This document shows, in pieces, positions 1 through 64,000 of a stretch of 64,000 bases of DNA. The stretch is taken from positions 2,666,001 through 2,730,000 of the forward strand of contig NZ_CP026167.1 of NCBI RefSeq assembly GCF_002902985.1, given 5' to 3'. The notes beneath the pieces were generated by a model. The model saw only the letters and a list, made by a program, of their open reading frames with translations. It did no database searches and was not told the origin of the DNA. Positions within the stretch are counted from its first letter, which is position 1. Every line of letters starts with the position of its first letter. The stretch is from Leclercia sp. LSNIH1 (GTDB lineage Bacteria; Pseudomonadota; Gammaproteobacteria; Enterobacterales; Enterobacteriaceae). A program made the position numbers and the translations under genes.

Positions 1-195
1 TATGCCTTCGTCCACCAGTAGCTTTAGTCGGGTCGCCAGCATGTTTTTGGCGATGCCGAGGCTTTTCTGAAACTCACCAAAACGCGTTATGCCGCTCAGG
101 GCATCACGCACAATCAGCAGGGACCACCAGTCGCCGATAATATCCAGCGAGCGGGCGACAGGGCAGGGGCTCTCTTCGAGGCGGGTACGTTTCAC
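1..195 (-). CDS. HxlR-family transcriptional regulator (partial, cut by window start)
   Basis: Only the N-terminal 65 codons are present; the gene runs off the left edge. I start it at a GTG (195-193) because a GGAGAG ribosome site lies just upstream and the next residues are the conserved HxlR N-terminus: CPVARSLDIIGDWWSLLIVRDA, which I read as ESPCPVARSL followed by DIIGDWWSLLIVRDAL, then FGEFQKSLGIAKNMLATRL. The Cys at residue 11 is the usual redox- or ligand-sensing Cys of the family. HxlR proteins are dimeric winged-helix regulators that often respond to quinones or aldehydes. It is divergent from agp across 145 bp. Its target cannot be told from this fragment. Confidence 0.85.
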   Translation of the reverse strand, partial: MKRTRLEESPCPVARSLDIIGDWWSLLIVRDALSGITRFGEFQKSLGIAKNMLATRLKLLVDEGI

Positions 196-340
196 GGTCT
201 CTCCTTATCAGCGGTAAGTTTAATTATAAAACCAATTACCCCGGCGCACAAAGCAAGCTGTCACTTTGCGGGCAGGCTCCAGGTAATTCGTCACAGATCT
301 GTCACACTGTTAACGACAATAAACAGGTGAGGAATTAGGG

Positions 341-1582
341 ATGAGAAAAGCACTAATCGCTGTCGCCGTGGCGGGCACCATCGGGCTCTCTGGCGGCGTT
401 CAGGCGCAAACCGCGCCGGAAGGGTATCAGCTGGAACAGGTTCTAATCATGAGCCGTCATAACCTGCGTGCGCCGCTGGCCAATAACGGCAGCGTGCTGG
501 AACAGTCGACCCCGGAAAAATGGCCAGAGTGGGATGTGCCTGGCGGGCAGCTCACCACCAAAGGTGGGGTGCTGGAAGTCTACATGGGGCACTACATGCG
601 TGAATGGCTGGCAGAGCAGGGGCTGGTGACCGCCGGGGAGTGTCCGGCAGCGAACAGCGTCTATGCCTATGCCAACAGTCTGCAACGCACGGTGGCGACC
701 GCGCAGTTCTTCATTACCGGCGCGTTCCCGGGGTGCGATGTGCCGGTGCACCATCAGGAACAGATGGGCACCATGGACCCCACGTTTAACCCGGTGATCA
801 CCGACAACTCCCCGGAATTCCGCGAAAAAGCGCTACAGGCGATGAACAAAGAACGTCAGGGGATGCAGCTTGACGAGAGCTACAAACTGCTGGAGCAGAT
901 GACCGACTACAAACAGTCTCCGTCCTGCAAAGAGAAACAGGTCTGCTCCCTGACGGACGCGAAAGACACCTACAGCGCCGAGTACCAGAAAGAGCCTGGG
1001 GTATCCGGTCCGCTGAAGGTGGGTAACTCGCTGGTGGACGCCTTCACGTTGCAGTATTACGAAGGCTTCCCGCTGGATCAGGTGGCGTGGGGCGAGATCA
1101 AAACCGACCAGCAGTGGCGGGTGCTCTCTCAGCTAAAAAATGGCTATCAGGATTCGCTTTTTACCTCGGCAGAGGTGGCGCGTAACGTGGCGAAACCGCT
1201 GGTGAAATATATCGATAACGCGCTGGTCACCGACCGGACGAAAGCGCCGAAAATCACCGTGCTGGTGGGGCATGACTCTAACATTGCCTCCCTGCTGAAG
1301 GCGCTGGATTTTAAACCCTATCAGCTGCACGGCCAGTATGAGCGCACACCCATTGGCGGCAAGATCGTCTTCCAGCGCTGGCACGACAAAACCGGCAATC
1401 GCGATCTGATGAAAATTGAGTATGTCTATCAGAGTACCGAGCAGCTGCGTAATGCCCAGGTGCTGACGTTAGAAGCCCCGGCCCAGCGCGTTACCCTGGA
1501 GCTGAACGGCTGTCCGGTGGATGCGAATGGATTCTGCCCGGTGGAGAGCTTTAATAAGGTATTGAATACCGCGGCGCAGTAA
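341..1582 (+). CDS. agp: Periplasmic glucose-1-phosphatase
   Basis: Agp is a periplasmic histidine acid phosphatase that hydrolyses glucose-1-phosphate and lets cells use it as a carbon source. The 413-aa product equals the E. coli length. A signal peptide covers about residues 1-22 ([12 protein letters not shown]..., cleavage after VQA). The phosphohistidine motif reads RHNLRAP at residues 39-45, with His40 the expected nucleophile, and the distal HD proton donor is His311-Asp312 in VGHDSN. Several Cys are placed for periplasmic disulfides. An AGGTGAGGA ribosome site precedes the ATG. The gene is monocistronic and followed by a hairpin and REP sequences. Confidence 0.97.
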
Positions 1583-1584
1583 GT

Positions 1585-1617
1585 TCAGCCCCTCTCCCTG
1601 AAGGGGAGAGGGGCTGA
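1585..1617 (+). terminator. Strong hairpin after agp
   Basis: A 13-bp GC-rich inverted repeat (CAGCCCCTCTCCC / GGGAGAGGGGCTG, loop about 5 nt) starts 3 nt after the agp stop. There is no T-tract after it, so it may act as an mRNA 3' stabiliser or weak terminator rather than a classical intrinsic terminator. Confidence 0.5.
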
Positions 1618-1621
1618 AATG

Positions 1622-1708
1622 TCCGGTGGCGCTTCGCTTACCCGACCTACAAAATCCAACTCTGGTTCCGAATCCCGTAGGCCTGATAAGCGTAGCGCCA
1701 TCAGGCGT
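1622..1708. repeat. REP/BIME element
   Basis: Two divergently oriented REP units are visible: GGTGGCGCTTCGCTTACC at the left and GCCTGATAAGCGTAGCGCC at the right, separated by about 25 bp. They lie between the convergent agp and yccJ genes, the typical place for such palindromic repeats. Confidence 0.75.
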
Positions 1709-1726
1709 TTTTTGTCCGCACGATTA

Positions 1727-1954
1727 TCAGACGTTTTTACGCTCAATGGTCTGCTCGCCCCAGAACAGCGAGTCTTTGTCGGTTTTTTGGAAGGCTAACA
1801 TCAGAACTTCATCATTACCTTCTTCCCAGATTTTCTCTGCCAGTTTTTCGTCATATTTTGCGACTTCAAAAATCGCCTCAGCGATCTCCGGTGACGTATT
1901 ACGTAAACGCGCAAATTCCCCGACGCGATGTGCTTTAGCTTCTTGAGTTGGCAT
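1727..1954 (-). CDS. yccJ: YccJ family protein
   Basis: This is a small 75-aa soluble protein matching YccJ ([20 protein letters not shown] start, [12 protein letters not shown] end). It follows wrbA by 20 bp in the same direction, so the pair is probably co-transcribed, as in E. coli where both respond to RpoS and stationary phase. No catalytic motif is visible and the molecular function is unknown. An AGGAGGATT ribosome site precedes the ATG. Confidence 0.92.
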
Positions 1955-1974
1955 AGTAATCCTCCTGTTGAGAG

Positions 1975-2571
1975 TTAACCTTTCAGTTTAGCAGCCAGGC
2001 CGGCGACATATTCACCCTGATAGCGGGCAATGTTCAGTTCTGCTTCCGAAGGCTGACGTGAACCGTCGCCCCCGGCAATTGTTGTTGCGCCATAGGGCGT
2101 ACCGCCACGGAGCTGCGAGAGATCAAACAGTTCCGGGGTGCCGTAGCCGATGGGCACAATCACCATCCCATGGTGCGCAAGGGTGGTCCAGGTTGAGGTG
2201 ATGGTCTGCTCTTGTCCGCCACCGGTGCCGGTGGAGCTGAACACGCTGGCGACTTTGCCGAGTAACGCATTTTTGGCCCACAGTCCCCCGGTCTGGTCGA
2301 GGAAGGTACGCATCTGGCCGGCCATATTGCCGAAGCGCGTCGGGGTACCAAAGATGATTGCATCGTAATCGCCCAGCTCCTGCGGCGAAGCTACCGGCGC
2401 CTCCTGCGCTTTACCGCCCGCTTTGGCAAAAGCTTCTGCCTGCATGGTTTCCGGTACGCGTTTGATCACCACCTCAACCCCCTCGATTTTCCTGGCGCCT
2501 TCCGCAACTGCATGAGCCATGGTTTCGATGTGTCCGTACATGGAATAGTAGAGCACCAGAATTTTCGTCAT
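1975..2571 (-). CDS. wrbA: NAD(P)H:quinone oxidoreductase WrbA
   Basis: WrbA is a tetrameric FMN flavoprotein that reduces quinones by two electrons, protecting against redox cycling in stationary phase. The 198-aa product has the flavodoxin-like fold: the phosphate-binding start [16 protein letters not shown] (residues 4-19), the FMN-contacting TPTRFGNM (about residues 76-83) and [10 protein letters not shown] (about 112-121). Length equals the E. coli protein. An AGGAG site precedes the ATG. It is the first gene of the wrbA-yccJ pair. Confidence 0.96.
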
Positions 2572-2965
2572 TTCGCTTCACTCCTCGCATGATTTTTTCG
2601 GTCAGCGGCATGCTGCCGTTATTTAAAGATATGACGTGACAGCGAGACTGCAAATCTGGACACCATTTATTTGATTTTAAACAACAAAGGATGGCGGGCT
2701 TTCTTCGTAGCAAAATGAAACATTTTCAGCAGAGCAAATTTTCGGAATGATAAGAAAGGCTTATGGTTTCTTTTCGGCAGGCTTCATACAAAAGGCTGAT
2801 ATCGTATTGCAGGATATTACGATTCGCTGGCTGAATGCGCCTGCTCCACTAAGCTTAAGTTCACGCGGCGCAGTTAAAGACTCTTTTTTAGCGTCGTCAG
2901 GTGGAAGAATTCGCTTTCGCTGAATACAGAATTAAATCTTATGTTTTTAACTCTGGAGGTCCGAC
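2572..2965. other. wrbA-ymdF divergent intergenic region
   Basis: This 394-bp AT-rich stretch separates two divergent stress-type genes and must hold both promoters. I see no gene with credible codon use, no RNA gene and no clear operator. Short open frames here lack ribosome sites or family resemblance. Confidence 0.5.
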
Positions 2966-3142
2966 ATGGCAAACCATCGTGGTGGGTCAGGTAATTTTGC
3001 AGAAGACCGTGAAAGAGCATCAGAAGCAGGACGTAAAGGTGGCCAGCAGAGCGGGGGTAATTTCAAAAATGACCCTCAGCGCGCATCCGAAGCTGGCAAA
3101 AAAGGGGGCAAAAATAGCCATGGCGGCAACAAGAGCAGTTAA
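2966..3142 (+). CDS. ymdF: KGG-motif stress-induced protein YmdF (YciG family)
   Basis: This small 58-aa protein lies in a different frame from the longer open frame at 2901-3173, which I reject. It begins MANHRGGSGNFAEDRERASEA and carries two copies of the family repeat, GNFAEDRERASEAGRKGG (residues 9-26) and GNFKNDPQRASEAGKKGG (31-48), followed by a Gly/Asn/Ser tail. GGAGG lies 5 nt before the ATG. YciG-family proteins are hydrophilic, stress- or stationary-phase-induced and linked to motility and stress tolerance in enterics. Their biochemical role is not established. An intrinsic terminator follows. Confidence 0.92.
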   Translation: MANHRGGSGNFAEDRERASEAGRKGGQQSGGNFKNDPQRASEAGKKGGKNSHGGNKSS

Positions 3143-3188
3143 GTTGCAGCCGTCTGAAGTAGGGGGCTTTTGACCTCTGGCACCCCCG

Positions 3189-3214
3189 CCGCCGGGATCC
3201 CCGGCGGTTTTTTT
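3189..3214 (+). terminator. Intrinsic terminator of ymdF
   Basis: An 8-bp stem CCGCCGGG / CCCGGCGG with a 3-nt loop is followed by seven T residues, a classical Rho-independent terminator 46 bp after the ymdF stop. Confidence 0.9.
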
Positions 3215-3282
3215 ATGCCTGTTATTGAAGTGTTATCAAATTCCTTTCACACTAGCGGATTCACTTTTTGTGCTGGTGCCCC

Positions 3283-4200
3283 ATGTCTCTCTCCCGTTAT
3301 GCCTTTTCGATCAAACCGCAGGAAGCGATCCTGATCCTTATCACCATGTTCTGGGGTGGGACCTTTCTTGCCGTACAGTACGCCGTCACGCAGAGCGGCC
3401 CTTTCTTCTTTGTCGGCCTGCGTTTTGCCACGGCTGCGTTGGCGGTGGCGCTCATTTCGCTTAAAACCCTGCGCGGCCTGACCCTGACCGAACTGAAAGC
3501 GGGGCTGGCGATCGGGGTGGCGATCGCGATGGGCTACAGCCTGCAAACCTGGGGATTACAAACTATTCCCAGCAGTAAATCGGCGTTTATTACCGCCATG
3601 TATGTCCCGCTGGTGCCGCTGTTGCAGTGGCTCTGCCTGCGCCGCATGCCGGGAATGATGTCCTGCATCGGCATAGTGCTGGCTTTTATCGGGCTGATCC
3701 TGCTGGCAGGGCCGGAAGATAACCTGCTGGCGCTCGGGCCTGGAGAGATGATCACCCTGGTGGGCGCGGTGGCGATTGCCGCCGAGATCATCCTCATCAG
3801 CGCCTGGGCCGGAAAGGTGGACGTCAAGCGCGTCACCGTTGTGCAGCTGGCGACCGCCTCGCTGGTGGCGTTTCTGACCATGATCCCGGCCGGGGAACCG
3901 GTTCCGCCGATGTCGGCAGGGCTGTGGATGGTGGCCCTTGGGCTGGGGATTTTCAGCGCCATTATTCAGGTGACCATGAACTGGGCCCAGCGCAGCGTCT
4001 CGCCCACCCGGGCGACGGTAATTTATACCGGGGAGCCGGTGTGGGCGGGGATCTTTGGCCGTCTGGCCGGGGAGCGCCTGCCGCTGCTCGCCCTGCTGGG
4101 GGGCGCCTTTATCATCGCGGGCGTGCTGGTGAGTGAGCTGAAGCTGAAAAGAAAAAAGAAGGCGCTGCCGGACGACAGCGCCACGCTGGATCAATCCTGA
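3283..4200 (+). CDS. DMT-superfamily (EamA) inner-membrane transporter
   Basis: This is a 305-aa integral membrane protein with about ten hydrophobic segments in two EamA halves, for example ILILITMFWGGTFLAVQYAV near the N-terminus and LLGGAFIIAGVLVSELKLK at the end, followed by a basic cytoplasmic tail. The family exports or imports small metabolites such as amino acids; the substrate cannot be read from sequence. An in-frame TTG lies at 3268, but the ATG at 3283 is the more natural start; no strong ribosome site is seen for either. Its last 10 bp overlap the 3' end of the convergent rutG. The gene is not at this position in E. coli K-12. Confidence 0.85.
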   Translation: MSLSRYAFSIKPQEAILILITMFWGGTFLAVQYAVTQSGPFFFVGLRFATAALAVALISLKTLRGLTLTELKAGLAIGVAIAMGYSLQTWGLQTIPSSKSAFITAMYVPLVPLLQWLCLRRMPGMMSCIGIVLAFIGLILLAGPEDNLLALGPGEMITLVGAVAIAAEIILISAWAGKVDVKRVTVVQLATASLVAFLTMIPAGEPVPPMSAGLWMVALGLGIFSAIIQVTMNWAQRSVSPTRATVIYTGEPVWAGIFGRLAGERLPLLALLGGAFIIAGVLVSELKLKRKKKALPDDSATLDQS

Positions 4201-5516
4201 GTCGCCACTGTGCCCTGCGTCACCCCCGCCATCCGGCGGCTGAGCAGGGCGTTAAGGGCAATCGCGCCAAAGGTGGCCGTGCCGATCCCGCCCAGGGTGA
4301 AGCCGCCGAGCGAAAGGGCAAAATCCCCTGCGCCCAGCACCAGCGTTACGGCGACCATAATCAGGTTGCCATTCTGGCTGAGATCAACATGGTTCTGCAC
4401 CCAGATCCGCGCCCCGGCCACCGCAATCAGGCCAAACACCACAATCGACGCACCGCCAATCACCGGCCCCGGGATGGTGTGGATCAAGGCACCGAATTTA
4501 GGTGAAAAGCCGAGCAGCACGGCAATCACCGCTGCCGCCACGAACACCAGCGTTGAGTAGACCTTGGTGACCGCCATCACGCCGATGTTCTCGGCATAGG
4601 TGGTCACGCCGCTGCCGCCCACCGAACCTGACAGCATGGTCGCCAGCCCGTCTCCCACAAATGCCCTCCCCATATAGGGGTCCATATTGCGTCCGGTCAT
4701 GCCGGCCACCGCTTTCAAATGGCCGAGGTTTTCCGCCACCAGGATCACCGCCACCGGGGCAATCAGCATTATCGCCTGGCCGTCAAAGGTGGGCGAGGTG
4801 AGCTGCGGAAGACCAAACCACGCCGCCTGGGCGACCTGGGTAAAATCCACCGGCTTGCCAAGACCAAACACGCTGGTCAGCAGGGCGTAGAGCAGGCAGG
4901 CGAAGATCAGCCCCACCAGGATCAGCAGCCGCTGGATCATCCCCCGGGTAAATACCGCCACCAGGCCGATGCAGAGCACCGTCATTACCGCCATCCAGCT
5001 GTCAAAGGCGGAGCCGGAAACCCCTTTGACGGCGATGGGTGCCAGGTTGAGGCCAATCGCCATCACCACTGCTCCGGTGACCACCGGTGGCATCAGCCGT
5101 TCGATCCAGCGGGTGCCCAGCTTCATCACCACCAGACCCACCGCGGTGTAGAGTGCCCCGCAGGCGATGATCCCGCCCAGCGCCACGCTCAGCTGAGGGT
5201 TTACCCCCTGGCCGGAAAAGCCGGTGGCGGCAATCACCACCCCGACGAAGGCGGCGCTGGAGCCGAGATAGCTTGGCACCCGTCCGCCGGTGATGAAAAA
5301 GAAGAGCAGGGTGCCAATGCCCGACATCAGAATGGACAGGTTAGGATCCAGCCCCATCAGAATGGGCATCAGCACCGTGGCGCCAAACATCGCCACCGCA
5401 TGCTGCACCCCCATCACCGCGGTTTGCGCCAGCGGGAGACGTTCATCCGGCGCGACCACGCCGCTATCAGAGGAGGTCGATTTCAACTGCCAGTGAGGAA
5501 AACCGAATAGTGCCAT
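4191..5516 (-). CDS. rutG: Pyrimidine (uracil) permease RutG
   Basis: RutG is a nucleobase-cation symporter-2 (NCS2) family protein that brings uracil or thymine into the cell for the Rut pathway. The 441-aa product has a soluble N-terminus followed by about 14 membrane segments and NCS2 signatures such as QHAVAMFGATVLMP (residues 38-51) and the GSVGGSGVTTYAENIG stretch. It is the last gene of the rut operon, 20 bp downstream of rutF, with an AAGGAG ribosome site. Its stop overlaps the convergent EamA transporter gene by 10 bp. Confidence 0.95.
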   Translation of the reverse strand: MALFGFPHWQLKSTSSDSGVVAPDERLPLAQTAVMGVQHAVAMFGATVLMPILMGLDPNLSILMSGIGTLLFFFITGGRVPSYLGSSAAFVGVVIAATGFSGQGVNPQLSVALGGIIACGALYTAVGLVVMKLGTRWIERLMPPVVTGAVVMAIGLNLAPIAVKGVSGSAFDSWMAVMTVLCIGLVAVFTRGMIQRLLILVGLIFACLLYALLTSVFGLGKPVDFTQVAQAAWFGLPQLTSPTFDGQAIMLIAPVAVILVAENLGHLKAVAGMTGRNMDPYMGRAFVGDGLATMLSGSVGGSGVTTYAENIGVMAVTKVYSTLVFVAAAVIAVLLGFSPKFGALIHTIPGPVIGGASIVVFGLIAVAGARIWVQNHVDLSQNGNLIMVAVTLVLGAGDFALSLGGFTLGGIGTATFGAIALNALLSRRMAGVTQGTVATQD

Positions 5517-5536
5517 CAGCTGCTCCTTAAGGAGGA

Positions 5537-6028
5537 TTAACAGGCGGGTCGCATCAGCGCGTGGTAGCCGCGGTCAAACCACACCAGGCCCTGGGGCACC
5601 GGGTGGCGGGTTATTGCAACGATCTCGCAAAACAGAATGTCGTGGGTGCCGACGCTCACCACTTGGCTAATGCGGCAGTCGAACGAGGCCAGCGCCTCGT
5701 CGAGACGTGGACAGCCTGTGGCACCCGTCTGCCAGCCTGCTGCGGCAAAGCGGTCGGCCATCGGGGTTTTGCCGCCAAACAGATTCGAGAGGGACTCCTG
5801 CCCGGCGCTCAGGGTGTTGACGCACAGGGTGCGGTTGTTGTTAAACACTGGCCACACCGAGGCGCTACGATTCAGGCACACCAGCAGCGTTGGCGGCGAG
5901 TCGGTCACGCTGCACACCGCGCTGGCAGTAAAGCCCGCCTGTCCGGCCGGGCCGTCGGTGGTGATGATATTGACCGCTGCGCCCAGACAGGCCATGGCAT
6001 CACGAAACGTTTGTTTATCGATATTCAT
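5537..6028 (-). CDS. rutF: Flavin:NADH reductase RutF
   Basis: RutF supplies reduced FMN to the monooxygenase RutA. The 163-aa product belongs to the flavin reductase-like FMN-binding family: [17 protein letters not shown] at the start, [23 protein letters not shown] in the flavin-binding core, and the [11 protein letters not shown] strand near the C-terminus. It sits 9 bp after rutE in the rut operon. Confidence 0.95.
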
Positions 6029-6037
6029 GGTGGCTCC

Positions 6038-6628
6038 TTATGCCAGCCCGCAGGCGTCTTCAAAACTCAGGCGGGGCAGTCGTCCGTAGAGTTTGCGGGT
6101 ATCGCCGTAGCCAATGTTGATCAGCAGATTGCTTTTCAGGTTGCTGCCGGTGAAGAAGGCCGCGTCCACTTTTTCGCGGTCAAAGCCGGACATCGGCCCG
6201 GTGTCCAGCCCCAGCGCCCGACAGGCGACAATCAGATAGGCCGCCTGCATCGTGCTGTTGCGAAAGGCGGTCTCCTCGGCGAGCTGTGGGCTGGCGGTAA
6301 ACCAGCTCCGGGCATCGCCGTGGGGGAACAGCTCCGGCAGACGCTCGTAAAACTGGCTGTCCCAGGCAACGATAACCGTCACCGGGGCGGTGAGGGTCTT
6401 TTGCAGGTTGCCGCTGGAGAGGGCCGGGCGCAGCTTCTCTTTGCCTTCCGGGGTACGGATAAAGACCATCCGCGCCGGAGAGCAGTTGGCGGAGGTGGGC
6501 CCCCACTTCATCAGGTCATAGATTTCGCGCAGCGTCTCGTCGCTGACCGGACGATCCAGCCAGCCGTTATGGGTCCGCGCCTCGGTAAACAGCGCATGCT
6601 GCGCCGTCGGGGTGATGGCTTCACTCAT
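6038..6628 (-). CDS. rutE: Malonic semialdehyde reductase RutE
   Basis: RutE is a nitroreductase-fold enzyme that reduces malonic semialdehyde to 3-hydroxypropionate, the detoxification step of the Rut pathway. The 196-aa product shows [22 protein letters not shown] near the N-terminus, [16 protein letters not shown] as the FMN-binding segment and a C-terminal [20 protein letters not shown]. Its ATG overlaps the rutD stop in an ATGA (6625-6628), implying translational coupling. Confidence 0.95.
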
Positions 6629-7437
6629 GGCAACTCCTTCAGTAAACGTTCGTGGCGGTGCAGCAGGCTGGCGAGCCCGTTTTGCAGCAGGGCGTTAAAC
6701 GCCTCCGGCTCGGTCACGTTGCAGGCGTGCCCGCCCCGGGGCATCACGGTAAGCAGGCTGCCGGGCAGGGCGGCATGCAGCTCTGCCGAACAGACCGAGG
6801 GCACCAGCAGATCGTCGGCGGCGCAAAGTATCTGCACCGGGCAGTGAATGCGCGCCGTCTGGCGGCTGAAATCGGCCCGCTTCAGGGCATTGAGCCTGCG
6901 CAGCAGGGTGCTTTTGCCCTGGAAGTGGGCCAGGGCCAGCGCCTCTTCGGCCTCCATGCGCGGCTGGCGGGCCGCCATCCAGTCGGCGGGATAGAGAAAG
7001 AGCGGCTGGGCTTCCACCCACGCCTGCGCCCCTCCGGCATGCAGCAGCCGCTCGCGGATCTGGAAGCAGCGGCGGGTATGCGGATTCAGCGTCAGCCAGC
7101 CGTTAACGCATATCAGGGCACCGATCGCCTGCGGGTGATCCACTGCCAGCTGCAGGCCGATTAGCGCCCCCAGGGCATGGCCCACCACGCTGAACCGCGC
7201 GATCCCTGCGAGAGAGAGCGCCTGCCACAGCTCGTCGGCCATCGCTGCCAGGGTGTAATCTTCCGGCAGCTCGCCGGGGTTATTGCCGGTGCCGCGCTGG
7301 TCGTAGCAGACCACCTGATACCCTTGCTCAAGGTCGGCGAGCTGGGGCAGCCAGTAGCTGCCGCTGCCCCCCAGTCCGGCGATCAGCACCACAACCGGCG
7401 CGTCCGCAAAGGGCGGCGGTGAAATGGAAAGATTCAT
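6625..7437 (-). CDS. rutD: Putative carbamate/aminoacrylate hydrolase RutD
   Basis: RutD is an alpha/beta-hydrolase-fold member of the Rut pathway, proposed to speed hydrolysis of carbamate or aminoacrylate. I start at the ATG at 7437 (270 aa, [18 protein letters not shown]), which matches the E. coli N-terminus, rather than an in-frame start 18 bp upstream. The oxyanion segment [13 protein letters not shown] is present. The nucleophile elbow reads GHALG, so the usual Ser is Ala, and the C-terminal GGHACN keeps the His. It lies 7 bp after rutC and overlaps rutE by 4 bp. Confidence 0.93.
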
Positions 7438-7444
7438 GGCAACC

Positions 7445-7831
7445 TCACCGGCCAATGTGGGCGATAGTGGCGATCTCCACCAGCGCCTCGGGTTTCACCA
7501 GCCCGCACTGAATGCAGAAGCGCGCCGGTTTATCGCCGGGGAAAAATTCAGCGTAGATCTCGTTAATCGCGGCGTAGTTTTTCCAGTCGGTAATAAAGAT
7601 GCTGTTGAAGGTCACGTCCGCCATGGTCCCGCCCGCCGTTTCGATAACGCGCTGGATGATCTGCAGCACGTGGCGGGTTTGCGCCTTTGGGTCATCGGGA
7701 AACACCACGTTGTTATCCGCGTCGAACGGCAGGGTGCCCGAGACGTAAATCACCCCGTCCGCCAGGGTGCCGGGGACGAAGGGGGCAATCGGCGTGCTGG
7801 TCCCCTGGGGGATAATCACAGATTTCGGCAT
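7445..7831 (-). CDS. rutC: 3-aminoacrylate deaminase RutC (RidA family)
   Basis: RutC is a RidA/YjgF-family protein that deaminates 3-aminoacrylate to malonic semialdehyde. The 128-aa product has the family start [22 protein letters not shown] split around residues 11-32, the conserved Arg in the [13 protein letters not shown] strand near residue 100 and the terminal VEIATIAHI. An AGGAGCTACCC ribosome region precedes the ATG. It is the third gene of rutABCDEFG. Confidence 0.95.
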
Positions 7832-7842
7832 AGGGTAGCTCC

Positions 7843-8535
7843 TCAGGCGATACGGGCATAAGCGGCAGGGGAAAGGGCGTCGCAGAAGGTGGCGACGTCA
7901 GTAACCCAGCCAAAAAAGGTTTCGATGTTGAACAGCGCAGCCTGCTGGGCAAATGCCGGCCCCGCCTGGTGGGTGGCGTCTTCCAGCACCACGCCGAAGT
8001 ACTCCAGGAAGAAGCCGTCGCGCAGGGTGGACTCCACGCAGACGTTGGTGGCGATGCCGGTAAAGATCAGGTGGCGGATGCCGCGGCTGCGCAAAATGCT
8101 GTCGAGCGGGGTGTTGAAAAAGCCGCTGTAGCGCGGTTTCGGCAGCACGATGTCCCCCGGCTCCGGCACCAGGTCATTCACCAGCTGGTAATCCCAGCCG
8201 CCTTTCGCCAGCAGCTTGCCGTGCAGCTCCGGGCGCTGGCGCATGGTTTTCAGCGCGTTCGATTTGTGGAAGTTGGGCGAGCCAGGGCCCCCCGCCTCCA
8301 CATACGCTTCATCCCAGCCGTTCTGGAACCAGATAATCAGCATCCCGGCCTTGCGGGCGGCGGCCACCGCGGTGCGGATATTCTCGATCACCGGCCGGGT
8401 GGCGGAGACGTCAAACCCGGCGAGGTCGAGATAGCCGCCAGGGCTGGCGTAGGCGTTCTGCATATCCACCACGATCAGCGCGCTCTGCTGGGCGTCAAAG
8501 GTGATGGCTTCCGGGCGTGCGGGCAGAGTGGTCAT
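7843..8535 (-). CDS. rutB: Peroxyureidoacrylate/ureidoacrylate amidohydrolase RutB
   Basis: RutB hydrolyses the ring-opened product of RutA, releasing carbamate and aminoacrylate. The 230-aa product is an isochorismatase-type cysteine hydrolase with the catalytic triad visible as Asp24 (IVVDMQNAY), Lys133 ([10 protein letters not shown]) and Cys166 ([10 protein letters not shown]). I start at the ATG at 8535, which overlaps the rutA stop as TGATG and gives the E. coli N-terminus [10 protein letters not shown]; a longer in-frame extension to 8577 lies inside rutA and is rejected. Confidence 0.96.
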
Positions 8536-9626
8536 CACGCGACCTCCTTTGTCATAACCGGAATATGGGCGCGGCACTGCATCAGCGGCTGGATGCGCTC
8601 GCCAAACGTTTCAATCCCGGCAATAAAGTCATCAAAGGTCAGCAGCACCCCTTCGGCACCCGGCACGCTGGCTACCTCATCAAGCATCCGCGCCACGCTG
8701 GCATAAGAGCCGACCAGGGTGCCCATGTTGATATTCACCGCCGAGGTCGGGTCGGCCATCTGCCGCACGTTGGTGTCGGCCCCGGAGCGGGTGTCCTTCT
8801 GGCTCTGCTCGCTGAGCCAGCTCAGGGCCTCGTCGTCGGCCCCGGCTTTGTAGTGCTCCCACTTCGCCCGCGCCGCCTCGTCGGTCTCGTCGGCAATGAC
8901 CATAAACAGCACATAGGAGCCGACATCGCGCCCGGTTTTTTCAGCGGCCTGTTTCATGCGCGCAGCGGTAGGGGCAAAGGCCGTTGGGGTGTTAACCCCT
9001 TTGCCGAAGCAGAAGTTGAAGTCGGCATATTTCGCCGAGAAGTCCATCCCGGCATCGCTCTGCCCGGCGCAGATCACCTTCATCGGCACCGACGGCTGGG
9101 GGCTGACGCGGCAGTCGTTCATGGTGAAGAACTCACCTTTGAAGTCGCTCTTGCCGGTGCCCCACAGATCCCGCAGGACCTGCACATACTCGGTGAGGTA
9201 GTCATAGCGCTTCGAAAAATAGTCATCTCCCGGCCAGAGCCCCATCTGCTCATACTCCGGCTTCTGCCAGCCGGTGACGAGGTTAACGCCAAAGCGTCCG
9301 CCGGAGATGGTGTCGATGGTGGAGGCCATCCGCGCCACGATGGCCGGAGGCAGGGTCAGGGTGGCGGCGGTAGCGTAGATCTGGATGCGGGAGGTGACCG
9401 CCGCCAGCCCCGCCATCAGGGTGAAGGACTCCAGGTTGTGATCCCAGAATTCGGTTTTCCCGCCGAAGCCGCGCAGCTTAATCATCGACAGGGCAAAATC
9501 GAAGTGATAGTGCTCTGCCTTCTGCACGATGGCTTTGTTCAGCTCAAAAGTCGGCATGTACTGCGGCGCGTGGGTAGAGATCAACCAGCCGTTATTGCCA
9601 ATGGGAACGAATACGCCAATTTTCAT
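8535..9626 (-). CDS. rutA: Pyrimidine monooxygenase RutA
   Basis: RutA is a flavin-dependent, luciferase-like monooxygenase that opens the uracil ring between N3 and C4 using reduced FMN from RutF. The 363-aa product starts [17 protein letters not shown] at an ATG preceded by AGAGGT; an adjacent in-frame GTG at 9629 is less likely. Luciferase-family features include [15 protein letters not shown] and [13 protein letters not shown] (near residue 130). It heads the seven-gene operon, and its stop overlaps the rutB start by one base. Confidence 0.96.
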
Positions 9627-9715
9627 CACGAACCTCTCTTCATCTCAGCTTGGGGGTGAAAGTCAGACGTGGCGCTGCATCCTGCATCTCCTGTTCAGCC
9701 GCGTAGTCTCGGTTT

Positions 9716-9731
9716 TGCAAAGGGAGTGCCA
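9716..9731 (-). promoter_or_regulatory. Sigma54-type promoter of the rut operon
   Basis: On the minus strand the sequence TGGCACTCCCTTTGCA matches the -24/-12 consensus TGGCACG-N4-TTGCA at all but one base, with exact spacing. It lies 90 bp before the rutA ATG. The E. coli rut operon is known to be under nitrogen (NtrC) control. Confidence 0.85.
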
Positions 9732-9795
9732 GTTTTGAAATCTGTAATGTTATTAGTGTGTTAAGAAATGGTTGATGAATTGCTGGTGATAAAAG

Positions 9796-9811
9796 TGGAC
9801 TGTCTGGTCAA
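9796..9811. promoter_or_regulatory. Candidate RutR operator
   Basis: TGGACTGTCTGGTCAA fits the RutR palindrome TTGACCA-N2-TGGTCAA, with a perfect right half-site and 4 of 7 bases in the left. It lies between the rut promoter and rutR, where the repressor would act until uracil or thymine releases it. Confidence 0.65.
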
Positions 9812-9838
9812 AATAGTTGCACACAAAGCAGGCAGTCG

Positions 9839-9855
9839 TGCGCGGTGGCGGTGCA
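9839..9855. promoter_or_regulatory. Candidate NtrC enhancer site
   Basis: TGCGCG-N5-GGTGCA fits the NtrC palindrome TGCACC-N5-GGTGCA at 10 of 12 positions. It lies about 110 bp upstream of the sigma54 -24 element, a normal enhancer distance. A weaker second copy, TGCACA-N5-CAGGCA, lies at 9818-9834. Confidence 0.55.
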
Positions 9856-9916
9856 GATTGTCGTGGTAAGGCAGGGGTTTTGTTATGCTGGGAGCTGATC
9901 AACACGGAGTGAGCAA

Positions 9917-10555
9917 ATGGCACAAGGCGCAGTGAAGACAGGCGGTAAACGTTCGCAGGCGGTGAGCGCGAAGAAACAGGCGATCCTTGCGGCGGCGCTG
10001 GAGACCTTTTCGCAGTTTGGCATCCACGGCACCCGGCTGGAGCAGGTGGCGGAGCTGGCGGGGGTGTCAAAAACCAATCTGCTCTACTACTTTCCCTCGA
10101 AAGAGGCGCTGTACGTCTCCGTTCTGCAACAGATCCTCGATATCTGGCTGGCCCCGCTGAAGGCGTTTCGCGAGGAGCTCACCCCGCTGGTGGCGATCCA
10201 GCAGTATATCCGCCTCAAGCTGGAGGTCTCCCGGGACTATCCTCAGGCGTCGCGACTGTTCTGTCTGGAGATGCTGCAGGGGGCACCGCTGCTGAAAACG
10301 GTGCTGAGCGGGGATATGAAATCGCTGGTGGATGAGAAGTCAGCGATCATTGCCGGGTGGGTCGCCACCGGCAGACTGGCCCCGGTCGATCCACACCATC
10401 TGATCTTTATGATCTGGGCCGCCACCCAGCACTACGCGGACTTTTCCGCCCAGGTGGAGGCGGTGACGGGCAAGACGCTCAAGGATGACGACTTTTTCCA
10501 CAGCACGGTGGAGAACGTGGAGCGGATGATTATCGAAGGGATCCGGGTGCGTTAA
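9917..10555 (+). CDS. rutR: TetR-family regulator RutR
   Basis: RutR is the uracil/thymine-responsive repressor of the rut operon and in E. coli also acts on carAB and other pyrimidine genes. The 212-aa product equals the E. coli length. The TetR helix-turn-helix is clear at about residues 18-64 (KKQAILAAALETFSQFGIHGT..., then GVSKTNLLYYFPSKEALY). The C-terminal ligand domain is conserved (RLFCLEML, MIWAATQHYADF). It is divergent from rutA, and its stop overlaps the convergent downstream gene by 3 bp. Confidence 0.96.
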   Translation: MAQGAVKTGGKRSQAVSAKKQAILAAALETFSQFGIHGTRLEQVAELAGVSKTNLLYYFPSKEALYVSVLQQILDIWLAPLKAFREELTPLVAIQQYIRLKLEVSRDYPQASRLFCLEMLQGAPLLKTVLSGDMKSLVDEKSAIIAGWVATGRLAPVDPHHLIFMIWAATQHYADFSAQVEAVTGKTLKDDDFFHSTVENVERMIIEGIRVR

Positions 10556-10947
10556 TTCCCCGGGGGCAGCGGGCAGCTTAAATCGCCCTCTTCACACTGC
10601 ATCAGCGTGGCCAGATAGGCTTCCCGTTCGTTGGTTTTATCCGCCAGACACTGGTTCACAATCATCGGCTGAATGGAGCCGCCTTGAGTGCCGGAGCCGA
10701 TAAAGGCGCAGTCAGCATCGCGCAGGGCGATCCACGCCTGTTGCGCCTTTTTCAGCAGCTCACGCTGGGGGGCGTCGGCGCGCTTGATGGCTGCCTGATA
10801 CGTCTGGTTCAGGGTTTTATCCGCGGCCTGATACTGCTGCGCGGTGCAGCTGTTCATCTCCGCCTGGGTGCTGGCGTTGGCGCACTCATCCGCCAGCGCG
10901 CTGGTGCTCAGCAGTAACGCGGCACCGGCGATAAAAGCTCGTTTCAT
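10552..10947 (-). CDS. LprI-like (DUF1311) periplasmic protein
   Basis: This is a 131-aa secreted protein with a signal peptide (MKRAFIAGAALLLSTSALA, cleavage near residue 19) and six Cys, consistent with disulfides. The LprI/DUF1311 pattern is present: DECANASTQAEMNSC, then LNQTYQAAIKRA, QRELLKKAQQAWIALRDADC. Members of this family include lysozyme inhibitors and YecT-type proteins; whether this one inhibits lysozyme is not known. It is convergent with rutR, overlapping its stop by 3 bp, and is not present here in E. coli K-12. Confidence 0.85.
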   Translation of the reverse strand: MKRAFIAGAALLLSTSALADECANASTQAEMNSCTAQQYQAADKTLNQTYQAAIKRADAPQRELLKKAQQAWIALRDADCAFIGSGTQGGSIQPMIVNQCLADKTNEREAYLATLMQCEEGDLSCPLPPGN

Positions 10948-10966
10948 CTTTCCCTCCCTATAAAAA

Positions 10967-11047
10967 AGCCGGATGCGCTGTGCTTATCCGGCCTACAAAA
11001 ACAGAATGTCACCTCTGTAGCCCCGGTAAGCGTAGCGCCACCGGGGA
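10967..11047. repeat. REP/BIME element
   Basis: Two REP-like palindromic units, GCCGGATGCGCTGTGCTTATCC and GCCCCGGTAAGCGTAGCGCC, lie downstream of putA and upstream of the DUF1311 gene. Confidence 0.7.
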
Positions 11048-11059
11048 GAGATTGCACGC

Positions 11060-14000
11060 TTAACCGATGGTCATCAGGCTGGCGTTACCCCCTGCTGCGG
11101 CGGTGTTCACGCTGAGCGAACGCTCCACGTACAGACGCTCCAGCTGCAGGTTGGTTTCACCCCGGGCGAAGCCCTGCACGGAGACAATCGCCCCGCTGCG
11201 GGCCGCAACCTGCTCGCACAGCTCGCGCAGCTGGTCGGAATCACCGTGATAGATCACCGCGTCGAACGGCTGGCTGGTCAGCACATCAGCTTTGGCGAAA
11301 CGAATCCGTTCCGTCACCGCCTTCGGCAGCTGCTTCGCCAGGTCACGGTGCAGGCTATCTTCCGGCCACAGCACTTCACACCCGGTCGCCATCGCCGCCG
11401 CCAGCTGGATCAGCGCATCCTGCTCGTTATCCGCCACGCACAGCACACGCTCGCGCGGCATCAGCGTCCAGGTGTTGCGCTCGCCCGTTGGCCCTGGCAA
11501 TACGCGCTGGGTACCGGCCTGAGCCAGCTCGCCATACTCCTGACACAGCTCGCGCAGTTCAGGACGTTTTTCCGCCCACGCTTTTAATGCTTCCAGCGGC
11601 TGGGTCAGCACCGTTTTCACCTGGGTGTCTACCGCGTACTGCGCATCCTGACGCGCCAGGGTGACGCCCAGCGCATTGGCCGGACGGTTAGCCAGCAGGC
11701 GATAGAGGTACATTGGACCACCGGCTTTCGGACCGGTGCCCGACAGCCCTTCGCCGCCGAACGGCTGCACGCCGACCACGGCGCCGACCATGTTGCGGTT
11801 CACGTAGAGGTTGCCGACGTTGGCGCTGCCGGTCACCTGGGCGATGGTTTCATCGATGCGGGTATGCACTCCCAGGGTCAGACCGTAGCCGGAGGCGTTG
11901 ATCTGCGCGATCAGCTGGTCGAGGTTGTTACGGTTGTAACGCACCACGTGCAGCACCGGGCCAAACACCTCTTTCTTCAGTTCATCGAAGCTCGCCAGTT
12001 CAATCAGGGTTGGCGCCACAAAGGTGCCGCTGGTCCACTCGCGGGCATCTTCGCTGTTCTCACGCACCGCCTGGTAGACCGGACGGCCTTTCGCACGCAT
12101 CGCCTGGATGTGGTTTTCGATGTTGGCTTTCGCTTCGGCGTCGATCACCGGGCCAATGTCGGTGGTCAGACGGCCCGGGTTGCCCATCCGGCACTCCGCC
12201 ATCGCGCCACGCAGCATTTTCAGGGTGTGATCGGCCACTTCGTCCTGCACGCAGAGTACGCGCAGGGCAGAGCAGCGCTGTCCGGCACTGTCGAAGGCCG
12301 AAGCCACCACATCCACCACCACCTGCTCGGTGAGGGCGGAGGAGTCGACGATCATCGCGTTCATACCGCCAGTTTCCGCAATCAGCGGCGTTGGACGGCC
12401 CTGGGCATCCAGACGGGTTGCGATGTTGCGCTGCAACAGGGAGGCCACTTCGGTGGAGCCGGTGAACATTACGCCGCGCACGCGGTTGTCGGCGGTGAGT
12501 TTGGCACCCACGGTCTCGCCGCGGCCCGGCAGCAGCTGCACGACGCCCGCAGGGACACCCGCTTCCAGCAGGATATTGATCCCCTGAGCGGCAATCAGCG
12601 GGGTCTGTTCCGCCGGTTTGGCCAGCACGCTGTTACCCGCGGCAAGGGCGGCGGCAATCTGGCCGGTGAAGATCGCCAGCGGGAAGTTCCACGGGCTGAT
12701 ACAGACCACCGGCCCCAGTGGGCGATGGGTTTCGTTGTCGAAATCGTCACGCACCTGACCGGCATAGTAGTGCAGGAAGTCAACGGCCTCGCGCACTTCG
12801 GCGATGGCGTTGCTGAAGGTTTTACCCGCCTCACGCACCAGAATGCCAATCAGCTGCTGCATCTGATCTTCCATCAGCACCGCAGCGCGCTCCAGAATGG
12901 CTGCACGCTCCTGCGGCGGGGTGGCGAACCAGATCGGCGCATTGTTCACCGCGCTGTCGAGAGCCAGATCCACTTCCTCTTCGGTCGCTTCGCGGACAAA
13001 GCCGACAATGTCTTTCGGTTCGGCCGGGTTGATCACCGGCTGCATTTCGCCATTGCTGACCGGCTGCTCCAGGATCGGTTTCGCCTGCCATTTTTGCAGG
13101 GCGCTGTTGAGCAGCGACGAGGAGAGCGATGCCAGACGGTGTTCGTTCGCCAGATCGAGGCCCGCGGAGTTGATGCGGCCATTGCCGTACAGCTCACGCG
13201 GCAGGGCAATCTTCGGATGGGGCAGACCAACCTGACCCTCCTGGGCGGCCAGCTTTTCCACCGCCTGTACCGGGTCGGCCACCAGCTCATCCAGCGGCAG
13301 GGTGGCATCGGCGATGCGGTTAACGAAGGAGGTGTTGGCCCCGTTCTCCAGCAGACGACGCACCAGGTACGCCAGCAGCGTTTCGTGAGTACCGACCGGG
13401 GCGTAGATACGGCACGGACGATTCAGTTTACCCTCGGACACTTTACCGGTGACCTGCTCGTACAGCGGCTCACCCATGCCGTGCAGGCACTGGAACTCGT
13501 ACTGGCCCGGATAATAGTTCTGACCGGCCAGCTGGTAGATGGCCGCCAGGGTGTGGGCGTTGTGGGTGGCGAACTGCGGATAGATCAGGTTCGGCACGCC
13601 GAGCAGCTTTTTGGCACAGGCGAGGTAGGAGACGTCGGTGTAGACCTTGCGGGTATAGACCGGATAACCCTCCAGACCCTCCATCTGCGCGCGTTTGATC
13701 TCGCTGTCCCAGTAGGCGCCCTTCACCAGACGGATCATCAGGCGGCGACGGCTGCGGGTGGCGAGATCAATCAGGTAATCAATGACGAACGGGCAGCGTT
13801 TCTGGTAGGCCTGAATGACAAAGCCAATCCCGTTCCAGCCCGCCAGCTCCGGCTCGAAGCAGAGTTTTTCCAGCAGATCGAGGGAGATCTCCAGGCGGTC
13901 GGCCTCTTCGGCGTCGATGTTGATCCCGATGTCATACTGGCGCGCCAGCAGGGTCAGGGATTTCAGGCGTGGATAGAGCTCTTCCATCACCCGGTCGTAC

Positions 14001-15022
14001 TGGGCGCGGCTGTAGCGCGGGTGCAGGGCGGAGAGCTTGATGGAGATCCCCGGGCCTTCATAAATGCCGCGACCGTTGGAGGCTTTACCGATGGCGTGGA
14101 TCGCCTGCTGGTAAGAAACCAGATAGGCCTGCGCGTCGGCGGCGGTCAGCGCCGCTTCGCCCAGCATGTCATAGGAGTAGCGGAAGCCCTTATCTTCCAG
14201 CTTGCGGGCGTTAGCCAGCGCTTCGGCGATGGTTTCGCCGGTGACGAACTGCTCGCCCATCAGGCGCATCGCCATGTCCACGCCTTTACGGATCAGCGGT
14301 TCACCGCTCTTGCCGATAATGCGGTTCAGAGAGCGGGAGAGGCTCGCTTCGTTGTGGGTGGAGACCAGACGGCCAGTAAACAGCAGGCCCCAGGTGGCGG
14401 CGTTAACGAACAGCGACGGGCTGCGGCCAATGTGTGAATGCCAGTTACCGTTGCTGATCTTGTCGCGGATCAGCGCGTCACGGGTCGCTTTGTCCGGGAT
14501 ACGCAGCAGCGCTTCCGCCAGGCACATTAACGCCACGCCCTCCTGGGAGGAGAGGGAGAACTCCTGCAGCAGGCTCTGCACCATGCCGGCGCGCCCGGAG
14601 GCCGTTTTCTGGTTACGCAGTTTTTCGGCAAGCTGATACGCGAGGCTGTGGGCCTGGGAGGCAACTGGCTCCGGCAGACGCGCCTGTTCCAGCAGCATCG
14701 GCACGGCGTCGGTCTCGGCGCGACGGTAAGCGGCGGTAATGGCCGCGCGGCTCACCGACTGGGGCAGGATCTGCTCGGCAAATTCAAGGAACGGCTGGTG
14801 GACCTCTTCGATCGCCTCGGCGCTATCGTCGCTCTCGTTGGCGGCACCGGCCAGCAGGGCAGGCAGCTCTGGCAGGACGTCGTCGCTCTCCAGTTTTTCC
14901 AGATAGTTAAAGATAGCCTGCTTGATTAACCAGTGTGGCGTGCGGTCAATTCGGGTCGCAGCCGATTTAATCCGTTCGCGGGTCGCATCATCCAGCTTAA
15001 CCCCCATGGTGGTCATGCCCAT
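11060..15022 (-). CDS. putA: Bifunctional proline dehydrogenase / P5C dehydrogenase and put repressor PutA
   Basis: PutA oxidises proline to glutamate in two steps at the membrane and, when proline is absent, represses put transcription. The 1320-aa product equals the E. coli length. Domains in order: ribbon-helix-helix DNA-binding region at residues 1-47 ([20 protein letters not shown]), FAD-binding proline dehydrogenase barrel at about 260-560 ([36 protein letters not shown]), NAD-dependent aldehyde dehydrogenase at about 640-1120 ([19 protein letters not shown], active-site Cys in [12 protein letters not shown]), and a C-terminal tail. It is divergent from putP across 420 bp. Confidence 0.98.
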
Positions 15023-15079
15023 GCCAAAAACTCCTGTGATTCAGTAGCGCTAGTGTAGTTAACGTGAAATATCCACTAT

Positions 15080-15256
15080 GTTGCAACTTTGTGCAACCAC
15101 GTTAAATGTGACCCGGTTTGCAAGCTGGAAAATGAATGGAATGTTACGTGATAGTTAACCGCAAAAAAGTTGTGGATTTTAGCGATCAACCCTGGTTTCA
15201 TGCGGCGCTTAACACTTTTTGCAGGTGCAACCTCAAAAAACGTGAGCGAGTGCAAC
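15080..15256. promoter_or_regulatory. put control region with PutA operator motifs
   Basis: The known PutA operator core GTTGCA/TGCAAC occurs four times: GTTGCAAC at 15080-15087, TGCAAC at 15092-15097, 15226-15231 and 15251-15256. The last two are 25 bp apart. This matches the operator arrangement known in the putA-putP region of enterics, where the N-terminal ribbon-helix-helix of PutA binds. The rest of the 420-bp interval (15023-15442) holds the divergent promoters; I see no gene in it. Confidence 0.8.
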
Positions 15257-15442
15257 CTCCAGGAATCTGGTGTGAAACCGGGGATGAAATTCATGTAAAT
15301 GCAGTGTTAAATCATTTGTGTCATGGAGGCGCATACGGCAGGATACGCGCGGCCAACAGAAACACACATCATCACCCTCTCGTTCCGGGGGTGTAATAAA
15401 GACGGTCAAAAAGGCTGTCGAACATCTTTGCGGAGTATTTAA

Positions 15443-16951
15443 ATGGCAATTAGCACACCGATGCTGGTGACATTTCTTATCTATATTTTTGGCATGATCC
15501 TGATAGGGTTCCTTGCGTGGCGTTCTACCAAGAACTTTGACGACTACATCCTCGGCGGGCGAAGCCTTGGGCCGTTCGTGACGGCGCTCTCTGCGGGCGC
15601 GTCGGATATGAGCGGCTGGCTGCTGATGGGGCTGCCGGGCGCCATCTTTATCTCCGGTATTTCAGAAAGCTGGATCGCCATCGGTCTGACGCTGGGGGCA
15701 TGGATTAACTGGAAGCTGGTGGCCGGGCGTCTGCGCGTACACACCGAAGCTAACAACAACGCCCTGACCCTGCCGGACTACTTCACCGGCCGTTTCGAAG
15801 ATAACAGCCGCATCCTGCGTATTATCTCCGCGTTAGTTATTCTGCTGTTCTTCACCATCTACTGTGCCTCCGGCATCGTGGCAGGCGCGCGCCTGTTCGA
15901 AAGCACCTTCGGCATGAGCTATGAAACCGCACTGTGGGCGGGCGCGGCGGCGACCATCCTCTACACCTTCGTAGGCGGGTTCCTGGCCGTCAGCTGGACC
16001 GATACCGTGCAGGCCAGCCTGATGATTTTTGCCCTGATCCTGACCCCGGTGATTGTGATCCTGTCGGTAGGCGGCCTGGGTGACTCCCTGGCGGTGATTC
16101 AGCAGAAGAGCATCGAAAACGTCGATATGCTGAAAGGGCTGAACTTTGTTGCCATCGTGTCGCTGATGGGCTGGGGGCTGGGTTACTTCGGTCAGCCGCA
16201 CATCCTGGCGCGCTTTATGGCGGCGGATTCGCACCACACCATCGTCCATGCCCGTCGTATCAGTATGGCGTGGATGATCCTCTGCCTGGGCGGCGCCTGT
16301 GCGGTGGGCTTCTTCGGTATCGCCTACTTCAACAACAACCCGTCGCTGGCAGGTGCAGTAAACCAGAACGCCGAGCGTGTGTTTATCGAGCTGGCGCAGG
16401 TGCTGTTTAACCCGTGGATCGCCGGTATTCTGCTCTCCGCTATTCTGGCGGCGGTGATGTCCACCCTGAGCTGCCAGCTGCTGGTCTGCTCCAGTGCCAT
16501 CACGGAAGATCTCTACAAAGCCTTCCTGCGTAAGGGCGCCAGCCAGAAAGAGCTGGTGTGGGTCGGTCGCTTTATGGTGCTGGTGGTGGCGCTGGTCGCC
16601 ATCGCGCTGGCGTCAAACCCGGAAAACCGCGTGCTGGGTCTGGTGAGCTACGCCTGGGCGGGCTTTGGTGCCGCCTTTGGTCCGGTGGTGCTGTTCTCCG
16701 TGATGTGGTCCCGCATGACTCGCAATGGCGCCCTGGCGGGGATGATCATCGGTGCGGTTACCGTTATCGTCTGGAAGCAGTTCGCCTGGCTGGGCCTGTA
16801 TGAAATCATTCCGGGCTTTATCTTCGGCAGCATCGGGATCGTGGTCTTCAGCCTGATGGGTAAAGCCCCCTCTACCTCAATGCAGAAACGCTTTGCGGAA
16901 GCCGACGCCCAGTACCACACCACCGCGCCAACGAAGTTGCAGGCGCAGTAA
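15443..16951 (+). CDS. putP: Sodium/proline symporter PutP
   Basis: PutP imports proline with sodium for use by PutA. The 502-aa product is a 13-helix SSS-family transporter of the E. coli length. It begins TPMLVTFLIYIFGMILIGF and shows the family region GRSLGPFVTALSAGASDMSGWLL (split here: residues 39-61), which holds the sodium- and proline-binding Ser/Asp residues, plus the second conserved block STLSCQLLVCSSAITEDLY. A GCGGAG ribosome site precedes the ATG. It is divergent from putA. Confidence 0.97.
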   Translation: MAISTPMLVTFLIYIFGMILIGFLAWRSTKNFDDYILGGRSLGPFVTALSAGASDMSGWLLMGLPGAIFISGISESWIAIGLTLGAWINWKLVAGRLRVHTEANNNALTLPDYFTGRFEDNSRILRIISALVILLFFTIYCASGIVAGARLFESTFGMSYETALWAGAAATILYTFVGGFLAVSWTDTVQASLMIFALILTPVIVILSVGGLGDSLAVIQQKSIENVDMLKGLNFVAIVSLMGWGLGYFGQPHILARFMAADSHHTIVHARRISMAWMILCLGGACAVGFFGIAYFNNNPSLAGAVNQNAERVFIELAQVLFNPWIAGILLSAILAAVMSTLSCQLLVCSSAITEDLYKAFLRKGASQKELVWVGRFMVLVVALVAIALASNPENRVLGLVSYAWAGFGAAFGPVVLFSVMWSRMTRNGALAGMIIGAVTVIVWKQFAWLGLYEIIPGFIFGSIGIVVFSLMGKAPSTSMQKRFAEADAQYHTTAPTKLQAQ

Positions 16952-16967
16952 GTGACAGACACGCTAT

Positions 16968-16992
16968 AAGCCGGGCTTGCCCGGCTTTTTTT
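16968..16992 (+). terminator. Intrinsic terminator of putP
   Basis: An 8-bp stem AAGCCGGG / CCCGGCTT with a 4-nt loop is followed by a run of T, 17 bp after the putP stop. Confidence 0.9.
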
Positions 16993-17054
16993 ATTGCTAA
17001 TTTCCGTGATTTACGCTGATATCGCAGGGCAAATTACAATGAGGATAGCGAAGA

Positions 17055-17474
17055 ATGAGACTTAAAAACGGGCTTGTGGCAGGCGCGATTTTACTGCTGG
17101 CAGGCTGTAATGCCCCCTCACACAGCACCGCGGACAACACCTGCAAAGCCGATAACCAGATGCAGCAAACCACCCTCTTTTTCGGCCTGAACCGTCCGAC
17201 AGGGGAGGCGATCACCGGCCAGGAGTGGCAGCAGTTTGTGGATCAGGACGTGACGCCGCGTTTTCGTGATGGCTTAACGGTATTTGATGCCCGCGGGCAG
17301 TGGCTGGGTAACGACGGAAAAGTGGCGCGTGAGTCGAGTAAGGCGCTGATGCTGATCCACGGTAAAGATGCGCAAAGTGAGAGCAATATCGAGGCGCTGC
17401 GCGGGATCTATAAAACGCGCTTCGCCCAGGAGTCGGTGATGCGCGTTGACCAGCCGGTGTGCGTGCAGTTCTGA
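17055..17474 (+). CDS. DUF3574-type lipoprotein
   Basis: This is a 139-aa predicted lipoprotein: the signal MRLKNGLVAGAILLLAGC has a lipobox LLAGC with Cys18 as the lipidated residue. The mature part fits the DUF3574 family (TTLFFGLNRPTGEAITGQEW, then FRDGLTVFDARGQWLG, and SEVMR-like C-terminal strands). Function is unknown. A single gene with its own short leader (AGGATAGCGAAG before the ATG). It is not at this site in E. coli K-12. Confidence 0.82.
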   Translation: MRLKNGLVAGAILLLAGCNAPSHSTADNTCKADNQMQQTTLFFGLNRPTGEAITGQEWQQFVDQDVTPRFRDGLTVFDARGQWLGNDGKVARESSKALMLIHGKDAQSESNIEALRGIYKTRFAQESVMRVDQPVCVQF

Positions 17475-17479
17475 TAAGA

Positions 17480-17566
17480 CCGGGTGCGGCCTGTTTGCCG
17501 GGTGGCGCTAGCGCTTACCCGGCCTACTTATCCTGTAAGCCCGCGCAAGCGCAGCGTCGCCGGGCA
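17480..17566. repeat. REP/BIME element
   Basis: Two inverted REP units (GTGGCGCTAGCGCTTACCCGG and AGCGCAGCGTCGCCGGGC) lie between the convergent DUF3574 and nucleoside transporter genes. Confidence 0.7.
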
Positions 17567-17571
17567 ACAAA

Positions 17572-18756
17572 CTACAACACTAACCCCGCAAAGCTCGCCG
17601 ACAACAGACTCACCAGCGTCGCGCCATACACCAGACGCAGACCGAAGCGCGACACCACGTTGCCCTGCTTCTCATTCAGCCCTTTAATCGCCCCGGCGAC
17701 AATGCCAATAGAGGCAAAGTTAGCGAAGGAGACCAGGAACACCGACAGAATGCCCAGCCCGCGCGGGGTCATCTCTGCGGCAATCTTTTGCAGCTCGATC
17801 ATCGCCACGAACTCGTTCGCCACCAGTTTAGTCGCCATAATGCCGCCCGCGTGCAGGGCATCGCTCAGCGGAATACCCACCAGCCAGGCCAGGGGATAGA
17901 AGACATAGCCCAGAATCTGCTGGAAGCTCAAGCCAAACAGGCTGGAGAAGAGGGCGTTGACGGCGCTGATCAGGGCAATAAAGCCAATCAGCATCGCCAG
18001 AATTATCATCGCCACTTTGAAGCCAGCCAGAATATATTCCCCCAGCATCTCAAAGAAACTCTGGGACTCATGCATCTTCTCCAGCTTAATTTCCGGCTCC
18101 GCTTCCGGGCGGGTCGGGTTAATCACCGTGAGGATGATAAAGGTGCTGAACATATTCAGGATTAGCGCCGCGACCACATATTTTGCTTCCAGCATCGTCA
18201 TATAGGCGCCGACGATGGAGAGCGACACGGTGGACATGGCGGTGGCCGCCATGGTGAACAGACGACGCGAGGAGAGATCGCCCAGCACCCCTTTGTAAGC
18301 AATAAAGTTTTCCGACTGGCCCAGCGTCAGGGAGCTGATGGCGTTAAACGACTCCAGCTTGCCCATGCCGTTCACTTTCGACAGCAGGGTGCCGACTACG
18401 CGAATTATCACCGGCAGAATACGCCAGTGTTGCAGAATGCCGATCAGTGCGGAAATAAAAATAATCGGGCACAACACTCCAAGGAAAATAAATGCCAGCC
18501 CTTTTTCTCCCATCCCGCCAAAGACAAAGTTGGTCCCTTCGGCGGCATATTTCAGCAAAGATTCAAAGAAGCCCGAGACATACTGAATAACAAACAGGCC
18601 GCTTTCGGCATGGAGGAAAAAGAACGCCAGCGCAATCTCAATGACAATGAGTTGAATGACGTAGCGAATACGGACGTTGCGGCGGTCGAAGCTCACCAGC
18701 CAGGCCAGCGCAAGGATAACCACCAGCGCCAGCAAGAAGTGCAGAAATTGATACAT
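17572..18756 (-). CDS. NupC-family nucleoside:proton symporter
   Basis: This 394-aa concentrative nucleoside transporter has the CNT family order: an N-terminal three-helix block ([20 protein letters not shown]), the NupC core ([35 protein letters not shown]), the gate domain, and [20 protein letters not shown] near the C-terminus, where the conserved SFAN motif is intact. It would import nucleosides with protons. It is a paralogue of NupC, NupX and PsuT rather than one of them by position. It stands alone, divergent from efeU, and is absent from this place in E. coli K-12. Confidence 0.9.
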
Positions 18757-18931
18757 AGTTGATTTTCAGCAGATTAATGAGGCGCATATTTAGCCACAGC
18801 CTGCTGTAAGCGTAAATGGGCATTTACGTTATAACTTATTCACCTTTTAGTCACTTATGTGACTATTTTCCCGGTACGGGTTTACATCCTGTCATCAAAA
18901 TGCAGCATATTTCGCTTGTATTTCTTATTGC

Positions 18932-18950
18932 CGTAATGATAATCACTATC
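18932..18950 (+). promoter_or_regulatory. Fur box of efeUOB
   Basis: CGTAATGATAATCACTATC matches the 19-bp Fur consensus GATAATGATAATCATTATC at 16 positions. It lies 56 bp before the efeU ATG, over a likely promoter (TAATGATAAT as -10 region). Iron repression of efeUOB is known in E. coli. Confidence 0.85.
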
Positions 18951-19006
18951 ACAAGAATTTACCTTTCTTTGCATCAGTTGACGGCGAAAAACATTTAAGG
19001 TGTCGC

Positions 19007-19840
19007 ATGTTTGTTCCATTCCTCATTATGTTACGTGAAGGGCTCGAAGCAGCCTTAATTGTCAGTCTTATCGCCAGCTATCTGAAACGTACCCAGCGGG
19101 GCCGCTGGATCGGCGTGATGTGGATTGGCGTCTTCCTTGCTGCCGCCCTCTGCCTGGGCCTGGGCATTGCCATCAACGAAACCACCGGTGAATTCCCGCA
19201 AAAAGAGCAGGAGCTGTTTGAAGGGATCGTGGCCCTTATTGCGGTGGTGATCCTCACCTGGATGGTCTTCTGGATGCGTAAAGTGTCCCGTAACGTCAAA
19301 GTCCAGCTGGAGCAGGCGGTGGACAGCGCGCTGGCGAAGGGCAAGAGTCACGGCTGGGCACTGATCATGATGGTCTTTTTCGCCGTGGCGCGTGAAGGGC
19401 TGGAGTCGGTCTTCTTCCTGCTGGCCGCCTTCCAGCAGGATGTTGGGATCTGGCCGCCACTGGGCGCGGTGCTGGGCCTGGCGACCGCGGTGGTGCTCGG
19501 TTTCCTGCTCTACTGGGGCGGCATTCGTCTCAATCTGGGCGCCTTCTTCAAATGGACCAGCCTGTTTATTCTGCTGGTGGCCGCCGGACTGGCCGCGGGA
19601 GCGATCCGCGCCTTCCATGAGGCGGGCCTGTGGAACCACTTCCAGGAGGTGGCGTTCGATCTCAGTAACGTCCTCTCTACCCATTCGCTGACCGGCACCC
19701 TGCTGGAGGGGATCTTTGGCTATCAGGAGACGCCGAGCGTCAGCGAAGTGGCGGTGTACTTTATCTATCTTATTCCGGCGCTGGCGCTGTTCTTTATGCC
19801 ATCGCGCCCCAGCGCTCAGCCGTCGCGTACTGCGCCCTGA
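19007..19840 (+). CDS. efeU: Ferrous iron permease EfeU (intact)
   Basis: EfeU is the inner-membrane iron channel of the acid- and low-iron-induced EfeUOB system, related to yeast Ftr1p. The 277-aa open frame is unbroken. Both iron-translocating REGLE motifs are present, at residues 10-14 (LREGLEAALI) and 129-133 (AREGLESVFF). About seven membrane segments are visible. In E. coli K-12 this gene carries a frameshift, so the intact copy here should make a working importer with EfeO and EfeB. A Fur box lies upstream and efeO follows after 48 bp. Confidence 0.96.
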   Translation: MFVPFLIMLREGLEAALIVSLIASYLKRTQRGRWIGVMWIGVFLAAALCLGLGIAINETTGEFPQKEQELFEGIVALIAVVILTWMVFWMRKVSRNVKVQLEQAVDSALAKGKSHGWALIMMVFFAVAREGLESVFFLLAAFQQDVGIWPPLGAVLGLATAVVLGFLLYWGGIRLNLGAFFKWTSLFILLVAAGLAAGAIRAFHEAGLWNHFQEVAFDLSNVLSTHSLTGTLLEGIFGYQETPSVSEVAVYFIYLIPALALFFMPSRPSAQPSRTAP

Positions 19841-19888
19841 AGTGCTCATTGTAGTTACAACATACTCTAAAAGGTTAAGGGAAAAGTC

Positions 19889-21016
19889 ATGGCAATCCAC
19901 TTTCGTCGCAGTGCATTACAGGCTGGCGTGGCAGCGCTGATCGCTTCTGCATTCGCCGCACAGGCCGCGGATGTTCCACAGGTAAAAGTTACCGTCAATG
20001 ATAAACAGTGTGAGCCGATGACCATCACGGTCAATAGCGGTAAAACGCAGTTCATCATCCAGAACCACAGCCAGAAAGCGCTTGAGTGGGAGATCCTGAA
20101 AGGGGTGATGGTGGTGGAAGAGCGGGAAAACATCGCGCCGGGCTTTAGCCAGAAGATGACCGCCAACCTTGAGCCGGGCGAATACGACATGACCTGCGGC
20201 CTGCTGACCAACCCGAAAGGCAAGCTGATCGTGAAAGGTGCCGCCACCGCCGATGCCGCCAAAGGCGACGCGCTGTTGAGCCTCGGCGATGCCATTACCG
20301 CCTATAAAGCGTACGTCACTCAAGAGACCGCGGATCTGGTCGCGGGTACCAAAGCCTTTACCGACGCGGTGAAAGCGGGCGATATGGAAAAAGCGAAATC
20401 CCTCTATGCGCCGACCCGTCAGCACTACGAGCGTATCGAGCCGATTGCCGAGCTCTTCTCGGATCTCGATGGCAGCATTGACGCCCGTGAAGACGATTAC
20501 GAGCAGAAAGCCGCCGATCCGAAATTCACCGGTTTCCACCGCCTGGAGAAAGCGCTGTTTGGCGACAACTCCACCAAAGGGATGGAGCAGTACGCGGAGC
20601 AGCTGAACAGCGACGTGCTGGAGCTGCAAAAACGCATCAGTGAGCTGGCCTTCCCACCCTCAAAAGTGGTGGGTGGCGCGGCAGGGCTGATTGAAGAAGT
20701 GGCCGCCAGCAAGATCAGCGGGGAAGAAGATCGCTACAGCCATACCGACCTGTGGGACTTCCAGGCCAACGTCGAAGGCGCGCAGAAGATCGTTGACCTG
20801 CTGCGTCCTCAGCTGCAAAAAGATAACAGCGCCCTGCTGGAAAAAGTGGATGCCAACTTTAAGAAAGTGAATACCATTCTGGCGAAGTACCGCACCAAAG
20901 AGGGCTTTGAGACTTACGACAAGCTGACCGATGCCGACCGTAATGCCCTGAAAGGGCCGATTACCACCCTGGCGGAAGATCTGGCGCAGCTGCGTGGCGT
21001 ACTGGGTCTGGACTAA
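19889..21016 (+). CDS. efeO: Periplasmic iron-uptake protein EfeO
   Basis: EfeO is the periplasmic partner of EfeU. The 375-aa product has a signal peptide (cleavage near AAQAAD, residue 26), a cupredoxin domain at about residues 30-130 ([20 protein letters not shown]..., [15 protein letters not shown]), and a C-terminal M75 imelysin-like domain ([29 protein letters not shown] as the HxxE-type motif). It is the middle gene of efeUOB, with efeB starting 4 bp after its stop. Confidence 0.96.
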
Positions 21017-21020
21017 GTTG

Positions 21021-22304
21021 ATGAACAAGCATGACGAGTACGACGTGGCTGAACCTTCACGACGTCGGTTGTTAAAAGGGGTAGGGGCGCTTGGCGGCGC
21101 CCTTGCTCTGGCGGGTGGCTGTCCGGTGGCGCATGCGGCAAAACCGCAGAGTGCGCCGGGCACGCTCTCCCCGGATGCGCGAATGGAGACGCAGCCGTTT
21201 CACGGCCTGCATCAGGCCGGGATCTTAACCCCGCAGCAGGCTTCGATGATGCTGGTGGCTTTTGACGTGCTCGCCAGCGATAAAAGCGAGCTGGAGCGCC
21301 TGTTCCGTCTGCTGACCCAGCGCATTACCTTTCTGACCACCGGCGGCCCGGCGCCTGAGACGCCGAACCCGCGTCTGCCGCCGATGGATTCCGGTATTCT
21401 GGGGAGCTATATCGCCCCGGATAACCTCACCATGACGGTGTCGCTGGGGGCGTCGCTGTTTGATGACCGCTTTGGTCTGGCGGCGCAGAAACCGAAATCG
21501 TTGCAGAAGATGGTGCGCTTCCCGAATGACTCCCTGGATGCGGCGTTGTGCCATGGCGATCTGCTGATCCAGATCTGCGCCAATACCCAGGACACGGTGA
21601 TCCACGCCCTGCGGGATCTCATCAAGCACACCCCGGATCTGTTAAGCGTACGCTGGAAGCGGGAAGGGTTTATCTCTGACCACGCCGCGCGCAGCAAAGG
21701 CAAAGAGACCCCGGTGAACCTGCTCGGCTTTAAGGATGGCACCGCCAACCCCAACAGCCAGGATGGGCCATTAATGGATCGGGTGGTGTGGGTGACCGCC
21801 GATCAGGGCGAACCGGCCTGGGCGGTGGGCGGCAGCTATCAGGCTGTACGCATTATTCAGTTCCGCGTGGAGTTCTGGGACCGGACGCCGCTGAAAGAAC
21901 AGCAGACCATTTTTGGCCGCGACAAGCAGAGCGGTGCGCCGCTGGGCATGAAGAACGAGCACGACGTGCCGGATTACGCCAGCGACCCGGAGGGCAATGT
22001 TATCGCCCTCGACAGTCATATCCGCCTCGCCAACCCGCGCACTCAGGAGACCGAGCAAAACCTGATGATGCGCCGGGGCTACAGCTACTCGCTGGGGGTG
22101 ACCAATTCCGGTCAGCTGGATATGGGGCTGCTGTTTGTCTGTTTCCAGCACGATCTGGAGAAGGGCTTTTTGACCGTGCAGAAACGCCTGAACGGCGAGG
22201 CGCTGGAGGAGTACGTCAAACCCATTGGCGGAGGCTACTTCTTTGCGCTGCCTGGCATACAGGACAAAAACGGCTGGCTTGCTCAGGGGCTGCTTGAGGC
22301 CTGA
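21021..22304 (+). CDS. efeB: Deferrochelatase/peroxidase EfeB
   Basis: EfeB is a Tat-exported dye-decolorizing peroxidase that works with EfeUO and can take iron from haem or oxidise ferrous iron. The 427-aa product starts at the ATG at 21021 (4 bp after efeO); an in-frame upstream extension lies inside efeO and is rejected. The twin-arginine signal reads [20 protein letters not shown] (residues 12-31). The DyP core is visible: [10 protein letters not shown] with the catalytic Asp, and the conserved RRGYSYSLG segment. It is the last gene of the operon. Confidence 0.95.
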
Positions 22305-22309
22305 ATACC

Positions 22310-22343
22310 GTCCCGCTTACCCCTTAAGCGGGACAGTTTTTTT
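22310..22343 (+). terminator. Intrinsic terminator of efeUOB
   Basis: A 10-bp stem GTCCCGCTTA / TAAGCGGGAC is followed by seven T residues just after the efeB stop. Confidence 0.9.
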
Positions 22344-22529
22344 CTCGTCCCACTATCTCTTTGTTATAATTCTGTAATATCCCCATAGCAGACTAAGTAT
22401 CGCTGTCAGGCGAATCTTAAAAGTTGCATTCAGGTAAAAATAATGTTGCATTCATGCTAAATCCTGATGTACTTAAATTAAGAAAGCGGTAAACCTTACA
22501 GTGAACATGAATCACTCTGGAGATCGCGA

Positions 22530-23597
22530 ATGGTTGGGTCCTCAACTGGACATGGTAAACGCAACAACCGCAGCACACGGCGCGGAGGCCCACACTCCGG
22601 CAGCGATCTCTTCACCGAAAAATTCTCCCCCTCCACAGCAAATCCTGATTTTTCCGACCTAACGAATGGTGAGCATAGCGATTCGGCCGGGTCATTTAAC
22701 CAAGCAAGCTATGGCTTAGAAGGAAGCCAACCCTCAGATGTTTGTTCGCCTAATCGCACCGACTCTGGTGCGAGTGATGAATACCAACAACTCAAGGTGC
22801 TATCCATGGGAAGACAAAAAGCAGTGATCAAAGCTCGTCGTGAAGCAAAACGTGTGCTGAGACGGGATTCACGTAGCCATAAACAGCGTGAAGAAGAGTC
22901 GGTCACCTCGCTTGTGCAGATGAGTGGTGTTGAAGCAATTGGCATGGCGCGGGACTGCCGTGATACAACTCCAATTGCGGCACGCAACGACGCTCAGGCG
23001 CAGTACCTGAATGCTATTGAGAATAAGTCGCTTATTTTCGCCACCGGTGAAGCCGGGTGTGGGAAAACGTGGATAAGTGCAGCCAAAGCGGCAGAGGCTC
23101 TGATTCACAAAGATGTCGACAAGATCATTGTCACCCGGCCGGTGTTGCAGGCCGATGAAGATCTCGGCTTCTTGCCCGGTGATATTTCGGAGAAATTTGC
23201 GCCGTATTTCCGGCCCGTTTATGACGTGCTGGTGAAGCGTCTGGGGGCCTCTTTTATGCAGTACTGCCTGCGTCCCGAAATCGGTAAGGTTGAAATTGCG
23301 CCGTTCGCCTATATGCGCGGACGTACATTTGAAAATGCAGTTGTGATTCTCGACGAGGCTCAGAACGTAACTGCTGCGCAAATGAAGATGTTCTTAACGC
23401 GCCTCGGGGAGAACGTGACGGTTATCGTCAATGGCGATATCACCCAGTGCGACCTGCCGGCGGGGGTTCCGTCCGGGCTGAGCGACGCGCTGGCACGTTT
23501 TGAGGAAGATGAGATGGTGGGCATTGTGCGTTTCAATAAAGACGATTGCGTGCGCTCGGCGCTGTGCCAGCGGACGCTGCAGGTCTATTCCCGGTAA
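22530..23597 (+). CDS. phoH: PhoH ATPase
   Basis: PhoH is a cytoplasmic P-loop ATPase of the phosphate-starvation (Pho) regulon with a superfamily-1 helicase-like core. The 355-aa frame starts at an ATG with GGAG 7 nt upstream. Walker A is GEAGCGKT at residues 173-180, and Walker B is VVILDEAQN. The first 92 residues form a low-complexity Ser/Asn/Gly-rich tail with no fold I can name. An internal ATG at 22806 (MGRQKAVIKARREAKR), with AAGGTG upstream, would give a 263-aa core protein. I see no convincing pair of Pho-box halves upstream. Confidence 0.92.
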   Translation: MVGSSTGHGKRNNRSTRRGGPHSGSDLFTEKFSPSTANPDFSDLTNGEHSDSAGSFNQASYGLEGSQPSDVCSPNRTDSGASDEYQQLKVLSMGRQKAVIKARREAKRVLRRDSRSHKQREEESVTSLVQMSGVEAIGMARDCRDTTPIAARNDAQAQYLNAIENKSLIFATGEAGCGKTWISAAKAAEALIHKDVDKIIVTRPVLQADEDLGFLPGDISEKFAPYFRPVYDVLVKRLGASFMQYCLRPEIGKVEIAPFAYMRGRTFENAVVILDEAQNVTAAQMKMFLTRLGENVTVIVNGDITQCDLPAGVPSGLSDALARFEEDEMVGIVRFNKDDCVRSALCQRTLQVYSR

Positions 23598-24049
23598 TGG
23601 TATAACCTTCTCGTTTTACTTTCTTCTGCAATCCCTTCCCGGCGCAATGCCGGGAAGCTGCGTCTGTCAAAACACTTCTGTTGGGTTGTCTATTTAAAGA
23701 TCACATTATGATGATGTCATACTTATTTCGTATAGAAAATGCCGGGTATTACGCAACGTTTTGCTGTATCTATAAGTCTTAACGTTAATTCAAATGGGCT
23801 TTTTAATAAAAAAATGCAGAAGTGTGATATTAAATCATAATACCCACAAAATATGTATGAAAATCATGAGCAGGCTAATTATAAATAATCAATTAAACGT
23901 GAATGTTGTCACAATTCATTACTGCCATGCGAATATTAAGTTGGTCTCTTTCGGGCTATTATCTATGTTTCGTAGTAATCCAAACACAATTCTATAAAGA
24001 AACTTCCAGGGAATCCGTTTTCTCTGGACCATCACGCTGAGGGCCATAC
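23598..24049. other. AT-rich intergenic region between phoH and the alanine symporter
   Basis: This 452-bp stretch contains a hairpin CTTCCCGGC / GCCGGGAAG (23635-23657) 38 bp after phoH without a T-tract, a possible weak terminator. The remainder is AT-rich and presumably carries the promoter of the downstream gene. The open frame at 23794-23997 has no ribosome site or recognisable product, so I do not call it. Confidence 0.5.
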
Positions 24050-25543
24050 ATGAACGAACTGGTTGGTGCAATTAATGGTGTTATCTGGAGCCCGGCGTTA
24101 ATATTTTTATGCCTGGGTGTCGGCCTCTATTTCTCACTGCGTAGTCGCTTTCTGCAATTACGCCATGTTAAACATATGGTCGCGCTGATGTTTCAGGGGC
24201 GCGCCACCGATGCAGGGGTGTCGTCGTTTCAGGCACTGACGATGACGCTGGCAGGACGTGTGGGGACCGGGAATATTGCCGGCGTAGCGACCGCCATTAC
24301 CTTTGGTGGTCCTGGCGCGCTGTTCTGGATGTGGATGGTAGCCTTTTTGGGTGCCAGCTCTGCTTTTGTTGAATCCACGCTGGGTCAGGTTTATAAAGAG
24401 AAAATTAACGGTGAATATCGTGGTGGTCCTGCCTTTTATATTGAAAAAGGGCTGGGCGTAAAATGGTATGCATGGTTATTTGCTGTAGTGACTATTTTCT
24501 CCTGCGGCTTATTACTTCCAGGCGTACAGGCAAACTCTATTGGTGCCAGCCTGGATATTGCCTTCGGACTTAATCCGAATGTTACCGCCGCAATATTGGC
24601 CATACTGTTAAGCTTCATTATTTTCGGTGGTGTAAAAAGGATCGCCAGCTTTAGCAGCATGGTCGTTCCTTTTATGGCGCTCGGTTATATTATTGTGGCC
24701 TGCGTTATTATCGCCATTAATATTGAACAGCTTCCTTCCGTTATTCTGCTGATCTGGAAAAGTGCATTTGGCCTCGAAGCGGGCTTTGGCGCCGTTCTGG
24801 GGCAGGCGATCATGTGGGGCGTTAAGCGCGGGGTTTATTCCAACGAAGCGGCGCAGGGTACAGGGCCACATGCTTCATCAGCGGCCGAAGTCAGTCATCC
24901 GGCGAAACAGGGGCTGGTTCAGGCTTTCTCAGTCTATATCGACACGCTGTTCGTCTGCTCCGCTACCGGCTTTATGCTGTTGATCACCGGCTTGTATAAT
25001 GTTCAGGGCGTTGATGGCGCGGCAATCTACACCGGCATCGCAGGCGTGGCAGCAGGCCCTGGCTATGTGCAGACCGCGATGGAAAGTATGATGCCTGGTT
25101 TTGGTAACTACTTTGTCGCCATTGCGCTGTTCTTCTTTGCCTTCACCACTATTATTGCCTACTACTATATTGCTGAAACAAATATTGCCTTTATCAACCG
25201 CAAAATTAACCGCCCATGGCTGACGTTCTTGCTGAAAATATTCCTGTTAACCTCCACGGTATATGGCACCGTGCGTACTGCGGATCTGGCATGGGGTCTG
25301 GGCGATATTGGGGTCGGATTGATGGCGTGGCTTAACATTATTGCAATTGTTCTTTTACATAAAAAAGCATTTGCCAGCCTTAAAGATTATGAAACGCAGA
25401 AAGCGCAAGGTATCGATCCACAATTTGACCCGATCCGGCTTGGGATTAAAAATGCCGATCACTGGGTTAAGGAACGTAAAGATGAAAAAGGTGTGAACCC
25501 GGATCAGACATCTTCTCTGCCGGGAGGCCGTACAATAAGCTGA
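24050..25543 (+). CDS. Alanine/glycine:cation symporter (AGCS family)
   Basis: This 497-aa membrane protein imports alanine or glycine with sodium or protons. The family signature is present around residues 70-81 (AGRVGTGNIAGVA), together with EYRGGPAFYIEKGLG and the GVKRGVYSNEAAQGTGPHAS block, and about ten membrane segments. It resembles YaaJ-type carriers but lies far from the yaaJ locus, so it is probably an additional paralogue. GAGGGCC lies before the ATG. It is a single gene with its own terminator, in the slot that holds pga genes in E. coli K-12. Its codon choice (more ATT, TTA) looks slightly more AT-rich than its neighbours. Confidence 0.92.
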   Translation: MNELVGAINGVIWSPALIFLCLGVGLYFSLRSRFLQLRHVKHMVALMFQGRATDAGVSSFQALTMTLAGRVGTGNIAGVATAITFGGPGALFWMWMVAFLGASSAFVESTLGQVYKEKINGEYRGGPAFYIEKGLGVKWYAWLFAVVTIFSCGLLLPGVQANSIGASLDIAFGLNPNVTAAILAILLSFIIFGGVKRIASFSSMVVPFMALGYIIVACVIIAINIEQLPSVILLIWKSAFGLEAGFGAVLGQAIMWGVKRGVYSNEAAQGTGPHASSAAEVSHPAKQGLVQAFSVYIDTLFVCSATGFMLLITGLYNVQGVDGAAIYTGIAGVAAGPGYVQTAMESMMPGFGNYFVAIALFFFAFTTIIAYYYIAETNIAFINRKINRPWLTFLLKIFLLTSTVYGTVRTADLAWGLGDIGVGLMAWLNIIAIVLLHKKAFASLKDYETQKAQGIDPQFDPIRLGIKNADHWVKERKDEKGVNPDQTSSLPGGRTIS

Positions 25544-25550
25544 TGGCGCG

Positions 25551-25584
25551 AAAAAAGCCCGTACGAAAGTACGGGCTTTTTTTT
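25551..25584 (+). terminator. Intrinsic terminator of the alanine symporter gene
   Basis: Perfect 8-bp stem GCCCGTAC / GTACGGGC with a GAAA loop, A-run before and eight T after it, so it could work in both directions. The stem resembles the terminator of the distal repeat unit next to it (25728-25755). Confidence 0.92.
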
Positions 25585-25727
25585 AATAGCGTAGGGAGGG
25601 GGGATTGACTCGCTGCTCTCGCCCTACGGGCAGCCCACTCACTGCGTTCGCGGTCTGTCCAACTGGCTGTCGCCAGTTGTCGAACCCCGGTCGGGGATTC
25701 TCATCCCCCCCAGCGGAGAATATAAAA

Positions 25728-25755
25728 GAAAAAAGCCCGTACTTTCGTACGAGCT
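25728..25755 (-). terminator. Terminator of array unit A4
   Basis: Minus-strand stem AGCTCGTAC / GTACGGGCT followed by T residues; it differs from the other units, which have AGCTCGCAT / ATGCGGGCT. Confidence 0.7.
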
Positions 25756-25909
25756 CTTATCTCGAATATGGCGGTGAGGGGGGGATTGACTCGCTGCGCT
25801 CGCCCTACGGGCAGCCCACTCACTGCGTTCGTGGTCTGTCCAACTGGCTGCGCCAGTTGTCGAACCCCGGTCGGGGATTCTCATCCCCCCCACAGGCGAG
25901 CAACATGCG

Positions 25910-25938
25910 AAAAAAAAGCCCGCATTTGCATGCGAGCT
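25910..25938 (-). terminator. Terminator of array unit A3
   Basis: Minus-strand stem AGCTCGCAT / ATGCGGGCT (one G-U type pair) with a 4-nt loop and eight T, 12 nt after a tRNA 3' copy. Confidence 0.75.
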
Positions 25939-26092
25939 CTTCTTTAAATATGGCGGTGAGGGGGGGATTGACTCGCTGCGCTCGCCCTACGGGCAGCCCA
26001 CTCACTGCGTTCGCGGTCTGTCCAACTGGCTGCGCCAGTTGTCGAACCCCGGTCGGGGATTCTCATCCCCCCCCACAGGCGAGCAACATGCG

Positions 26093-26121
26093 AAAAAAAA
26101 GCCCGCATTTGCATGCGAGCT
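26093..26121 (-). terminator. Terminator of array unit A2
   Basis: Identical to the terminator of unit A1, 183 bp further along; stem of 9 bp followed by eight T on the minus strand. Confidence 0.75.
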
Positions 26122-26275
26122 CTTCTTTAAATATGGCGGTGAGGGGGGGATTGACTCGCTGCGCTCGCCCTACGGGCAGCCCACTCACTGCGTTCGCGGT
26201 CTGTCCAACTGGCTGCGCCAGTTGTCGAACCCCGGTCGGGGATTCTCATCCCCCCCCACAGGCGAGCAACATGCG

Positions 26276-26304
26276 AAAAAAAAGCCCGCATTTGCATGCG
26301 AGCT
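26276..26304 (-). terminator. Terminator of tRNA-Ser copy A (unit A1)
   Basis: The stem AGCTCGCAT / ATGCGGGCT with a 4-nt loop and eight T lies 12 nt after the CCA end of the tRNA, so it should end most serX transcripts. Confidence 0.88.
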
Positions 26305-26316
26305 CTTCTTTAAATA

Positions 26317-26404
26317 TGGCGGTGAGGGGGGGATTCGAACCCCCGATACGTTGCCGTATACACACTTTCCAGGCGTGCTCCTTCAGCCACTCGGACACCT
26401 CACC
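26317..26404 (-). tRNA. serX: tRNA-Ser (anticodon GGA), copy A
   Basis: An 88-nt class II tRNA with encoded CCA. The acceptor 5' end GGTGAGG pairs with CCTCACC near the 3' end; the anticodon loop CTGGAAA gives GGA; the variable arm and the T arm GGGGGTTCGAATCCCCC are intact. The sequence matches E. coli serX/serW. In E. coli, serX lies directly before ghrA; here copy B (29847-29934) has that position, so copy A may be the duplicate. The promoter at 26447-26475 is strong. Confidence 0.97.
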
Positions 26405-26446
26405 ATATTGTTTTGCTGCCTTTCTTCTCGGGGGCAACGGGGCGCT

Positions 26447-26475
26447 ACTATAGGGAGTCAGGCTAAAACGGTCAA
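26447..26475 (-). promoter_or_regulatory. Sigma70 promoter of tRNA-Ser copy A
   Basis: Minus-strand TTGACC and TATAGT are separated by exactly 17 bp and followed by a GC-rich discriminator (AGCGCCCC) typical of stringently controlled stable RNA genes. Confidence 0.85.
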
Positions 26476-26518
26476 GCAGATTTTCTGCTTTACTGCGCGT
26501 TCGGTTAAGCAATAAGCA

Positions 26519-26544
26519 GCTCCACGGTTTTCAGGCCGTGGAGC
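26519..26544 (-). terminator. Hairpin downstream of the hydrolase gene
   Basis: A 9-bp perfect stem GCTCCACGG / CCGTGGAGC with an 8-nt loop lies 6 bp beyond the stop of the minus-strand hydrolase gene. There is no proper T-run, so the terminator call is weak. Confidence 0.45.
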
Positions 26545-26550
26545 GGGCGA

Positions 26551-27228
26551 TTAGCGCTGTGAATCGAGTGCTTCCCCGTTCTTTACGACCTCTTGCGCTT
26601 TACCGTAGCTTTCAATCAGCAGCTGATAAGCCGGGAAGATATGGGTATAGACTTCTGCCCACTGCGATGCATCTTCACGATTCCAGGTGCGCTGGATCTC
26701 CGAGGCGACGGCGGCGGTATCCATCGGTACGACGCCAGCCTGGACGATACGTGCCAGGGTAATCTCCTGCGCCATTTTGCTGTAAGTGCCTGACGCATCG
26801 ATCACCGCAAATACCTTATAGCCGTCGGCCACCGCGCTGATCGACGGGAAGGCCATGCAGACGCTGGTAATGGTACCGGCGATAATCAGCGTCTTGCGCC
26901 CGGTCGCCTTCACAGCAGCGACGAAGTCCGGATTATCCCAGGCGTTAATCTCACCCTTACGCGCCACGTACTGCGCATGGGGTGCATTGGCGTGGATCTC
27001 CGGGATCAGCGGCCCGTTTGGCCCTTGCGGTACGGAGGCAGTGGTGATCACCGGGATATTCGCAAGAGTAGCGATTTTTGCCAGCGCCGCGGCGCGGGCA
27101 CGCAGTTCCGGCATCGGCATATCACCCACGGTCTGGAACAGGCCGCTCTGGTGATCGATAAGCAACATCACCGCATCATCGACATCAATGGCCGGACGGG
27201 CGCCGTTAAAGTTAGCAGGGGTAGACAT
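26551..27228 (-). CDS. Isochorismatase-like cysteine hydrolase (YcaC-type)
   Basis: This 225-aa soluble enzyme belongs to the isochorismatase-like hydrolases. The expected triad is visible: Asp25 ([10 protein letters not shown]), Lys91 ([12 protein letters not shown]) and Cys124 ([13 protein letters not shown]), with the non-proline cis-peptide region just before the Cys. The pattern LIDHQSGLF...DMP resembles YcaC-type hydrolases, whose physiological substrate is unknown. It lies 20 bp after the pirin gene and is probably co-transcribed with it. Both are divergent from a LysR gene. The cassette is absent from this place in E. coli K-12. Confidence 0.88.
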
Positions 27229-27248
27229 GATTTTCTCCTTTATTACCT

Positions 27249-28109
27249 TCAGATCTGGCCGAAGCGGCCGGAATTGAAATCGCGAACGGCTTCGGCGATT
27301 TCGCTTTTACTGTTCATCACAAACGGGCCGTAGCCGACGATGGGTTCATTCAGCGGCTCCCCGGCCATCAGCAGCACTTTGGCATCGCTGCTGGCTTCCA
27401 GATGCAGCTTCTCCCCTTGCTGGCTCAGTACCACCAGCTGGGCTTCACCTGCCTGTGCGACGCCGTTCACCGTCACGCTGCCCTCCAGCACCACCAGCGC
27501 GGTGCTCCAGCCCTCAGGTTGGCTGAGCGTAAGATGGCTACCCTGATGCAGGGCGATGTCCCAGACGTTCAGCGGGGAGTAACTGTGCGCCGGACCGGTG
27601 GTCTCCTCGTAGCGTCCGGCGATCACCCGTAGCGATCCGCCGTCGTCAGGTAGCGTCACCACCGGGATCTGACGTTTTGTTATGCTCTGATAGCCCGGCG
27701 CCGTCATCTTGTCCTTCGCGGGCAGGTTGACCCACAGCTGCAACATTTTTAGTTCCCCTCCGTTTTGCGCAAAGGCCCTGGAGTGGAACTCCTCATGCAA
27801 AATGCCGGAGCCTGCGGTCATCCACTGCACGTCACCCGGGCCAATCACGCCGCCTTTACCGGTGGAATCGCGGTGTTCAACTTCGCCGGAATAGACGATG
27901 GTCACCGTTTCAAAGCCGCGGTGCGGGTGATGGCCCACGCCGCGTTTCGCGCCATCCGCCGGGAACGAGTAAGGCCCGGCGTAATCCAGCAGTAAAAATG
28001 GGCTCAGTGGCTCACCATGGGTCTGGTATGAAAACATCGAACGCACCGGAAAACCGTCGCCAACCCAGTGCGGCCGGGGTGCGGTATAAATGCCTGTTAC
28101 GTTTTTCAT
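27249..28109 (-). CDS. Pirin family protein
   Basis: This 286-aa bicupin begins [20 protein letters not shown] with GGAGAAACC before its ATG; an in-frame extension to 28190 has no ribosome site. The N-terminal cupin keeps the metal ligands of pirins: His61 and His63 in [12 protein letters not shown] and His105 and Glu107 in GILHEEF. Some bacterial pirins are quercetin 2,3-dioxygenases or redox-linked regulators; which applies here is unknown. It is the first gene of a two-gene unit with the isochorismatase-like hydrolase, divergent from the LysR regulator. Confidence 0.9.
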
Positions 28110-28191
28110 CGGTTTCTCCTGATGTTCTGTTGATGTAATTAGCTTATATTCAGGGTTAATATTCCGGTAGATAGTGAAAATGACATGCACT

Positions 28192-28207
28192 GTTCCATTT
28201 ATGGAAC
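28192..28207. promoter_or_regulatory. Perfect 16-bp palindrome in the pirin-LysR intergenic region
   Basis: GTTCCAT-TT-ATGGAAC is a perfect inverted repeat located 12 bp before the LysR start codon and 82 bp before the divergent pirin start. LysR regulators normally bind such dyads between their own gene and a divergent target, so this is a likely operator for the neighbouring LysR protein. Confidence 0.6.
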
Positions 28208-28219
28208 GATGAGGACGTT

Positions 28220-29125
28220 ATGCAGGATCTCAATGATTTCGCGTGGTTTGTCAAAGTGGTCGAGTACGGCGGTTTCGCGGCAGCCGGGCGGGCGCTCGAT
28301 CTGCCAAAATCCCGGCTCAGCCGACGGATTGCCCAACTGGAGGCACGGCTTGGGGTACGTCTGATCCAGCGGACAACGCGGCAGTTTACGGTTACTGAAG
28401 TGGGGCAGACCTTCTATCAACACTGCAAGGCGATGCTGATAGAAGCCGAGGCAGCGGAGGAGGCGGTCGCGGCCTTGCAGGCGGAACCGCGTGGCCTGGT
28501 GCGGATCACCTGTCCGGTCACGCTGCTGCACGTCCACGTCGGGCCGATGCTGGCTAAGTTTATGGCGCATTACCCCGGTATTAATCTGCAGCTTGAGGCG
28601 ACCAACCGGCGGGTGGATCTGGTGGCGGAGGGTGTTGATATCGCCATCCGTGTGCGTCCTCGCCCATTTGATGACAGCGATCTGGTGTTGCGGGTGCTTG
28701 CCGACAGAGGGCACTGCCTGGTGGCGAGTCCGCAGTTGATCCAGCGTCTGGGTGTGCCGGCCACGCCATCGGAGCTCAGCGCCTGGCCGGGCCTGAGTCT
28801 GGGGGAGGGGAGACAGGTTCATAAGTGGGCGCTAAGCGGGCCGGAGGGGGCAAAAGCGGAGATCCATTTTCAGCCGCGCCTGATGACCACCGATATGCTG
28901 GCGCTGCGGGAGGCGGCGATAGCGGGCGTGGGGCTGGTGCAGTTACCCATTTTGATGGTCAAAGAGCAACTGGCGTCCGGGACATTAATAAAAGTGCTGG
29001 AAGAGTGGGAGCCACGCCGGGAAGTGATCCATGCGGTCTATCCCTCCCGGCGCGGGCTGTTGCCGTCAGTCAGGACGCTGGTGGATTTTTTGACCGGGGA
29101 GTATGCGCGGATGGTGGAGGAGTGA
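28220..29125 (+). CDS. LysR-family transcriptional regulator
   Basis: This 301-aa LysR protein has the N-terminal winged helix-turn-helix (LNDFAWFVKVVEYGGFAAAGRALDLPKS..., residues 4-31, then LSRRIAQLEARLGVRLIQRTT) and a C-terminal effector domain (GLVRITCPVTLLHVHVGP, VDIAIRVRPRPFDDSDLV). It is divergent from the pirin/hydrolase pair across 110 bp containing a perfect palindrome, so control of that pair is likely. The inducer is unknown. It resembles the large DsbR/AaeR-like group of one-gene regulators, but I cannot name an orthologue. Confidence 0.9.
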   Translation: MQDLNDFAWFVKVVEYGGFAAAGRALDLPKSRLSRRIAQLEARLGVRLIQRTTRQFTVTEVGQTFYQHCKAMLIEAEAAEEAVAALQAEPRGLVRITCPVTLLHVHVGPMLAKFMAHYPGINLQLEATNRRVDLVAEGVDIAIRVRPRPFDDSDLVLRVLADRGHCLVASPQLIQRLGVPATPSELSAWPGLSLGEGRQVHKWALSGPEGAKAEIHFQPRLMTTDMLALREAAIAGVGLVQLPILMVKEQLASGTLIKVLEEWEPRREVIHAVYPSRRGLLPSVRTLVDFLTGEYARMVEE

Positions 29126-29129
29126 GGCC

Positions 29130-29293
29130 GGGTTTGGGTTTCGTAGGTCGGGTAAGCCTGGCGCCACCCGACGCTTCCAGAGCGCGCGGTATTGCATTAA
29201 GGCAAAATGCCTGATGGCGCTGCGCTTATCAGGCCTACGGAATCGAGGCTGGATTTGGGTTTCATAGGTCGGGTAAGCGTAGCGCCACCCGAC
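29130..29293. repeat. BIME cluster of three REP-like units
   Basis: GTCGGGTAAGCCTGGCGCCACCC, GCCTGATGGCGCTGCGCTTATC and GTCGGGTAAGCGTAGCGCCACCC lie in alternating orientation directly after the LysR gene. The cluster abuts the truncated end of array B. Confidence 0.75.
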
Positions 29294-29364
29294 ATGTACT
29301 GGCTGTCGCCAGTTGTCGAACCCCGGTCGCGGGTTCTCATCCCCCCACAGACGTGCAACATGCG

Positions 29365-29393
29365 AAAAAAAAGCCCGCATTTTCATGCGAGCT
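29365..29393 (-). terminator. Terminator of array unit B3
   Basis: Minus-strand 9-bp stem AGCTCGCAT / ATGCGGGCT (loop variant GAAA) followed by eight T. Confidence 0.75.
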
Positions 29394-29621
29394 CTTCTTT
29401 AAATATGGCGGTGAGGGGGGGATTGACTCGCTGCGCTCGCCGTTACTCGGCCCATCCATGGGCCTCGCCCCTTCGGGGCCAACGCAAGCGTTGTTCAAAA
29501 ACGCTCCCTGCGTTTTTGTTCGGGCAGCCTGTTCGCTGCGCTCTCAGTCTGTCCAACTGGCTGCGCCAGTTGTCGAACCCCGGTCGGGGGTTCTCATCCC
29601 CCCACAGGCGAGCAACATGCG

Positions 29622-29650
29622 AAAAAAAAGCCCGCATTTGCATGCGAGCT
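29622..29650 (-). terminator. Terminator of array unit B2
   Basis: Minus-strand 9-bp stem with eight T, located 12 nt after a 19-bp tRNA 3' copy. Confidence 0.75.
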
Positions 29651-29805
29651 CTTCTTTAAAGATGGCGGTGAGGGGGGGATTGACTCGCTGCGCTCGCCCT
29701 ACGGGCAGCCTGTTCGCTGCGCTCTCAGTCTGTCCAACTGGCTGCGCCAGTTGTCGAACCCCGGTCGGGGATTCTCATCCCCCCCCCACAGGCGAGCAAC
29801 ATGCG

Positions 29806-29834
29806 AAAAAAAAGCCCGCATTTGCATGCGAGCT
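29806..29834 (-). terminator. Terminator of tRNA-Ser copy B (unit B1)
   Basis: Same stem AGCTCGCAT / ATGCGGGCT and eight T as in array A, 12 nt beyond the tRNA CCA. Confidence 0.88.
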
Positions 29835-29846
29835 CTTCTTTAAAGA

Positions 29847-29934
29847 TGGCGGTGAGGGGGGGATTCGAACCCCCGATACGTTGCCGTATACACACTTTCC
29901 AGGCGTGCTCCTTCAGCCACTCGGACACCTCACC
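29847..29934 (-). tRNA. serX: tRNA-Ser (anticodon GGA), copy B
   Basis: This 88-nt tRNA gene is identical in every position I compared with copy A at 26317-26404, in the same orientation. It sits divergent to ghrA, which is the position of serX in E. coli, so it is probably the ancestral serX. Only about 7 bp upstream of the tRNA are shared with copy A; the promoters differ. Confidence 0.97.
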
Positions 29935-29968
29935 ATATTGTCATCCCGTTGTTGCTGGGACGGGCGCT

Positions 29969-29997
29969 AATGTAAGGAAAAGCCTGACTTACGTCAA
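29969..29997 (-). promoter_or_regulatory. Sigma70 promoter of tRNA-Ser copy B
   Basis: Minus-strand TTGACG and TACATT with exact 17-bp spacing and a GC-rich discriminator AGCGCCC. Its -10 is weaker than that of copy A. Confidence 0.8.
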
Positions 29998-30162
29998 TCA
30001 ACTTTTTCAGTAAATTAGCGCGTTCAGACAAACTTCAGCCAACATGATTTTTAATTGCGCTGAAAGTGCCTTTTTTATCAGCAACGACCGCACTCGCAAA
30101 ATTTGTTATGCTGCAATCCAGTTGATAATGAACATAAAACAGCGCAACAGAAGGCAATCGCA

Positions 30163-31101
30163 ATGGATATTATTTTTTATCACCCAACATTTGATAACGC
30201 TTACTGGATAAAAACACTTTCGGCGGCGCTGCCAGGCGCCCGGGTTCGGGAGTGGAAGCGCGGCGATAACGAACCCGCAGATTATGCGCTGGTGTGGCAC
30301 CCACCGGTTGAGATGCTGCAGGGGCGAAACCTGAAAGCGGTGTTTGCCCTTGGGGCAGGGGTGGACTCTATCCTCAGCAAGCTCAAGGCGCACCCGGAAA
30401 TGCTGGCGGAGTCGATCCCCCTGTTTCGCCTGGAAGATACCGGCATGGGCCAGCAGATGCAGGAGTATGCGGTCAGCCAGGTGCTGCACTGGTTCCGCCG
30501 CTTTGACGATTATCAGGCGCTGAAACAGCAGGCCCGCTGGGAGCCGCTGGCCGACTATCAGCGCGAAGATTTTACTATCGGGATCCTCGGGGCCGGGGTG
30601 TTGGGATCGAAAGTGGCCGAAGCGCTGGCACCGTGGGGCTTCCCGCTGCGCTGCTGGAGCCGCACCCGCAAGCACTACCCTGGCGTCACCAGCTTTGCCG
30701 GGAAGGAAGAGTTACCGCAGTTTTTAGACGGCACGCGGGTGCTGATTAACCTGCTGCCGAATACGGCTGAGACGGTTGGGATCATTAATAAGGCGCTCAT
30801 CAACCAGCTGGCGGACAACAGCTACCTGATGAACCTGGCGCGTGGCGTACACGTGGTGGAAGCCGATCTGCTGGCGGCACTGGAGAGCGGCAAGCTGAAA
30901 GGCGCGATGCTGGATGTCTACAGCAAAGAGCCGTTACCGGCGGACAATCCCCTGTGGGCGCACCCGCGCGTGGCCATGACGCCGCACATTGCGGCGGTGA
31001 CGCGTCCGGCAGAAGCCATCGACTATATCGCCCGCACCATCTCGCAGCTGGAGAAGGGCGAACAGGTTACCGGGCAGGTCGACAGACAGCGCGGTTACTG
31101 A
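30163..31101 (+). CDS. ghrA: Glyoxylate/hydroxypyruvate reductase A
   Basis: GhrA reduces glyoxylate to glycolate and hydroxypyruvate to glycerate with NADPH in the cytosol. The 312-aa product starts at [15 protein letters not shown], matching the E. coli length; an in-frame upstream start at 30103 lacks support. The Rossmann motif [16 protein letters not shown] is near residues 141-156, and the D-2-hydroxyacid dehydrogenase catalytic Arg (NLARGVHVV), Glu and His (TPHIAAVT) are present. It is divergent from serX and precedes ycdX. Confidence 0.96.
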
Positions 31102-31184
31102 GTTATACCCGGCGATTGCCGGGTTTTTGCTGATAAACGCCCGTGATAACTGCTATCCTTTGGGAAACACGAGAGGAGAGAACG

Positions 31185-31922
31185 ATGTACCCCGTTGACC
31201 TGCATATGCACACCGTCGCCAGTACCCACGCCTACAGCAACCTTCATGACTACATCGCCCAGGCAAAACAAAAAAACATTAAGCTCTTTGCGATCACCGA
31301 TCATGGTCCGGATATGGCGGATGCGCCGCACTACTGGCACTTTGTGAACATGCGCATCTGGCCGCGGGTAGTGGATGGCGTTGGGATCCTGCGCGGCATT
31401 GAGGCCAACATCAAAAATACCCAGGGCGACATTGACTGTACCGGCCCGATGCTCACCTCTCTGGATCTGATCCTCGCCGGTTTCCATGAGCCGGTTTTCG
31501 CACCTCAGGATCAAGCCACCCATACCGAGGCGATGATCGCCACTATCGCCAGCGGTAACGTACATATCATCAGCCATCCGGGGAACCCGAAATACCCGAT
31601 TGATATCCAGGCGGTCGCGCAGGCTGCAGCGGAGCATCGCGTGGCGCTGGAGATCAACAACTCCTCCTTTATTCACTCCCGTAAAGGGAGCGAAGCAAAC
31701 TGCCGGGCAGTGGCGGCTGCGGTGAAGGAGGCGGGTGGCTATGTGGCGCTGGGCTCCGATTCCCATACCGCCTTCACGCTGGGCGATTTTAGCGAATGCC
31801 GCAAAATCCTCGACGCGGTGGACTTCCCGGAAGATCGCATCCTGAACGTCTCCCCGCGCCGGCTACTCGATTTCCTGGCGTCGCGTGGCATGGCGCCAAT
31901 CAATGAATTTGCTGATTTTTAA
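31185..31922 (+). CDS. ycdX: PHP-domain zinc phosphatase YcdX
   Basis: YcdX is a trinuclear-zinc PHP-domain phosphatase linked in E. coli to swarming. The 245-aa product begins [18 protein letters not shown], and the zinc ligands are visible: HMH at residues 7-9, TDHGPD, the HIISHPGNP His and the SDSHTAF motif near the C-terminus. GAGGAGAGAACG precedes the ATG at 31185; the longer frame from 31143 is rejected. It lies 20 bp before its chaperone gene ycdY. Confidence 0.94.
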
Positions 31923-31942
31923 CTGTGTAATGGACTAAATAA

Positions 31943-32497
31943 ATGAATGAGTTTTCCATCCTCTGTCGCGTACTGGGTTCTCTCTATTATCGCCAGCCGC
32001 AGGATCCGCTGCTGGTGCCGCTGTTTACCTTGATCCGCGAAGGCAAGCTGGCCCAGAACTGGCCGCTTGAGCAGGATGAATTGTTGCTGCGTCTGCAAAA
32101 CAGCTGCGACATGCAGCAGGTCGCCGCCGACTACAATGCGCTGTTTGTTGGCGAAGAGTGCCGCGTGTCGCCGTATCGCTCTGCCTGGGAAGAGGGCGCT
32201 ACCGAAGCCGAAGTACGCGCATTTCTCTCTGAACGCGGGATGCCGTTGACCGATACCCCAGCCGACCATCTCGGCACGCTGCTGCTGGCGGCCTCGTGGA
32301 TTGAAGATCATGCGGCGGAAGATGAAAACGAGGCGCTGGAAACCCTCTTCGGGGAGTATATCCTGCCCTGGTGCGGGACGTTCCTCGGGAAGGTTGAAGC
32401 GCACGCCACCTCGTCCTTCTGGCGTACCATGGCCCCACTGACTCGCGATGCCATTGCCGCGATGTGGGATGAGCTACAGGAAGAGAATGAAGAGTGA
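31943..32497 (+). CDS. ycdY: Redox-enzyme-maturation-type chaperone YcdY
   Basis: YcdY is a TorD/DmsD-type all-helical chaperone reported to help zinc loading of YcdX. The 184-aa product equals the E. coli length and shows the family region YNALFVGEECRVSPYRSAWEEG (residues 50-71, written here as its two parts YNALFVGEE and CRVSPYRSAWEE). The C-terminus ends in an acidic stretch. It is 20 bp downstream of ycdX, consistent with one transcript. Confidence 0.94.
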   Translation: MNEFSILCRVLGSLYYRQPQDPLLVPLFTLIREGKLAQNWPLEQDELLLRLQNSCDMQQVAADYNALFVGEECRVSPYRSAWEEGATEAEVRAFLSERGMPLTDTPADHLGTLLLAASWIEDHAAEDENEALETLFGEYILPWCGTFLGKVEAHATSSFWRTMAPLTRDAIAAMWDELQEENEE

Positions 32498-32593
32498 TTT
32501 AGATCACTATCTGTATGTAACAGCAAATATCAATCTGCATATTATGTGTTCCTGATCTCATTTCATGGCCGCGTATCTGTTAAGATGCGCGCC

Positions 32594-33076
32594 ATGAACA
32601 TTCTACTTTCTATCGCAATCACGACAGGCATCCTCTCCGGTTTATGGGGCTGGGTTGCCGTCTCTCTCGGACTCCTCAGTTGGGCGGGCTTCCTTGGCTG
32701 CACGGCCTATTTCGCCTGCCCGCAGGGGGGCGTGAAGGGGCTGTTTATCTCGGCCTGTACGCTGATGAGCGGCGTGGCGTGGGCGATGATTATCATCCAC
32801 GGCAGCGCGCTGGCACCCCATCTGGAAATCGTTGGCTACGTTATGACCGGCGTGGTGGCGTTTTTGATGTGTATCCAGGCGAAACATCTGCTGCTCTCGT
32901 TTGTGCCCGGCACCTTTATGGGCGCCTGCGCCACTTTTGCAGGGCAGGGGGAGTGGCGGCTGGTGGTGCCTTCGCTGGCGCTGGGACTGGTGTTTGGCTA
33001 CGCCATGAAAAACAGCGGCCTGTGGCTGGCGGCGCGCAGGGAGAAAACGCGAAACGTCACGGCGTTGAGCGAATAA
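32594..33076 (+). CDS. ycdZ: Inner-membrane protein YcdZ (DUF1097)
   Basis: This 160-aa DUF1097 membrane protein has about five hydrophobic segments, starting MNILLSIAITTGILSGLWGW. I use the ATG at 32594, which aligns with the E. coli start; in-frame starts at 32546 and 32585 would add a non-conserved leader. Function is unknown. It is the last gene before a bidirectional terminator shared with the convergent csg operon. Confidence 0.92.
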   Translation: MNILLSIAITTGILSGLWGWVAVSLGLLSWAGFLGCTAYFACPQGGVKGLFISACTLMSGVAWAMIIIHGSALAPHLEIVGYVMTGVVAFLMCIQAKHLLLSFVPGTFMGACATFAGQGEWRLVVPSLALGLVFGYAMKNSGLWLAARREKTRNVTALSE

Positions 33077-33078
33077 AA

Positions 33079-33105
33079 AAGGCGAGACCAGGGTCTCGCC
33101 TTTTT
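33079..33105. terminator. Bidirectional terminator between ycdZ and csgG
   Basis: An 11-bp stem AAGGCGAGACC / GGTCTCGCCTT with a 2-nt loop has an A-run on the left and T-run on the right, so it can stop both ycdZ and csgDEFG transcripts. Confidence 0.9.
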
Positions 33106-33118
33106 AATGCGCTTTCTG

Positions 33119-33952
33119 TCAGGATTCTGGCGGCGTCGACATCTCGCGGTATTTCACCAGAATATCGTTTTTCACTTCATTTTTGTTTTGCAGGTCCCAC
33201 AATCCGCGATCGATACCGTCGTTAATCAGGAAGATCACCCCGGTTTCGATAGCAGACATCAGGCAGAGCATGACCGGCTCGTTAGAGGTATAACCGATTT
33301 CTCCCTCCAGCAGACGCTGGTAGTCGATGAAACGGAACACCCCGGCCTGCACTTCATACGAGAGAATGGTTTTGCTGGTGGTCACGGACGACAAAATTTC
33401 GCCGGTACTGACGTTGACCACACGCAGGTTCACCGCAATCTGGTCAAGCTGGTACTGCGTATCGCCGCCAATACCGAAATACCGGGCCCCCACACCGCCC
33501 GATTTCACGTTACTTTCGTAGCCGATAATCGAACCTTCAACCATCACGTTCGCCGCCGTGAGCGAATGCAACGGAATACGGTTGTTCATTGCCACGGTAC
33601 CGTTATCCTGCGCAGCACGAATGATCTTACGTTCGTTGAGCAGGTTTTGCAGCCCCTGACGTTCCAGAGGAATAAACCAGCGAGAATCTTTTAACGCAGT
33701 GACCAGCATGGCGGTGGCGCTCTGCGGTACAGCCGTTGAGAAGTTACTTGCCGGATACGGTTTAAACTGCCCGGTTTCATCCTGAATATTATAAACCGAC
33801 ACGTAGATCTTACCCGTTGGCAATGGCAATTTGGTTAAATCACGATAGCTCTGGGCGCGAGGCATTAATGTCGGTTTCGCTGCTTCTTTCGGAGGAGCAG
33901 TTAAACAGCCGCTCAATAAGCACACTGCAACAAGGAGGAGAAAGCGCTGCAT
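33119..33952 (-). CDS. csgG: Curli secretion channel CsgG
   Basis: CsgG forms the nonameric outer-membrane lipoprotein pore that exports curli subunits. The 277-aa product has a lipoprotein signal (MQRFLLLVAVCLLSGC, lipobox LLSGC, Cys16). The mature N-terminus LTAPPKEAAKPTLMPRAQSY and the constriction-loop region YPASNFSTAVPQSAT match the E. coli protein. It is the last gene of csgDEFG. Confidence 0.97.
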   Translation of the reverse strand: MQRFLLLVAVCLLSGCLTAPPKEAAKPTLMPRAQSYRDLTKLPLPTGKIYVSVYNIQDETGQFKPYPASNFSTAVPQSATAMLVTALKDSRWFIPLERQGLQNLLNERKIIRAAQDNGTVAMNNRIPLHSLTAANVMVEGSIIGYESNVKSGGVGARYFGIGGDTQYQLDQIAVNLRVVNVSTGEILSSVTTSKTILSYEVQAGVFRFIDYQRLLEGEIGYTSNEPVMLCLMSAIETGVIFLINDGIDRGLWDLQNKNEVKNDILVKYREMSTPPES

Positions 33953-33978
33953 GATTATTATCCTTATCTCGACATTAT

Positions 33979-34392
33979 TTAAAAGTCGGTAGAACCGCTT
34001 TGCAAGCCAGCAACCTGAATGGTGGACGTTTTCCCCGTTTTGCGGTCTGTCACGTTCAGCTGCATTTGTCCGTCCGCATTAGCGATGTCGACTATAAAGT
34101 CGCTGGTCACCATACGGCCGGGTTTGCCGGTGTTAATATTGGTCAGCAGCCCGCCCAGAACCTGGGCCTGGATTGCCTGGGTAAAGTTATCCAGCGCGCT
34201 CGGGGTTTCAAACCCGAAGTCGTCAGAATTTGGATCCGTATAAGAGTTTTGTGCCTGGGCCGAGTTTAAAAGAAAAGAACCGTTATTAGGGTTTCCACCA
34301 AAGTTCGGGTTGCGGAACTGGAAGGTCATATTTCCGGCCCAACTCAGAGATGGAATAAGCATTAAAGCTACAACTGCATGGACAACACGCAT
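33979..34392 (-). CDS. csgF: Curli assembly protein CsgF
   Basis: CsgF is a secreted factor that caps CsgG and helps CsgB nucleate fibres at the cell surface. The 137-aa product has a signal peptide ([20 protein letters not shown]), then [20 protein letters not shown], the conserved CsgG-binding N-terminus. It lies between csgE and csgG in the csgDEFG operon. Confidence 0.96.
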
Positions 34393-34405
34393 GGATGCCT
34401 CCGAA

Positions 34406-34795
34406 TTAAAATTCGTCTGGTGCTAAATCGCCCGTACCCAGCAGAGCTTTATCGATCTGCAGGCGATTTAATGCCTCTTCGGTTTGAGCCAGAGCAAAGA
34501 CCACATTTTTATCCAGGTCAGTTTTCGTGGGGTATAAAAAGGTCTGGAAAATAACGTCCTGATTAACCGTTATGGTGATCCAGCTTCCCCAACGTGCGCT
34601 GGGCCGTTCACTGATAGTTAAGTTACCGGGATAATCACTTTCCCATTTGTCGCTAAAGCCGCGATAAAAAGCATGGCCGACTGCGGAGACGGTGTGGTCA
34701 GTTAACAATCCCGGGATCTCTACTTCAACCGCATGAAGATTCCCGGCAGCAAGCCATAAGCCTGCTGCGGCAATCCAACTCACTGTGCGTTTCAT
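34406..34795 (-). CDS. csgE: Curli transport specificity factor CsgE
   Basis: CsgE is the periplasmic adaptor that directs CsgA to the CsgG pore. The 129-aa product starts at [18 protein letters not shown] with a signal peptide ending near NLHAV; the in-frame extension to 34819 is not needed. The mature part shows [20 protein letters not shown] and a conserved C-terminus. It is 4 bp downstream of csgD. Confidence 0.95.
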
Positions 34796-34799
34796 AGGG

Positions 34800-35450
34800 T
34801 TAACGCCTGAGGTTATCATTTGCCCATGAAACCGCCTGAGTCCGGTTTTTGACAGCTATCTTCTTGAAAAGATTGTAAAGATGAGTCTTAACCGTATTTT
34901 CGCTGATAAATAACGAACGGGCGATTTCATTATTTGAAGCACCGATACGTAATTTATTCAGAATCTCTTTTTCGCGGTGGGTCAGCAAAGCGGACTCTGA
35001 ACTGTTATAGCGATAATTTCCGGAGTGCGTTATGAGGTAGCTGGCAAGTTTCTGTGAAAAGTAACATTCACCACGCAGAACCCCCTGCAAGCCTTCAACC
35101 ACGCGGGTTTCATCCTCATTGACGTAAAAGACGCCATTGATATGTGGCCAACTTTCAATATCCCTGAAGGGGTATTCTTCGGGCGTATTTAACAACAACA
35201 CACGGATATTGTTGTTTTTCCTGCTTAAAATATCTTGCCAGTATTGGATAAGTTTTTTATCCGCTTCCATCATATCGAAAAGAATAATGCTGCCAGGCGC
35301 AATGTCATCGAAAGAGCGTTGAATGCTATGCAATTTTCCGCTCAACGTTAAACTATGCTTTAAATGCTGTAGTAAAGCTGTCGCTTGTAAAGAAGGTTTG
35401 GTCACTAACAATAAACTCTGACCATGCAAGCTATGGACTTCATTAAACAT
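34800..35450 (-). CDS. csgD: Biofilm master regulator CsgD
   Basis: CsgD is a LuxR/FixJ-type regulator that activates csgBA and cellulose synthesis. The 216-aa product starts [20 protein letters not shown], equal to the E. coli length; the in-frame extension to 35492 is rejected. The N-terminal receiver-like domain lacks a typical phosphoacceptor pattern, and the C-terminal LuxR HTH reads [20 protein letters not shown] at about residues 148-167 followed by [20 protein letters not shown]. It heads csgDEFG and is divergent from csgBAC. Confidence 0.97.
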
Positions 35451-36196
35451 GATGAAACCCCTTTTTATGAAACACCTGGCAGTTGCCCCCAATATATTAT
35501 TGGGGGCACCAGAAGTACTGACAGATGTTGCACTGCTGTGTGTAGAAGAAAGACCATATCCCTTAGAGAGAAGGGAAAATTAATTCGCAATGCCGAACTT
35601 CTGTTTTCAATCTAGCTTTAACGTTTTTTAAAGCAAGTGTTAAACTTGTAACAGGATGTAAAAATCAATATTACTTTGTAAAAAATGAGTTCATGAATTG
35701 ATTAGAAATCATCAAAAAGTTGTACATTAAGATATTGGTGCACACATTTTAAAAGTCATACAAATTGGATTAAGTTATTGATTTTTATAGGTCATATAAA
35801 TTTTAGGCTATTAGCGATAAGGTATGAGCCAGGGCAAAACGCTAAGCCTATTTTTACAATGTGTAAACGCCTTAAGAAATCACGGACTTTGTCACGCAAT
35901 CATGGATATATTCCGTTTTCTCTCTTCTTGACCAGCGAAACGGCAAATCCACGCATTTGTGGTTTTCCATTTCTGCAAAGTGAAAATGGTCCTTGCTGAC
36001 CCTCTGTAAAATCGTTGTATCGCCACGGTATTTAATTTTAATTAATACTTTGGGGTGAACGAAAGAATAAAAATACAACTGGCGGGTGAGATATTAAAAT
36101 TGTTTCGGCAGACATACTCTTCATCGTAACGCCGGGTTAACAAAATATTTGCTCTTGTTAACGCAGTTATTATACCACCAGGTCCAGGGTGATAAC
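35451..36196. promoter_or_regulatory. csgD-csgB intergenic control region
   Basis: This 746-bp AT-rich region holds the two divergent curli promoters. It is known in E. coli as one of the most heavily regulated intergenic regions (OmpR, CpxR, IHF, H-NS, RstA, MlrA). I can place only the CsgD box (36083-36093) with confidence. No gene with a ribosome site is visible. Confidence 0.8.
36083..36093 (+). promoter_or_regulatory. CsgD binding site upstream of csgB
   Basis: CGGGTGAGATA matches the CsgD consensus CGGGKGAGNKA at every position, 104 bp before the csgB start, as at the E. coli csgBA promoter. Confidence 0.8.
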
Positions 36197-36646
36197 ATGA
36201 AGAACAAGTTGTTATTGATGTTGACATTACTGGGTGCACCTGGATTTGTTTTCGCAGCGACTGATTTAGCTTCGGCAGAATACAATTTCGCGGTTAATGA
36301 GCTGAGTAAATCCTCATATAACCAGGCTGCAATCATTGGACAAGCTGGCGTAAATAATAACGCTAACGTTCAACAACACGGCCAGAAATTGTTGTCTGTC
36401 GTTTCTCAGGAGGGCGGAAATAATCGGGCGAACATTGATCAATCAGGGAGTTATAACCTTGCCTATATTGATCAAAAAGGGAACTCGAACAATGCGAGTA
36501 TTAATCAAGGTGCATATGGTAATACCGCAGTGATTATTCAGAAAGGTTCTGGTAATAAAGCGAATATTACGCAGTACGGTACGCAAAAAACGGCAGTTGT
36601 AGTACAGAGACAGTCGCAAATGGCAATTCGCGTAATCCAACGCTAG
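36197..36646 (+). CDS. csgB: Curli nucleator CsgB
   Basis: CsgB is the minor curlin that anchors to the surface and nucleates CsgA polymerisation. The 149-aa product starts MKNKLLLMLTLLGAPGFVFA, a signal peptide; the frame upstream to 36149 is not used. The mature part contains five imperfect amyloid repeats with the pattern x-N-x-A-x-I-x-Q-x-G (for example ANIDQSGSYNLAYIDQKGNS), ending RVIQR. It is followed by csgA after 40 bp. Confidence 0.96.
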   Translation: MKNKLLLMLTLLGAPGFVFAATDLASAEYNFAVNELSKSSYNQAAIIGQAGVNNNANVQQHGQKLLSVVSQEGGNNRANIDQSGSYNLAYIDQKGNSNNASINQGAYGNTAVIIQKGSGNKANITQYGTQKTAVVVQRQSQMAIRVIQR

Positions 36647-36686
36647 CTATTGAGCGATAATTAATCAATCCGATGGGGGCTTTACA

Positions 36687-37136
36687 ATGAAACTTTTAAA
36701 AGTGGCAGTAATTGCAGCAATCGTGGTTTCTGGCAGTGCTATGGCTGGTTCTGTTCCACAGTGGGGTAATAACCATGGTGGTAATGGAAATAACAACGTC
36801 AGCCCAGAATCGCTGACCGTTTATCAATATGGTGGCCGTAACAATGTGGACGCTTTGCAAAGCGATGCCCGTGGCTCTGAAATCACCGTTCGTCAGAATG
36901 GCTTCGGTAACGATGCCGATCTGTCTCAGGGTGCTGACAGCAGCGAAATCAGCCTGACCCAGCGTGGCCAGGGTAACGACGCAACCATCAGCCAGTGGAG
37001 TGGCCGTAACCTCTCTGCAACTGTAAGCCAGTCTGGTGGTCGTAACGAAGTCGATCTTCGTCAAACTATGAACGGCGCGTCTGCTAACATCACTCAGGTT
37101 GGCTTCGGCAACACCGTGACTGCTGGTCAGCACTAA
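36687..37136 (+). CDS. csgA: Major curlin CsgA
   Basis: CsgA is the main structural subunit of curli amyloid fibres. The 149-aa product has a signal peptide (MKLLKVAVIAAIVVSGSAMA), a Gly/Asn-rich secretion segment recognised by CsgE/CsgG (GSVPQWGNNHGGNGNNN), and five curlin repeats of the S-x5-Q-x-G-x-x-N-x-A-x3-Q type, from SLTVYQYGGRNNVDALQ to ANITQVGFGNTVTAGQH. It ends in an intrinsic terminator before csgC. Confidence 0.97.
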   Translation: MKLLKVAVIAAIVVSGSAMAGSVPQWGNNHGGNGNNNVSPESLTVYQYGGRNNVDALQSDARGSEITVRQNGFGNDADLSQGADSSEISLTQRGQGNDATISQWSGRNLSATVSQSGGRNEVDLRQTMNGASANITQVGFGNTVTAGQH

Positions 37137-37156
37137 TACTGCCGCTGTACGTCGAA

Positions 37157-37185
37157 AAAACAGGGCTGAGGCCCTGTTTTTTTTT
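37157..37185 (+). terminator. Intrinsic terminator/attenuator after csgA
   Basis: A 10-bp stem AAAACAGGGC / GCCCTGTTTT with a TGAG loop and nine T lies between csgA and csgC, so csgC would be expressed by read-through. Confidence 0.9.
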
Positions 37186-37197
37186 GGGGAGAAGATG

Positions 37198-37524
37198 ATG
37201 AATACACTTTTATTACTTGCCGCGCTGACCAGTCAGATTACCTTTCAAACCACCACCGAAGGTGAGAACGTGACCATTATTCCTCAGGTGACCGTCACAG
37301 AACCGTGTTTATGCCAGGTGCAAATCCTCACCTCGCGCAGTGGCCCAGGCGGTCAGAGCACCTCGCGTCAACAAAACACCGTCTCATTACCGGCAAATAA
37401 AACGGTCAACCTTTCCCGTATGACCCTGAACTCCGGACCCAATGACAAGATAAACGTCATTGTGACGGTCTCGGATGGTAAGTCGTTGCATCTGTCGCAA
37501 CAATGGCCTCCGTCGAAAGCCTGA
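37198..37524 (+). CDS. csgC: Curli assembly chaperone CsgC
   Basis: CsgC is a small periplasmic immunoglobulin-like protein that blocks premature CsgA amyloid formation. The 108-aa product starts MNTLLLLAALTSQITFQTT; an ATG three bases upstream (37195) is also possible, but GGGGAGAAG is better spaced for 37198. The CxC motif is present in EPCLCQVQIL, and the C-terminus SLHLSQQWPPS matches the E. coli protein. Confidence 0.94.
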   Translation: MNTLLLLAALTSQITFQTTTEGENVTIIPQVTVTEPCLCQVQILTSRSGPGGQSTSRQQNTVSLPANKTVNLSRMTLNSGPNDKINVIVTVSDGKSLHLSQQWPPSKA

Positions 37525-37666
37525 TGTTCAAAACATTCATGAAATCAATATATTGATTAAAGTAGCGCGGATGTTATTCCATTGTTATTCTCATGTTGCT
37601 GGTGTCGCCGATGCCAGTCGACAGCCCTCCATGAGGGGCGTTGTTTAAGCGTCAGGGACGATATCA

Positions 37667-37981
37667 ATGAGGATTACAATGATGGTTTCGTCCCATATCA
37701 CCCTGGCCGCAGCCTTTGTTGCTGCGGTTACGCTTACGCCAGTCTGCACGGCCAATGTTATCCATTTTATCGGCCGGATTGTCGAAGAGCCTTGTAACAT
37801 CACCCCTGATGCGCGCGCCTTAACCGTCTCCTGTCCGCAAAATAATAGAATGTCTGTTCAACAGGTCAGCTATAAAGAGGCGCTTGACGGCAGGGTGAAT
37901 GCCGCAGATCTCGCCACTGTCAGCATGAAGTACATCAATCCGGAAAAATCGCTCGCCATCGTGCAGGTTGATTACCGCTGA
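37667..37981 (+). CDS. ymdA: Small secreted protein YmdA
   Basis: This 104-aa protein has an N-terminal signal (MRITMMVSSHITLAAAFVAA, cleavage near VCTA) and two Cys (EEPCNI, VSCPQNN) spaced as in fimbrial-like domains (VIHFIGRIVEEPC resembles pilin subunit starts). It corresponds by position and length to YmdA of E. coli, function unknown. AGGGA lies before the ATG. It stands between csgC and ymdB. Confidence 0.8.
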   Translation: MRITMMVSSHITLAAAFVAAVTLTPVCTANVIHFIGRIVEEPCNITPDARALTVSCPQNNRMSVQQVSYKEALDGRVNAADLATVSMKYINPEKSLAIVQVDYR

Positions 37982-38065
37982 GGCAGGGCCGTTTTCTGTC
38001 AACCGGACTTCCACAACCCAACCTCTGCGATACACTTAAGAAAAAACGGTATGCAGAGGTTGATT

Positions 38066-38608
38066 ATGTACTCCCGAATTGAAGTCTTTCATGGTGATAT
38101 CACCACGCTGCATGTGGATGTGGTCGTTAACGCAGCCAATCCTTCATTAATGGGCGGTGGTGGCGTGGACGGGGCTATTCATCGGGCGGCAGGACCCGCC
38201 CTGCTGGAGGCGTGTAAGCTGGTTCGCCAGCAGCAGGGCGAGTGCGCCCCGGGGCAGGCGGTGATTACGCTTGCCGGAAACCTGCCCGCCAAAGCGGTGA
38301 TCCACACCGTTGGCCCCGTCTGGCATGGGGGCGAACATCATGAAGCACGGCTCCTGGAAGAGGCCTACCGCAACAGCCTGAACCTGGCGGCGGCCAACGG
38401 TTATCAGACTCTCGCCTTCCCGGCAATCAGTACTGGCGTTTATGGCTATCCCCGCGCGGCGGCGGCTGAAATCGCCGTTAACACGGTTTCGGATTATCTC
38501 ACCCTCAAGCCTCTGCCGGAGCGGGTATACTTTGTCTGCTATGATGAAGAAAATGCCCGACTATACAAGCGACTGCTTACCCAACGAGGACAGGAAACCG
38601 ACGCATAA
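38066..38608 (+). CDS. ymdB: O-acetyl-ADP-ribose deacetylase / RNase III modulator YmdB
   Basis: YmdB is a macrodomain protein that deacetylates O-acetyl-ADP-ribose and, in E. coli, binds and restrains RNase III. The 180-aa product starts [20 protein letters not shown]; the macrodomain loops are [18 protein letters not shown] (residues 26-43) and [17 protein letters not shown]. The frame upstream to 38051 is not required. Its 3' end overlaps the likely start of clsC by 56 bp. Confidence 0.94.
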
Positions 38609-40028
38609 CACGCGACTGGGACGCGCGATTGCACCGGTCAGCTCTTCACATCCTGGCCTTTGTGGGCTTCTCCCTCTTGATAACAGTCTTGACGCCTTCG
38701 CCTGCCGCTTCCGGCTGGCGGAGATGGCGGAAAAGACGCTGGATGTGCAGTACTACATCTGGGAAGACGACATGTCTGGACGCCTGTTGTTTTCCGTCTT
38801 ATTGTCCGCCGCCATGCGCGGCGTCCGCGTGCGCCTGTTGCTCGACGACAACAATACCCAGGGGCTGGACAGCATCCTGCGCCTGCTGGACGCGCATCCT
38901 AACTTTGATGTCCGGCTGTTCAATCCCTTTTCGTTCCGCTCCCTGCGCGCGCTGGGCTATCTCACCGATTTCGCCCGTCTCAATCGCCGGATGCACAACA
39001 AGAGTTTTACCGTGGACGGCGAGGTCACCATTATCGGTGGGCGAAACATCGGTGATGCCTATTTTGGCGCAGGTGAAGAGCCGCTCTTTTCCGATCTGGA
39101 CGTGATGGCGACTGGCCCGGTGGTGCAGGATGTGGCCAACGATTTTGAGCGCTACTGGAACTGCGCCTCGGTCTCCACGCTCCAGCAGGTGCTGGAGCTT
39201 TCCGAGGCGGAAATTGAAGATAAAATTCATCCCCCCGAAGAGTGGTATCGCGACGACATCACCCGCCGATATCTGGATAAATTACAGTCCAGCGACTTTA
39301 TTACCAATCTGGAAGCGGGCAATTTGCCGCTGATTTGGGCCAAAACCCGGCTACTCAGTGACGATCCGCGTAAAGGGCAGGGGCGGGCAAAACGGCACTC
39401 GCTGCTGCCGCAGCGCCTGATGGGGGTGATGGGCTCGCCAGTGCAGCAAATCGATATCATCTCCGCTTATTTTGTTCCGACCCGTGCGGGGGTGGCGCTG
39501 CTGCTACAGATGGTGCGCAAAGGGGTGAAAGTCGCCATCCTCACCAATTCGCTGGCAGCAAACGACGTCTCCGTTGTGCATGCCGGTTATGCCCGCTGGC
39601 GAAAAAAGCTGTTGCGCCACGGCATCGAGCTTTATGAACTAAAGCCCATTCAGGATGGCGTACCGCCAGCGCACGATCGCGGGATCACCGGGAACTCCGG
39701 CTCCAGCCTGCATGCCAAGACGTTCAGCGTCGACGGCGAGAAAGTGTTTATCGGTTCACTTAATTTTGATCCCCGTTCAACCATGCTCAATACCGAGATG
39801 GGCTTTGTCATTGAAAGCGAGAAGCTGGCAAGGATGATCCATACCCGGTTCGTGCGCAGCCAGCGCCATGAAGCCTGGCAACTCCGGCTGGATAAAATGG
39901 GACGTCTGAACTGGATTGAGCGTAAGGAGGGGCAGGAGATCGTGCATAAAAAGGAGCCCAAAACCCGCTTCTGGCAGCGGATGCTGGTGCGTCTGGCCTA
40001 CTGGCTGCCGGTAGAGTGGCTGCTGTAA
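38553..40028 (+). CDS. clsC: Cardiolipin synthase C
   Basis: ClsC makes cardiolipin from phosphatidylglycerol and phosphatidylethanolamine at the inner membrane and works with YmdB. Two phospholipase-D HKD motifs are clear: [19 protein letters not shown] and [21 protein letters not shown]. The start is uncertain: the open frame extends into ymdB, with ATG codons at 38541, 38544 and 38553. I use 38553 (491 aa), close to the long E. coli form; no start codon lies at the position of the shorter 473-aa annotation. The C-terminus PVEWLL matches. Confidence 0.92.
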
Positions 40029-40062
40029 TGACGCGCCGGTTCAGCGACCGGCGCGCAACGGC

Positions 40063-41223
40063 TTAGCTGGTAACCTGCGGTGATTTTTCCGCCTTGGCGG
40101 CCGGTTTGCCGGAAAAGAGAAAGCGCAGCAGCGGAATACGCAGATGAATTTCGTATAGCGCAATGGCAATGCCTACCACAAACACCAGCCCACAGATAAA
40201 GCCAAGCAGATTTGAGCTGATATGCGGCGTAATGTAGGCGCCAAAGAAGAGCGTTAACGGATGGTGCACCAGATAAATGAACAGCGAGGCGTTGACGAAA
40301 TAGGTGACGCGCGCCGATTTAAAGTTCAGCAGGCGGTGTCCCAGCGCAAAGACCACATTCACCATCCACAGCCCCAGCAGCATGGTGATCACGCTTTCGG
40401 TTTCATACATCCAGGCATCGCCGCTGCCATAACGCTGGTTGAGCAGATACGCGATAAATGCCAACAACGCCCCGAGGGCGCAGCCGCGTGACGGCGTGGT
40501 AAACAGCGCTTTCAGCTTCGGATGCACAAACGCCAGGGCGCCAATCAGGAGGAAGGGCAGGTAGAAGAGCGTCTGCATTACCACAAAATTAAACAGGCCG
40601 TCGCTGAGGATCGGTGACCAGACGAGTAAAAGCGTGCGGCGCAGCGCGGCATAGATGATACCCAGGATTAAAAACAGCACCGACAGCTTGCCCCAGGTGA
40701 TATCGCCAAAAAAGGCGTCCGACCGGGCGCTGAGATGCTGGCGCATGCGGCTGAAGAGCCACAGGCTGACCGTGGTCATCACCACCAGCACCAGCAGGAA
40801 CCACAGATGAGAGACCAGTTCCCAGGCGAGGGTGTTGTATTTATCGTACAGCGACAGGGTGTGCCAGCAATCCGCTTTGCCTTTGACATGTTGCAGCATG
40901 ATGAATTGCGGCAGCGTCAGCAGGGGGATGGCGGTAAGCATCGGAATACCGACGCGCTCCACGCGCACTTTCCACCAGCGTTTAAGCGGGTAGCGCAAAA
41001 AAAGCATGTAAGAGAAGTAGCCCGAAATAACGAAAAAGACCTGCATCCGGAAGGAGTGGATAAAATCGTTAAACAGCGTCAGCCACCACGACGACTCCGC
41101 ACTATTGACGTGCCAGACGTGGCTCGAATAAATCAAGGAAATGTGAAAAGGGATCCCCAGCAGCATGAGCCATGCCCGGATGGAATCAAGGAAATATTCG
41201 CGTTGTGCGGGTACGGTACTCAT
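40063..41223 (-). CDS. mdoC: Glucans biosynthesis protein MdoC (OpgC)
   Basis: OpgC is an inner-membrane acyltransferase-3 family protein that adds succinyl groups to osmoregulated periplasmic glucans. The 386-aa product has about ten membrane segments, starting [20 protein letters not shown] with the conserved Arg and His of the family. It is divergent from mdoGH across 255 bp, as in E. coli. Confidence 0.95.
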
Positions 41224-41418
41224 ATAACGTTGCGCATTCTCAGACTTTTCGTCTTATCCCTAAGACCAATAGTGTTTACATTCGGTGCCAACCCTACACG
41301 AAGTCTGACACACTGTCTCCAGGATAAGCACGCAAAGTGAAAACGGGTTACTTTCACTTGCTTAAACCATGAGCCAGCACGCTGAACAAAGCGGTGATTA
41401 TGTTGTCGGAATGCCTGA

Positions 41419-45553
<4,135 letters not shown>

Positions 45554-45555
45554 TG

Positions 45556-45626
45556 TGTCGGAAGGCGCTACGCTTACCCGGCCTACAAAATCTGTAGGCC
45601 CGTGCAAGCGCAGCGCCGCCAGGCAA
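45556..45626. repeat. REP/BIME element
   Basis: Two inverted REP units, GGCGCTACGCTTACCCGGCC and GTGCAAGCGCAGCGCCGCC, follow mdoH and precede its terminator. Confidence 0.7.
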
Positions 45627-45630
45627 ATAA

Positions 45631-45657
45631 ATACCGGCCCTGGAGCCGGTATTTTTA
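45631..45657 (+). terminator. Intrinsic terminator of mdoGH
   Basis: An 8-bp stem ATACCGGC / GCCGGTAT with a 6-nt loop is followed by five T, just before the yceK ribosome site. Confidence 0.85.
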
Positions 45658-45673
45658 TCTTTTGAGGTACTGG

Positions 45674-45901
45674 ATGAGATTTTTCATCGTCATCACAATG
45701 GCGCTATTACTGAGCGGCTGCGGCAGTATCATTAGCCGGACGATCCCAGGTCAAGGACACGGCAATCAATATTACCCGGGCGTGCAATGGGATGTCCGTG
45801 ACTCCGCATGGCGCTACCTGACGATACTCGATCTGCCGTTCTCCCTGGTCTTCGATACGCTACTGCTGCCCATCGACGCTCAGCACGGGCCCTATGAATA
45901 A
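45674..45901 (+). CDS. yceK: Small lipoprotein YceK
   Basis: YceK is a 75-aa lipoprotein: signal MRFFIVITMALLLSGC with lipobox LLSGC (Cys16) and the DUF1375 core GSIISRTIPGQGHGNQYYPG, then LPFSLVFDTLLLPID. I start at the ATG at 45674 with TGAGGTA upstream; the longer frame begins in the REP region. The stop lies directly beside that of convergent msyB. Confidence 0.95.
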   Translation: MRFFIVITMALLLSGCGSIISRTIPGQGHGNQYYPGVQWDVRDSAWRYLTILDLPFSLVFDTLLLPIDAQHGPYE

Positions 45902-46276
45902 TTAACGTTCGTCCCACTCATCCGCTGCGGTTTGTCCCTCTTCGGTATCCAGCGGCGGCTCAAGCTGGAATTCACCCTCATCCCATTCATGCAGGGTGTT
46001 CTCTTCCAGCCACTCCTGACGCAGCTCAATCTCGTCATAATCGCCATCAAACACCGCCTGAGCCGCTTCGCCGCTCAGTACGGGCAGGCACTCGCCGTCT
46101 TCGCCGTCATCGGCAAAAAATTCGGCCTGCCACATAATGTCCCCATCCTGCATGACATATTTCTGGATATTGAGTTGCTCAATATTCGCGTCTTCTTCCT
46201 CAATGCCGGGATTATCGGCGAGAAACTCTTCGCGCGCGGCATCAATCGCTTCCTCTAAAGTGGCAAACATAGTCAT
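45902..46276 (-). CDS. msyB: Acidic protein MsyB
   Basis: MsyB is a very acidic cytoplasmic protein first found as a multicopy suppressor of secY and secA mutants; it is osmotically and RpoS induced. The 124-aa product equals the E. coli length and is rich in Asp/Glu throughout (FATLEEAIDAAREEFLADN, FFADDGEDGECLPVL). No enzymatic motif is seen. It is convergent with yceK with no intervening bases. Confidence 0.95.
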   Translation of the reverse strand: MTMFATLEEAIDAAREEFLADNPGIEEEDANIEQLNIQKYVMQDGDIMWQAEFFADDGEDGECLPVLSGEAAQAVFDGDYDEIELRQEWLEENTLHEWDEGEFQLEPPLDTEEGQTAADEWDER

Positions 46277-46374
46277 CGGCGTCTCCCTGTGAATTGACGT
46301 GGTGTTCAGGGAAAGAATAGCTGATTCTCCATAATTGCAAGTATGAAAGCGGCAAAAGCCTTCACGCAGCGGTC

Positions 46375-47625
46375 TTAATCGGCGGCAGAGACCTTATCTG
46401 ATTCCGGAATAGCCCTGGGTCGGCGCACGGCACGGGACAGACTGAACCACGAATAGATCGCGTTGAATAGCACCACGCAGGCGGTGACGATAAATACCGC
46501 GCGAAAACCGTAGCTGGCGGCAATACCGGCCCCCAGAAGAGGGCCGGTGACGTTGCCGATATCGCGGAACGACTGGTTGTAGCTGAAGATTCGTCCGGCA
46601 ATCTGATTGGTAGAGTTATAGACCAGCAGGGTCTGCACCGCAGGCAGCAGGGCACCATCGGCCGCCCCGAGTAAAAAGCGCAGAACACCCAGCTGCCACG
46701 GGGATTGCACAAATGACATCGGGATGAGGAGCAGCACAGAGATCACCAGCGCGACGATCAGGATCCTTTCCGGACCAATCCGATCGCCCAGTTTCCCTAG
46801 TCGCGGGGCGCTGATCAGGGCGGCCACGCCGGGCACCGAGGCAATCATGCCGCTGATAAAGGCGATATTGCCCACATGCCCGGCCAGGTCGCGCACGTAG
46901 AGCGTCAGGATCGGCGCAATGGAGCCGGTAGCGACCTGAATAATCATGGTGGTGACAAACAGGCTGATGACCAGGCGAGGATTTTTAAGGGAGGCAAAGA
47001 CCTCGCGGGCATGCAGCATCTCTTTTTTCGGCACCGGGGTAAAATTTTCCCGGATGCAGAATAAGGTCACCAGGAAGCAGGCAAACAGTACCCCCGCGGT
47101 GATAAAAAATACTGGCCGCAAACCGTAGCTGTCCGCCATTAATCCCCCGGCCAGTGGGCCAAGCAGGGCGCCGCTTACCGCACCAGTAGAGAGTGTTCCC
47201 AGCGCCCAGCCGCTTTTATGGCGGGGGATCTGCGTGGCGATAAGCGCGTTGGCATTAGGCACAAAGCCGCCCAGCAGACCCAGTAGCGCGCGCAATACCA
47301 GAAACTGCCAGATGTTTTGCGCCAGCCCCATCAGCAGCATGATGATGGCCATTCCCAACGCCGAACGCAGCAGCATAATCTTGCGCCCTTTGCGGTCGGC
47401 CAGCCCGCCCCAGAAAGGGGAGGCGATAGCGGAGAAGAGAAACGTGATGCTGAATACTAGCCCGGACCACATATTGAGCGCGCTGTGGCCGCTGACGCCG
47501 AGTTGTTCTACGTAGAGCGGCAGAAAAGGCATCACCAGGCTAAAAGCGGCGCCCGTGAGAAAGCAGCCCAGCCAGGCAACCATAAGGTTCCGCTTCCAGT
47601 TTATTGGCGTTTCTGAGGGAGACAT
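46375..47625 (-). CDS. mdtG: MFS multidrug efflux protein MdtG
   Basis: MdtG is a 12-helix major facilitator drug exporter that raises fosfomycin and deoxycholate tolerance. The 416-aa product starts [20 protein letters not shown], with 11 codons of upstream open frame rejected. MFS motif A is present as [13 protein letters not shown] near residues 80-92. A candidate marbox lies upstream; in E. coli the gene is in the MarA/SoxS/Rob regulon. The C-terminal tail [16 protein letters not shown] is longer than in E. coli. Confidence 0.95.
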
Positions 47626-47696
47626 AGCTATCCGCGTTATGATGCGCGACGGCATCATTTATAAAAGAAGGTAATAAGCCTGCTAATTATGCGCCT

Positions 47697-47715
47697 GGGT
47701 GATGGTTGCTGCAAT
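47697..47715 (-). promoter_or_regulatory. Candidate marbox upstream of mdtG
   Basis: ATTGCAGCAACCATCACCC (minus strand) fits the degenerate MarA/SoxS/Rob consensus AYnGCACnnWnnRYYAAAY at most fixed positions, 72 bp before the mdtG start. Mismatches fall at the first C and in the AAAY end, so this is tentative. Confidence 0.35.
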
Positions 47716-47771
47716 GACGGAGAGCATTATAAGCTTAAAGAGCAGTGCGGCCCGGAGGCCGCAGGGGAGGA

Positions 47772-48698
47772 TTAATAGCGGGAAGGGACACCTTCCGGAC
47801 GGGTTTTAAAGCGGCGATGTAGCCACATGTACTGTTCGGGCGCCAGCAGAATGCACTTTTCCACCACCTCATTCATCCACGCGGCAGTGGTTCTGGCATC
47901 ATCCAACGGCGGGGAGCACTCCGGTTCCAGCATCATCAGCTCGTAGCCCTTGCCGTCAGGTTTGCGACGCGGCACAAAAGGAACAATCGCCGCGTTCGAC
48001 AGACGGGCCAGCGTCCATGTGCCGGTGGTGGTAGCTGCCTCGTCGACCGCAAAGAAGGGCACAAAGACGCTGGCGGTTGGGCCGTAGTCATGATCTGGCG
48101 CGTACCAGATCACCTCCCCGGATTTCAGGGCGCGGATCATCCCCTTGAGATCTTTACGGTCGATCATGCTCTTGTTGGAGCGCATCCGCCCCCAGGTCTG
48201 CAGCCAGTCGATCACCGGGTTGTCGTTCGGGCGATAGACGCCAATACCGGGCGCCTGCATGCCAAACATCCGCGCGCCGATCTCCAGCGTCAGAAAATGG
48301 ACGCCGATCAGCAGAACGCCAGTTTTATTGGCCTGCAGATTGTGCACCGGATCCATGCCGGTGCCGGTCACTTCCGTCCAGCGCGCCATACGCTTATTGG
48401 ACCAGAACCAGGCCATTCCGGTCTCCATCAGCCCCATGCCAACGGATTCAAAATTTTTCACTACCATGGTGTCGCGCTCGTGCTCGCTCATCTCCGGGAA
48501 ACAGAGTTCCAGATTACGGCGGGCAATGCGGGCGCGGCGGGACATAAAGCGCATCGCCAGTCGACCCAGACCGCAGCCAAGACGGTAGATCAGCGGGTAG
48601 GGCAGCTGCACCAGTAACCATAATAAACCGATGCCAGCCCAGGTCAGCCAGTAACGAGGATGTAGAAGCGCAATGGAAAATTTAGGGAGTTGAGTCAT
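47772..48698 (-). CDS. lpxL: Lipid A lauroyl acyltransferase LpxL
   Basis: LpxL transfers laurate from acyl-ACP to Kdo2-lipid IVA at the inner membrane. The 308-aa product starts [20 protein letters not shown]; the frame extends 17 codons further upstream but without conservation. The HX4D/E acyltransferase motif reads HFLTLE in [18 protein letters not shown], and the [16 protein letters not shown] and [14 protein letters not shown] blocks match the family. It lies divergent from trhO. Confidence 0.96.
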
Positions 48699-48918
48699 GT
48701 CGTTCCTGTTTGTGATACGTCCTGTTGGCGTAGTGTCGCATTTTTCCATTGATAACCAAAATGCATCGCTATGGAATGGTCATGAATAGAGCAAATGTTA
48801 TACCCTCGGCATTTTAACGTGAGAAATGTAGCGCAAAATGAAGGGATGTAAATTCCCAATGTTTGCTATATGATGCCGACCGATTTTCATTCTCATACGA
48901 TTGCAGGAACCGTACACC

Positions 48919-49968
48919 ATGCCAGTGTTACACAACCTCATTTCGAACGAAGAGCTGAAAGCGCGCATGTTGGCTGAAACCGAGCCGCGCAGGACGATCT
49001 CGTTCTATAAATATTTCACCATCGTTAACCCGCAGGCTACCCGCGACGCGCTGTACAAGGCGTTAACCGCGCTGAACGTCTTTGGCCGTATCTATCTGGC
49101 CCATGAGGGCATCAATGCTCAGATCAGCGTGCCTGAAAGCAAGCTCGATGAGCTGCGCAGCTTCCTCTATGGCTTCGATCCGGCTCTGGACGGCCTGCGC
49201 CTGAATATTGCGCTGGACGATGATGGTAAATCCTTCTGGGTGCTGCGCATGAAGGTGCGGGAGCGCATTGTGGCGGACGGCATTGATGACCCGACCTTTG
49301 ATGCCAGCGACGTGGGCGATTACCTGAAAGCGTCAGAAGTGAACGCCATGCTGGACGATCCTGACGCCGTGTTTATCGATATGCGTAACCACTATGAATA
49401 TGAAGTGGGCCATTTCGAAAACGCACTGGAAATCCCGGCAGATACTTTCCGTGAGCAGCTGCCAAAAGCCGTTGAGATGATGCAGGAGCATAAGGACAAA
49501 AAAATTGTCATGTACTGCACCGGCGGGATCCGCTGCGAAAAAGCCAGCGCCTGGATGAAGCACAACGGCTTTAACAAGGTGTGGCATATCGAAGGCGGGA
49601 TCATCGAGTATGCCCGTCGCGCCCGCGAGCAGGGGCTACCAGTGCGCTTTATCGGCAAGAACTTCGTCTTTGACGAGCGCATGGGTGAGCGCATCTCTGA
49701 TGATGTGATTGCCCACTGTCATCAGTGCGGCACCGCCTGCGACACCCATACCAACTGCAAAAATGACGGTTGTCATCTGCTGTTTATTCAGTGTCCGGCC
49801 TGCGCTGAGAAGTTTAACGGCTGCTGCAGCGAGCTGTGTAGCGAAGAGAGCATGTTGCCTGAAGAGGAGCAGCGCCGCCGCCGTGCCGGGCGCGAAAATG
49901 GCAATAAGATCTTTAATAAGTCGCGGGGGCGTCTGAATACCCGCCTGGGCATTCCTGACCCGGAGTGA
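48919..49968 (+). CDS. trhO: tRNA uridine(34) hydroxylase TrhO
   Basis: TrhO (YceA) carries out oxygen-dependent hydroxylation of uridine 34 in tRNAs, leading to cmo5U/mo5U. The 349-aa product starts [17 protein letters not shown]. It has an N-terminal acylphosphatase-like domain ([16 protein letters not shown]), a rhodanese domain with the catalytic loop [10 protein letters not shown], and a C-terminal Cys-rich region ([20 protein letters not shown]). Length is one residue short of E. coli. Confidence 0.95.
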
Positions 49969-49979
49969 CCCTGAAACCT

Positions 49980-49999
49980 TGCCCGGTCGCGTGACCGGG
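49980..49999. terminator. Hairpin between convergent trhO and yceI
   Basis: Perfect 8-bp stem GCCCGGTC / GACCGGGC with a GCGT loop lies 12 bp after trhO. T-tracts are weak on both sides, so it is probably a bidirectional but inefficient terminator. Confidence 0.6.
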
Positions 50000-50007
50000 C
50001 GAGGGTA

Positions 50008-50583
50008 TTATTTCTGCTGAACCCCTTCTACCGAAATGATCAGCTCTACGTCCTGCGACGCCGGGCCCAGATCGGTAGTGATGTTGAAGTCTTTCAGGTG
50101 AATTTTACCTGATGCCTCAAACCCGGCGCGTTTCCCGCCCCACGGATCGTCACCCTGACCAATCAGTTTTGCATCCAGCTTAACCGGTTTCGTTACGCCG
50201 TTCAGCGTCAGGTTGCCGGTAATATCCAGCCCGTCACCATCCTTTTTCACCTCGGTCGAGGTAAAGGTCGCCTGCGGGTATTTCGCCACGTTGAGGAAGT
50301 CTGCGCTGCGCAGATGCTTGTCGCGCTCGGCGTGGTTAGTATCGAGGCTGTTGGTGTTCAGGGTGACATTGACTTTATCATTCGCCGGATTGCTCTCATC
50401 AAAGGTAAATGAGCCATCGAAATCCTTGAATGTGCCGTACAGCCAGCTGTACCCCAGATGCTGAATACGGAAGTTCACAAAGGCGTGCTGGCCTTGTTTA
50501 TCAATTTTGTAGTCCGCTGCCACGGCGGCGCCGGTGGTGAACAGCAGAGACGCTAAGGTTAATCCCAGCAGGCTTTTCTTCAT
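50008..50583 (-). CDS. yceI: Periplasmic YceI-family protein
   Basis: YceI is a periplasmic lipocalin-like protein induced by base or osmotic stress that binds isoprenoid quinone-type lipids. The 191-aa product equals the E. coli length, with a signal peptide ending near AAVAAD and the family blocks [19 protein letters not shown] and [16 protein letters not shown]. It starts 1 bp after the yceJ stop, so the two are one operon. Confidence 0.96.
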
Positions 50584-50584
50584 T

Positions 50585-51151
50585 TTATGCTCCAGAGTCA
50601 GGGGACGCTTTGCCCAACATACGTGTCAGGGTGGCGTCTTTGTCGATAAAGTGATGTTTCATGGCGGCAAGTCCATGTAATACGGAGAGAATAACTACGC
50701 CCCAGGCCAGCCATAAATGCACGGATCCAGCCAGATCGGCCTGGGGGCCGGCATCGGCCAGCAGGGCGGGGACGTCAAACAGGCCGAAGACACTGATAGG
50801 TTTTCCGTCAGCGGTGGAGATCAAATAGCCGCTGATCAGGATGGCGAAAAGCAAGGCGTACAGGGCGATATGGGCGGCGGCAGCGCTAATACGTGTAAAG
50901 CGAGTCTGGCTTTTCAGCGCCGGCGGAACAGGGGAGATATGGCGCCAGAGCAGCCGCACCACCAGCGCCAGCATCAGCATAAAGCCGATGCTTTTGTGCA
51001 GCTCCGGTGCCTGGTGATACCAGCCATCGTAATAGCTCAGGGTCACCATCCAGAGGCCAAGACCAAACATGCCGTAAACCGCAATCGCCATCAGCCAGTG
51101 CAGACTCATGGAAATAACGCCATAGCGTGTGGGGGAATTTCGCACCTGCAT
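50585..51151 (-). CDS. yceJ: Cytochrome b561 family protein YceJ
   Basis: YceJ is an inner-membrane di-haem cytochrome b561 homologue with four membrane helices. The His ligands are in [24 protein letters not shown], the [11 protein letters not shown] helix and [12 protein letters not shown] use the ATG at 51151 (188 aa, the E. coli length); one at 51163 adds MVLK. The partnership with YceI suggests electron transfer to or from a lipid or quinone in the periplasm, an inference from the operon. Confidence 0.93.
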
Positions 51152-51412
51152 TTTGAGCACCATTATTAATTCGCAAGCGCTAAAAATGGCGTGAGCAAAA
51201 CATTAATGCAAATGATATTTACACATATTCAATATTAATTTTATTTGTTCGATTATTTTGAATGAATATTAGAAATGATAGTCAATGGCGCTGTTAATGA
51301 TTTGCTGGAGCGGCTGATTTTTGGCGGGTTGTGACATTTTTATGATGTTCAAATAATTTATGGGGAAATTATAGTTATTTTAAGAAATGTCAGTTTTTGT
51401 CAATGAATCTCA

Positions 51413-51550
51413 TCAGAAAAATACAATGTAAAGAATATCGAGGACTGCTAACAGCGACCACAGCAAAATATAGAGCATCAGGTGCTCGCGAATATTATTG
51501 ACCAGATAGTTAACGATACGACGCATGAGAAAACCGGTAAAAAGATGCAT
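51413..51550 (-). CDS. yceO: Small membrane protein YceO
   Basis: A 45-aa frame between yceJ and solA matches YceO by position and sequence character: MHLFTGFLMRRIVNYLV, then a hydrophobic helix LMLYILLWSLLAVLDILYI ending VFF. The start at 51550 gives nearly the E. coli length (46 aa); an internal ATG at 51526 is possible. The charge pattern (RR before, acidic near the end) suggests a single-pass membrane peptide. No strong ribosome site is seen. Function is unknown. Confidence 0.8.
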   Translation of the reverse strand: MHLFTGFLMRRIVNYLVNNIREHLMLYILLWSLLAVLDILYIVFF

Positions 51551-51582
51551 GAAAGGCTTCGGAAACCCGAAGCCTGACACCA

Positions 51583-52701
51583 TTATCGGCTAAAGCGAGA
51601 CAGGGAGAAAGGCGTGAGATCAAACGGCGGCGCGATATTCTGAGAGAATTGCGCGGCAATTTCACCCAGCACGCTGGCAAACTTGAACCCGTGCCCGCTC
51701 AGGCCGGTGATCAGCAGCGTATTATCATGACCCGGCAGGGTATCGATGATGAAATCTTCGTCCGGCGTGTTGTCATAGGTACAGGCTGCACCGTGTAACA
51801 GGCCGCCGATACCCGGCAGTACATTGCGCAGGAATTTGAATGCTTCAGAGCCATCCCCAGGATACGCGCCAAACGGCTTACGCTCTTCCGGCGAGTTAAT
51901 CACCTGCCCGCCGTTATGTTTGCCGATCTTCAGGGCATCTTTTTCGGACGGGAAGCCGTAAAACTGGTCGCCGTCAGGCAGTTCGCCGGTAAAGGCAGGG
52001 AAGTGATTCTGATGGCTGTAGCGCCCGTCAGCCTGGAACCAGGAGAAAACTTTGCGTACCGGCTGCACCGGCAGGCCGGGAACCAGACGTGAAACCCAGG
52101 TGCCGGCGCTTACCAGCAGGCGGCTTGCGCTGTAGGGGCCTTCCGGGGTATCAACGGTGACGCCGTCCTCATGATGGGTAATGGCGCTCACCGGGCAGTT
52201 AAACAATTGGGCGCAACCGGCCTCTTTGGCCAGCGCAATCCAGGTTTTAATCGCCAGTTCGCTGCGCAGTACGCCCGACCCGGATTCATACAGGCCGATA
52301 TAGTCCGCCGGGACGTTGATCTCAGGCCAGCGCTTCATGATCGCTGCCGCGTCCAGTCGTTCAAGATTGAGGCTGAACTGGCGGGCGCTCTGTTCAACGG
52401 TCGCCAGAAATGGCGAGTCGGAGGGCCCAAGATTGACTACCCCCGTGCGTTCAAAGACCGGCTCACCGCTGATTTGCACCAGTTCATCCCACAGCGCCTG
52501 CGCCCGTAACACCAGCGGCACATAGCGTTCACCTTCGCCGTAAGCGTGGCGCATCAGACGGGTATCACCGTGGTGGCTCCCTTCGGTGTGGGGTGGCATA
52601 TGGGCATCGATCATCAGTACGTTCTGACCGGCTCGCGTTGCGTAATAGCCTGCCGCCGCACCGACAGATCCGCTGCCAATAATAATAAGATCGTATTTCA
52701 T
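51583..52701 (-). CDS. solA: N-methyl-L-tryptophan oxidase SolA
   Basis: SolA is a monomeric sarcosine oxidase-type flavoenzyme that demethylates N-methyl-tryptophan. The 372-aa product starts [20 protein letters not shown], the FAD-binding GxGxxG motif; the frame upstream to 52761 is discarded. The Cys for covalent FAD attachment is present in [14 protein letters not shown], and [10 protein letters not shown] completes the flavin site. Length equals E. coli. Confidence 0.96.
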
Positions 52702-52817
52702 GAGGCTCTCTTTACGCGTTTCGTTGGTTAGCAGGGTAATTAAGAAGGCAGGGTTATACAAGGGAGAAATAAACGAGGCACCGTGAGGTGCCTGTTGGGT
52801 GAAAAAGTGTCGTGACG

Positions 52818-53072
52818 CTAGTGTCGCCGGTACTCATTTTCCTGGTAGTCACTGGATTCTATTTTTGCAATACCGGCTTCTAAAATAGAAATAAACTGGC
52901 GTGCAACATCTGTGGTTAACCACAACGTCTGCCCAACTTCCGCTTCTTCAGTGTCAGGATGATTTGGAGTCTGGTAGTGCAAACGCAGCATCAGTGCGTC
53001 GTAGCTATCTACAGTGCTGATATCCCAGCCTACAAGCGGATGGGTCTGGATGACTTCATTATTCTTTTCCAT
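52818..53072 (-). CDS. bssS: Biofilm regulator BssS
   Basis: BssS (YceP) is a small cytoplasmic protein that influences biofilm formation through indole and autoinducer-2 signalling in E. coli. The 84-aa product starts [20 protein letters not shown] and ends [14 protein letters not shown], equal in length to E. coli. The frame extends upstream to 53120 without conservation. Confidence 0.95.
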
Positions 53073-53297
53073 CATAACCCCCTGAATACGTGTTAAAAAG
53101 ACAACGACTGTGAGGTTCAATGCGTGTTTTTCTGAAGCAATTTCAGTATATCAATAAATAAGGCTTCTGAAGGGAAAAAGAAACAGGCAGTCCCAAATAT
53201 TTATGCGTTTTAGGATTGTTTGAACATTAAAACGTCATCTTGCTGATGATTTTTGACGAAGTCAGTCAGATTATTCGTGCTTTCACATAAAAAGAGG

Positions 53298-53320
53298 AAA
53301 AAAAGCCGGGGCGACCCGGC
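53298..53320 (-). terminator. Intrinsic terminator of dinI
   Basis: Stem GCCGGG / CCCGGC with a 4-nt loop, flanked on the minus strand by a downstream run of seven T, 26 bp after the dinI stop. Confidence 0.85.
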
Positions 53321-53345
53321 AAAAAAACACAATGAAGGAGAAAAT

Positions 53346-53591
53346 TTAATCGGTAATAAACCAGTCGTCAGCGCTCTCCCAGGTTTCCTGTAAAATTTCG
53401 CTGATACGCTCTTTATCATCTTTTGCGCCACCGATGACCGAGAGATTGTTTGACCCCGCATAACGCACGGTGACGGCACCTTCGCGTTCGGGAAAGGAGT
53501 TGTTTATACGGCGGGATAATTCACCCGCCAGTGCGTCCAGCGCACCAGCAGGCAAAGGCGTTGTTCTGGCAATGATCACTTCAATACGCAT
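53346..53591 (-). CDS. dinI: DNA damage-inducible protein DinI
   Basis: DinI is an SOS protein that stabilises or limits RecA filaments. The 81-aa product equals the E. coli length: MRIEVIIARTTPLPAGALDA, the central LSRRINNSFPEREGAVTVRY and the acidic C-terminal helix ISEILQETWESADDWF that contacts RecA. A LexA box lies 22 bp before the start. Confidence 0.96.
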   Translation of the reverse strand: MRIEVIIARTTPLPAGALDALAGELSRRINNSFPEREGAVTVRYAGSNNLSVIGGAKDDKERISEILQETWESADDWFITD

Positions 53592-53612
53592 AATTGCCCC
53601 CTGTGTTATATA

Positions 53613-53628
53613 CTGTGTATTTATACAG
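53613..53628. promoter_or_regulatory. LexA (SOS) box of dinI
   Basis: CTGTGTATTTATACAG has the required CTG-N10-CAG arrangement with an AT-rich centre, matching the LexA operator. Confidence 0.92.
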
Positions 53629-53665
53629 TCATATTGTTGAATTTACAACAGGGGGCAAACAATTT

Positions 53666-54712
53666 TTAACGCTTCACTGTCCACTGAACGGTTTCACCCG
53701 CGAGGAAGGGGATCAGGGTGTCGTCAGTCAGGGGGATGGATTCCACGACGCTGCTCTCTTCGCGCACCAGCTCAACAACGCCCTCATTCACCGGCAGACC
53801 GTAGAAACGCGGCCCGTTCAGGGAGCAGAACGCCTCGAAATGTTGCAGGGCATTCATCTCGTCAAAAACCTGCGCGTAGCTGGCAAGGGCGGTCGGGGCA
53901 TTAAAGCAGCCTGCACAGCCACAGCTGGCCTCTTTACGATGACGGGCATGGGGCGCGGAGTCGGTGCCGAGGAAGACGCGCGCAAAGCCGCTGGCAACCA
54001 GCTCGCGCAGCGCTTGCTGGTGGACATTGCGTTTGAGGATCGGCAGGCAGTAGAGGTGCGGACGCACGCCACCTACCAGCATATGGTTGCGGTTGAACAT
54101 CAGGTGCTGCGGGGTGATGGTGGCCGCCAGGAGCTCGTTGCCATCGCGCACGTACTCCGCGGCATCTTTGGTGGTGATGTGTTCAAACACCACTTTCAGA
54201 CCCGGCAGGCGCTGGCGCAGCGGCTCCATCACGGTTTCGATGAAACGCGCTTCACGGTCGAAAATGTCGACGTCGGCATGAGTCACTTCGCCGTGCACCA
54301 GCAGGGGCATCCCCAGTTTTTCCATGCGCTCGAGCACCGGCATAATCGCGTCAATGCTGGTGACACCGTGGCTGGAGTTGGTGGTGGCGTTGGCCGGATA
54401 GAGTTTGGCGGCGGTAAAGACCCCTTCGCTAAAGCCGCGCTCAATCTCATTCGCATCGAGCGTGTCGGTCAGATAACAGGTCATCAGCGGGGTAAAATCG
54501 TGACCGGCAGGCACGGCATCAAGAATGCGCTGGCGATAGGCGATCGCCGCATCGACCGTGGTGACCGGCGGCACCAGGTTTGGCATGACAATCGCGCGGC
54601 CATAAATTTCACTGGTATACGGCACGACGGTTTTCAGCATATCGCCATCGCGAAGATGGATATGCCAGTCGTCTGGGCGGCGGATTTTCAAAACCTGGGA
54701 TTGTGCAGTCAT
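53666..54712 (-). CDS. pyrC: Dihydroorotase PyrC
   Basis: PyrC closes carbamoyl aspartate to dihydroorotate, step 3 of pyrimidine synthesis. The 348-aa product equals the E. coli length. Zinc ligands His17 and His19 are in [11 protein letters not shown], the carboxylated Lys103 in AAKLYPANA, and further metal ligands in VHGEVTH and FEHITTKDA; the catalytic Asp is in [10 protein letters not shown] leader hairpin and a PurR box lie upstream. Confidence 0.97.
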
Positions 54713-54719
54713 GGATAGG

Positions 54720-54749
54720 CTCCGGCTGAGTGAGATGATTTTTGCCGGA
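54720..54749 (-). promoter_or_regulatory. pyrC leader hairpin covering the ribosome site
   Basis: On the minus strand, TCCGGC at the transcript 5' end pairs with GCCGGA that contains the GGAG ribosome site 8 nt before the ATG. In E. coli and Salmonella, choice between C and G transcription starts in such a CCGG sets whether this hairpin forms, so expression follows the CTP/GTP balance. The elements are conserved here. Confidence 0.85.
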
Positions 54750-54761
54750 CACAAAGAATAG

Positions 54762-54777
54762 GGGGAAACGTTTTCGT
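54762..54777 (-). promoter_or_regulatory. PurR operator upstream of pyrC
   Basis: ACGAAAACGTTTCCCC on the minus strand resembles the PurR consensus ACGCAAACGTTTTCGT, with the central AAACGTTT intact. PurR control of pyrC is known in E. coli. Confidence 0.7.
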
Positions 54778-54792
54778 TTGCACTCTTTTCTG

Positions 54793-54815
54793 TAAAAAAA
54801 GGCGCCGAAGCGCCT
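54793..54815 (-). terminator. Intrinsic terminator of yceB
   Basis: Stem AGGCGC / GCGCCT with a stable TTCG tetraloop and seven T on the minus strand, 7 bp after the yceB stop. Confidence 0.92.
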
Positions 54816-54821
54816 CACGGG

Positions 54822-55382
54822 TTAATCGACGAAGGGGATGACAATCTCACCCGGCTTCACTTCGATACCTTTTGCATATTTTTTCGCCAGCGCTTCGCCC
54901 TTGCTGTTGTCTTCGCTCAGGATATAAGCCGGCTGGTGATTAAAGTAGTTTTGCAGGGACTGATTCAGGTATGGCATCAGCGTCTGCAGAACCGGTTTCA
55001 TCTTCTCCGGCGAGACCACGGCGTCGGTGATCTCCATCTGTTGCAGGTAGATGGCGCCCTGATCCTTATTGAAGACCGGCAACGCTTTTAACTTCAGCTT
55101 AATATTGGCTTTCTGGCTGCCGAACAGCGAATTCATGTCCAGACTGGCGTCGCCGGAGAGCATCACTTTGTTCGGCTCTTCGCGGCCAATCTGGCTGGCA
55201 AGATTGCTCAGGACGATATGCGCATCGGCGACGCCGGGCACACCGATATCTTTCGCAAAGTTATTGCGCTTCTGCAGGGCCTGGTTAATCTCCTGTTCAC
55301 TGACCGTGTACTGGGTGAGCTGATTACAACCAACCAGCAGACCGCTGATGATCAACGCAGTGGCAATAACAATCTTTTTCAT
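54822..55382 (-). CDS. yceB: DUF1439 lipoprotein YceB
   Basis: YceB is a 186-aa lipoprotein of the DUF1439 (tubular lipid-binding-like) group. The signal MKKIVIATALIISGLLVGC gives lipobox LVGC with Cys19. The mature part starts NQLTQYTVSEQEINQALQK. I start at 55382, with GAGGAAAATC upstream; the frame to 55397 is not conserved. It lies downstream of mdtH; grxB, found between them in E. coli, is absent. Confidence 0.93.
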   Translation of the reverse strand: MKKIVIATALIISGLLVGCNQLTQYTVSEQEINQALQKRNNFAKDIGVPGVADAHIVLSNLASQIGREEPNKVMLSGDASLDMNSLFGSQKANIKLKLKALPVFNKDQGAIYLQQMEITDAVVSPEKMKPVLQTLMPYLNQSLQNYFNHQPAYILSEDNSKGEALAKKYAKGIEVKPGEIVIPFVD

Positions 55383-55392
55383 GATTTTCCTC

Positions 55393-55430
55393 GACATACT
55401 GGCGCTTCAATCCTGACGCGCCAGTATGTC
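55393..55430. repeat. Perfect 12-bp inverted repeat in the mdtH-yceB gap
   Basis: GACATACTGGCG and CGCCAGTATGTC pair perfectly around a 14-nt loop. In the yceB leader the hairpin would sit immediately before the GAGG ribosome site. No T-run follows, so it is not a classical terminator. It occupies the point where grxB is expected. Confidence 0.8.
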
Positions 55431-55501
55431 AGGGGAGTGTCCCTCAGACCAGCAGAATAAACTGATAACGGCGAAGAACAGGAATAGTGCCTGAGTCCCG
55501 G

Positions 55502-56710
55502 TCAGGCTCCGGGCTCCAGCACGCCGGGTGCAGCGCGCTTGTGGCTGAACTGCCAGCCCAGCGCGAAGAAAGTAGTTACCCCAATCAAAGTCAGCATCAC
55601 CCACGGCAGTTCAGGCTGGTTAAAGGCTTTCCCGGCATCGAACAGCCAGCCGCCCCCGGCATAGCCCAGCGCGCCACCAATCGCCAGACCGAGACGGCTG
55701 AAGCCCATATAGCTGCCCCGCGCGCGCGGATCGGCCAGCTCGGCGCTCAGCGTTTCACGGGCGGGTTCGGCGATGATGGAGCCGATATAGAAGGTACAAA
55801 TCAGCATAAACAGCTGTTGCAGGGAGCTCACCATCCCAATGGGCAGCATACTCAGGGACATCAGCAGCAGGCCCGCCATCAAGCGATGCTCGAGGCGGAA
55901 GCGTTTTTCGCTCCAGCGAGCAATAGGGTAGAGGAGGGTGAGGGAGAGGCAGGCCTCAATGGCGTACATCCACTTCACCGCCGCCGGCGATCCGGCGATA
56001 TCGTTAACCATGATCGGCAGCATCAGCATCACCTGTACGCCCAACATGTAATAGCCCGCCAGCGTCAGCACGTAGGTAATGAAACGTTTATCGCGCCAGA
56101 CGCGGTCGAGTCCCTCCCGTACCGGCGCTTTGACGGTGGAGAGCTTCCAGGCGGGCAGCAGCCAGGCGTTAAAGGCCGCACACAGAATAAACAGCACCGC
56201 CCCAGTGGCGCAGACCAGCCGAAAATCGTACTGCAACAGCCAGCTTCCCAGCAGCGCACCCACCACCGCGCCCGCGCTGTCCTGCATCATCAGCAGCGAG
56301 AAAAAACGCCCGCGATGCCGGGGACGGATCAGCTTCACGACGAGCGCCGTGCGCGGCGGATCGAACAGCGTGCCGCCAAGCCCGGAAACAATACAGGAGA
56401 CCCATAGCAGCCAGGGTTCATGGGCAATCGCCATCGTGGCAAAACCCGCCGCCCGCAGCAGCATGCCGGTGACAATCATCGGTTTCGCGCCAAAGCGGTC
56501 GGCAATCGCGCCGCCAAACACCCCCAGCCCCTGCTGGACAAACTGGCGCAGCCCCAGCGCAATGCCGACCATCAACGCTGCCCAGCCCATCTGATCGACA
56601 AAGCGAATAGAGATGAGGGGGAAAACGACAAAAAAGCCGAGTACAACCAGCATGTTATCAACAAGCAGGAAATATTTACCCAGGCTCCGGGCCTGTGAGA
56701 TATGGGACAT
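55502..56710 (-). CDS. mdtH: MFS multidrug resistance protein MdtH
   Basis: MdtH is a 12-helix major facilitator efflux protein linked to quinolone tolerance. The 402-aa product equals the E. coli length: [20 protein letters not shown] start, motif [16 protein letters not shown] near residues 66-80, and the C-terminal [18 protein letters not shown]. It is divergent from rimJ and followed by yceB. Confidence 0.95.
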
Positions 56711-56726
56711 TTCCCCTCCAGGGAAA

Positions 56727-56851
56727 TATACCCGTCATACTTCAGGTTGCCGGTGCGTTGGCCTCCTCGCTCACCCCTGTCACTTACCGGAGTAAGCTCC
56801 AGGGGATTCGCTGCGTCGCCGCCTTCCTGCAACTCGAATTATTTAGGGTAT
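56727..56851. repeat. ERIC element
   Basis: A 125-bp imperfect palindrome flanked by TATACCC and GGGTAT contains the ERIC core stretches TCATACTTCAGGTTGC, GCTCACCCCTGTCACTTA, AGTAAGCTCCAGGGGATTC and CCTTCCTGCAACTCGAATTA. It lies between the divergent mdtH and rimJ genes, near the mdtH start. The rest of this 358-bp gap is AT-rich and holds the rimJ promoter. Confidence 0.9.
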
Positions 56852-57068
56852 CAAGATAATGAGCGCGCTAATATTCTGCGGTGTCGGCAGGTTTTTTCCC
56901 ACTACGCAGGCGACAATATTTTTTTATCAAAAAGGGGTTTTGATTGAGGGTTTTAATCGAAAAATGTGAAAAGTCTTCAAAATGGTATGTCACTGTTTTC
57001 CCAGAAGGCAGCGGCGCAGGTATAGTAAAGCTAACGGGTCAAAGTTGTAACATGAAGGAGTAGTATCC

Positions 57069-57653
57069 ATGTTTGGCTATCGCAGTAATGTGCCGAAAGT
57101 ACGCCTGACGACCGACCGGCTGGTGGTTCGCCTCGTGCATGAGCGTGATGCCTGGCGTCTGGCGGACTACTACGCTGAGAATCGTCAGTTTTTAAAACCC
57201 TGGGAACCCGTGCGGGATGAGAGTCACTGCTATCCTTCCGGCTGGCAGGCCCGGCTGAGCATGATCGCCGAGTTTCACAAGCAGGGCTCAGCGTTCTACT
57301 TTGCCCTGCTGGACCCCGATGAAAAAGAGATCATTGGCATCGCCAACTTCTCTAACGTGGTGCGGGGCTCGTTTCATGCCTGCTATCTGGGGTACTCCAT
57401 CGGGCAAAAATGGCAGGGGCAGGGGCTGATGTTTGAAGCGCTGACCTCGGCAATCCGCTATATGCAACGTACCCAGCACATGCACCGCATTATGGCCAAC
57501 TATATGCCGCACAATCAGCGCAGCGGCGGTCTGCTGGCGCGCCTCGGATTTGAAAAGGAGGGCTACGCCAAAGATTACCTGCTGATTGACGGCGAATGGC
57601 GCGATCATGTCCTGACGGCGCTGACAACCAAAGAGTGGAGCGCGGGGCGCTAA
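57069..57653 (+). CDS. rimJ: Ribosomal protein S5-alanine N-acetyltransferase RimJ
   Basis: RimJ acetylates the N-terminal alanine of ribosomal protein S5 and assists small-subunit assembly. The 194-aa product equals the E. coli length, with GNAT features: [20 protein letters not shown], the acetyl-CoA loop [20 protein letters not shown], and the C-terminal [27 protein letters not shown] lies before the ATG. yceH follows 9 bp later. Confidence 0.96.
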
Positions 57654-57662
57654 GGAACAGAG

Positions 57663-58310
57663 ATGAAATATCAGTTAAGCGCCACTGAAGCGCGCGTCAT
57701 TGGCTGCCTGCTGGAGAAGCAGGTCACGACGCCGGAGCAGTATCCGCTCTCGGTAAATGCGGTCACCCTGGCCTGCAACCAAAAAACCAACCGTGAACCG
57801 GTGATGAACCTTGCCGAACATGAGGTACAGGATCTGCTGGATGCGCTGGTGAAACGCCACTACCTGCGCACCGTCAGCGGCTTTGGCAATCGCGTCACCA
57901 AATATGAGCAGCGTTTTTGCAACTCCGAGTTTGGCGCCCTGAAGCTAAACTCCGCCGAAGTGGCGCTGATCGCCACCCTGCTGCTGCGCGGGGCACAGAC
58001 CCCGGGCGAGCTGCGCACCCGGGCGGCGCGCATGCATGAATTCGCCGATATGCAGGAGGTGGAACAGACCCTCGAAGGCCTGGCGGCAAGAGAGGATGGC
58101 CCGTTTGTCCTGCGCCTGGCGCGGGAGCCGGGCAAGCGTGAAAGCCGCTATATGCATCTCTTCAGCGGAGAGGTTGAAACTGCCGCCGCCGCTGAGACAG
58201 TGGCTCCCGCCACGGAAGAAACCTTACTGGCCCGCGTTGAAGCGTTGGAAAACGAAGTCGAAGAACTGAAGCAGCGCCTCGATTCGCTGCTGGCACATCT
58301 GGGAGATTAA
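57663..58310 (+). CDS. yceH: DUF480 family protein YceH
   Basis: YceH is a 215-aa protein with two winged-helix domains (DUF480): [40 protein letters not shown], then [20 protein letters not shown]. The C-terminus is a short coiled coil ([20 protein letters not shown]). Function is unknown. It lies between rimJ and mviM, with mviM starting 2 bp after its stop. Confidence 0.95.
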
Positions 58311-58312
58311 CG

Positions 58313-59236
58313 GTGACAAAATTACGAGTGGGCGTGGTAGGGCTGGGGGGGATCGCCCAGAAAGCCTGGCTGCCGGTGCTGAGCGCCGCGTCAGACTGGA
58401 CATTGCAGGGGGCCTGGTCACCCTCTCGGGATAAGGCGATCAGGATCTGTGAATCGCTGCGTATGCCTTACTATGAGTCGTTGCAGGAGCTGGCCCGCGC
58501 CTGTGATGCAGTCTTTGTCCATACTTCCACCGCCACCCATTACCAGGTGGTTAGCGAGCTACTGCATGCCGGGGTGCATGTCTGTGTTGATAAACCACTG
58601 GCGGACAATCTGGCCGACGCCGAGCGCCTGATTGAGCTCGCTGCACAGAAAAAACGCACCCTGATGGTCGGTTTCAACCGTCGCTTTGCGCCGCTCTATC
58701 AGCAGCTGAAAAATGGGCTTCAGGAGGCGGCATCCCTGCGGATGGATAAGCATCGCGCCGACAGCGTCGGCCCCAACGATCTGCGTTTTACCCTGCTGGA
58801 TGATTATCTGCACGTGGTGGACACCGCGCTGTGGCTGGCGGGAGATAATGCGCGTCTCACCGGCGGCACGCTGCAAACCAACGAGCAGGGGGCGATGATC
58901 TATGCTGAGCACCATTTCAGCACGGGCAATATGCAGATCACCACCTCCATGCACCGCCGGGCAGGCAGCCAGCGGGAGTGGGTCCAGGCGGTAACGGACG
59001 GCGCGCTGCTGGACGTGACCGATATGCGCGAGTGGCGCGAAGAGCGGGGCGCTGGAGTGTTTACGCCGGCTATTCCTGGCTGGCAGAGCACCCTGGAGCA
59101 GCGTGGTTTTGCGGGCTGCGCGCGCCACTTTATTGAATGCGTGCAAAATCAGACGGTTCCTGAAACCTCGGGTGAACAGGCGATCCGTGCCCAGCGCATC
59201 GTGGAGAAGCTCTGGCGCGATGCCATGAGCGAATAA
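58313..59236 (+). CDS. mviM: Gfo/Idh/MocA-family oxidoreductase MviM
   Basis: MviM is a 307-aa putative NAD(P)-dependent dehydrogenase. The start is a GTG at 58313; the Rossmann motif VGVVGLGGIAQKAWLP follows at once (residues 6-21), then CVDKPLADNLADAERL with the EKP-like catalytic Lys. The substrate is unknown. It is 2 bp after yceH, so rimJ-yceH-mviM form one unit; a REP and terminator separate it from murJ. Confidence 0.94.
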   Translation: MTKLRVGVVGLGGIAQKAWLPVLSAASDWTLQGAWSPSRDKAIRICESLRMPYYESLQELARACDAVFVHTSTATHYQVVSELLHAGVHVCVDKPLADNLADAERLIELAAQKKRTLMVGFNRRFAPLYQQLKNGLQEAASLRMDKHRADSVGPNDLRFTLLDDYLHVVDTALWLAGDNARLTGGTLQTNEQGAMIYAEHHFSTGNMQITTSMHRRAGSQREWVQAVTDGALLDVTDMREWREERGAGVFTPAIPGWQSTLEQRGFAGCARHFIECVQNQTVPETSGEQAIRAQRIVEKLWRDAMSE

Positions 59237-59306
59237 CCCTCTGTAACATCTGCCCATAGCAATTCCTGTTTTTACGAGTAGACTAGGCGCGTTTTGCGTT
59301 TTCCAG

Positions 59307-59332
59307 GCCGGGTAAGCATAGCGATACCCGGC
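59307..59332. repeat. REP element
   Basis: A single REP palindrome, GCCGGGTAAGCATAGCGATA with closing CCCGGC, lies between mviM and murJ. Confidence 0.7.
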
Positions 59333-59338
59333 GAAATG

Positions 59339-59361
59339 ACGCCTGCTTTGCAGGCGTTTTG
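59339..59361 (+). terminator. Terminator between mviM and murJ
   Basis: An 8-bp stem ACGCCTGC / GCAGGCGT with a TTT loop is followed by a T-rich stretch, 25 bp before the murJ start. Confidence 0.75.
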
Positions 59362-59371
59362 TTTCAGGTAG

Positions 59372-60922
<1,551 letters not shown>

Positions 60923-60925
60923 TGC

Positions 60926-60956
60926 AAAAAAAGGGGAGCGCCTGTCGGTGCTCCCC
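60926..60956 (-). terminator. Terminator of flgAMN (minus strand)
   Basis: Minus-strand stem GGGGAGC / GCTCCCC is followed by seven T, 22 bp after the flgN stop. It also lies just after the convergent murJ. Confidence 0.85.
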
Positions 60957-60977
60957 ATTCCTGTGGCTATCGCCTGA

Positions 60978-61400
60978 TTAAATCGAAATTTTCTTTCCGC
61001 CGCTGCGTGAGCTGGCTGTCTGGCCATCGGCGCCATACAGTCCTGTCTCCTGATGCGGCTTAAGCACGGCAAGCGCCTGCTGGTTACGGAGGATCTGCCC
61101 TTCCAGTAACCACCCGTTGTGCTGATTCAGATCGCGCAGATGCTGCGTTTTTTCAGTAATAGTTTGCCAGCGTTCGACGACATCATCATTTGCACTATGG
61201 CGCGCGGATTGCTCGCTGCGTCGCTGCTGTTCAAGGTAGTCCAGCGTGGCCAGCAGTGAGCTTTTATCTTCTGTAATGCGCTGCAGCGCGCTGCCATGAA
61301 CATTTCCGGCAGAGAGCTGCTGCTGTTCGGCGTCCATGACCGTTTTCAGGTCGTTCAACACGACCGTCATTTGATCCATTATTTCCGTCAGACGACTCAT
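60978..61400 (-). CDS. flgN: Flagellar export chaperone FlgN
   Basis: FlgN is the cytosolic chaperone of the hook-associated proteins FlgK and FlgL. The 140-aa product is largely alpha-helical: MSRLTEIMDQMTVVLNDLKT, then LLATLDYLEQQRRSEQSARH and the C-terminal binding region LYGADGQTASSRSGGKKISI. It lies 7 bp after flgM. Confidence 0.95.
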   Translation of the reverse strand: MSRLTEIMDQMTVVLNDLKTVMDAEQQQLSAGNVHGSALQRITEDKSSLLATLDYLEQQRRSEQSARHSANDDVVERWQTITEKTQHLRDLNQHNGWLLEGQILRNQQALAVLKPHQETGLYGADGQTASSRSGGKKISI

Positions 61401-61407
61401 ACAGTGG

Positions 61408-61695
61408 TTACTCTAAGAAACTTTGCGCATCCTGGATCAGCGCATCAGCGATTTTACTGGTATCCATTTTCAGCTCGCCATTGCGGATGGCGGTTTTCAG
61501 CGCTTCAACACGCTCCATGTTGATATCGTTGCTACCAGGCTGCATCAGTTTCGCCTGGGCATCGCTCAGCGTGACGCTGGTGCTGTTGGCGGTCGCCGAT
61601 TTTTGCGGGCGAGTCTTTGCAGTGGCAGTGTCATTCATTTCGCGCGGTTGAACTGGGCTAACCGGCTTCAGGGGCGATGTACGATCAATGCTCAT
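61408..61695 (-). CDS. flgM: Anti-sigma-28 factor FlgM
   Basis: FlgM holds sigma28 (FliA) inactive until it is exported through the finished hook-basal body. The 95-aa product has the export-signal N-terminus [20 protein letters not shown] and the sigma28-binding C-terminal half ([40 protein letters not shown]). A sigma28 promoter lies directly upstream. Confidence 0.95.
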
Positions 61696-61756
61696 TATAT
61701 TGTCCTCATCGAGGGTTCGCGGCGTTGGCGCCTGACATTATCATTAAGTTACTTCT

Positions 61757-61783
61757 ATATCGGCAGCCGCCGCATAATCTTTA
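61757..61783 (-). promoter_or_regulatory. Sigma28 (FliA) promoter of flgMN
   Basis: Minus-strand TAAAGATT-N11-GCCGATAT fits the FliA consensus TAAAGTTT-N11-GCCGATAA with exact spacing, 62 bp before flgM. It lies in the gap between flgA and flgM, as in E. coli and Salmonella. Confidence 0.92.
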
Positions 61784-61793
61784 AAAAGATTAT
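61774..61793. repeat. Perfect palindrome overlapping the flgA stop and the flgM promoter
   Basis: ATAATCTTT-AA-AAAGATTAT is a perfect 9-bp inverted repeat that covers the flgA stop codon and the -35 element of the FliA promoter. Confidence 0.8.
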
Positions 61794-62446
61794 AGGTTAA
61801 TCAGAATATTCCCATCAGAATCCACCGTTCCGCTCACCACCTGGCCCGAAGACATTCTCACCCGGGCGTTTTGCGCAACCGCCGCATTGTTTAGCGCCTG
61901 ACCTTCACCGTTAACGCTAAAGCCGTCGCCGCTGGCGATAACCATCACCCGCTGCCCCGCTTTGATCCGCCAGGACTGACGCAGCATCGATAGCTGCAAA
62001 GGCTGCCCTGGCACCAGATCGCGCAGGCTGACGGCATTCTGCACCTGGTTAATGTCCAGGATGGCCCGGGGCGGAAGCTGATCCAGCCTGCCGCGCTTCA
62101 CCGTAACGCTGTCCGGCTGCAGGGCGGCACCCCGGGGGATACTCCGGGACGCGACAACATAATCGCCCGTGGCCTGAACTGCAACCTGTATAAATCGTTT
62201 TTCATTGCCACATCGGGCGGTAACGCTGACGTTGCCCCACAGCTTCGTATTGCCGAGAACGCTGAATGCAGGCGTCTCGCACGAAGGACGCATGCTGGCT
62301 GGCGTGCGAACCTGCACCGAAACCTCATCGCTGAACCCCGCCAGCCGCTGGGCAAAAAATGTTGTCAGCTGGGCATCAAGATCCTGCGCCTGCGTGAGGG
62401 CGCTCCAGAGGAGCAGGGTTGCGGTGAAACCACGTTTGAGTGCCAT
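61790..62446 (-). CDS. flgA: Flagellar P-ring assembly chaperone FlgA
   Basis: FlgA is the periplasmic chaperone for the P-ring protein FlgI. The 218-aa product has a signal peptide (MALKRGFTATLLLWSALTQA), a central SAF domain (ASRSIPRGAALQPDSVTVKR) and the conserved end SGQVVSGTVDSDGNILINL. It is first in flgAMN and divergent from flgBCD. Confidence 0.96.
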   Translation of the reverse strand: MALKRGFTATLLLWSALTQAQDLDAQLTTFFAQRLAGFSDEVSVQVRTPASMRPSCETPAFSVLGNTKLWGNVSVTARCGNEKRFIQVAVQATGDYVVASRSIPRGAALQPDSVTVKRGRLDQLPPRAILDINQVQNAVSLRDLVPGQPLQLSMLRQSWRIKAGQRVMVIASGDGFSVNGEGQALNNAAVAQNARVRMSSGQVVSGTVDSDGNILINL

Positions 62447-62606
62447 ATCGCCCGTTACCGTCGGTTTAATGATGAGCAGAATTCTACCTGTAGGGGTTTG
62501 CCATCAACGCAATAAATAGCGACGCATTTTGTGCTTATTCCGTCGATGAAGTAGACGGGGTGAGATTTAAGCTATCCACTGAAATTTTGCCATCAGCGGA
62601 GGAGAC

Positions 62607-63026
62607 ATGCTCGATAAACTCGACGCCGCGCTACGTTTTCAGCAGGAAGCGCTCAACTTACGCGCCCAGCGTCAGGAGATTCTGGCCGCCAATATCGCTA
62701 ACGCCGACACCCCCGGGTTTCAGGCGCGCGATATCGATTTTTCCAGTGAATTAAAGAAAGTGATGGAGCGCGGTCGGGCCGAAAATAGCGGTGTCGCCCT
62801 TGCGCTGACGTCTGCACGCCACATTCCCGCACAGACCGTGACCACCCCGAGTATCGATTTACTTTATCGCATTCCCGATCAGCCATCCCTGGACGGTAAC
62901 ACCGTCGATATGGACCGGGAGCGTACGCAGTTCGCCGATAACAGCCTGCAGTACCAGATGGGGCTGACCGTTCTCGGCGGGCAGATTAAAGGCATGATGA
63001 ATGTTCTGCAGGGAGGCAATGGTTAA
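62607..63026 (+). CDS. flgB: Flagellar basal-body rod protein FlgB
   Basis: FlgB is the proximal rod subunit. The 139-aa product starts [20 protein letters not shown] and contains the rod-protein motif [20 protein letters not shown] (residues 23-42). The C-terminus [20 protein letters not shown] is conserved. GGAGGAG precedes the ATG. Its stop overlaps the flgC start as TAATG. Confidence 0.96.
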
Positions 63027-63430
63027 TGGCCTTACTCAATATCTTTGATATCGCGGGTTCAGCCCTGACCGCGCAATCGCAACGACTGAACGTCGCCGCC
63101 AGTAACCTGGCGAACGCCGACAGCGTGGCGGGTCCGGACGGGCAACCTTATCGCGCCAAACAGGTGGTGTTCCAGGTCGATGCGGCACCGGGCGCCGCAA
63201 CCGGCGGGGTAAAAGTCGCCAGCGTAATTGAGAGCCAGGCACCGGACAAACTGGTCTACGAGCCGGGCAACCCGCTGGCCGACGCCAACGGCTACGTCAA
63301 AATGCCGAACGTGGATGTAGTGGGCGAGATGGTGAACACCATGTCAGCGTCCCGCAGCTACCAGGCCAACGTTGAAGTACTGAACACCGTGAAGAGCATG
63401 ATGCTTAAAACGCTCACTCTGGGCCAGTAA
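63026..63430 (+). CDS. flgC: Flagellar basal-body rod protein FlgC
   Basis: FlgC is a proximal rod subunit. The 134-aa product equals the E. coli length: [20 protein letters not shown], the motif [20 protein letters not shown] and the C-terminal [19 protein letters not shown]. It overlaps flgB by one base and is followed by flgD after 11 bp. Confidence 0.97.
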
Positions 63431-63441
63431 AGGAGAGATCA

Positions 63442-64000
63442 ATGTCCATTGCAGTCAATGTCAATGACAGGTCGAGTGCCACAGGCGTCAGCGGCACCAC
63501 CGGCAACAGTTCGCTTACCGGCAGCAACGCGTCCGATCTGCAAAGCAGCTTCCTGACGCTGCTGGTCGCACAGCTGAAAAACCAGGATCCAACCAACCCG
63601 ATGCAGAACAACGAACTGACCACGCAGCTTGCGCAGATCAGTACGGTGAGCGGCATCGAGAAACTGAACACCACGTTGGGTTCTATTTCCGGGCAGCTCG
63701 ACAGCAGCCAGTCGATGCAGGCCAGCACGCTGATTGGGCATGGCGTGATGATCCCGGGCTCCACCATTCTGGCAGGCAGTAGCAGCACCGACGGCACCAG
63801 CACCACCTCCACCACGCCGTTTGGTGTTGAGCTGCAGCAGAGCGCCGATAAAGTGACCGCCACCATCACCGACAGGAACGGTGCGGTGGTTCGTACCATT
63901 GATATCGGCGAACTGAAAGCGGGAGTACACACCTTTACCTGGGACGGCACGATGACCGACGGCAGCAGTGCGCCAAATGGTTCCTATAACGTTGCCATCT
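63442..64000 (+). CDS. flgD: Flagellar hook-capping protein FlgD (partial, cut by window end)
   Basis: FlgD caps the growing hook and controls FlgE assembly. Only 186 codons are present; the gene runs off the right edge. AGGAGAG precedes the ATG at 63442. The family core is clear: DLQSSFLTLLVAQLKNQDPT at about residues 33-52, then NPMQNNELTTQLAQISTVSG, and the immunoglobulin-like C-terminal domain begins around ADKVTATITDRNG. Confidence 0.95.
   Translation, partial: MSIAVNVNDRSSATGVSGTTGNSSLTGSNASDLQSSFLTLLVAQLKNQDPTNPMQNNELTTQLAQISTVSGIEKLNTTLGSISGQLDSSQSMQASTLIGHGVMIPGSTILAGSSSTDGTSTTSTTPFGVELQQSADKVTATITDRNGAVVRTIDIGELKAGVHTFTWDGTMTDGSSAPNGSYNVAI

Follow-up and report, generated by a model that had tools for sequence, protein, structure and literature searches.

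A known RtT/TLR array behind serX in Leclercia sp. LSNIH1, and a predicted closing helix that fits its host tRNA

Repeats linked to tRNA genes have been recognised since 1978, and in E. coli K-12 these "tRNA-linked repeats" (TLRs) number 22 copies at ten loci; a 2021 paper still assigns them no function and states that a role of RtT in the stringent response was withdrawn by its authors (PMC8144298). As described there, the E. coli TLRs stand in tandem, share 18-19 bp with the 3' end of the upstream gene, and have several tRNA hosts as well as 5S rRNA. Another paper likens rtT to BIME-like attenuators in Enterobacteria (PMC2965389), and earlier reports of RtT come from Pasteurellaceae (PMC4986893) and Thioalkalivibrio (PMC8092127). 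The closest described relatives of the array considered here are the RtT RNA (Rfam RF00391), known as RttR in the E. coli tyrT operon, and the sRNAs RrA, RrB and RrF that lie 3' of 5S rRNA. In the latter, a similar core (CGTTGC..GCAACGGCCCGGAGGG) lies between two terminators together with a copy of the 5S 3' end, which is 18 bp long according to PMC8144298 and 13 nt exact in the present comparison.

The window analysed here is a stretch of 64,000 nucleotides from Leclercia sp. LSNIH1, and the serX array in it is a member of this known family (RtT/TLR) at a known kind of locus (Table 1). As the initial annotation of this DNA had described, with 181 bp for the last unit, the minus-strand tRNA-Ser(GGA) has four head-to-tail units of 183, 183, 182 and ~182 bp behind it (TRF: period 183, 4.0 copies, 95% matches, 25598-26335), and the first three end in the exact last 19 bp of the tRNA, at spacings of 183, 183 and 182. 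By simple arithmetic, about 5e-7 chance matches to a 19-mer are expected in 64 kb, and no exact match to the last 19 nt of the tRNA was found on the plus strand of the window. Units 1 and 2 are 100% identical. In unit 4 the 3' end departs from the copy, so that the 19-nt copy is broken; its far boundary was chosen by us. Each unit runs from a short spacer through a terminator-like hairpin with a T-rich tract and a GC-rich element of ~120 nt to the tRNA-end copy. The terminator and the foldable GC-rich stretch that had been proposed for every unit are both there: folding predicts a 10-bp hairpin before the T-rich tract in all four (MFE -15.4 to -16.5 kcal/mol), of which a simpler terminator scan of the minus strand detected only that of unit 4, and all four units pass the curated cut-off of the Rfam RtT covariance model (46.2-52.9 bits versus 45). 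The family named by this model is that of E. coli tyrT, whose likeness to the present array had been suggested beforehand.

Table 1. Features of the two tRNA-Ser(GGA) loci in the window.
Feature	Position	Strand	Evidence
tRNA-Ser(GGA), serX-type host gene	26317..26404	-	ARAGORN; Rfam tRNA 26320-26404
Unit 1, 183 bp: terminator, RtT element, exact copy 26134-26152	26134..26316	-	Rfam RtT 26134-26270, 52.9 bits
Unit 2, 183 bp, same as unit 1; exact copy 25951-25969	25951..26133	-	RtT 25951-26087, 52.9 bits
Unit 3, 182 bp, 98.9% identical to units 1 and 2; exact copy 25769-25787	25769..25950	-	RtT 25769-25905, 48.7 bits
Unit 4, ~182 bp, 85.6% identical to unit 1; copy degenerate past AATCCCCCC	25587..25768	-	RtT 25589-25725, 46.2 bits
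Unit 1 intrinsic-terminator-like hairpin and T8	26276..26305	-	Folding; positions from unit sequence
Terminator-like hairpins of units 2, 3 and 4	near 26093-26122, 25910-25939, 25727-25756	-	Folding; positions from unit sequences
Second tRNA-Ser(GGA)	29847..29934	-	ARAGORN
Second TLR array: two units, exact copies 29663-29681 and 29406-29424	29406..29846	-	RtT 29663-29799, 52.2 bits

Compared with RttR of tyrT, the units at serX have the same order of parts and the same 19-nt copy of the tRNA end, and the Rfam structure already includes the helix that closes the element. Four units here, and one at a second tRNA-Ser gene, exceed the cut-off. The differences are that the host is Ser(GGA) rather than Tyr, that each window unit carries a terminator, and that the serX units score 46-53 bits with the RtT model versus 130 bits for the Tyr unit in the same genome. 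This genome has 14 RtT matches, of which 11 exceed the cut-off; they lie next to tRNA genes for Tyr, Pro, Ser and Arg and to Lys/Val clusters. Compared with the E. coli TLRs, we see no difference in kind. The window array stands directly 3' of its tRNA gene with a number of units within the one to five described for TLRs, and 18-19 bp of 3' identity to the upstream gene is found in units 1-3 of the first array and in two units of the second, unit 4 being the exception. The locus, near ghrA, is also the same; in the window its tract counts four units and a further array is present. The initial annotation was right that the tyrT design recurs on another tRNA, but such recurrence is not new: the TLR family was already described (PMC8144298), and serX of E. 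coli MG1655 itself carries three exact copies, 181 bp apart. The annotation "RtT sRNA" is given at serX in some E. coli genomes; in the RefSeq record of a strain other than MG1655 it stands three times 3' of the gene. Among complete E. coli genomes, 5375 of 5426 match our query, a count that is an upper bound for the repeats since the query contained the tRNA itself.

The second tRNA-Ser, which the initial annotation does not mention, lies 3.5 kb from the first. Its array yields one RtT match above the cut-off, the fifth in the window; the second unit is lengthened by extra sequence, and by eye a partial third unit appears to reach ~29300. On one side, the first array is flanked by a gene of the sodium:alanine symporter family and a PhoH gene (Pfam). 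On the other side lie isochorismatase, pirin and LysR-type genes and the second tRNA-Ser, then genes for a 2-hydroxyacid dehydrogenase and a PHP-domain protein (Pfam). Because the last two occupy the places of E. coli ghrA and ycdX, we take the locus as the serX neighbourhood; the E. coli order is ghrA-serX-ycdU. The isochorismatase, pirin and LysR-type genes sit between two tRNA-Ser(GGA) genes that each have their own TLR array (26317-29934), which looks like a gene islet bounded by tRNA and TLR repeats. Two tRNA-Ser genes are found here in many Enterobacter, Leclercia and Klebsiella loci, and one in the Citrobacter loci that have this tRNA. Two plus-strand open frames run antisense across the repeats, one of 282 amino acids over the first array (25605-26453) and one of 205 amino acids over the second (29353-29970); similarly, the TLR region 3' of serW in E. 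coli CB8671 is covered by an annotated "hypothetical protein". Such antisense frames are probably spurious. Elsewhere in the window, Rfam Ysr251 matches (136.6 bits) at 23396-23589 on the minus strand, antisense within the PhoH gene (22530-23597), and minus-strand matches to the ES056 sRNA and the PyrC leader lie at 35504-35605 and 54709-54760.

How widely is the element distributed? RtT was detected in 33 of the 60 family genomes, in 36 of 184 from the class (taken as Gammaproteobacteria from the named relatives) and in 31 of 249 from the phylum, where the window genome is counted in each tally and stricter filters lose weak matches. Fifteen of the 31 positive genomes at the phylum level belong to one family of another class. 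A wide spread is only partly new, given the earlier reports, and what is added here is the number of genomes and the second class. We collected 147 RtT loci from RtT searches or listed places, with some overlap and several covering the window array. In 135 of them the 3' end of a tRNA recurs downstream of that same tRNA with no more than 3 mismatches (126 exact); 11 others have a tRNA without such a copy, and one, on a short contig, has no tRNA. The nearest upstream tRNA is of the copied type in all 172 distinct units. Similar units at other tRNA loci, for which the initial annotation had called, are therefore present; counted by anticodon, the hosts are twelve tRNA species, for Tyr, Lys, Pro, Ser, Arg and Gln. 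A short form is seen in the Arg(ACG) units (L012-L014) and in some Lys units (L003, L004, L008), where the hairpin of strands b and b', described below, is missing and strand a leads directly into the core; the Arg(ACG) and Lys short-form cores are ~80% alike and strand a varies with the host. Two loci (L138, after 3972; L139, after 3975) carry, at the place 3' of the terminator that a TLR occupies in relatives, only an isolated inverted T-arm (GGGGATTCGAAC), which may be a scar left when a TLR was lost. No TLR copy is seen in seven relatives with a tRNA-Ser end of ACCCC.. rather than ATCCC.. (L150, L161, L162, L167, L179, L194, L202); L156 is the exception among such relatives and has one.

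In the long form, strand a is followed by strand b (GAGAACC-type), strand b' (GGTTCGA), a hairpin core and finally the copy, a'. In the predicted MFE folds of the four units behind serX, helices form between a and a' and between b and b', and the closing helix is present in all four. The copy has a sharp upstream boundary: in 131 of 131 parsed units it starts at the centre of the T-loop (nt 58/59), and any identity upstream of nt 59 runs for only 0-2 nt. These units were parsed from 185 by an anchored search, which excluded short-form units (Arg and some Lys) as well as those lacking a GGTTCG anchor. In that search, the pairing of strand a with its own copy is better than its pairing with the 3' ends of foreign tRNAs in all host types (27 of 27). 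In a freer set, which required only A[TC]CC at the start of the copy, the comparison was made with the host tRNA itself, and strand a pairs better with it than with the tRNAs of other hosts in 28 of 28 host types. The anchored search took the place of one with free positions, whose outcome was noisy (26 of 33 types). At nt 63-68, 120-144 of 162 pairs form versus 93.8 +/- 5.1 after the strands are reshuffled among hosts, and none of 500 shuffles reaches the observed pairing in any of 20 picks; each pick takes one unit per distinct host segment (27 segments), and the shuffling ignores relatedness. At nt 64 the pairs across these host segments are C-G in 6, T-A in 2, G-C in 7, A-T in 8, and four others, i.e., all four Watson-Crick pairs occur and both sides change together. 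The covariance support that the initial annotation had asked for is thus found for the closing helix. In addition, b' tracks the T-stem of the host in 15 of 17 stem types.

Past the CCA, likeness to the tRNA flank either ends at once or continues. Among the units whose identity ends within 3 nt past the CCA, 54 of 65 copies are exact, in a collection gathered at up to 3 mismatches and hence not free of selection; in the freer set, 106 of 134 are exact. The median identity of same-type cores between genomes is 0.75 for Tyr, 0.73 for Lys, 0.81 for Ser-GGA, 0.84 for Pro-TGG and 0.92 for Pro-CGG. Sites where copy and tRNA differ are too few to tell which of them strand a follows (4 versus 2). By eye, strand a seems paired with the copy at two loci where the tRNA-Ser end differs, as GGGGC-GCCCC in L156 and as GGGAGGGAT-ATCCCTCCC in L136. 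We dropped a 12-bp acceptor/T minihelix for RNase P, since the pairing fades beyond ~nt 68 in most types. A strand a matched to the 5S end was not seen by eye in the rrB unit, whose host is 5S.

Folding and pair counts bear on whether the element acts as RNA. In 78 of 88 units, folding relative to shuffles is better for the sense strand than for the antisense strand (mean excess +3.65 kcal/mol), compared with 58 of 110 arbitrary stretches (0.31), 57 of 94 tRNAs (0.60) and 25 of 25 6S RNAs (8.72 kcal/mol). This bias towards the tRNA-sense strand favours selection on the transcript without proving it, the test being unspecific because tRNAs, which are true RNAs, hardly exceed arbitrary DNA. The core hairpins contain fewer G-U than A-C pairs (30 versus 51), about as in shuffles, a comparison that does not decide because it is also flat in 6S, RNase P and tRNA controls; in the closing helix it was suggestive (20/180 versus 14/374, 12 units skipped), and with core hairpins and controls flat we rejected it as a sign of selection on RNA. 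The same holds for the closing pair of a CCC-GGG hairpin, where a restricted count of 19 G-U and 0 A-C lost its effect in the unrestricted one (GC 61, GT 23, AC 9, AT 4, others 7); paired change of these closing letters was not found.

A terminator-like site lies between the tRNA and the first TLR in 16 of 16 Pro, 22 of 26 Ser-GGA, 14 of 36 Lys and 0 of 29 Tyr loci. Where it is present, a transcript of the TLR would therefore arise only by read-through, and little RNA may be made. The annotated 3' end of E. coli RttR coincides exactly with the CCA of the copy. RrB (173 nt) ends 3 nt beyond the 5S repeat, and its authors proposed recognition by RNase E (PMC8144298). RNA-seq in Thioalkalivibrio detected an RtT RNA that increases at 10 degrees C (PMC8092127). 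By analogy with these relatives (RttR, RrA/B/F), it is plausible that the window units also give rise to small RNAs.

Our preferred reading, to which we give a probability of about one half, is that the TLR is an RNA module made by read-through, in which the 3' half of the host tRNA end is rebuilt so that the 3' processing of the host can free it. Each unit would be an RtT/TLR, a structured RNA module kept 3' of a stable-RNA gene. Transcription would continue beyond the tRNA, in the window by passing a terminator as it does at rrnB, and the read-through RNA would fold as a closed multi-branch structure. Its last helix would be formed by the 5' strand a and by a', the copy of the 3' strand of the host tRNA (nt 59 to CCA). 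Because the end of the unit resembles half of the T/acceptor stem of a tRNA with its CCA tail, host 3' processing could release the RNA; both this trimming and the read-through are what we infer. When the host tRNA changes, both strands of the helix would follow. The sequences themselves show the order of parts, the sharp boundary of the copy, the fit of strand a to the host and a folding bias of the sense strand. Weighing against the reading are the terminator-like sites ahead of the first TLR in many loci, the CCC-GGG closing letters that do not change in pairs, the rrB unit, and the loci from which copies are missing.

The main rival to this read-through module, and a rather doubtful one, is passive tandem duplication, in which a segment made of the tRNA 3' end, a terminator and filler spreads and shrinks by unequal exchange and has no function. 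It would account for the identity of units 1 and 2 and for the variation in copy number, which is 0, 2, 3, 3, 4 and at least 6 units in six E. coli serX loci. A length variant of 175 bp, listed for the rtT RNA between two Salmonella serovars (PMC2658671), fits as well. Among related tRNA-Ser(GGA) loci, 19 of 36 have no copy at up to 4 mismatches, some of them keeping a degenerate TLR or ending at a contig edge. The array is thus dispensable, as copies are absent from these loci and from one of the six in E. coli. Against passive duplication stand the match of strand a to the host in 27 of 27 host types, the copies that remain exact (54 of 65 among those whose identity ends at the CCA) while same-type cores diverge between genomes, and the recurrence of the element on twelve tRNA species.

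We consider unlikely the mobile or self-copying module suggested in the initial annotation, here taken as aimed at the T-loops of tRNAs. Several features of the units would suit it: the boundary lies sharply at the T-loop centre on every parsed tRNA type, the sequence before the core is like the 5' strand of the host T-stem (15 of 17 stem types) as if the core sat inside a second copy of the T-arm, and a similar core recurs behind tRNAs for Tyr, Lys, Pro, Ser, Arg and Gln and after 5S. Recent mobility is nevertheless not borne out by the relationships of the cores. For 139 of 168 cores the nearest relative belongs to another genome but to the same tRNA type; for the remaining 29 it is of another type in another genome, which would suit mobility. 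Although 112 of the 168 cores (21 genomes) have a unit of another type in the same genome, none is nearest to it (0 of 112). The arrays therefore mostly descend with their tRNA gene; as judged from these sequences, spread between tRNA types would be old or rare, and recent jumping is unsupported.

Searches of phage, plasmid and viral-contig sequences, of low power, found no clear carrier of a TLR. Three TLR-tRNA junction patterns had 0 matches in viral contigs, where power is low because even the plain tRNA-Ser end yields only 3 matches. Phage records gave one 26-nt match in one record. Plasmid matches came from 40 records, 36 of them non-mobilizable, and several of the 20 listed are chromosome-sized. 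By eye, most of 23 viral stretches with a GATGAGAACC..GGTTCGA motif look like chance matches, and three (L285, L288, L300) carry TLR-like sequence. In L285 a tRNA 3' end is followed by a TLR at an apparent element edge, and near 6720 of L300 a prophage edge apparently lies within the TLR core behind tRNA-Ser(GGA) (both by eye).

Two further explanations fare worse. The region behind tyrT is said to act in fail-safe or Rho-dependent termination, and a general role as such a region behind tRNA operons would agree with the terminator-like hairpin in each window unit; we think it quite improbable, as Tyr loci have no terminator-like site before the TLR (0 of 29) and termination does not need an exact tRNA copy. 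That the copies are spare attachment sites, offering phage or island integrases an alternative to the tRNA gene, is the least credible: the copy has what we take to be the extent of a tRNA-type att core, and L285 and L300 show, by eye, elements at TLR-bearing tRNA loci, but integration at a copy was not seen, the three junction patterns had no matches in viral contigs, and a matched strand a is not predicted.

Returning to the read-through module, the point that may be new is that, in many hosts and many genomes, sequence comparison shows a closing helix fitted to the host tRNA, which can be tested. In those parts of the open-access literature that were searched, we came across no mention of a strand a fitted to its host. 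A more speculative extension, which we regard as rather doubtful, is that of a host-addressed module, with a closing helix tailored to its one tRNA in every host type tested and in two classes. Such a module might act on the transcript of its own tRNA: strand a would compete for the 3' strand of the tRNA until the downstream copy captures it, and the array would thereby tune the 3' maturation or the read-through of only that tRNA. Host matching on 27 host ends gives a concrete handle on the element, in that strand a, the copy and the host can each be altered singly.
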